Shown here one piece after another: positions 1-32,609 of a DNA stretch of 32,609 bases. Position 1 is the stretch's first letter. Every line of letters starts with the position of its first letter. This DNA comes from Acidobacteriaceae bacterium. GTDB taxonomy: Bacteria; Acidobacteriota; Terriglobia; Terriglobales; Acidobacteriaceae. The notes beneath the pieces are model-generated. The model searched no databases. It was given only the letters and a program-made list of their open reading frames with translations, and was not told where the DNA came from. The translations under genes were made by a program, and so were the position numbers. The stretch is taken from contig PLOI01000055.1 of NCBI GenBank assembly GCA_003142015.1, positions 1-32,609 on the forward strand, read 5' to 3'.

Positions 1-2
1 AC

Positions 3-210
3 CTGTGCAGAGGTTCCTTAGGTCCACACCAGGGGAGTTACAAGGCGTGGTGGCGCGAGATAGCGATTGAAGTATACGACCGGCCTGCGTCCGAGGGCCA
101 TGCGAAGCTCGCGGGGGAAAACTGTGAAGGCTATCTGGGACAAAGCAACCTATAGCTGGCGGATGACCATACCCGGCAGCGGAGACGGGCTGGAGCTTAC
201 ATTGGAGTAA
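3..210 (+). pseudogene. Frameshifted C-terminal gene remnant, possibly glycoside-hydrolase-like
   Basis: This is too short for the ORF track. Frame 3 reads a protein-like stretch, GSYKAWWREIAIEVYDRPAS, and continues to GYLGQSNL before a TAG at 153-155. The adjacent frame 1 then reads ATYSWRMTIPGSGDGLELTLE up to TAA at 208-210. Joining the two near base 140-150 with a one-base shift gives a continuous, plausible C-terminal beta-sandwich-like segment. The WWREI..EVY pattern and the ending remind me of the C-terminal domains of large glycoside hydrolases (GH31-like), but that is recollection, not a search. The upstream part would lie outside the window or be replaced by the repeat end at 8-21. 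It could be a decayed gene, a repeat-mediated truncation or a sequencing error in an intact gene. No ribosome-binding site or start is visible. Confidence 0.35.
8..21. repeat. End of an interspersed repeat (terminal motif)
   Basis: The 14-base stretch CAGAGGTTCCTTAG is identical to the right terminal inverted repeat of the element at 10966-11127. Its reverse complement is the left end of that element. It is probably the end of another copy that extends to the left of the window. The match is short, so chance cannot be excluded, but the same motif recurs at two other intergenic places in the window. Confidence 0.45.
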
Positions 211-316
211 AGCAGATTTCTATTGTACCTCTCGCGTGTGGCCGCAGACACTCAGGGTGTCCGCGGCCTTTGGCTTCTCGGCCTCCTGCCTCAGGCGGTA
301 TATAATTGGATTGAGC

Positions 317-709
317 ATGGAATTATTCCTCAATTTCTCCTGGGCGCTGCTGACAATTGCGAGTGTGTGCCTGTGGATGCGAATGGAGCGCAGAATCGGC
401 GCAGAACGCCGTTTGCCACTGGTCGCTCTAGCGTTGCTCATCGTGATCCTGTTCCCGGTAATTTCGGTCAGCGATGACCTGCAGGTGCTGCAGAACCCGG
501 CGGAAAGCGACACTTTTCAGTGCCAGCGCCGGGACTGCCTGGCCGGCAGTTCGCACGCGGTTCATCCGGCAATTGCCGCTCTCCCCGAGCCGGTTTTTGC
601 TGAAGCGGTCTGGAGTTTTCAGCGCTACGCACGGCTGAATTTTTCTTCGAGAGCCGTTGAGAATCCCGCCTTCGACACTATCCAGAATCGGCCCCCGCCC
701 GCAGCCTGA
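317..709 (+). CDS. Small membrane protein leading an RND efflux operon
   Basis: This encodes a protein of about 130 residues. The ORF is open from 236, but the ATG at 317 gives a compact N-terminus (MELFLNFSWALLTIASVCLW), and the upstream in-frame codons look non-coding. Two hydrophobic segments (about residues 3-19 and 33-50) flank a basic Arg-rich loop, and the second ends in FPVISVSDDLQ. The C-terminal half is probably periplasmic and carries two Cys (FQCQRRDC) and a His. From memory, similar small proteins with a P-V-I-S-x-(S/T)-D-D-L motif occur in acidobacteria next to efflux operons; their function is unknown. It lies 78 bases upstream of the TolC-like gene in the same direction. A metal-sensing or accessory role is an inference from the Cys pair and context only. 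No strong Shine-Dalgarno is seen before the ATG, so the start is not certain. Confidence 0.65.
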   Translation: MELFLNFSWALLTIASVCLWMRMERRIGAERRLPLVALALLIVILFPVISVSDDLQVLQNPAESDTFQCQRRDCLAGSSHAVHPAIAALPEPVFAEAVWSFQRYARLNFSSRAVENPAFDTIQNRPPPAA

Positions 710-787
710 TCTCTCTCTTCGTTCATTTCATGATGTGCCTTTTCTCTTCCCGTGATCGCCGCGCAGAACGCGGCGCAAAGGCTGTAT

Positions 788-2074
788 ATGAAGCAGAGAT
801 TTCCCTTCTACATTGCGTTGGCAGTGCCCGCGCTGGTTATTCTCACGGCGGCGCTGTGCCCGGCGGAAGAGAGCCTCACCTGGGACCAGGTGAAGGCAAA
901 GTTTGAAGCGGCTAATCCCGCGCTCAAAGCAGACGCCCTGAGCGTGGACGAGATGAAGGCCGCGGAGATTACAGCTTTTCTGCGGCCCAATCCAACGGCC
1001 TCATTCACCATGGACCAGCTCTATCCGTTCGGAGCGCACTACGATCCCAACCTTCCCGGCACGCGCTATCGCCCGCTGAGCAATGCGCTCACCACTGGGT
1101 CAGTCAGCTATCTCTACGAGCGCGAGCACAAACGCGATTTGCGATTGAAGAGCGCCAAGGAAGGCACTGAGATTGCGCAGTCAGAGCATATCGACCTGGA
1201 GCGAAACCTGATCTTCAACCTGCGTTCGTCCTTTGTTGAGACGCTGGAAGCCAAGGCGGTGCTGCAGCTGGCCAAGGCCGACCTGGCTTACTACGACAAC
1301 ATCATCAAGATCAGCCGCGACCGTTTTCGCGCCGGAGACATTGCCAAGATCGATCTGGACCGCATCGAGCTGCTGCGCGTCCAATATGAAGTGGAGATAC
1401 AGGCAGCCATCGTCAATCTGCGCACCTCGAAGATCCAGCTTCTGCAACTGCTGAACGAGAGGACGCCGGTGGAGCAGTTCGATGTGACCGGCGTCTTCGA
1501 CTTCACAGACGATCTGAAGCCTCTGGAAGACTTCAGGCAAATCGCGCTGGACGAGCGGCCCGATCTGCGCGCGGCGCTAGAAACCATCCAACAGGCCAAG
1601 ACCAACCGCAAGCTTGCCCAGGCTAACGGCTCCGCGGACCCCACCTTCAGCGTGGATTCGGGCGCAAATCCTCCGCTCGATCAGTACGTCGGCTTCAACG
1701 TCAGCATTCCACTGCGCATCTTCGACCGCAACCAGGGCGAGAAAAAGCGCACGCAGATTGATATTGGCCGCACGACGGAATTAAGTGAATCGGTGCGCGC
1801 CGAGGTTTTCAGCGATGTGGATTCGGCCTATGTGCAAGTGGAGAGCAACATCGCGCTGCTGCGGCCCTACAAGGCGCAATACAAAGAGCAGGCGCTGAGG
1901 GTGCGCGACACGGTGACTTATTCTTACCAGCACGGCGGAGCTTCGCTGATGGATTTTCTGAACGCGCAGAGCGATTACCGGGCCGTGGAACTGGCATACC
2001 TGCAACTTGTCGGCTCTTATCTGACAGCTGCCGGACAACTGAATCTTGCCGTGGGACGCGAGGTAATTCAATGA
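788..2074 (+). CDS. TolC-family outer-membrane efflux channel (CzcC/CusC-like)
   Basis: This is the outer-membrane factor of a tripartite RND efflux pump, about 428 residues as expected for the OEP family. The track starts at GTG 752, but the ATG at 788 is preceded by CAAAGG at a good distance and begins a clean signal peptide (MKQRFPFYIALAVPALVILT, cleavage near CPAEE). Two OEP repeats follow: the first contains the long helical region around ERNLIFNLRSSFVETLEAKA, the second the region around DERPDLRAALETIQQAKTNR. The phrase NVSIPLRIFDRNQGEKKRTQ is typical of the metal-efflux branch. The gene overlaps the next one by ATGA (2071-2074), so translation is probably coupled. Substrate specificity cannot be read from this subunit. 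Confidence 0.88.
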   Translation: MKQRFPFYIALAVPALVILTAALCPAEESLTWDQVKAKFEAANPALKADALSVDEMKAAEITAFLRPNPTASFTMDQLYPFGAHYDPNLPGTRYRPLSNALTTGSVSYLYEREHKRDLRLKSAKEGTEIAQSEHIDLERNLIFNLRSSFVETLEAKAVLQLAKADLAYYDNIIKISRDRFRAGDIAKIDLDRIELLRVQYEVEIQAAIVNLRTSKIQLLQLLNERTPVEQFDVTGVFDFTDDLKPLEDFRQIALDERPDLRAALETIQQAKTNRKLAQANGSADPTFSVDSGANPPLDQYVGFNVSIPLRIFDRNQGEKKRTQIDIGRTTELSESVRAEVFSDVDSAYVQVESNIALLRPYKAQYKEQALRVRDTVTYSYQHGGASLMDFLNAQSDYRAVELAYLQLVGSYLTAAGQLNLAVGREVIQ

Positions 2075-3252
2075 TCTCGAATTCTTCTTTGAAGCAATGG
2101 CCTAAGACTCCTTCTGCTTACTTTCTGACTGCGTTATTTTTTCTGGTGCTTGCAGGGAGCCTGGCGCTCACCGGCTGCAAAGGCAAGGACGAGGGCGAGG
2201 GCGCGCCGCCGCCGGCACGCGTGATCGAAGTGCATGACATGAACCTGATCACGATAGACAGCAAAGACGCGGGAAAGTTTCCGCTGGCCACGGCCGAAAA
2301 GATTGAGGCGCCGTCGGAGTTGAACGCGACGGGAGCGGTTTTGCCGGATATTGCGCGCGAGGTTCCCGTCATCTCGCTGGCCAATGGGCGCGTGGTGGAC
2401 ATCAAGGCGCGCCTGGACGACAACGTGAAGAAAGGCCAACTGCTACTGAAGGTGCAGAGCCCGGACATTACAAACGCTTTCGACACGTACCTGAAGGCGG
2501 CCAACGACGAGCAGCTTGCCAACAGGGCGTATATCCGCGCTGAAGATCTCTTCAAGCATGGCGCCATCTCGCAGTCGATGCTGGAGCAGGCGGAAGATAC
2601 GGAGAAGAACGCGCAAGCGGATCTCACGGCTGCCGAAGAGCAATTGAAGACGCTGGGCGTGGACAAAAAGCACCCCAGCAGCGTGATGAATGTCTATGCG
2701 CCGATCTCGGGCGTGATCGTCGCGCAAAATGTTACGCAGGCGGCTGCGGCCGGCGTCAGTTTGTCCGGCTCTGCAACGGCCTTTACGATTGCCGATCTAT
2801 CGAGAGTCTGGATCGTCTGCGATGTCTATGAGAATGACATTCCCAAGCTGCAACTTGGCCAGGAAGCGAAGATCAAGGTGAATGCCTGGCCTGATCGCCC
2901 ACTTACTGGACGCATCAGCGACATTGGCCCCATTCTCGATCCATCGCTTCGCACCGCGAAGGTGCGCATCGAGGTTGCCAATCCGGGCTTCCTAAAACTT
3001 GGGATGTTTGCCACGGCCACGTTCACCAGCCGCGTCAAGGAGACGTATGCAGCAGTTCCTGCCGACGCCGTCCTGCACCTGCACGACCGCGACTGGGTCT
3101 TTTTGCCGGCCGGCGGGAACCAGTTCAAACGCACCGAGGTCCATGCTGGGCGGATGCTGAGCGGAAACCGGCAGGAGATTCTTTCCGGCCTCCAGCCGGG
3201 CCAACAGGTGGTCACCAACACACTTCTGCTTGAAAACGCGGGGAACCAATAG
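2071..3252 (+). CDS. RND efflux periplasmic adaptor lipoprotein (CzcB/CusB-like)
   Basis: This is the membrane-fusion adaptor that joins the inner-membrane pump to the outer channel; it has 393 residues. After a basic N-terminus and a hydrophobic stretch there is a lipobox, SLALTGC, with Cys at about residue 36, so the protein is probably lipid-anchored. A lipoyl-like region (NGRVVDIKARLDDNVKKGQL) is followed by an alpha-helical hairpin (about 130-185), the returning half of the lipoyl domain (MNVYAPISGVIVAQNV), and beta-barrel and membrane-proximal domains (LSRVWIVCDVYENDIPKL). All are standard HlyD/CusB elements. No long His/Met-rich metal-binding extension is visible, unlike many CusB proteins. 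The start overlaps the channel gene by four bases, and the stop abuts the pump start at 3253. Confidence 0.88.
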   Translation: MISNSSLKQWPKTPSAYFLTALFFLVLAGSLALTGCKGKDEGEGAPPPARVIEVHDMNLITIDSKDAGKFPLATAEKIEAPSELNATGAVLPDIAREVPVISLANGRVVDIKARLDDNVKKGQLLLKVQSPDITNAFDTYLKAANDEQLANRAYIRAEDLFKHGAISQSMLEQAEDTEKNAQADLTAAEEQLKTLGVDKKHPSSVMNVYAPISGVIVAQNVTQAAAAGVSLSGSATAFTIADLSRVWIVCDVYENDIPKLQLGQEAKIKVNAWPDRPLTGRISDIGPILDPSLRTAKVRIEVANPGFLKLGMFATATFTSRVKETYAAVPADAVLHLHDRDWVFLPAGGNQFKRTEVHAGRMLSGNRQEILSGLQPGQQVVTNTLLLENAGNQ

Positions 3253-6200
3253 ATGCTTCGCGCACTCGTCGATTTTGCACTTAAAAATCGCTGGCTTATT
3301 CTTGGCGGCACGGTGGTGCTCATTGCCTGGGGTATTGTTTCGTTTCGCAACCTGCCTATCGAGGCCTATCCGGACGTCGCCAATAACTATGTCCAGATCA
3401 TCACCCAGTGGCCGGGCCGCAGCGCGGAGGAGATCGAGCGCCAGGTCACCGTGCCAATTGAGATTCAGATGGCGGGCATTCCCCACCTGGAACATCTGCG
3501 CTCGACAACGCTGGCCGGCTTGTCGAGCCTGATGTTGGTCTTCGACGACAACTCCACCAGCGACATGAACCGCGAGCACGTGCTGGAGCGGCTCAGCATG
3601 GTCAGCCTGCCCGCTGGCCTGGTGCCGCAGATGGGCACGGACTGGAGCCCTGTCGGCCAGATTTACTGGTACACGCTGGAGAGCACGAATCCCGCCTTCG
3701 ACGTGATGGAGAAGAAGTCGCTGGAAGATTGGACTCTGGAAAAATCTTTCAAGGGCGTCAACGGCGTGGTGGATGTATCGAGCTTCGGCGGACCGACGAA
3801 GGAATATCAGATTAAGCTCGACCCGGAGAAGCTGGTCTCCTACGGGCTGAGCATCAGCCAGGTAGAGCAGCAGATCGCCAACAACAACACCAACGGCGGC
3901 GGCAGCTTCATCGAGCAAGGCGCGCAGCAGATCAACGTCCAATCCGTGGGCCTCTTCACCAGCGTGCAGGACATCGAGAACACCGTCGTCAAGACCCAGA
4001 ATGGCGCGGCAATCAAGGTCAAGGACATCGCAACCGTTACGCAAGGCCCAAAGATTCGCCTGGGGCAGATCGGCAGGTCAACACACCTGACAGACAGCGC
4101 GGGCGACAGGATTATCGACAATCCTGACACTGTCGAAGGTATCGTGCTGCTGCAGAAGGGCGACGACTCCGATCCTGTTCTTGACGGCATTCACAACGAA
4201 GTGGACAAGCTGAACGGAGACAAAGACCACCCCGGCATTCTGCCCAAAGGCGTGAAGATCGTTCCGTTTCTTGACCGCTCCGATCTGGTCAAGTTCACAG
4301 TGGAAACCGTCGAGCGGAATCTGACCGCCGGCATTCTCCTCGTTTCGATCATTCTCTTTCTCTTTCTGGGGAATGCGCGCGGCGCCATTGTGGTTGCGCT
4401 CACCATCCCCTTTGCGCTTCTATTCGCGTCGATCTGCCTCGACCTCAGCCACATTCCCGCCAACCTGCTTTCGCTGGGCGCGCTGGACTTTGGAATGGTT
4501 GTGGACGGCAGCGTGGTGATGATCGAGAACATGGTCCGGCATCTGTCATTGAAGGACGACCTGCGCACCCCGGCGCAGAAGATCCGCGACGCCGCGCACG
4601 AAGTGCAACGGCCGGTCTTCTATGCGCGCGGGATCATTATCGCCTCCTATCTGCCCATTTTCACGTTGCAGGCGGTGGAGGGGCGACTCTTCAAACCCAT
4701 GGCCTGGACAGTGACCTTTGCGCTGCTGGGCGCGCTCCTTTTTGCCATCCTTGTTGCTCCCGTGCTGGGCGGCATCGTTTTCAGAAACGGCGCAAAAGAG
4801 TGGAGGAACCCGCTGATGGATTGGCTCACCGGCCACTATCGCACCGCGGTACGCGGGGGGATTCTGCACCGCAAGATCACGCTGGGCATCTGCGGCGCTC
4901 TGTTTGCCTTTGCCGTTTTTCTTGCCTTCGGCGGACCTATCGGCTCGGAGTTTTTGCCCCATCTCGACGAGGGATCCATCTGGGTGCGCGGGACATTGCC
5001 ACCCAGCGAAGGCCCCACCGCAAGCATCGATTTCACCAACAAGGCGCGGCTTGTGATGGCCTCCTTCCCTGAGGTCATACAGGTGGTCAGTCAGACCGGC
5101 CGCCCCGATGACGGCAACGACACTACCGGCTTTTTCAACACCGAATACTTCGTCGATTTGAAAAGAAAAGAGCAGTGGCGGCCCGGTTTTCACCAGAGCA
5201 AGGAAGCGTTGATCACGGCAATGGACAAACAGCTCTCCCAGTTTCCCGGCGTCATCTGGAATTACTCGCAGCCGATCTCCGACAACATGGAAGAGGCAGT
5301 CTCCGGCGTCAAAGGCGAGTTGGCCGTCAAACTTTACGGCGACAATCTGCGCAAGCTGGAGGAGACGGCTGAATTGATCCAGACTCAAATGGCCACAGTG
5401 CACGGCATCGAGGATCTTGGCATCTTCCGCATCGTGGGCCAGCCCAACCTGAACTTTACAGTGGACCGGGAAGCCGCGGCGCGATGGGGCATCAACGTGG
5501 CCGACATTCAGGACGCGGTGCAGACAGCCGTGGGCGCCAATGCTGTGACCCAGGTGCAACAGGGCGAGGCGCGCTATGATGTGACGCTGCGCTATCAGCA
5601 ACAGTACCGCGACACACGGGAGGCAATCGAAGGCGTGCGCCTGCTGGCTCCCAGCGGCGAGCGGGTTTCTCTGGCTCAACTCACAAAAGCCTCGACCGAC
5701 GACGGCGCGGAACAAATCAATCGCGAAGGAGGCCAGCGTTATATTGCCATCAAGTACTCCGTGCGCGGCCGCGACCTGGGCTCAACGGTGGAAGAGGCCA
5801 TTGGCAAGGTGGAGCACAATGTGAAACTGCCCTCCGGCTATCACCTGGAGTGGGCAGGTGAGTACGCCAGCCAGAAGCGCGCGGACAAGCGAATGGCGTT
5901 GGTGATTCCCATTACCGTGCTGGCCATCTTCCTCATTCTCTACACCATGTTTCGCTCTTACAAGTGGTCAGCGCTGGTGCTCGTCTCTGTCATCATGGCA
6001 TCAATTGGCGGTCCGCTTGCGCTGTTCCTCACCCACACCAACTTTTCGGTTTCTTCCGAGGTGGGCTTCCTGGCGCTCTTTGGCGTCTCAGTGGAAACGG
6101 GCGTCATCATGATCGAGTTCATCAACCAACTGCGCGCGCGACGAAAGGGAACGGAAGGGTTCAGCGAGGAACACGTCATAGAGGCCGCTGTCGAGGGCTC

Positions 6201-6435
6201 GGTGCAACGCCTGCGTCCCATCATGATGACGATGCTTGTGGCCACGCTGGGCCTGCTGCCCGCGGCGCTTTCTCATGCCATCGGTTCAGACTCGCAACGC
6301 CCGTTTGCGATTGTCATCGTCGGCGGCCTGATTGCAAACCTGGTGATTGGCATCTTCCTGATGCCCACACTTTACGTCTGGATGGCTCGCGAGAACGATA
6401 TTCTGCCAGAAGTAGACGTCAGCAAGGATTCCTAG
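3253..6435 (+). CDS. Heavy-metal RND efflux pump, CzcA-like (HME family)
   Basis: This proton-driven inner-membrane transporter expels divalent metal ions through the tripartite complex. It has 1060 residues, the normal length for the family. It has the expected layout: TM1 at the N-terminus (RWLILGGTVVLIAWGIVSF), a first periplasmic domain, TM2-6 from about residue 355, a second periplasmic domain, and TM8-12 near the end. The TM4 signature reads LDFGMVVDGSVVMIEN, with both Asp and the Glu used in proton relay in CzcA-type pumps. This DFGxxxDGxxxxxEN form is associated with divalent-cation (Co/Zn/Cd/Ni) HME classes, in contrast to the GAMVDAAIVMIEN form of the Cu/Ag pump CusA. Metal specificity therefore probably differs from the Cus-type operon at 28344 onward. 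The start codon directly follows the adaptor stop with no gap. Confidence 0.9.
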   Translation: MLRALVDFALKNRWLILGGTVVLIAWGIVSFRNLPIEAYPDVANNYVQIITQWPGRSAEEIERQVTVPIEIQMAGIPHLEHLRSTTLAGLSSLMLVFDDNSTSDMNREHVLERLSMVSLPAGLVPQMGTDWSPVGQIYWYTLESTNPAFDVMEKKSLEDWTLEKSFKGVNGVVDVSSFGGPTKEYQIKLDPEKLVSYGLSISQVEQQIANNNTNGGGSFIEQGAQQINVQSVGLFTSVQDIENTVVKTQNGAAIKVKDIATVTQGPKIRLGQIGRSTHLTDSAGDRIIDNPDTVEGIVLLQKGDDSDPVLDGIHNEVDKLNGDKDHPGILPKGVKIVPFLDRSDLVKFTVETVERNLTAGILLVSIILFLFLGNARGAIVVALTIPFALLFASICLDLSHIPANLLSLGALDFGMVVDGSVVMIENMVRHLSLKDDLRTPAQKIRDAAHEVQRPVFYARGIIIASYLPIFTLQAVEGRLFKPMAWTVTFALLGALLFAILVAPVLGGIVFRNGAKEWRNPLMDWLTGHYRTAVRGGILHRKITLGICGALFAFAVFLAFGGPIGSEFLPHLDEGSIWVRGTLPPSEGPTASIDFTNKARLVMASFPEVIQVVSQTGRPDDGNDTTGFFNTEYFVDLKRKEQWRPGFHQSKEALITAMDKQLSQFPGVIWNYSQPISDNMEEAVSGVKGELAVKLYGDNLRKLEETAELIQTQMATVHGIEDLGIFRIVGQPNLNFTVDREAAARWGINVADIQDAVQTAVGANAVTQVQQGEARYDVTLRYQQQYRDTREAIEGVRLLAPSGERVSLAQLTKASTDDGAEQINREGGQRYIAIKYSVRGRDLGSTVEEAIGKVEHNVKLPSGYHLEWAGEYASQKRADKRMALVIPITVLAIFLILYTMFRSYKWSALVLVSVIMASIGGPLALFLTHTNFSVSSEVGFLALFGVSVETGVIMIEFINQLRARRKGTEGFSEEHVIEAAVEGSVQRLRPIMMTMLVATLGLLPAALSHAIGSDSQRPFAIVIVGGLIANLVIGIFLMPTLYVWMARENDILPEVDVSKDS

Positions 6436-6479
6436 AGAGGTTCTCATAAATGGCCGCTGCGTCTCCGTTGCAATCCCTC

Positions 6480-6534
6480 AGGGGTTGAAACCCCTTGTGT
6501 ATAAGACTTCTTTCGGCACGACTGAAGTCGTGCC
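6480..6534. repeat. Paired hairpins between convergent genes; possible bidirectional terminator
   Basis: Two perfect hairpins lie in the gap between two convergent genes: AGGGGTT-GA-AACCCCT (6480-6495) and GGCACGACT-GA-AGTCGTGCC (6515-6534). Both use the same GA centre, so the loop would be UGAA in RNA. Other copies of this hairpin class in the window have different stem sequences but the same centre. There is no long T-tract, so classical intrinsic termination is uncertain. Confidence 0.6.
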
Positions 6535-6597
6535 CTGACACAAGGCCGGCGTTCTCGGCAGGATTCTTGAGCGGATTCGGCTGAGCGCGCCGCGTTC

Positions 6598-7575
6598 TTA
6601 TTTAGCGTTCGGCGGGGCTTGTTGATTAGCCTTATCGGCGGCGTGCGCCTGCGCATCGAGACCGTGAGTGGGGTCCCGGTGGAGAAACTTCCGCGAGATG
6701 TCGGGCCAGAACTCCTGGAAGACGGAGCCAATGCCGCCCTCGGCGGTCACGACGAACCCGTTACTGAAGGTCTCACCGATGCCGGATTCGCTGGACGGAT
6801 AGTAGAGATTGGAGATTGCGCCCGCGATGATGTTGCCGCCAACGTTGGAGTAGTTGGGCTCCCACTTGTGTGTGTTGTCGTGCTTGCACATCACGTTTGT
6901 GGCCAGGGAATAGAGTATGCGGTGAGTGGTGGTTCCGTGGCCCAGGCGGAAGTAGCGCGGGTCCTGATGGAGGATGGAAGGCAGGATGCCGTTGCCGATT
7001 ATGCCACCGTCAAAGGCGTCGAGGTAGGCCGCGCCGGACCGCTTGCCGTAGCCTTCAGCGCCCCAACCGAAGCCGGGATCGTCGTCAAGGGCCTCGCGGT
7101 AGCCGGCAACGACGAATGCCGCGGCGAAGGCGACGGGATCAGTGGAAGAGCGAAAAGCGAGCTTCATCTTCTGGCCCGCGGTCATGGAGACGGCGTCACT
7201 GCGATAGGAGACATTGAAGGCGGGCAGAATGCCCACGGTTCTCTGCTTCTCTTGCTCCTTGATCTGCTCGTCGGCCTTTTCGCGCTGGGTTTTCTGGGCG
7301 TCGGGCTGTTGCGCAGCGGGTAGCGAACTGGAGCTGCCCTGGGCCGGCGTGGCGCTCGAAGCTGGCTGCGGGGCGCTCTGGCTTTGCCCGGCCGGAGTTT
7401 GCTGCTCCGGCGGCTCGGCTTCGGCCAACGCAAACTGCGGCTGCGGCGTATCGGGCAGTTCGTGAACGGCGGTCGGCCCGGAGGCCGGTTCCTGAGCACA
7501 AGCAGCGGAGGGCAGCGCCAGCAGGCAAAGACCGGCCGCGAGCGTTGCAGGAAGAAGACAAAAACCGAAGCGCAT
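6598..7575 (-). CDS. Secreted or outer-membrane protein of unknown function, Terriglobia type
   Basis: The protein has about 325 residues. The ATG at 7575 is preferred over the TTG one codon earlier, because GGTGA sits about seven bases upstream. A signal peptide (about residues 1-27, ending SAACAQ) is followed by a low-complexity Ala/Pro/Gln/Ser linker to about residue 95 and a short charged helix (REKADEQIKEQEKQR). The globular part contains well-formed motifs such as GFGWGAEGYGKRSGAAYLDA and LPSILHQDPRYFR. I recall similar proteins as common uncharacterised acidobacterial exported proteins. Gly/aromatic-rich alternation suggests beta structure, possibly a small outer-membrane barrel. No catalytic motif is recognised. 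It lies downstream of, and in the same direction as, the regulator at 7710-8594, but a 134-base gap argues against tight coupling. Confidence 0.75.
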   Translation of the reverse strand: MRFGFCLLPATLAAGLCLLALPSAACAQEPASGPTAVHELPDTPQPQFALAEAEPPEQQTPAGQSQSAPQPASSATPAQGSSSSLPAAQQPDAQKTQREKADEQIKEQEKQRTVGILPAFNVSYRSDAVSMTAGQKMKLAFRSSTDPVAFAAAFVVAGYREALDDDPGFGWGAEGYGKRSGAAYLDAFDGGIIGNGILPSILHQDPRYFRLGHGTTTHRILYSLATNVMCKHDNTHKWEPNYSNVGGNIIAGAISNLYYPSSESGIGETFSNGFVVTAEGGIGSVFQEFWPDISRKFLHRDPTHGLDAQAHAADKANQQAPPNAK

Positions 7576-7709
7576 CAATTCACCAGAGATAGCGTGGGCG
7601 CCCTCCTGGTCTGTTCTCCCGTGAGGGCAAATGGGCCAGGAGGGCTATATATAGGTTAAATCACCGCGCACACCGCGTGCCGGTAATACGACCGTTGCGC
7701 AGCGGCTTT

Positions 7710-8594
7710 TCATCGCGTGTGTACAATTGCGGCATCAACGCCGCCCGCGCCCATTAGAACCAGCGAACGTTGAGCAAAGGGCGAATAGACGAGGAGCGTC
7801 GCGCAGGCCAGCGCTAACCCAATATTGATGTGGTGCAGGAGAAGGAAGGGCGAGAGCGACCACAGCTCATCGAGGATGAGCAGAAACGGCCAAATCCGGA
7901 GGAATTTTTCGCGCGCTCCGGGCGCATGGAAGAGCGCAGCGGAGAGCACAAAGGCACGGGCAGGAATCAGGATCGCGGCAGTCACAATCAGGATGGTCAG
8001 CGCCTGAGTTGCCTTCGGAAGCGGCGAGAAGAGATCTTCAATCTCGGCAAGATTTGCCAATGCCCCAATGTAGAAGCCCAGATACATGAACTGCAAAAGG
8101 GTGAAGAGCGTTTGCACAACCGGGTAGGAGGCTTTGGGAAGCTCTTGCGGCGAGGCCAGAATCCGGAAACGAGGATTGGTTCCAGACTCGGCAGGAATTG
8201 CGGCCTGGTCCGTTGCTACTTGTTCGGATGTAATCGGGGACGGATCTTCTTTGAGAGGGATGCGTTCTACGGGAGCCACGAAGCGATAGCCGCGACGGGC
8301 CAGGGTCTCAACGAATCGCGGATTGCTCGCCGTGTCTCCGAGGGCTTCGCGGATGCGATTTACCGCGGAGTTTACGCCGTGGTCAAAATCGATAAAAGTC
8401 CCGTCGGGCCACAGGTCGCGTGAGATTTCTTCGCGAGTAAGAAGCTGGCCGGGATGGCCCAGGAGCATGAGGAGCACCTGGAAGGGCTGCGCGTTCAGCT
8501 TGATGCGCACACCGTGCTTGCGTAGCTCACCCGTGGCAGCGTCTGCTTCATATGTTCCGAAGCGATAACGCAAGGCTGGCACTAGGTCTGTCAT
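7710..8594 (-). CDS. PhoB/CadC-type winged-helix regulator with membrane C-terminus
   Basis: This 294-residue protein has an OmpR/PhoB-type winged-helix DNA-binding domain at residues about 8-110. Recognisable elements are YRFGTYEADAATGELRKHG, LLTREEISRDLWPDGTFIDF and the wing RFVETLARRGYRFVAPV. No receiver domain precedes it. After a hydrophilic linker (about 112-155) the C-terminal half is hydrophobic, with about four predicted transmembrane segments (for example LLQFMYLGFYIGALANL and ALTILIVTAAILIPARAFVL). It therefore resembles membrane-bound regulators of the CadC/ToxR architecture, although the C-terminal part is entirely membrane-embedded rather than periplasmic. Such winged-helix fusions are frequent in acidobacteria. 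It is divergent from the exported-protein gene at 8754; the shared 159-base gap could hold a common control region. Target genes are unknown. Confidence 0.82.
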   Translation of the reverse strand: MTDLVPALRYRFGTYEADAATGELRKHGVRIKLNAQPFQVLLMLLGHPGQLLTREEISRDLWPDGTFIDFDHGVNSAVNRIREALGDTASNPRFVETLARRGYRFVAPVERIPLKEDPSPITSEQVATDQAAIPAESGTNPRFRILASPQELPKASYPVVQTLFTLLQFMYLGFYIGALANLAEIEDLFSPLPKATQALTILIVTAAILIPARAFVLSAALFHAPGAREKFLRIWPFLLILDELWSLSPFLLLHHINIGLALACATLLVYSPFAQRSLVLMGAGGVDAAIVHTR

Positions 8595-8753
8595 GTCTGA
8601 TGTCCAGTGTATCCGATGGCGAGCGCCATCCGGCGCAAAGTATAACTTCTCCGAAGCCTAATCGCTGCAATCATTTGCACGGTGAGAAACAATCTTCAAC
8701 AAATGAGATTCAATGCATTGCCCTGGAAGCCTGGGCGGCGTAAGGTGCTGTTC

Positions 8754-9590
8754 ATGACGCAACGCAAACAATTAGAAGCGCGAAGATTCTTGGCTGGCCG
8801 AGTTCTCTGGGGGCTAGTTGCCTTATTGGTTTTTGCGGCCGCTCCCGGCCAGGTTCCGGCAGAGCCGGCGCCAGCGGCTATTGCAGCTTTCAACTCTTAT
8901 ATTGGCGCGGTCGAGTCGCGCCTCGCCGAGCAGCATCGGTCACAAAATGGAGTCCTTGCTCCGGTGACTTCGGGGCCGGAAAACGAGATGCGGCTGAGAC
9001 GCGGAGAGCTGATTGTGGAGAAGCTCACGCCTTCAGCGGGCGCGGAATTGCCCGGAGCGATGCTGCACCACTGGCGCGGCACCGCGTTCGCCCCCGGAGC
9101 CACGGCTGCGGATTTTGAGCGGCTGATGAAGGATTTCAACGCTTATCCGCAACACTTTTCTCCGCAGGTTGTCCAGGCAAAAACCCTGACGCAACAGGGT
9201 GATCGTTTTCAGGCATCGATACGGGTACGCCAGCGGCACGTGATCACGGTGGTGATGGATACGAACTACGACATTACTTTTGAACGGCTGGATGCACGGC
9301 ATGGATACAGCATCTCGCGAAGCACGCGGATTGCCGAGATCGACTCGCCCGGTACGAGCCGAGAACGCGTGCTGAATTCCAAGGAGGAACATGGCTTTCT
9401 TTGGCGACTGAATACTTACTGGAGTTACGAGGAGCGAGACGGAGGGCTTTACATGCAGATTGAGTCAGTCTCGCTGACGCGGTCGATTCCAACCGGCCTT
9501 GGCTGGGCGGTTGGACCGTTTGTGGAGAGCGTTCCGCGCGAATCGCTGGAGTTCACATTGCGATCGACATGCGATGCGCTGCGGAGATAG
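8754..9590 (+). CDS. Exported protein of unknown function
   Basis: This 278-residue protein is read from the ATG at 8754, which has AAGGTG six bases upstream. The track start at GTG 8682 would add 24 residues that look non-coding and put the signal sequence too far inside. The N-terminus is a basic region plus hydrophobic stretch (VLWGLVALLVFAAAPGQVPA), a probable signal peptide. The rest has alternating beta strands and one long helix-like start (AAIAAFNSYIGAVESRLAEQ). Phrases such as DFERLMKDFNAYPQHFSPQV and the final Trp/Tyr-rich strands followed by SLEFTLRSTCDALRR recall START/SRPBCC-like lipid-binding folds, but this is a shape impression only. No enzymatic motif was recognised. It is divergent from the winged-helix regulator and followed by a paired-hairpin repeat. 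Confidence 0.7.
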   Translation: MTQRKQLEARRFLAGRVLWGLVALLVFAAAPGQVPAEPAPAAIAAFNSYIGAVESRLAEQHRSQNGVLAPVTSGPENEMRLRRGELIVEKLTPSAGAELPGAMLHHWRGTAFAPGATAADFERLMKDFNAYPQHFSPQVVQAKTLTQQGDRFQASIRVRQRHVITVVMDTNYDITFERLDARHGYSISRSTRIAEIDSPGTSRERVLNSKEEHGFLWRLNTYWSYEERDGGLYMQIESVSLTRSIPTGLGWAVGPFVESVPRESLEFTLRSTCDALRR

Positions 9591-9631
9591 GGACTGAAGA
9601 AATTTCCGAGCAGGGTCTTACAGCGAGCGAC

Positions 9632-9735
9632 CATTCCTTCCGGGGCTAAAGCCCGCGTTGGTTCTGCTGACTTTATGCGGGGGTTGAAACTCCCGTCTCC
9701 CTCCGGATCGAGTTTATTCGGAGACTGTAAAGACC
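9632..9735. repeat. Paired-hairpin intergenic repeat, copy 2
   Basis: Hairpin one is GGGCT-AA-AGCCC (9643-9654). Hairpin two is GCGGGGGTT-GA-AACTCCCGT (9677-9696), in which two of nine pairs are G-U wobbles. The following CCCTCCGGATCGAGTTTATT (9700 region) is nearly the same as in the copy at 24517-24600. The wobble pairs keep the fold at RNA level but not at DNA level. Confidence 0.75.
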
Positions 9736-9838
9736 CCGTTGATCTTGCCGCATCTGCGACGCGGTTCAATCTGCGGCATTCAAAGCCTCAATTTCAGAAC
9801 CTCAACTTGTTCGGAGTTCCATTGGAAAGGATACGAAG

Positions 9839-10537
9839 ATGAATGCTCAAGCAGCCACAGCGAGGGATGAAGTGGTTTTTGCATCTGCGCGGCGAGTGAA
9901 TCAGGCGCTGACGGCTCGAATGGAGAAGCGCGCGTTGCAGTGGATGGCCGAGAGAGCGCCGAAGTGGGTGAGTTCGGACCAACTGACTCTGATGGGTTTT
10001 TGCGCGCAGGTGGGAGCTGGAATCTTCTATGGATTGTCGCGCTACAACCGCTACGCTCTGTTGCTGGTGATTCTGTGCCTCGTGCTGAACTGGCTGGGAG
10101 ACAGCATGGACGGGACACTGGCCCGAGTGCGCCGGCAACAGCGCCCGCGCTATGGATTCTATGTGGATCACATGGCGGATATCTTTGGAGCCGTCGCGCT
10201 GATGTGCGGGCTGGGCTGCTCCGGATTTCTGCACTGGCAGACGGCGGTCGCCATGCTTGTGGCGTTTCTGCTGCTGTCGAGCGAGAGCTACCTGGCCACA
10301 TATACTTTGACCTGCTTTCAACTTTCGCAAGGGATTTTCGGCCCCACGGAGATTCGGATTCTGCTGATTATCGGCAACCTGGCGCTACTGCGCAGCCCTT
10401 ACTCGACGCTGTTCGGGCACAAGATGCTGCTGTTTGATCTGGGAGGGACAATAGCAGCGGCGAGCATGTTCGCGATGGCGATGGCCGTCACCGTGCGGCA
10501 TACGGCGCAGCTCTACCGGCAGGAGCCGTTGCCGTGA
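9839..10537 (+). CDS. CDP-alcohol phosphatidyltransferase family membrane enzyme
   Basis: This is an integral membrane enzyme of 232 residues that transfers a phosphatidyl or similar phospho-alcohol group from a CDP-linked donor to an alcohol acceptor. The family signature D-x2-D-G-x2-A-R-xn-G-x3-D-x3-D is intact: GDSMDGTLARVRRQQRPRYG followed by FYVDHMAD, so all four metal-binding/catalytic Asp are present. Around it are about six hydrophobic segments (for example YALLLVILCLVLNWLG and WQTAVAMLVAFLLL). An N-terminal soluble stretch of about 50 residues precedes the first membrane segment. The ATG is preceded by GGAAAGG eight bases upstream. The downstream GtrA-like gene overlaps by GTGA, so the two are probably co-translated. 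The acceptor alcohol cannot be told from sequence; inositol-phosphate, glycerol-phosphate or an unusual polar head are all possible. Confidence 0.88.
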   Translation: MNAQAATARDEVVFASARRVNQALTARMEKRALQWMAERAPKWVSSDQLTLMGFCAQVGAGIFYGLSRYNRYALLLVILCLVLNWLGDSMDGTLARVRRQQRPRYGFYVDHMADIFGAVALMCGLGCSGFLHWQTAVAMLVAFLLLSSESYLATYTLTCFQLSQGIFGPTEIRILLIIGNLALLRSPYSTLFGHKMLLFDLGGTIAAASMFAMAMAVTVRHTAQLYRQEPLP

Positions 10538-10929
10538 ACACCTTTATCCGCTGGGGTAAGTTCAACCTGGTGGGAGCCATGGGGATGGTTGTGCAGCTTG
10601 GCACGCTCGCTTTCTTCGACCGTTGGGCAGCGGGCCATTACCTTTATGCTTCGGCCGCGGCCATAGAGCTTACGCTGTTGCACAACTTTGTGTGGCACGT
10701 GCACTACACGTGGAGGGACCGCAGAGACGACTCCGCGCTACTGGCCCAATTGACGCGATTTCATCTTTCAAACGGGCTGGTTTCCATGCTGGGGAATCTT
10801 GCGTTGATGCGAATACTGGTCGACGGGGCGCACATGCCGCTGCTCGCCTCGAATGGTATTGCGATTCTGTGCTGCTCAATTGTCAACTTCTTCCTCGGAG
10901 ATAACTTGGCGTTCGCGACAAGAAGGTAG
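10534..10929 (+). CDS. GtrA-like four-helix membrane protein
   Basis: This 131-residue protein has four predicted membrane segments. The GtrA pattern is recognisable: FNLVGAMGMVVQLGTLAFF at the start, the conserved NFVWHVHYTWRDR between helices two and three, RFHLSNGLVSMLGNLALM, and a final NFFLGDNLAF. GtrA-family members are thought to help move undecaprenyl-linked sugars or other lipid-linked groups across the inner membrane. It starts at GTG 10534, overlapping the stop of the CDP-alcohol phosphatidyltransferase gene (GTGA). That coupling suggests its substrate is a product of, or a partner to, that enzyme, which is an inference. It is followed by the inverted-repeat element at 10966-11127. 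Confidence 0.85.
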   Translation: MNTFIRWGKFNLVGAMGMVVQLGTLAFFDRWAAGHYLYASAAAIELTLLHNFVWHVHYTWRDRRDDSALLAQLTRFHLSNGLVSMLGNLALMRILVDGAHMPLLASNGIAILCCSIVNFFLGDNLAFATRR

Positions 10930-10965
10930 GCACTCCTCTCACTACATATAGCTCTCAGTGGCACA

Positions 10966-11127
10966 GCTAAGGAACCTCTGAATGAGCCCGTGTTGTAAGG
11001 CCACACTTCCTCAGGGGCTAAAGCCCACGTTGGTTATGCCGCATTTACGGCGCCCTTCGGCTGCGCTCAGGGCAGGCTTTAAAGCCGCGCCCTTTCAAAA
11101 CTCCGACTTAATCAGAGGTTCCTTAGC
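10966..11127. repeat. 162-bp element with perfect 16-bp terminal inverted repeats (MITE/REP-like)
   Basis: The left end GCTAAGGAACCTCTGA (10966-10981) is the exact reverse complement of the right end TCAGAGGTTCCTTAGC (11112-11127). Inside are GGGCT-AA-AGCCC (11015-11026), GCCGCATTTACGGC just after, CCCTTCGGCTGCGCTCAGGG and the perfect palindrome GGCTTTAAAGCC (11075-11086). It has no coding capacity. Parts recur at 8-21, 24409-24460 and 24630-24656, so it is a family. No obvious target-site duplication is seen at the ends. Confidence 0.8.
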
Positions 11128-11168
11128 GCTTCACTTCAGCGTCTCTCTGGCCAGCGTGGGGGGCCTGC

Positions 11169-13046
11169 TCAATCCCGTTCGAGATACCAGGGAATGTTGA
11201 TGACGACAATGCGCCGGTTGCCGCGGAGCAGCAGGATGACCTTCAGCATATCGGCGCGGCGGTTATGGAGCAGATTTTCCCACCAGTGGTACACCACCAG
11301 CTCCGGCACCAGCACACAGACCTTGTTGAAGGTGGACTCCCGTTCCACGGTCAGGATGTAATCGACCATTGGTCCGAGGACATAGCGGAAGGGCGATTGC
11401 AGAATTTTGAGCGCGGGGACGCACTTGCCGGCCGCACGCAGGGGCGCGGCTACATCAGTCTCCCATGCCAGGGAGATCGGGTCCGGCTCGTCGCCGGTCT
11501 GCACGTGCACGCAGCGAATATCGCAGGACATGCCGAGCGCAAAGGAGAGCGCCTTCTCGGTAATCCGGCTCCAGCGGTCGATGGGCAGCACCACGATGGG
11601 TTGGCTGATCTGAGCCGGAACGATGGGCCGGTCGAGAGCAGTGTCGCGGTCCACGCCAACGTAGTGGCGATGGACGGCGTGCATCAAGAGGATCATGACG
11701 GCAATCAGGAGCGCGGTGATCCATGCGCCCTGTGCGAATTTGGCGACCAACACCACCACGGCAGTGATACCCGTGGCCACGGCTCCCAAGCCGTTGACGG
11801 CCATGCGAAACGGCGCATTGCCCTGACGCTTCCAGTGCATCACCATTCCAGCTTGCGAGAGCGTGAAGGCCATGAATGCGCCGACAGCGAAGAGCGGAAT
11901 GAGCCGGTCAGTGACGCCGCCGAAGATGATCAGGAGCAGCGCGGTGAGCGCGACCAGAACATAGATTCCCCAGGAGTAGAGCAGCCTGCGTCCGCGCAGC
12001 AGAAAAACGTGGGGCAAGTAGTCATCGAGGGCGATGACGCGGGTGAGGCGCGGGAAATCGGCAAAAGCTGTGTTGGCAGAGAGTGCGAGCACCAGCAGCA
12101 CCGATGCGATGGTGATGTAGTAGAAGGCTCCATGTCCCATGACGGCGCGCGTCAGCATGGAGAGCACGCTCTCGTAGCCGGGACCGTTGGGGTTGGTGGC
12201 GGCGATGCCGTAGGCGCGGCACAGCAGAGCAATACCGGCCAACAGCACCGCCAGCAGGACAACGATGATGGTGAGCGTGATTTTAGCGTTCCTTCGCGTG
12301 TCGTCGCGGAAGGCCATCACGCCGTTACTCACCGCCTCCACGCCGGTCATGGCCGTGCAGCCGGAAGCGAAGACTTTCAACAGGAGCCACAGGCTGACAG
12401 CAGTGGTGGCCGCGGGCAATGGGGGCAGCGCCGTGACAGGATGGGGCGGGCCTGCGCTGTGCAGCACTTGCCACAAGCCGACGCCGATAACAATCAAGAG
12501 CGTTCCCGTGAACAAGTAAGTGGGAATCATGAAGACCACGCCGGTGTCGTGGACGCCGCGCATATTGATCACGGTCAAAATGGCCAATACCAGCAGGCAT
12601 AGTTGCAAAGTGTACGGCTGCAAGCCGGGAGCGGCGGAGATGAGCGCGCCCACGCCGGCCGAGATGCCCACGGCGGCAGTGAGCGTGTAGTCGATCATGA
12701 GAGCGGCTGCGGCCAGCAGGCCCGCGCCCTCGCTCAGGTTCCGGCTGGCCACAGTGTAGGAGCCGCCGCCTTGGGGGTAGGCGTCGATGGTCTGGCGATA
12801 GCTGAAGTAGACGATGGCGAGTAATGCCACGATGGCCGCGCTCACCGGCGCGATGTAGTGAACGCCGAGAAGGCCCAGCGGAATGAGCAGCGTGAGCGCG
12901 GCCTCGGGGCCGTATGCGGCCGAACTGAGGGCGTCCAGGCCGAAGACGGGGATGCCTGCGACCGGGCCGATGTGTTCGGCGCGTTCTTCGCTGGTGGCCA
13001 GCGGCCGGCCGAAGAGCAGATTCAATATGCGGGAAGATAAAGCCAT
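11169..13046 (-). CDS. KimA-like APC-superfamily permease (probable K+ importer)
   Basis: This 625-residue inner-membrane transporter has about twelve membrane helices followed by a cytoplasmic domain of about 150 residues. The track start at 13193 would overlap the regulator gene at 13159; the ATG at 13046 gives MALSSRILNLLFGRPLATSE, matching the N-terminal start of Bacillus KimA (formerly YdaO). Shared family features are GLDALSSAAYGPEAAL, YRQTIDAYPQGGGSYTVAS, GCTAMTGVEAVSNGVMAF, LIPLFAVGAFMAFTLSQAGM and a universal-stress-like C-terminal domain ending near WWENLLHNRRADML. KimA is a high-affinity potassium/proton symporter inhibited by c-di-AMP; whether that control applies here is unknown. 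It could instead be annotated as a generic amino-acid permease, but the length and the C-terminal domain favour KimA. The start has only a weak Shine-Dalgarno. Confidence 0.82.
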   Translation of the reverse strand: MALSSRILNLLFGRPLATSEERAEHIGPVAGIPVFGLDALSSAAYGPEAALTLLIPLGLLGVHYIAPVSAAIVALLAIVYFSYRQTIDAYPQGGGSYTVASRNLSEGAGLLAAAALMIDYTLTAAVGISAGVGALISAAPGLQPYTLQLCLLVLAILTVINMRGVHDTGVVFMIPTYLFTGTLLIVIGVGLWQVLHSAGPPHPVTALPPLPAATTAVSLWLLLKVFASGCTAMTGVEAVSNGVMAFRDDTRRNAKITLTIIVVLLAVLLAGIALLCRAYGIAATNPNGPGYESVLSMLTRAVMGHGAFYYITIASVLLVLALSANTAFADFPRLTRVIALDDYLPHVFLLRGRRLLYSWGIYVLVALTALLLIIFGGVTDRLIPLFAVGAFMAFTLSQAGMVMHWKRQGNAPFRMAVNGLGAVATGITAVVVLVAKFAQGAWITALLIAVMILLMHAVHRHYVGVDRDTALDRPIVPAQISQPIVVLPIDRWSRITEKALSFALGMSCDIRCVHVQTGDEPDPISLAWETDVAAPLRAAGKCVPALKILQSPFRYVLGPMVDYILTVERESTFNKVCVLVPELVVYHWWENLLHNRRADMLKVILLLRGNRRIVVINIPWYLERD

Positions 13047-13158
13047 GTTATGTTGTCCGGCAGCAGTGGAGATGGGAAGAGATGGCCGCCAAAAGCATTG
13101 TCTCACGAACGCTGCGACTGAGAACGGCCGATAACTCGATGCTATACCATGCTCGCGC

Positions 13159-14004
13159 TCAAACGCGCAGCACCTCGACGCCGCTTTTTTCAAATGCCGC
13201 CACTGTTTCTTCCGAAGTTCCGGTGTCGGTAATCACCATATGAATATCCGAGATTCCGCAGATTCGCCAGCCGGCGGTAACATCGAACTTACTGTGATCC
13301 ACTACCGCGACCCTCCGCCGCGAAGCCCTGACCAATGCCGAGTTAAAATCAGCTTCATCAGAACTGAAGCAGGTCGCACCCCATTCCGGATCAAGGCCAT
13401 CCGCGCCAATAAACAGCGTGTGGATCAATATCCCGCTTAAACTTTGAACTGCCGTGGGGCCCACCAGGGAGAACCAGTCTCCGCGCAGATGGCCTCCTGT
13501 AACATAGACATTGAGGTCTTTGCGCTTGGACAATTCCATAGGAATATTAACCGTATTAGTGACCACTGTAATATTAAAGTTCTGAGGAAGGCTTCTAACT
13601 ACTTCCGTGGTCGTCGTTCCGGGGGTGAGTGCAATCGTCTCGCCGGCTCCTACCAATGCAGCGGCAGCTCGGGCAATGCGGCGCTTTTCATCCGCGAACT
13701 TCTCAACCTGCGCCTGAAAGGATCGGTCATTGCGGAAAGGCTCATAAAACAGCGGCTCGATGGAGACAGCTCCGCCATGTGTCCTGCGCAGTCGCCCATC
13801 TTTTTCCAGAAGGTCAAGATCCCGCCGGGTTGTAACCACCGAAACGGCGAATCGTGAACTTAGTTCATCTACGGAGACCGAGCCGGTTTCCCGCAGGATT
13901 TCAAGAATCGCCGTGAGCCGCAAGGATTGCTTGTCCGATAAGGCGTTCCCGGCTGTGTTCACTCCCGAAGATTGGGAAGTCGAGAATGAGTGTTGCTTTG
14001 CCAT
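13159..14004 (-). CDS. DeoR/GlpR-family transcriptional repressor
   Basis: This 281-residue cytoplasmic regulator of sugar-phosphate-responsive type has an N-terminal helix-turn-helix (about residues 26-80: RLTAILEILRETGSVSVDEL, then FAVSVVTTRRDLDLLEKDGR and the wing LRRTHGGAV). A DeoRC sensor domain follows, with the phosphosugar-binding features TPGTTTTEVVRSL, VVTNTVNIPMEL, VYVTGGHLRGD and a conserved FIGADGLDPEWG. It is transcribed divergently from two cupin phosphoglucose-isomerase genes. DeoR-type repressors usually control adjacent sugar genes and are relieved by a phosphorylated intermediate, so it probably governs those genes and perhaps the wider locus to 24424. An N-terminal extension of about 20 residues rich in Ser/Thr precedes the helix-turn-helix; a later start is possible. 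Confidence 0.9.
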   Translation of the reverse strand: MAKQHSFSTSQSSGVNTAGNALSDKQSLRLTAILEILRETGSVSVDELSSRFAVSVVTTRRDLDLLEKDGRLRRTHGGAVSIEPLFYEPFRNDRSFQAQVEKFADEKRRIARAAAALVGAGETIALTPGTTTTEVVRSLPQNFNITVVTNTVNIPMELSKRKDLNVYVTGGHLRGDWFSLVGPTAVQSLSGILIHTLFIGADGLDPEWGATCFSSDEADFNSALVRASRRRVAVVDHSKFDVTAGWRICGISDIHMVITDTGTSEETVAAFEKSGVEVLRV

Positions 14005-14166
14005 ATAACATAGCCTCGCATGCCTGACCTTGCATTCTGGTGTTCATCCGAATACAAAGGCGGCCGTGTACTATATATATATTATTGCCGCTCTGGCTGG
14101 CTATGGAAATTCACTCTGCTTTTGCGGTTTTCCGGAAGCAGCCATCAGGACCGGAGGTGGTTGACT
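14005..14166. promoter_or_regulatory. Divergent control region between DeoR-type repressor and cupin isomerases
   Basis: This 162-base gap separates divergently transcribed genes. It contains an AT-rich patch, TGTACTATATATATATTATT (about 14067-14086), suitable for a plus-strand -10 region, about 80 bases before the strong GGAGGTG ribosome site at 14153. I could not find a convincing -35 or a clear palindromic operator. Confidence 0.35.
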
Positions 14167-14739
14167 ATGATCTCTAGCGGAGACTACGCGCCCCCGGAAG
14201 CTCAGATCGATTGGCTGACCGGGATGATGCGCGGCTCAGCCGTTCAAGAGGCAACGAAAACGCTGAGAGATATGGCAAGGTTGTTTCACGACGCCGATTC
14301 GCTGCGCCGCATGGATGAAAACACCGTAGTGTACCGCGTTCAGTGGACGGAGCCAGTGGCACAAGGAACGACGGGCGGCCTCTTTTGGGGATCGACAATC
14401 ATTGAGCCCGGCCGAGTAGGCGATGAGTACTTTATGACCCATGGCCATTTTCATTCAAGGCGCGACCGGGGAGAATATTACGGCACCATCGGCGGCAAAG
14501 GCTTGCTGGTACTTATGGATGAGAGCCGCGCCACCCGGACCGATGCGATGTTCCCTGGAAGCCTGCACTACATTACCGGCGGCCTTGCGCATCGCGTCGT
14601 AAATACCGGCGATGAACCATTGCTTTTTGGGGCATGCTGGCCGAGCGATGCAGGCCACGACTATTCATCGATAAAGGCCAAAGGATTTGGGGCGCGCGTC
14701 CTGCTTCGCGGCGGAGGGCCCGCAGTGATACACGCTTGA
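14167..14739 (+). CDS. Cupin-type glucose-6-phosphate isomerase family protein
   Basis: This 190-residue protein belongs to the archaeal-type cupin phosphoglucose isomerase family (Pfam GPI), which interconverts glucose 6-phosphate and fructose 6-phosphate using a bound metal. The ATG at 14167 is chosen over the track start at 14020 because GGAGGTG lies seven bases upstream and the extra 49 residues look non-coding. The metal-binding motif is clear: THGHFHSRRDRGEYY, with the two His and the Glu of cupin motif 1. Cupin motif 2 is GGLAHRVVNTGDEPLLF with the last His. The end, DAGHDYSSIKAKGFGARVLL, matches the family (DAGHDY...KGF). It is unrelated to the usual bacterial PGI. A second paralogue follows 66 bases downstream. 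The substrate may be another sugar phosphate; isomerase chemistry is well supported. Confidence 0.85.
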   Translation: MISSGDYAPPEAQIDWLTGMMRGSAVQEATKTLRDMARLFHDADSLRRMDENTVVYRVQWTEPVAQGTTGGLFWGSTIIEPGRVGDEYFMTHGHFHSRRDRGEYYGTIGGKGLLVLMDESRATRTDAMFPGSLHYITGGLAHRVVNTGDEPLLFGACWPSDAGHDYSSIKAKGFGARVLLRGGGPAVIHA

Positions 14740-14805
14740 GCCGGGAGTTCTATCCTGCTCAAGACGTTTAACAACACGGAAGCGCACGATTGTAACTGCT
14801 TCGAT

Positions 14806-15582
14806 ATGCCGTTTTATCCTCAACTCGATATTCGGCTCAGCGCCGGACCGCTCGCATTTGACTACGGTCAAGGCGTCTTCGGCCCTTATCCGGAGTTACG
14901 CAGCCTGGATGCCATCCGCTATAGTTTGCTCTCTCCAAACTGCGATGGCCCCGATCCTGTTTATTGCATCGCGATGGATGTAAGGCGGAAAGAACATACC
15001 GAGGCGCTAAGGCAGCGGATGTTGCTGTTCGGAGTTGTTGCTTATGAAAGCGGGCGGCTGGGCGATGAGCCGGTTCGCAGCCAGGGCCATGTTCATGCCA
15101 TAGCTCCCCACTGCGGATGGTCCACTCCAGAACTTATCGAGATATGGCAAGGAAACGCCATCATCTATGCGCAAGAGAAGGTGCTTGACGATCCTGGCCA
15201 CTGCGTAGCAATTGAGGCCGGCCCTGGAGACAAGGTTGTTATCCCTCCTGGCTGGGCGCACTGCATCATCAATGGAAATCCAGAGGCCCGGATGATGTTC
15301 GGAGCATGGTGCGACCGGCAATATGGATTCGATTATGATGATGTGCGCGCGCATGGTGGACTGGCTTGGCGTCCACTCCTGCGGGAAGACGGCATAGAAT
15401 GGCAGCGCAACTCGACTTATGCGCCCTCTCGACTGGTATGCAGAACCGCTCGCGCTTATCCTGAACTGGGCGTATCGGACGCACTGCCCATCTATGAACA
15501 ATTTGCGCGCGATCCGAGCTCCATGCAGTGGGTCTCGGAACCGGCAGCAGTGGAAGATATCTGGGATGCCTTTGAGCCTTGA
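14806..15582 (+). CDS. Second cupin phosphoglucose-isomerase-like protein
   Basis: This 258-residue paralogue of the preceding gene has a longer N-terminal and C-terminal extension. The cupin core is visible: VRSQGHVHAIAPHCGWSTPE followed by LIEIWQGNAIIY, then VIPPGWAHCIINGNPEARMM with the motif-2 His, and CDRQYGFDYDDVRAHGGLAW, which corresponds to the DAGHDY...KGF end of the family. Motif 1 has an insertion (GHVHAIAPHCGWSTPELIE) between the His pair and the Glu compared with the first copy (GHFHSRRDRGEYY). That could change substrate choice. There is no good Shine-Dalgarno at the ATG, so it may depend on translation of the upstream gene. The last 60 residues are poorly conserved. It ends 18 bases from the convergent DUF4185-like gene. 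Confidence 0.78.
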   Translation: MPFYPQLDIRLSAGPLAFDYGQGVFGPYPELRSLDAIRYSLLSPNCDGPDPVYCIAMDVRRKEHTEALRQRMLLFGVVAYESGRLGDEPVRSQGHVHAIAPHCGWSTPELIEIWQGNAIIYAQEKVLDDPGHCVAIEAGPGDKVVIPPGWAHCIINGNPEARMMFGAWCDRQYGFDYDDVRAHGGLAWRPLLREDGIEWQRNSTYAPSRLVCRTARAYPELGVSDALPIYEQFARDPSSMQWVSEPAAVEDIWDAFEP

Positions 15583-15600
15583 ACTGCGCCGCGGTGAAGC

Positions 15601-16734
15601 TCAGTGCTTCGGCCACGGCATCTGAACGCTTTTTGGGAAATAAATCCAGGGCTCGCGCGTAATCTTCTTTACATCCAGCGTATTGCAGACATAAGTGAAA
15701 ACCAGCGAGCCCGGATCCTCGAACTCTGGATGCTCCTTGGCGGCATAACAAAACGTATCCCTGTCATGGTGGGCATAGGTCGGCTGCACCTCTGGAATGT
15801 GGTAGATTACTTCTCCTCCGCTCCATGGACCTGTAAGTGACGGCGCTTCTCTTAGCAGTACCTTATCTGAGAAACCGGCCGGGTCCAACAGAACGGCAAC
15901 CCATTTCCCCAAGTCTGGATGCCAGCGCACTGACATTTCTGCGCTTGCGGTCTCCATGACATGTTTTGCTTTCTCCGGGTCAAATCCTTTTTGCCATGTA
16001 TTGTCTGCCGCGAGGTATTCCAGATTCTGGCGCGGCTCATTCAGGCCTGCGAGCGGAATCCTGGTCAGCAAGGCCGGGCGATTCCCCGCTTCGTAGAGGG
16101 CGAAGATATAGGCATACTCGCCGCTAATAACGGCGGTGGCGGAGGGGTATGCTTTGACTCCATCAGCTACCAACGGAAAGTACTCGACCTTCCACTTTTG
16201 CGCATCATTGCCCAGCCCGGAGACCTTGGCCAGATCAGTTCCGCAGGTCTCGAACCCCATCGCCGAAGGTGAAGACGCCGGCGCATTGCGGACGCAGAGC
16301 AAAGTGACCCATAAGCTCTTGTTATAAAAGAATCCATCCATGGCCCAATACCAGGTGTGCGGATGCTGTGCGGTGAAGAAGTCCTTCGCTTCTCCCTTTG
16401 CGTCGCGGCGGATAACAGGGTCGAGCGTCGCCTTGCCGTGCCTGTCGCAAGACGAAATTCCAATGCTGTTCCGGACCATTAACGGATCGCCGCTGGGAAG
16501 AAGCGAGCGGCTCTTTCCGTAGAGAGTATCGCCAAAGATCCAAACGTCGCGGCCATCGGGAAGCGAAATGGAATAGGCCGCATCGGCGCCCTGCCAACTG
16601 GCGTCGAGCGGAAAGGCTGGCATGCAACTGCCTTTGCTGCTAGACAAGGCATAGGCCGGCAGCGCAAGAGATACGCAAACCATGAACCAAATTGCCGTCC
16701 AACGAATCAGTACTCTCGCTTGCGTGTGTTGCAT
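15601..16734 (-). CDS. Secreted DUF4185-like beta-propeller protein
   Basis: This 377-residue exported protein is read from the ATG at 16734, supported by AGGAAAGGA five bases upstream; the track start at 16761 adds nine residues. A signal peptide covers about residues 1-33 (WTAIWFMVCVSLALPAYALS). The mature part opens with WQGADAAYSISLPDGRDVWI followed by FGDTLYG, the pattern typical of DUF4185 proteins, which are related to five-bladed propeller glycosidase-like folds. Other blade motifs are WYWAMDGFFYNKSLWVTLL and ETASAEMSVRWHPDLGKWVA. Cys residues at about 38, 97, 148, 165 and later suggest disulfides. Activity in this family is mostly unproven; a role in glycan handling is inferred from the fold and the neighbouring sugar genes. 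It is convergent with the cupin genes and in the same direction as the TonB receptor upstream. Confidence 0.75.
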   Translation of the reverse strand: MQHTQARVLIRWTAIWFMVCVSLALPAYALSSSKGSCMPAFPLDASWQGADAAYSISLPDGRDVWIFGDTLYGKSRSLLPSGDPLMVRNSIGISSCDRHGKATLDPVIRRDAKGEAKDFFTAQHPHTWYWAMDGFFYNKSLWVTLLCVRNAPASSPSAMGFETCGTDLAKVSGLGNDAQKWKVEYFPLVADGVKAYPSATAVISGEYAYIFALYEAGNRPALLTRIPLAGLNEPRQNLEYLAADNTWQKGFDPEKAKHVMETASAEMSVRWHPDLGKWVAVLLDPAGFSDKVLLREAPSLTGPWSGGEVIYHIPEVQPTYAHHDRDTFCYAAKEHPEFEDPGSLVFTYVCNTLDVKKITREPWIYFPKSVQMPWPKH

Positions 16735-16860
16735 AAAGTTCCTTTCCTGACCGGGTGACAAAGGAGAGTGCTAATAAGCCGGGGGCAGTTCATGACTCTA
16801 TAATTTTACAAGTTCGGCGCGACCGTCCACCGGGTCTGTGACCGTGTAAATTTGTGCGCT

Positions 16861-16900
16861 CCCACCCTTGCGGCAAAAACAAGTACGCCGCAAGGATGGG
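16861..16900. repeat. Strong hairpin downstream of TonB receptor gene; repeat or terminator
   Basis: CCCACCCTTGCGGC (16861-16874) pairs with GCCGCAAGGATGGG (16887-16900), a 14-base stem with one mismatch and a 12-base loop, 15 bases after the receptor stop. On the minus-strand transcript it could act as a terminator. I recall similar hairpins (GGGTGCCCCATCCTTGCG-type) as frequent intergenic repeats in acidobacteria. It has no T-tract immediately following. Confidence 0.6.
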
Positions 16901-16915
16901 GCACCCACATTTGCC

Positions 16916-19900
16916 TCAGAAGATGATCTTGAGTGAGAGTTGCGTTTGGCGCGCGGTTCCATTGCCTATCTGGTTTGTGTCGGCTCCGGCGATCGTTGCG
17001 CTGGAGACTCCGAATCCGCTCCAGGTGCCGTTTTGAAGCGTGGGCGTGTTTGGCGTGCAGACCGCAGAGGTGGCGCTGGGGTAGGAGACCGAACTGCAAA
17101 TGCCGGTGTCGATGTTGGAGAAGTTCGGATGGTTCAGGATATTGAAGATATCCGCCCTAAATTGCATTTTGAGTTTGTCGGTGATGGGAAAATTCTTCAT
17201 CCCTGAGATATCCCCCTGGAAGAACGCCGGGCCGCGAATAGAGTTTCGCCCGATGTTGCCAAGTGTCGTTGGGCTGCCCCAAACTCCGTTGAACCCCGGC
17301 TCCATCGCGAACGCGTTGATGTTGTAACTCGAATTGGGCCAACTGGCATTGGCGACCTTCAAGGACTGGCCTGATACAGAGTTAGGCCGCATATAGTTGC
17401 CAAAGAATCCGCTAGTAACCTCGACGTTTTGCGCCAGGCCGGAGCGGGTTTGGAGGATGCTGGATACCTGCCATCCGCCCAGGGTTTCCTGGATCAGACG
17501 GGCGGAGCCTTTCAGGTCAGAGAAGGTGTAGAGCACGCTGGCTGTAAGGTTGTGCCGCGTATCCCAATCGCCGCTGCTACGGTCGAGGTTTGGCTTGAAC
17601 GGATCCGAGAAGCCGGCGAAGACGTTAACCTCGTCATCGATTTCGTGCGACCACGTGTAGTTTGCCTCCAGCGCGAGCTGCTTGTAGTTTCTGCGAAGCT
17701 GCGCCTGCAATGCGTTGTAGTTTGAGTAGAGACTGTTGGGCATATAGTTCTCGTCCTGGTAGGGCGAAGTCGCAGAGAGAATCCGGGGGACGTTGGTGTT
17801 TGGATTGGAAGGATTTCGGTTTATCCCCTGAAATGCGACGCCAGCCTGCGTATGCTGCACCTTATTGCCCGTGTAATTGACAGTCAGGACAGTATTCTTT
17901 GCGACTTCCTGCTCGATTCCAAAGAGCCAGTTAGTGGAATATGGATCTTTGGGATTCGTCGGAAATATGTATACGCTTTGGTTTGTGGCAAGCAACGGCG
18001 GATTCGGCGTGGGGTAGGAGATGGATGGGATTGTGCCGCCGAAGATGGTGAGATTGAAGAAGGTGTCAGAGATGGTTGCATTGGCCGGCATGTTATCCGC
18101 CAGGGTATTGGGGGAGGGCTGCATGGGCATATAGAACAGGCCGCCGTAGCCGTGAACCACCGTCTTTCCCTTGCCAAAGACATCCCAGGAGAAGCCTAGG
18201 CGAGGAGCAAAGTCAGTTCTTGAGGAACTGTACGCGCTCTGGCCCGCCGGACCGAAGGATTGTGTCGCATAGATGAATTGCTGCTGGTCACCATGGCCTA
18301 CATTCCATGTGGTGTTGTAGTCATAGCGAAGACCGACGTTGACCGTGAGCTTGCGGTTCACTCTCCAGTCATCTTGCGCATAGACATCCCAGTTGGAGCT
18401 ATCGTTGCCGATGAACCCAGGAGTTCCCTGCTTCTGCAATGCAAAGGGGAAGTTTGTTTCGAGGCTTCCGAAGCTGTAGTACTCGTAGCTCTCGATGGGC
18501 CGCAACCATGTATTCAGCCTGTTGAGGCGGATTTGGACGCCCGCCTTCAGCGTATGAGTTCCGGCTGTCTTGGTCACGTTGTCAAATATCTCGGGCAAGG
18601 TATTCGCATTGGTCTGGTTGAACGAGTTGGCTCCGGGCAGCGCGCCGAGATTGACGAAGAAACTCGCAATCGAAAAATAGGGAGCGCCGGTGTTTGACGC
18701 CGTATTGGAATAGAAGCGGTTGACTGCCACGCTGAATTCATTGAGCAGCGTGGGGCTAAAGATATGGGTCTCGTCGATCTTAGCCAACTGCGTGCGGAGC
18801 GTCTGCGGAGAGACCTGTCCCTGCGCGTTGCCGTAGGTGTTCGTGGTCAGGGAGTCGTTGATGTTATAGCGGAACATCAGGCTATCGTTGTCGCTGATGT
18901 GGTAATCGAGCCTGGCCGAGCCGGTATCTTCCCGAACGATGGTTGGAAGAGTGGTGGGAGTGAAAACGAGGTCATAGGTTGAGCCGTCAGGGTAATGGGT
19001 ATCGTAGGCGCATGTAGCTACCGTCGAGCCCAGGCCGCAGCCTGCGGGCAAAGGAGCCATCATGGCCAGGATGGGCGCCATGGTCGGGTCAAATTGCGAG
19101 CGAACATATGCGCTGGCAACCTCGTAGGTGGGTTCGGGGGTCGTGATGTGGGTGCGATCTCCCTCGTAGTTCATAAAAAAGAAGAGCTTCTTTTTGAAGA
19201 TGGGGCCGGCGAGGTTGACACCAAACTGATTGAGCTTCAAGGGCACTTTCGGGCCCGGCGTGAAGTAATCCCTGGCGTCGAGAGCGTCGTTGCGCAGGAA
19301 TTCAAAAACAGTGCCATGAAAGTCATTGGTTCCGGACTTGGTGATGATATTCATCTGCGGCCCGAGCGAGAAACCGCTTTGCGCGCTGTAGCCGCTATTG
19401 GCGAAGTCGATCTCCTGGACACTATCAAGGCTTGCGCGAGTGACGCGCGCGCCTTCCTTGCCTTCGGTCTCGAGGAAGCCATTGACATCGCCGCGGTTCG
19501 CGGACTGGCCATCGAGCTTGATATTCAATCCGGTAAAGATGTTATCGAGCCCGTTAACGCTGCCCTGGAAAAACGCCGTGGAGCCGACTGAGCCCGGCGA
19601 GATCTCGAGAAATTCGCTGACGTCTCTGCCGTTGACAGGTAGATTGCTTACCTGGGCGGAGTCGAGTGTGGTGCCGGATGCGCTCGAAGAGGTGTCAACC
19701 GTAGTGGTCGTGCCTGTGACCTCGACAGATTCGTTGGCCGCCGCGACTGCCAGGACCAGGTTAACGCGAACCGTGGCGCCGACATTCAATACGAAGGGCT
19801 GGGTAGTAGCCTTGCCAAAATTGGCCGCGCTGGCCGAAACCACGTAATGGCCAAAGGGCAGCCCGGAGGCAGCGAAACTCCCCGCGTCGTCAGTGGATGC

Positions 19901-20107
19901 GGCTGTTTGGATCCCCGTGCCCATATTGGTAATGGTTATCGAGCTGTGAGGGATGACGGCGCCGGTTGCATCCGTCACCAGGCCTGAGATGGCGCCGGTA
20001 TCGAATTGAGCCGAGGCCGGCAGCGTAAACAACAAGCAGATGAGCGCCAGAACGGCGACAAGGCACCGTGAGGTTAGAACATTCATTTTTACTGGAACAC
20101 CAGCCAT
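16916..20107 (-). CDS. Oar-type TonB-dependent outer-membrane receptor with carboxypeptidase-regulatory domain
   Basis: This 1063-residue outer-membrane protein probably imports oligosaccharide or another large substrate. The ATG at 20107 has AGGAGAGG just upstream. A signal peptide (about residues 8-34, ending LPASAQ) leads into a carboxypeptidase-regulatory-like Ig fold (about 36-120: FDTGAISGLVTDATGAVIPH). Then come the plug domain (about 130-270: NLPVNGRDVSEFLEISPGSV, IITKSGTNDFHGTVFEFLRN) and a long beta-barrel with repeated aromatic-rich strands. It ends in QTQLSLKIIF; the terminal Phe is the usual barrel-assembly signal. This architecture is the abundant Oar/CirA-like class of acidobacteria. 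Its place between a secreted DUF4185 protein and a sugar symporter points to a carbohydrate substrate, which is an inference. Orientation is divergent from the symporter operon. Confidence 0.92.
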   Translation of the reverse strand: MAGVPVKMNVLTSRCLVAVLALICLLFTLPASAQFDTGAISGLVTDATGAVIPHSSITITNMGTGIQTAASTDDAGSFAASGLPFGHYVVSASAANFGKATTQPFVLNVGATVRVNLVLAVAAANESVEVTGTTTTVDTSSSASGTTLDSAQVSNLPVNGRDVSEFLEISPGSVGSTAFFQGSVNGLDNIFTGLNIKLDGQSANRGDVNGFLETEGKEGARVTRASLDSVQEIDFANSGYSAQSGFSLGPQMNIITKSGTNDFHGTVFEFLRNDALDARDYFTPGPKVPLKLNQFGVNLAGPIFKKKLFFFMNYEGDRTHITTPEPTYEVASAYVRSQFDPTMAPILAMMAPLPAGCGLGSTVATCAYDTHYPDGSTYDLVFTPTTLPTIVREDTGSARLDYHISDNDSLMFRYNINDSLTTNTYGNAQGQVSPQTLRTQLAKIDETHIFSPTLLNEFSVAVNRFYSNTASNTGAPYFSIASFFVNLGALPGANSFNQTNANTLPEIFDNVTKTAGTHTLKAGVQIRLNRLNTWLRPIESYEYYSFGSLETNFPFALQKQGTPGFIGNDSSNWDVYAQDDWRVNRKLTVNVGLRYDYNTTWNVGHGDQQQFIYATQSFGPAGQSAYSSSRTDFAPRLGFSWDVFGKGKTVVHGYGGLFYMPMQPSPNTLADNMPANATISDTFFNLTIFGGTIPSISYPTPNPPLLATNQSVYIFPTNPKDPYSTNWLFGIEQEVAKNTVLTVNYTGNKVQHTQAGVAFQGINRNPSNPNTNVPRILSATSPYQDENYMPNSLYSNYNALQAQLRRNYKQLALEANYTWSHEIDDEVNVFAGFSDPFKPNLDRSSGDWDTRHNLTASVLYTFSDLKGSARLIQETLGGWQVSSILQTRSGLAQNVEVTSGFFGNYMRPNSVSGQSLKVANASWPNSSYNINAFAMEPGFNGVWGSPTTLGNIGRNSIRGPAFFQGDISGMKNFPITDKLKMQFRADIFNILNHPNFSNIDTGICSSVSYPSATSAVCTPNTPTLQNGTWSGFGVSSATIAGADTNQIGNGTARQTQLSLKIIF

Positions 20108-20169
20108 TTCGCCTCTCCTATCAGTTGGTCAGTTGAGTGCAGACAAATTGCGAATTTCAAAGACAACCG

Positions 20170-20199
20170 AAGATAAAACACGTCAACATGCGTTGTCAA
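20170..20199 (-). promoter_or_regulatory. Candidate promoter of TonB receptor gene with overlapping dyad
   Basis: On the minus strand TTGACA (20199-20194) is followed by an 18-base spacer and TATCTT (20175-20170), giving a leader of about 55 bases. Within the spacer and -35 lies an imperfect dyad GTCAAC-ATGC-GTTGTC (20182-20197, one mismatched pair), a plausible repressor site. Seen by eye only. Confidence 0.35.
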
Positions 20200-20282
20200 G
20201 CCAATTCGGCAGTATTTTTATTTTATTAGGCATTATTACGTCTTGTATTATGACCGTTTTAGGTAAAAACGAACATTTTGCA

Positions 20283-20312
20283 TTGACAAAGGCGTATGGA
20301 AGAACGTATATA
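20283..20312 (+). promoter_or_regulatory. Candidate promoter of the symporter-isomerase-esterase operon
   Basis: A perfect TTGACA (20283-20288) is followed by an 18-base spacer and TATATA (20307-20312). It would give a transcript with a leader of about 170 bases before the symporter start at 20493. The downstream genes are close enough to form one operon to 24424. Confidence 0.45.
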
Positions 20313-20492
20313 TGCAGAGGATTCAATTCGTGCAAAGTCCACCACACGTTTCAAGTCCAGCCGGCGAGTCCGGCTTCACTCCACGGCCAATGTGACCGGG
20401 CAGCCTTGGCTCGGCGCACGGCTGAGAGAAACGCGAGATGAACCTTTGACCCGGCAGGGACGCGGGGCGTGAAAGCAGGGAAAGCTCCAGAG

Positions 20493-21512
20493 ATGAATCA
20501 TACCGAATTCGGATTTCTGCTACTGACGATCGCAGGCTTGATGAATGCGAGCTTTACGCTGCCCATGAAATTTACACGCCGCTGGGCGTGGGAGAATACA
20601 TGGCTGGTGTGGACCATCTTTGCCCTGCTGTTGTTGCCGGCAGCGGTGACGCTCAGCACGGTGCCCGAACTTGTAGCGGTATATCGCCTCTCCGGCCTCA
20701 CGCAGGTGCTGTGCGTTATGGCCTTTGGAGCGGGCTGGGGACTGGCTCAGGTGTTTTTCGGCATCGCCGTGGATGACATTGGGATTGCTTTGACTTTTTC
20801 TCTGGTGCTGGGCACCTCTGCAGCGGTGGGCGCGCTGATTCCAATGCTGCGCCTGCATCGGGACAAACTCGACACTCCCGCGGGACATATATTGTTGCTG
20901 GGCATTGCGACGGTTCTGCTGGGCGTGGCGATCTGCGCCGTTGCCGGCAGATTGCGCGAGAGAGCAAAGCCCGGAGCCGCGGGCAAAGGGCACGGCAATG
21001 CGACCGCCGGCCTGGTGCTGGCCATCATCTGCGGATGCGGCGCATCGTTTGTGAACTTCGGCCTTGCCTTCGGCGCTCCGCTGATTGACGTGGCCGCACG
21101 GCACGGCGCCAGCGCTACCAGCGCCGCCAACGCGGTGTGGCTGCCGCTGATGGCCGCCGGAGCCGTTCCCAACCTGCTCTATTGCATTTATCTGTTGCGG
21201 AAAAATTCGAGCGGAAGTAATTTTGCGCGCGGCGGCTTCAATCACTGGACGCTTGCATTTGCGATGGCCGCTTTCTGGTTTGGCAGCACGCTGCTCTATG
21301 GCGCATCGGTCGTTCAACTGGGGCCTTTGGGCGCCGTTCTGGGCTGGCCGCTTTTCATGTCTCTGATTGTGATTGCGGCCAGCCTACTGGGCATCCTGAC
21401 CGGGGAATGGAAGCAGAGCGGGCGCAGGCCTCTCGCCGTTCAGTTGGCGGGCGTGGTTGTGCTGATTCTCGCCATCTTCATTTTGGCCACGGCCAGCCTG
21501 GCGCTGGCTTAG
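20493..21512 (+). CDS. RhaT-like sugar/proton symporter (DMT superfamily)
   Basis: This 339-residue protein has ten predicted membrane helices and matches the L-rhamnose-proton symporter family. Family features are the opening LLLTIAGLMNASFTLPMKFT with the RRWAWENTWL that follows, GAGWGLAQVFFGIAVDDIGI, LVLGTSAAVGALIPML, and the conserved ANAVWLPLMAAGAVPNLLYC in the second half, which parallels RhaT. The ATG at 20493 is preferred over the GTG at 20469 because it begins close to the first helix, though neither has a strong ribosome site. In this locus no rhamnose-degradation genes are seen; mannose- and glucose-phosphate isomerases occur instead, so the substrate may be another sugar. It heads an apparent operon with the isomerase and esterase. 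Confidence 0.85.
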   Translation: MNHTEFGFLLLTIAGLMNASFTLPMKFTRRWAWENTWLVWTIFALLLLPAAVTLSTVPELVAVYRLSGLTQVLCVMAFGAGWGLAQVFFGIAVDDIGIALTFSLVLGTSAAVGALIPMLRLHRDKLDTPAGHILLLGIATVLLGVAICAVAGRLRERAKPGAAGKGHGNATAGLVLAIICGCGASFVNFGLAFGAPLIDVAARHGASATSAANAVWLPLMAAGAVPNLLYCIYLLRKNSSGSNFARGGFNHWTLAFAMAAFWFGSTLLYGASVVQLGPLGAVLGWPLFMSLIVIAASLLGILTGEWKQSGRRPLAVQLAGVVVLILAIFILATASLALA

Positions 21513-21541
21513 CGCGGTGTTCTTTGTGGAAAGGAGTGTTC

Positions 21542-21700
21542 GTGACCGGTACAGGTATTAGAGCGCTGTTACTTGTGGATCAACACGCACGCACCTCATG
21601 GGGAAAACCGCAGGCGCGCGCGGCCTTGCTGGGCAATGAAGCTGCCTTGTTCGGAGCTATTCCGCTTCTGCTGGAGGATATGAATGACGCGGCAATCTAA
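21542..21700 (+). pseudogene. Small 52-codon ORF, possible internally deleted ROK sugar kinase
   Basis: This is only visible inside a longer shadow frame of the track (21407-21700). A GTG at 21542 is preceded by AAAGGAG with a five-base spacer, an excellent ribosome site. The product begins VTGTGIRALLLVDQHARTSW and ends with the run ARAALLGNEAALFGAIPLLL. The first part resembles the phosphate-binding start of ROK kinases (GGT-x-I-R-A-x-L-V-D), and the last part resembles the ROK C-terminus (LG-x-x-A-x-L-x-G-A). About 250 residues between them would be missing. It overlaps the isomerase start by 17 bases, so it may still couple translation. The alternative is an unrelated genuine small protein. 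The kinase origin is inference. Confidence 0.45.
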
Positions 21701-23438
21701 TTACGATAAGTTTCCTTCGATTCAAGCAGGAGCCGAGAAGGATTGCGCCAAAGGATGGGCTGAGATTGGCAGCGGGCTGCTTTCCAGGCTGCCCGGGCAC
21801 GGCGGCGTAATCTGCGTGGAGTGCTATCCGGGCACATTTGCAGGCGAGATCGAGCGCGGCCTGTGCAGCGCGCTGACGCCCGACGCGATCATCCGCACTT
21901 CGGAGTTGCTCAAGAGTCCCGAAGAAATTCGCACAATGCTATCTCCCTTTCTCGGCAGCGACCCTGTATTTGGACGAATGAACGGCATTGTGATTGAAGA
22001 TTATTTCGATCCTGCCCGGCTGGAAACCGCCCGCTGCCAGATTGAGAGCGATCGCGCTCGACGCCTATTGGTGATAGGAACCGGAGCCGCGCTTCTCTCG
22101 GCCAATCCCGATTTGATCGTCTATGCCGATATTGCGCGCTGGGAGATACAACAACGCTGGCGAAGAAAAGAGAACGGAAACCTGGGACTCTACAACGCGG
22201 AAGACGCCACCGGCGGCAAATATAAATGCGGATATTTTGTAGAGTGGCGAGCCGCGGACCGTTTGAAGAAAAAGCTGCTGCCACGGCTTGATTTTCTGCT
22301 GGACACAAATAAGCCCGCGTTGCCGAAGATGATCAGCGGGGACGATTTCCGTCGAGCATTGCGCAACGCCTCGCAAAGACCTTTCCGCGTGGCTCCCTAT
22401 TTCGATCCCGGACCATGGGGCGGTCACTGGATGGAGAATGTCTGCGATCTTCCGCTCGACCGTCCCAACCATGCCTGGTGCTTCGACTGCGTTCCGGAGG
22501 AGAACAGCCTGCTGCTCGGCTTCGGCGATACGCGAGTAGAAATCCCCGCTATTGATCTGGTGTTTGCGCACCCGCATGAACTGCTGGGAGAGAGCGTCCA
22601 TGCGCGCTTCGGGACCGAATTTCCCATTCGCTTCGACTTCCTTGACACGATGGGAGGCGGCAATCTTTCCCTTCAGGTTCATCCATTGACCGAATATATA
22701 CAGGATAAGTTCGGAATGAATTACACACAGGATGAGAGTTACTACATACTCGACGCCGGCGAGGACGCCACGGTCTATCTTGGGCTGCGCGACGGCACCA
22801 AGCCGGCGGAGATGCTGCGTGATCTGCGCGCGGCGCAAGAGACCAGCTTCATCTTTCCAGCCGAGCAGTATGTGAATATCTGGCCGGCTCACAAGCACGA
22901 CCATTTTCTTATTCCCGCCGGCACGGTTCATTGCTCGGGGAAAAACGGCATGGTGCTCGAAATCAGCGCGACGCCTTACATTTTTACCTTCAAGCTGTGG
23001 GACTGGGATCGCGTGGGACTGGACGACAAGCCGCGTCCGATTCATATCGACCACGGCGAGGCGAATATCCAGTGGGACCGCTCTACAGCCTGGGTGCGGA
23101 ATAATCTCATCGCTCGCATCGAGCCTATTTCTTCCGGCGACGGCTGGACGGAAGAGCGCACCGGTTTGCACGAACGCGAGTTTATCGAAACCAGACGCCA
23201 TTGGTTCCATGAGCCTGTTCCTCACCACACACAGGGGACGGTGAATGTATTGAATCTTGTTGAAGGCGAAGAGGCGGTGGTAGAAAGCTCTACGGCAGCT
23301 TTTCCTCCATTCATCGTGCATTACGCGGAGACATTCATTGTGCCGGCCGCGGTGGGCGCATATACCATTCGCCCTCATGGACCGTCTATCGGCAAGCAGT
23401 GCGCCACGATCAAGGCGTTTGTGCGCGCCAAAGCCTAA
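21684..23438 (+). CDS. Class I mannose-6-phosphate isomerase with extra P-loop-like N-terminal domain
   Basis: This 584-residue protein is much longer than typical ManA (about 390). The C-terminal part (about residues 240-584) is a zinc-dependent class I phosphomannose isomerase converting mannose 6-phosphate and fructose 6-phosphate. Visible are NLSLQVHPLTEYIQDKFG with the Gln and His metal ligands (His near residue 333), the Glu in TQDESYYILDAGED, and LIPAGTVHCSGKNGMVLEIS with the last His. The N-terminal 220 residues resemble a uridine-kinase-like P-loop fold (GVICVECYPGTFAGEIERGL, RRLLVIGTGAALL, DLIVYADIARWEIQQRWRRK). The Walker A position reads CYPGTFAGEI without the GK(S/T), so nucleotide hydrolysis is doubtful. 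GGAGG lies seven bases before the ATG. Longer ManA-type proteins of similar build are known in databases from memory; the role of the extra domain is unclear. Confidence 0.85.
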   Translation: MTRQSNYDKFPSIQAGAEKDCAKGWAEIGSGLLSRLPGHGGVICVECYPGTFAGEIERGLCSALTPDAIIRTSELLKSPEEIRTMLSPFLGSDPVFGRMNGIVIEDYFDPARLETARCQIESDRARRLLVIGTGAALLSANPDLIVYADIARWEIQQRWRRKENGNLGLYNAEDATGGKYKCGYFVEWRAADRLKKKLLPRLDFLLDTNKPALPKMISGDDFRRALRNASQRPFRVAPYFDPGPWGGHWMENVCDLPLDRPNHAWCFDCVPEENSLLLGFGDTRVEIPAIDLVFAHPHELLGESVHARFGTEFPIRFDFLDTMGGGNLSLQVHPLTEYIQDKFGMNYTQDESYYILDAGEDATVYLGLRDGTKPAEMLRDLRAAQETSFIFPAEQYVNIWPAHKHDHFLIPAGTVHCSGKNGMVLEISATPYIFTFKLWDWDRVGLDDKPRPIHIDHGEANIQWDRSTAWVRNNLIARIEPISSGDGWTEERTGLHEREFIETRRHWFHEPVPHHTQGTVNVLNLVEGEEAVVESSTAAFPPFIVHYAETFIVPAAVGAYTIRPHGPSIGKQCATIKAFVRAKA

Positions 23439-23449
23439 AGGAATAATCG

Positions 23450-24424
23450 ATGAGCAACAAAGAAAATGACCAGGAATTTCCGCGAGGGATGGACCCCCAG
23501 ACGCGGGGATTTCTACGCGCTCTTCGCGCAGGCGATGGCCCGCCGCTGCACGAATTCTCCATTGCGCAGGCCAGAAGCTTGATGCGTGATATGCAGACTG
23601 CGGACGTTTCCGGCTATCCGGTAGAGGTTCAGGAGATCAATCTTCAGAGTTACTCGTTGCAGATTGTGCGTCCGCGAAATATGACAGAGCCTCTGCCCGC
23701 CGTGATGTTTTTTCATGGCGGCGGCTGGGCGCTGGGCGAGATGAAAACCCATGCCAGATTAGTGCGTGAGATTGTGGTCGGGGTCAACGCGGCGGTGGTG
23801 TTTGTGTCTTACACGCGCGCGCCCGAAGCGCGTTATCCCACGGCAGTTGAACAGTGCTACGCAGCCACACAGTATGTGCATGAACATGCGGCAACCCTCG
23901 ACATCGACCCATTGCGGCTGGCCGTCGCGGGCGACAGTTCCGGCGGGAACCTTGCGGCGGCGGTCGCTCTTTTGGCGGCGCAGCGCGGCGCACCAGCCCT
24001 TCGCCTGCAAGTGCTGCTCTGCCCGGTGCTGGATTGCGACTTCGATACGGCATCCTATAAGGCCTTCGGAAAGGGCTTCAATCTTGACCGCGAGACAATG
24101 CAGTGGTTTTGGAATCACTACGCTCCCGATGCCGCCACGCGCATGGAGCCACTGGCCAGCCCGTTGCGAACCGCAAGCGCCGAGTTATCTCTCTTGGCGC
24201 CCGCGCTTATTGTTACCAGCGAATACGACGTGCTACGGGATGAGGGCGAGGCCTATGCCCAGAAGCTCAGTGATGCCGGGGTCCAGGTAACCGCCGTGCG
24301 TTTTCCCGGCACGGTCCACGGTTTTGCGATGGTGGATGCCCTGGCCAGCACGCCGGGCGCTGTGGATTGCCTTGGCATGGTGATCGATTCGTTGCAGCAC
24401 GCGTTTAAAAGAACCTCTGAATAA
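23450..24424 (+). CDS. Alpha/beta hydrolase, hormone-sensitive-lipase-type esterase
   Basis: This 324-residue cytoplasmic esterase is of the HSL (bacterial family IV) type. The oxyanion motif FFHGGGWALGEM lies at about residues 88-99. The nucleophile elbow is GDSSGGNLAAAVALLA (Ser near 162), the Asp is in TSEYDVLRDEGE (about 259) and the His in GTVHGFAM (about 289). The triad is complete. AAAGGA lies just before the ATG, 11 bases after the isomerase stop, so it is probably in the same operon. An acetyl- or short-acyl-sugar substrate is a context inference. The C-terminal residues RTSE and the stop codon are encoded by the first bases of the repeat at 24409, so the original C-terminus may have been replaced. 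Confidence 0.88.
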   Translation: MSNKENDQEFPRGMDPQTRGFLRALRAGDGPPLHEFSIAQARSLMRDMQTADVSGYPVEVQEINLQSYSLQIVRPRNMTEPLPAVMFFHGGGWALGEMKTHARLVREIVVGVNAAVVFVSYTRAPEARYPTAVEQCYAATQYVHEHAATLDIDPLRLAVAGDSSGGNLAAAVALLAAQRGAPALRLQVLLCPVLDCDFDTASYKAFGKGFNLDRETMQWFWNHYAPDAATRMEPLASPLRTASAELSLLAPALIVTSEYDVLRDEGEAYAQKLSDAGVQVTAVRFPGTVHGFAMVDALASTPGAVDCLGMVIDSLQHAFKRTSE

Positions 24425-24656
24425 ATTCCTGCTGTAAGGCCATATTTCCTCAGGGGCAGAACAGGCTGCGGAAAAACTCGGGATTTCGTGTGAAATTGAC
24501 TGGGAATTTCCCTCCGGGGCTAAAGCCCGCGTTGATTCTGCTAGCATTATGCGGGGGTTGAAACCCCCGCCTCCTTCCGGACCGAGTTTATTTGCAACCT
24601 GTGAAACCCCTTGTTTCCCCGGCCCTTTCGGCATCCTTCGGCCGCGCTCAGGGTTT
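24409..24656. repeat. Composite intergenic repeat, paired hairpins plus element ends
   Basis: The left part (from AGAACCTCTGAAT to TTCCTCAGGGGC, 24410-24456) matches 10972-11018 of the inverted-repeat element at most positions. Then come GGGCT-AA-AGCCC (24517-24528), the perfect hairpin GCGGGGGTT-GA-AACCCCCGC (24551-24570), and CTTCGGCCGCGCTCAGGG (24636-24653), which again matches the element. It fills the whole gap between two convergent genes and overlaps the last codons of both. Confidence 0.75.
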
Positions 24657-27600
24657 GGGAGAGGCCGGCTTCCGATTGCGTTTTGGCGCATCGCCGGGCC
24701 ATTTCTTCTGTAGCTCTTTAAACAGTTTGGTGGTAGACAGTCCGCGAAGTCTGTCCGAAGCGGACACTGAAATCAACTGGCCGTCGCGCGCCTTGGATTC
24801 GCGCCCCGCGAACAACGTCTCGACAATGTGCTGCCCCAGCCGCCGGTAGCTTTCGAATTGCGATTCCGAGAACCACTGATCCGCTGTGGATTGGTGCGGG
24901 AATGTCGCGTGGCACGTTTGGTAGTTCAACACGTCTGCCGGCTCGTCTCCTGTCAGCGACGCTTTGATGTATACGAATACGCCCTTGCCTCCTTCGGGGT
25001 CGGCCATGTCGTAATGTATTGTGCCCACCACGCAATGCTGCGTGGTTTGTTTCTTGCCGCTTTTGTCTCCGTTTGCGCCGTCGCTTTTCGGAATCAGCGG
25101 CGCTGTATCCACTTCGATCTCGACTCCAATATCTTCGCGACACTTCCTGATTGCGTTCCCCAGGTCGTCGAATGCGTAGTTGGGGTCAGCGCCCGCGTCG
25201 CACGCCACGATGTATTTGCAGCGCCTCTTCACCAGCTCGTAGACTCCAAGATTCTCGAAATGGCCCCCATCGGAAAGATAGACGTACCTGGCGTTGTCGT
25301 TCGTCAAGCCAAATAATTCGCGGAGCAACTGACCCAGTCCGACTTTTGGGCCTGGGTGAGTCCAGGTCTTGCTGTTCCTCGGATTGCCCGCCCAGAATCC
25401 CAGGCGCACATTGAAAAACGTCATCAGAAGCGCCAGCGACGGCACCGAATGGTATCCCATATTCGGGCTGGCTGCCGCTCCCGAGATACTCATCGCCGTT
25501 CCCACGTATAAGCCTTTGTCGATGTACCCATATTTTTCGGTGGGACGGTAGGCAAACTTTGTTATGTCGTCTGCTTTTCTCAACTTTCTGTCGGAGGCGT
25601 AATTCTTCTCGAGGTTCCGTTGCTCGATCCAGGTGTCGAAGCCACAGCGCAGGGGCGTCATCGGAAATGATTCCGCCTTTCGCTCCTGCCACGCCAAATC
25701 TCTCGTACTCACGAGGTTCAGAGTCCCATTGAGGATGGGCAGCGGACCCGAATAGCCCTCGGAACTGCGCAAGGTCGAAAGGAACAAATCGTCTCCTGAA
25801 TCCAGTCCGGAAAACGGATTCGGCTGGCGTCTTTCATGCGTCGCTCCCAGATAGCACCTGACCAGCCGGTTCCTGTACATCAGGTTCATCGAGAACTCGT
25901 TCAGGTCGACTCGATACGATAGCCATACACAAACGCAGAGAACTACGAGGCACGCCAGGATCAGCCATCCGTTCGTCACAATGCCCAGAATCGCAAAGTG
26001 CGCGTGCATGTACGGCGGGGCTCCATGAGGAGCCGATGCGGACGATGTCGATGCTGCCCCGCTCAGTGTCACTGCTCCCGAGGCGCCATTCCCGCTCACC
26101 TTCAGCACCCAGTTGGCGACCTTCTCCACCGTGGGGCTCTCCGCGAGGAAGACATTCCACGTTTCCACCATTTTTGTATTCGCCATGTAGAAGCTCGCCA
26201 GTATCAGCTCCAATGAGAGCGATAACAACGAGAGCAGCCCGACGATGAAGATGTAAGGCGTTATCGACAGCAGCTTAACCTTTATACCACCTGTTTCTAC
26301 GTCGCCTGTTTTATCGCTCTTTCCTCCCAATACTCCGGTCGCCGTGCTCCCAATCCACGCCAATCCCCCCGCCGTCAGCCAGCCACGCAACCAGAGCAGC
26401 CCAAGCGGCGCGTAGATCGCAATTCCAAATCCTGCCGCCCAGATGAGGGCCAGGATGAGAATCCATCCTGCCACCCTCGACCACCATTCCCGGTACGGAT
26501 CGTAAAACGTCCGCCCCATGAAACCAACATGGAGGGCAGTAGCCACCAGAAAAACCAGCAGCGTCAACGGAACTCCCAGGCTCAATTCGTGCCAGTCCGC
26601 CCCGCACCATGCGCTCATGGGCACGAACGCATGGTGAACCACGACCTTCATCAACAGCCCGCTCACCGCGCCAGTGGCTAGGGACGCCAGAACCCACCCC
26701 ATCTTCGGGTTGTGCAACCACCCCAGTTTGTATCTCCGCAACCACGCCAGGACTTCGCGCAACAGCTTGTGGCTTTCGTCATTGACAGCTTGCTGGTGCG
26801 GGGCAAGCAGCGAGCCGATGACCAGCGGCAAGCCGAACAACACCATCCCTCCGAGAGGCCACCAATATGCAGGCATGGCGTCCCATTTGACTGCGTTCGG
26901 CCACAACCAGGCCGTCAAAACCCACAGAGCTATGGAGAAAGGAGCAATGATCGTCAGAAGCACCCAACGCTCCTCCTGCGGAGGAAGCCACTCCCTGGTT
27001 CGCTTCGTTTTGTGCTTAGGGTCAGTCAGGCCACGCAGGTTTCTCGCTCCTACCGACAGCGCCCAGGTCATGAGCGTGAAGACCACGAAGGGCGCCGCGC
27101 CCATCCACGCCACCGGCAAGGCATGGGTCAACCAAACCGCAATGTAGGGAAGCAGCAGCAGCGCAAACAGAAACAAAATCAAAATCGCCTGAATCAGCAA
27201 CAGGTTCCGAAAATAGATGGCAATGACGGTCCATGTGTCGGCGCCCAGCGCTCCCAGCCGCGGCGTCAAATAGTTGCTGTACTCGCGCAGAAACCGGATC
27301 GGCGGCGGCTCGGTGTGCGACTTAGCGTCCTGCGATTCGCGCTTTTTTACGCTCTCGAGCCGCTCGGTCCGCGTGGGCCGCAGCTCCTCCTCGACAACAT
27401 CAATTCCTTCGAGCGCTGCCTCGCCCGCCGGCAGCTTTTCATCTTCCGGCCTCGGGCGCTTGATCCACGCTTCCAGCCAGTTGCCGATATAACCACCTCC
27501 CGACACGGTCGAGAGATAGTCGAATGTTCGCACCTTGTTGAATTTAGCCAGCCCCTGGAGGACGCCCAGGTTGAATGTCGCGCTGCGGATGCCGCCGCCG

Positions 27601-27869
27601 GAAAACGCGAGACCCGCCAGCTCCATCTGCCGGGCCTGGCCCACCACCAAGGTCGCTTGATCCGCTGCATCCTTGCCTTCCTTGTCCTTGCGCCCAGTTG
27701 ATCGAGCTTCTTTGGCTATCTGTTCCACGTTCTCCCAAGTCCGGTCAGACCGCGAATCCAAGTGGCCCTCAACCTTCCGTTTTTGCCGCAGCGCATCAAC
27801 TTCCACCAGCTCTTCCGCCAGCGCCTCGGCAAAGCTTACAGCGTGGTCTTGATTCAAAAGGTTCGCCAT
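24648..27869 (-). CDS. Large membrane-embedded patatin-like phospholipase
   Basis: This 1073-residue protein has a patatin-like acyl hydrolase split by a membrane region. The N-terminal part has the oxyanion loop AFSGGGIRSATFNLGVLQGL (residues about 88-107) and the nucleophile STVSGGGYIGN (Ser about 123). The catalytic Asp lies far downstream in YVYLSDGGHFENLGVYEL (about 868), followed by a conserved KRRCKYIVACDAGADP. Between them, about residues 215-660, are roughly eight to ten hydrophobic helices (for example LLIQAILILFLFALLLLPYI and LVFLVATALHVGF). It would act on membrane lipids as a phospholipase A-type enzyme. The ATG at 27869 has AAGGAG just upstream. It stands alone, with no cyclase or other defence partner nearby. 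Its stop codon lies inside the repeat at 24648-24650. Confidence 0.88.
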   Translation of the reverse strand: MANLLNQDHAVSFAEALAEELVEVDALRQKRKVEGHLDSRSDRTWENVEQIAKEARSTGRKDKEGKDAADQATLVVGQARQMELAGLAFSGGGIRSATFNLGVLQGLAKFNKVRTFDYLSTVSGGGYIGNWLEAWIKRPRPEDEKLPAGEAALEGIDVVEEELRPTRTERLESVKKRESQDAKSHTEPPPIRFLREYSNYLTPRLGALGADTWTVIAIYFRNLLLIQAILILFLFALLLLPYIAVWLTHALPVAWMGAAPFVVFTLMTWALSVGARNLRGLTDPKHKTKRTREWLPPQEERWVLLTIIAPFSIALWVLTAWLWPNAVKWDAMPAYWWPLGGMVLFGLPLVIGSLLAPHQQAVNDESHKLLREVLAWLRRYKLGWLHNPKMGWVLASLATGAVSGLLMKVVVHHAFVPMSAWCGADWHELSLGVPLTLLVFLVATALHVGFMGRTFYDPYREWWSRVAGWILILALIWAAGFGIAIYAPLGLLWLRGWLTAGGLAWIGSTATGVLGGKSDKTGDVETGGIKVKLLSITPYIFIVGLLSLLSLSLELILASFYMANTKMVETWNVFLAESPTVEKVANWVLKVSGNGASGAVTLSGAASTSSASAPHGAPPYMHAHFAILGIVTNGWLILACLVVLCVCVWLSYRVDLNEFSMNLMYRNRLVRCYLGATHERRQPNPFSGLDSGDDLFLSTLRSSEGYSGPLPILNGTLNLVSTRDLAWQERKAESFPMTPLRCGFDTWIEQRNLEKNYASDRKLRKADDITKFAYRPTEKYGYIDKGLYVGTAMSISGAAASPNMGYHSVPSLALLMTFFNVRLGFWAGNPRNSKTWTHPGPKVGLGQLLRELFGLTNDNARYVYLSDGGHFENLGVYELVKRRCKYIVACDAGADPNYAFDDLGNAIRKCREDIGVEIEVDTAPLIPKSDGANGDKSGKKQTTQHCVVGTIHYDMADPEGGKGVFVYIKASLTGDEPADVLNYQTCHATFPHQSTADQWFSESQFESYRRLGQHIVETLFAGRESKARDGQLISVSASDRLRGLSTTKLFKELQKKWPGDAPKRNRKPASPKP

Positions 27870-28097
27870 CAGCTCCTTCTTTCAGCTTTCGTTGGGTAGA
27901 TTGCAACGCCTAGAGTCAACAGGTTCCATTGCGCGACACCTAGCTGCGGCTCTCCGCGCATGGGTCAGCGGCAACCTATGCCATCCACTTCATTTCACTG
28001 AGGTTTTTTGGGAAGCCCCGCTCGCCGAAACCAGGCTCAGAGGAGTTACAGGGAATATTCACTCCCTCTGACGTTCTGATTTTGCGACCGCTGCGAA

Positions 28098-28127
28098 ACA
28101 ATAAAACAGAGTGTTATCGGTTGTCAA
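28098..28127 (-). promoter_or_regulatory. Candidate promoter for the patatin-like gene
   Basis: On the minus strand TTGACA (28127-28122) is followed by an 18-base spacer and TATTGT (28103-28098, four of six consensus bases). It would give a leader of about 220 bases. Seen by eye only. Confidence 0.3.
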
Positions 28128-28169
28128 TGAATTGTTTCCCACGGTTGTGTGTCAGGTTGCATGAACTTT

Positions 28170-28236
28170 CCCTCGGGGGCTAAAGCCCCGTTGATTTTGT
28201 TTGGCTTATGTACGGGCTGAAGCCCGTACCCTCAAA
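28170..28236. repeat. Paired-hairpin intergenic repeat, copy 4
   Basis: GGGGCT-AA-AGCCCC (28176-28189) is followed by the perfect nine-pair hairpin GTACGGGCT-GA-AGCCCGTAC (28210-28229). The second stem differs in sequence from the copies at 6515, 9677 and 24551 while pairing is kept. It lies directly upstream of the Cus-type operon promoter. Confidence 0.75.
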
Positions 28237-28265
28237 TTGACCCATTACCTTTTCCACGGTAAAAT
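28237..28265 (+). promoter_or_regulatory. Probable sigma-70-type promoter of the Cus-type operon
   Basis: TTGACC (28237-28242) is followed by an optimal 17-base spacer and TAAAAT (28260-28265), each five of six consensus bases. Transcription would begin near 28272, about 70 bases before the first gene at 28344. Confidence 0.55.
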
Positions 28266-28294
28266 GCGGCTGGCAGTGGTGCGGCGGCAGAGTA

Positions 28295-28312
28295 TGGTGA
28301 TCCACATCACCA
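28295..28312. promoter_or_regulatory. Dyad in the Cus-type operon leader, CRP/FNR-like spacing
   Basis: TGGTGAT-CCAC-ATCACCA is a perfect seven-base inverted repeat just downstream of the predicted transcription start. The core GTGA-N6-TCAC has the spacing of CRP/FNR-family sites. A downstream position would fit repression. A second possible -10 (TAGAAT, 28332-28337) lies just after it. Confidence 0.4.
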
Positions 28313-28343
28313 AAAAATACGGTTCCCATGGTAGAATGAGCCC

Positions 28344-28682
28344 ATGTTGAGAGGCGTCTTCCAGCGCGCAGCGGTGGCCATCGTATTGATGGGGACACTG
28401 CTTGCGCCGTCCGGGATTTGCCTGCAACGAACGCACAAGACCGCGCACAGTTGCTGCTTGCATAAATCGGGGTGCGACCAATCGGTCCGGACGAATTGCT
28501 GCGCCGGCAGCGTCCCTCTGACAGCAGTCGTGGTTGCGCGGGTCATTCACGGTTCTGCACCATTGACTGCCACGCACGCGTTCATCCCCGTGAGTGAATC
28601 TTCCGCGCCGGGTGAATTCACAGCGCATGCAGTGACTCCTCCGCTCTCTCCGCCTACCGGCTCATTCAACTTAAGAATCTAA
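28344..28682 (+). CDS. Small exported Cys/His-rich protein, first gene of Cus-type operon
   Basis: This 112-residue protein has a probable signal peptide (AAVAIVLMGTLLAPSGICLQ) followed by a dense Cys/His cluster, HKTAHSCCLHKSGCDQSVRT followed by NCC: five Cys and two His within 23 residues. The C-terminal half is Pro/Ala/Thr-rich and probably unstructured. From memory, short exported Cys-rich proteins often precede cusC-like genes in acidobacteria. Periplasmic copper or silver binding or sensing is a reasonable inference, not shown. It is 84 bases upstream of the TolC-like gene, in the same direction, and downstream of a good promoter. No strong ribosome-binding site precedes the ATG. Confidence 0.68.
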   Translation: MLRGVFQRAAVAIVLMGTLLAPSGICLQRTHKTAHSCCLHKSGCDQSVRTNCCAGSVPLTAVVVARVIHGSAPLTATHAFIPVSESSAPGEFTAHAVTPPLSPPTGSFNLRI

Positions 28683-28766
28683 GACTTCACTTCCGCAGTG
28701 GCTACCCGGGGTGTGCATTTTTGCGCCTTGAAGTATCTCTTTTGCCTAATCTCGCGGAGTTGAAGA

Positions 28767-30071
28767 GTGAAACCAATTTATGTTTTAGCGCCGCTTATCT
28801 TAGCGGCGTCAGTAATCTGCCTGGGGCAGACTGAGCCGCCTGCCGTCTCGATGCCAGTTCCGGCCGCTCGGCCTTTGTCAGTGGATGAGGCGGTCGCGGA
28901 AGCTCTCGAGGCCAATCCTGAAATCCAGGCGTCTGTACGGCGGCTGTCGCTGGCGCAACTCAAGACCACAACCGCGCGCAGCCTCGACGACCCGATGCTG
29001 ATGGTGCGGGACTGGGATACTCCGCTGCGCCAACCATGGGATGTGAACCAGGCGCAGCTCATGTTCAGCGTGCAGCAAACATTTCTGAGCAAAGAGAAGC
29101 GGGATGCGCGAGCCAGGATTGCGGGCGACGATGTGGAAGTGGCATCGAGCGAGCTGGAATCGCTGCGGCAGGAAGTTTCAGCAGACGTGCGCGAGGCGTG
29201 CGCTGACCTGAAGCGCAACGCGGACGAGATGAGGGTGCATGACCGGCAGGCGGCGCTGCTGAAAGAGGCCCTGGCCGCGGTGCTTGCGCAATACACCACG
29301 GGCAAGGTTCCCGAGGCAGATGTGCTGCGCGCGCAGATGGCGCTGACCCGGCTGAGCGAACACCTTATTGAACTTGAAGAAGAGCGGGACAACGCGCGCG
29401 CCCGGTTGAATACGCTGCTGGGACGGCCGCCGGACGAGGCAGTGGAGATTGCGGGTGAGTATGCGATCCCGGCGGAGCTTCCGCCCATTGAAGAACTGGA
29501 GCGGTTGGCAATCGAACACCGGCCGGAACTCGCGGCGCAGCGCAAACTGCTGACGAAATCGCGTGATCAGGAGCAGTTGACGCGGCTAGCGATGAAGCCT
29601 GACTTCACTTTAGGCGCCGGCTATATGGTGATGCCGTCCGGCTCCGCATCGCGCAACGCCTATATGGCGGAACTGACGATGAATCTTCCTTGGCTGAATC
29701 GCGACCGCCATCAAGGCGAAGCGAAGCAAGCCGATGCGGCAACCGCGGTGACGCAAGCCGAACTTGATGCCAGAGCGTCAGCCGTGTTTCTCGAAGTGCG
29801 GCAAGCGCAGATTGAGACGCTGGCCGCAGAGAAGCGAGTGAAGGTGTATCGCGACACGCTGCTGCCGCAGGCCGAGACCACATTCAAGGCTTCAACCGCC
29901 GCTTACCAGAACAATCGAGCAGAGTTTCAGACGCTTATCGACAGCCAGAACCTGTTGCTGGAGATTCAGACCGCTTATTACAAAGCATTGTCGGCCACAG
30001 ATGCCGGCATCGCGGGATTGGAACGCGCCATCGGCGCACAACTTCCGGGCACAGAGAGGACAAGCAAATGA
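28767..30071 (+). CDS. TolC-family outer-membrane channel (CusC-like)
   Basis: This 434-residue outer-membrane factor belongs to the second metal efflux system. It starts at GTG 28767 with GGAG upstream and a signal peptide (MKPIYVLAPLILAASVICLG). Two OEP repeats are visible: the first from LSVDEAVAEALEANPEIQAS with the helical stretch ESLRQEVSADVREACADLKR, the second from LERLAIEHRPELAAQRKLL. The phrases LTMNLPWLNRDRHQGEAKQA and RAEFQTLIDSQNLLLEIQTA are typical of the heavy-metal branch. It overlaps the adaptor gene by ATGA (30068-30071), suggesting coupled translation. It is only distantly similar to the channel at 788-2074, so the two operons are not a recent duplication. Confidence 0.88.
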   Translation: MKPIYVLAPLILAASVICLGQTEPPAVSMPVPAARPLSVDEAVAEALEANPEIQASVRRLSLAQLKTTTARSLDDPMLMVRDWDTPLRQPWDVNQAQLMFSVQQTFLSKEKRDARARIAGDDVEVASSELESLRQEVSADVREACADLKRNADEMRVHDRQAALLKEALAAVLAQYTTGKVPEADVLRAQMALTRLSEHLIELEEERDNARARLNTLLGRPPDEAVEIAGEYAIPAELPPIEELERLAIEHRPELAAQRKLLTKSRDQEQLTRLAMKPDFTLGAGYMVMPSGSASRNAYMAELTMNLPWLNRDRHQGEAKQADAATAVTQAELDARASAVFLEVRQAQIETLAAEKRVKVYRDTLLPQAETTFKASTAAYQNNRAEFQTLIDSQNLLLEIQTAYYKALSATDAGIAGLERAIGAQLPGTERTSK

Positions 30072-31657
30072 CTACAAAGGAAGCAAAATTGATTGCGTGG
30101 GGCGCAGGGGCCGGAGTGCTGGCTGCCTCGCTGATTGGCGGAATCTTCGCCGTACGAGGAGCGCATACGTTTGCAGTCGAACCGGCATCGGCGGCCGCGC
30201 GCTCCAACTCAGGCGCACGGCCGGAGGCCGGCGCAGCGGCAACTTCGGGGACGCAGCCCGGCACAACCGTCGAGCTGACACCTGCTGAGATTACCGCTGC
30301 GGGAGTGCAGATTGCCGAGGTTCGCGCCGTATCCCTGAAGACAGACATCGCAGCCTTTGGCAGAGTGGCGCAGCCTGAGGCGCAGCTGGCCGCAGTGAGC
30401 GCGCGCATCGGCGGCCGCGTGGACAAGCTCTATGTGCAGTTCACCGGCGAACACGTGCGACGCGGCCAGGCAGTGGCCGATTTATATAGCCCGGAAGTAG
30501 CGACGGCTGTCGAGGAATATCGCCTGGCCACAGATAACATCAAGCAACTGCATCAATCGGACGATGCCTTTGCGCGCCAGCAGGCCGACGCGCTGGTCGA
30601 AGCCAGCGAGCACAAGCTGGAGCTTTGGGGCATTTCAGCCAAACAGATCAATGCGCCGGAGACAAGCGGCATCCCGCACGTGACTATTTACGCCTATGCG
30701 GGCGGGACGGTTGTGGAGCGCAAGGTGACGCAGGGGCAATATGTGAACGCCGGCGACACACTGTTCACTCTCGCCGACCTGAGCCAGGTTTGGGTGATGG
30801 CCGATGTGTATGAAGAACAGTTGCCGCAGATTCGCGACGGTCAGGAGGTGGACATCACGGCGGAGGCACTGCCGGGCCGGACATTGCACGGGCACGTGGA
30901 CTTTATTGAGCCCTCCGCGAACCCGCAGACACGCACTGTGCCCGTGCATGTGCATGTCGCCAATCCAGGAATGAGGCTGTTGCCAGGAATGTTTGTAAGC
31001 GCCACCTTTGTGAGCCGCGCAGCGGCGCCGGCTATCGTGGTTCCGCGCTCGGCGGTGCTGGATACGGGCACACACAAGCTTGTGTATCTGGCCAGGCCCA
31101 ACGGCGTCTTCGAGGCAAGAGAGGTGCAGGTGGGCGCACCCAATGAAGATTTGTACCCGGTTACCAGCGGACTGGCCATGGGCGACAAGGTGGTGCTCAA
31201 CGGCAACTTCCTGATCGACTCGCAAGCGCGCTTGAGTTCGGGCATGTCGGGTCTCTACGGCGGATCGAAGGAGTTTGCCGCGGACCAACAGGCGCAGCCA
31301 GCTTCCTCATCCGCTGCCGGCACGAACGCGGAGGCGGCCGCGGCGAAGATCGAATTCCATGCGGAGCCCGATCCGGTGAAGGCTGGCGAGGACAATCTCT
31401 TCCACGTGAAGCTGACTGATGCAAGCGGAAAACCGATCCCGGATGCGCGCGTGACGGTTTCACTCATTATGCCCGCGATGCCTTCGATGGGCATGCCGGA
31501 GATGAAGAATTCCTTCGATCTGCCGTGGATGGCAGCCCACCAGATGTATATGGGCAAAGGCCAGCCACCAATGGAGGGCACTTGGAGTGTCCTGGTCGAG
31601 GCGCGCAGAAACGGCAACGTGATTGCTTCCTTTCACACTCATTTGAGCGCGAAGTAG
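30068..31657 (+). CDS. CusB-like periplasmic adaptor with C-terminal YtkA/FixH-like domain
   Basis: This 529-residue membrane-fusion protein has an N-terminal membrane anchor ([20 protein letters not shown]) and an Ala/Gly-rich linker. The adaptor body has the lipoyl-like motif [32 protein letters not shown], barrel strand [18 protein letters not shown] and a membrane-proximal domain up to about residue 400. After a second Ala-rich linker (about 400-425) there is an extra domain of about 100 residues: [20 protein letters not shown], then [18 protein letters not shown] and a terminal FHTHLSAK. This resembles the YtkA/FixH-like beta-sandwich. Its Met-rich run ([12 protein letters not shown]) and His residues suit Cu(I)/Ag(I) binding, an inference. 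The first four bases overlap the channel gene, and the pump gene begins eight bases after the stop. Confidence 0.88.
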
Positions 31658-31665
31658 GAGACGCC

Positions 31666-32609
31666 ATGATCAACCGCATTATCGAATTTTCGATGAAGAA
31701 CCGCTGGCTGATTCTGGCCGTCTATGCCGCGCTGGCGGTATGGGGATATTGGGCGATGGTGCACACGCCCATCGACGCGATTCCCGACCTGAGCGAAAAC
31801 CAGGTGATTGTGTTTACTGAGTGGCAAGGGCGCAGTCCGCAGGAAGTGGAAGATCAGATTACCTATCCGCTGACTGTGAACCTGCAAGGGCTGCCGCATG
31901 TGCGCACGGTGCGCTCGTCTTCCGCGTTCGGCTTCTCGATGGTGAACGTAATCTTCGAGGATTCGGTGGACATCTACTTCGCGCGCACGCGCGTGCTGGA
32001 GCGGCTCAGCCTGGCGGGCAGCTTTCTGCCCGCAGGCGTGACGCCGATGATGGGACCGGACGCAACCGGAGTGGGCCAGGTCTTCTGGTATACGGTCGAG
32101 GGTCCGTACGACAGCGGCACGCTTCATTCCATTCAGGAATGGTTCGTGAAGTACCAGTTGAACTCCGTGCCCGGTGTGGCCGAGGTGGCCAGCGTGGGCG
32201 GATTCGAAAAACAGTACCAGATCGATCTCGACCCTATCAAGCTGCGCGCTTACAACGTCCCGCTCAAGGATGTGATTTCCGCAGTAGAGCGGAGCAACAA
32301 CAATGTCGGCGCGAAAGTGATGGAGGTTGGCGACACCGAGGAGATGGTGCGCGGCATCGGCCTGATTCGCGGCTTGACGGACATCGATGACATTTCGCTG
32401 GGGGCATATAACGGCGCGCCTGTAACGGTTGGCAATGTGGCCAGCGTCCAGCTTGGTCCCGAATTTCGCCGCGGCGTTCTCGATAAAGACGGGAAGGAAG
32501 CAGTGGGCGGAGTAGTCGTAATCCGCTATGGCGCCAATGCGCGGGAAGTCATTGAGGCAGTCAAGAAGAAGATCGGCGAGATTCAACCGGGCCTTCCGGC
32601 GGATGTGAA
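31666..32609 (+). CDS. cusA: CusA-like Cu/Ag RND efflux pump, N-terminal part (cut by window end)
   Basis: The reading frame is open from the ATG at 31666 (TAGGAG five bases upstream) to the window end, 314 codons; the track misses it because no stop is present. The sequence matches the CusA/SilA branch closely: TM1 [40 protein letters not shown], the motif [20 protein letters not shown] and [20 protein letters not shown] followed by RVLERL. It continues into the first periplasmic domain. CusA-type pumps export Cu(I) and Ag(I) using the proton gradient. The TM4 signature and the three-methionine site lie beyond the window, so metal choice is inferred from the N-terminal similarity and the neighbours. 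Confidence 0.88.

Follow-up and report, generated by a model that had tools for sequence, protein, structure and literature searches.

Paired hairpins repeated through an Acidobacteriaceae genome are very probably REP elements read by a single-strand DNA transposase

The hairpin pairs that recur along the window, meaning the whole stretch of 32,609 nucleotides analysed here, are very probably (about 0.9) REP elements whose hairpin is recognised by a single-strand DNA transposase, and not structured RNA. REP elements are understood here as short non-autonomous DNA repeats that would be spread and processed by RAYT/TnpAREP proteins of the HUH Y1 superfamily. In the window the unit measures 75 nt, lies on the + strand and has the architecture CCCTC(A/C)-hp1-~21 nt-hp2-tail, where hp1 is a short hairpin of 5-6 pairs, mostly GGGGCTAAAGCCC, and hp2, about 21 nt further on, a long one of 9 pairs; both carry the loop T(A/G)AA and stand in the same (direct) orientation. 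Four intact pairs (6480, 9643, 24517 and 28176) and one degenerate copy (11015) were found, as follows.

6472..6544, + strand: class B paired-hairpin element, probable REP (covariance model E 7.5e-20); hp1 AGGGGTTGAAACCCCT at 6480-6495, hp2 GGCACGACTGAAGTCGTGCC at 6515-6534, tail CTGACACAAG
9633..9706, + strand: class A paired-hairpin element, probable REP (covariance model E 5.2e-23); hp1 GGGCTAAAGCCC at 9643-9654, hp2 GCGGGGGTTGAAACTCCCGT at 9677-9696 with two G.T pairs, tail CTCCCTCCGG
10966..11127, no strand assigned: degenerate copy inside a 160-bp TIR element (covariance model E 3.8e-13, match 11005-11101); GGGCTAAAGCCC as hp1 at 11015-11026, second half decayed
24507..24580, + strand: class A paired-hairpin element, probable REP (covariance model E 6.8e-25); hp1 GGGCTAAAGCCC at 24517-24528, hp2 GCGGGGGTTGAAACCCCCGC at 24551-24570, perfectly paired, tail CTCCTTCCGG
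28167..28239, + strand: class C paired-hairpin element, probable REP (covariance model E 1.3e-18); hp1 GGGGCTAAAGCCCC at 28176-28189, with GGGCTAAAGCCC at 28177-28188, and hp2 GTACGGGCTGAAGCCCGTAC at 28210-28229

The original prediction had placed GGGCT-AA-AGCCC hairpins, each followed by a nine-pair hairpin, at 9643, 24517 and 28176, with a related pair at 6480 and two G-U pairs in one copy; positions and sequences were accurate throughout and the two wobble pairs lie in hp2 at 9677-9696, while the copy at 11015 had been overlooked. Allowing up to two mismatches, GGGCTAAAGCCC matched 10 times in the window against 3.3 expected, a count that 0 shuffles reached. The hp2 stems form discrete classes, each with its own tail: GCGGGGGTT with CTCCCTCC, GGCACGACT with CTGACAC, GGCACGGCT or GGCACGGAT with CTTTCAAA, GTACGGGCT with CCTTCAA, and CAGGGGCCT with CTCCCTCC. 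Since the copies at 9643 and 24517 have a common stem class, the window holds three stem classes and not four. Among the surrounding features, a short repeat, CCTTCGGC.GCGCTCAGGG, adjoins two of the hairpin pairs (11050-11072 and 24628-24653), neighbouring genes at 14020-14739 and 14806-15582 both belong to the cupin-type glucose-6-phosphate isomerase family, and CusCBA-like efflux gene sets lie near both window ends (752-6435 and 28767-31657), both with an outer membrane protein and an adaptor and the 752-6435 set with an AcrB-type pump.

The elements are abundant well beyond the window. Genome-wide, GGCTRAAGCC occurred 164 times as compared to 33 times for the reversed control. Gathering the genomic copies and building a covariance model, the check proposed along with the original prediction, was carried out with a model derived from 39 aligned copies. 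In the metagenome-assembled genome (MAG) of 3.4 Mb to which the window belongs it gave 142 matches at E<=1, or about 140 copies. For 24 further genomes of the genus the same search detected from 17 to at least 119 copies per genome, as compared to almost none in the other family of the order (4 copies in one genome) and 90 copies in one genome of another family of the same class. According to a simple home-made gene finder, 30 of 31 classable copies are intergenic in a genome that is about 81% coding. Among the papers listed by a literature search for the motif GGCTAAAGCC, none dealt with it as a repeat.

The stem covariation is real and the fold is under selection. Changes on both sides of a pair were seen at 11 of 15 pairs, a figure biased upward by the choice of members for their pairing, and the signal was lost when the partners were slid against each other. 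In 150 copies picked by tail and loop and not by pairing, 114 retained eight perfect Watson-Crick pairs. Moreover, the loop was TGAA or TAAA in 64 of 88 hairpins with a perfect 8-bp stem and a 4-nt loop, which were picked regardless of loop, albeit from element-enriched stretches of own-genome loci. Compensatory stem changes around a constant loop indicate that the fold itself is selected, so the proposal that the stems differ yet pair around a fixed centre is borne out. The further claim that this reflects selection rather than simple copying holds for the fold; the stem classes, however, are few and discrete with many near-identical copies in each, and within a class the copies are partly the product of simple copying.

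Evidence on the nature of this selection comes from the transposase genes. The genome contains ten Y1 genes, one of which (locus L046) lies between two outward-facing hairpin pairs, with 29 bp of hp2 and tail inverted around the gene and 100% identical on both sides. The encoded protein scored 109.5 bits against NCBIfam NF047646 (REP-associated tyrosine transposase, HUH/Y1; cut-off 80), a model matched by 22 of 22 aligned members, and 29.8 bits against the IS200 model, which is below its cut-off of 55. The best solved relative of the RAYT proteins is TnpAREP 4er8, and their alignment shows invariant H57 and H59 (HUH), W92 and Y113, the Y motif being YIxxNP. At 30 RAYT loci of the genus, flanking hairpins pointed outward in 46 cases versus inward in 3, with outward hairpins on both sides at 19 loci and on one side at 8; the 80 loci surveyed across Acidobacteriaceae, which include some contigs of the 30-locus set, gave 99 outward versus 21 inward flanks. 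The flanking hairpins lie close to the gene and face outward in many genera, and the inner unit there likewise consists of two direct hairpins. By contrast, 0 outward TRAA hairpins were found at the eight other Y1 genes of the genome that were tested. The YxHRNP-type RAYTs of the genome were considered as the cognate enzyme and rejected, as they have different flanking repeats and no outward TRAA hairpins; other REP-like palindromes (e.g., GGGTGCCCCATCCTT) flank YxHRNP-type transposases at loci L042, L045, L047 and L049.

Furthermore, stem and transposase have diverged together. The 58 RAYT flanks carry 25 distinct stems, and on the RAYT protein tree the stem label requires 14 changes, compared to a mean of 33.3 and a minimum of 29 after shuffling. 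The loop T(A/G)AA is present in all 25 stems, having been required by the flank scan, but it also prevails in the 88 own-genome hairpins picked regardless of loop. Two observations count against the REP reading: among the RAYT loci surveyed, none was seen flanked by class A, the commonest class in the window, and the own genome, an 88%-complete MAG, yielded no transposase for class B.

These observations also bear on the possibility that a DDE-type transposase moves a larger TIR element (MITE) of which the hairpins form the interior, with RAYT flanking due to incidental insertion near the gene. Such longer units do exist: the one at 10966..11127 has terminal inverted repeats CTAAGGAACCTCTGAAT... 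/ ...ATCAGAGGTTCCTTAG with TA at both ends and encloses a hairpin pair, and a unit of the same type (L050, 1363-1490) is inserted in a RAYT pseudogene, as seen by comparison with L047. In both, the ends are near-perfect inverted repeats of the AGGAACCTCTGA type, accompanied by a TA/TTA duplication. However, outer inverted repeats are not a general trait, being confined to a small number of class A and TIR-type copies, in most copies the sequence beyond the core is hardly conserved, and neither the short-distance, outward flanking of RAYT genes in many genera nor the agreement of stem class with the RAYT tree favours this explanation, which we regard as very unlikely. The longer TIR unit could represent either a composite or a MITE that hitch-hikes.

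Even less likely is a structured RNA (an sRNA, a cis-regulatory or a 3'UTR element) running from hp1 towards hp2 and selected for a two-hairpin fold with UGAA/UAAA loops; an RNA fold was what the original prediction had suggested. Compensatory stem changes around a constant loop and the two G.U pairs in one window copy would agree with it; however, constraint at the DNA level can produce covariation as well, hence covariation alone is no proof of RNA. Selection on a + strand RNA should make decay of G-C pairs to G.U exceed decay to A.C, whereas the decayed pairs of the 150 copies picked by tail and loop comprised 22 G.T and 21 A.C, so neither strand shows a tolerance of wobble and an RNA wobble signature is missing. 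The Rfam search over the elements gave no family match. Position and orientation are not conserved either: when the intergenic space of the 9643 copy was compared with syntenic loci having both neighbour genes, the intact pair was missing in nearly all, the closest of them (L131) retaining an apparent decayed inverted remnant and two others (L132 and L145) an other-class element in opposite orientation. Copies are spread over tandem, divergent and convergent gaps approximately in proportion to the frequency of each (home-made gene finder), and in gaps between tandem genes 7 run with the genes and 12 against, i.e., there is no fixed gene polarity. The flanking HUH transposase, whose phylogeny predicts stem class, accounts for the same facts that had suggested RNA. 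The evidence thus points to selection of the fold in single-stranded DNA and not in RNA, while an additional RNA role of the elements is possible. Least likely is that the host positions the hairpins at the ends of its genes to act as factor-independent terminators or to stabilise mRNA. This would suit the largely intergenic location and resemble secondary roles reported for REPs elsewhere (PMC6006769), but a U-run is absent after both hairpins, the three types of gap are occupied roughly in proportion to their frequency and the elements are gained or lost at syntenic sites.

How a DNA-level REP reading could yield the observed pattern is suggested by loop and foot. On the complementary strand the loop reads TTYA, and hp2 is followed by CT (AG on the opposite strand) in 51 of 58 RAYT flanks, giving the feet GGAG, TCAG and AAAG. 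As GTAG/GTGG is absent and the final AG alone is kept, the elements are a REP-like variant and not canonical GTAG REPs. Purified Marinomonas TnpAREP (TnpAMb) requires a TTNA loop in which T, T and A are essential and position 3 is free; a whole-stem complement swap affects its cleavage moderately, mismatches reduce cleavage seriously and the GTAG foot bases guide the choice of cleavage site (PMC8266576). These rules would yield the free but paired stem, fixed loop and fixed AG seen here, provided that the Acidobacteriaceae enzymes obey them, as we infer by analogy. Following this, we propose that the TTYA strand becomes single-stranded, e.g., at the replication fork, and that the hairpin folds, whereupon RAYT would bind it through its TTYA loop and, next to hp2, the NNAG foot, and would then cut and rejoin it. 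This scheme presumes that the enzyme binds and cleaves the hairpin, which strand it uses and that the element is mobile. The stem would need only to pair, and its sequence could therefore drift by compensation and diverge along with each transposase lineage.

In two genomes element orientation is linked to local strand composition. It agrees with the sign of the local GC skew for 45 of 47 copies in G005, and in G000 for 31 of 35 using 8-kb windows and 27 of 35 using 20-kb windows, whereas in a genome with nearly no skew (G004) no relation was found (26 of 53). On the complete chromosome G071, orientation follows two arcs (65 of 82, p 0.002); agreement with evenly spaced skew windows, which lie too far from the elements, was 47 of 82. 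In the skewed genomes the G-rich strand carries TRAA and not TTYA, which, like the lack of bias in G004, counts against the REP reading. In G005 and G071 the skew changes sign many times along the contig, which is unusual for a two-replichore chromosome, and third-codon-position GC skew is very strong, with mean absolute values of 0.31 (G005 loci L240-L279) and 0.23 (G071 loci L340-L359). Replication-coupled insertion has been reported for IS200/IS605 (PMC6006769), and the orientation bias, assessed here against local skew and, in G071, by position on the chromosome, would be compatible with it. It is conceivable, though doubtful, that the hp1+hp2 unit is a minimal single-strand transposon with hp1 and hp2 as left and right ends, like those of IS200/IS605, which a domesticated RAYT would move in trans and which would insert with a replication-tied strand bias.

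REP/RAYT systems as such are known; the form found here is unusual in its lack of GTAG and its direct hairpin pair, both of which count against the REP reading, and in its many stem classes. The closest likeness is to REPtrons of the group 3 type from Stenotrophomonas and Marinomonas (PMC8266576, PMC2817692), which share high-copy intergenic perfect palindromes, a flanked HUH Y1 gene and REP-transposase co-divergence; TTYA here agrees with the TTNA needed by TnpAMb, and the foot ends in AG as GTAG does. They differ in the foot (GGAG/TCAG/AAAG here instead of GTAG) and in the unit, which here comprises two unequal hairpins in direct orientation. Likewise, REPINs/BIMEs are inverted REP pairs, whereas hp1 and hp2 are direct in the 39 aligned copies, an orientation implied by the search. 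IS200/IS605 ends and their non-autonomous derivatives resemble the present elements in that their two subterminal hairpins share one polarity, the enzyme is of the HUH Y1 type and strand-biased insertion is expected; here, in contrast, the RAYT gene lies between outward inverted copies instead of a left/right end pair, and its protein stays under the IS200 model cut-off. The TnpA Y1 class 3 of Solibacter and Planctomycetes (PMC6006769) is similar in the atypical high-copy structures around an Acidobacteria Y1 gene and differs in Y motif (YVxxEQ versus YIxxNP here) and foot (CnGA versus NNAG). Within the same phylum, PMC3733652 describes TIRtrons with TIRYT genes, including some from Koribacter, Terriglobus, Acidobacterium and Granulicella, which have a tyrosine transposase with inverted, partly double-palindromic flanks and no GTAG. 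It reports few repeated families, one being that of K. versatilis ORF1552, whereas each of the 25 genomes considered here has tens to >100 copies, the two systems being compared by description.

Taken all together, these results illustrate that covariation within a repeat family can arise at the DNA level, where an HUH transposase would read loop and foot and not the stem. REP-transposase co-divergence is hereby extended to a large, well-sampled, GTAG-less family with many stem classes, of which about 25 natural stem variants form a set for testing recognition by loop and foot, and the link between orientation and strand composition provides a test of replication-coupled REP spread. If the two-hairpin, minimal-transposon reading were true, the REPs of Acidobacteriaceae would bridge IS200/IS605 ends and REP/REPIN systems.
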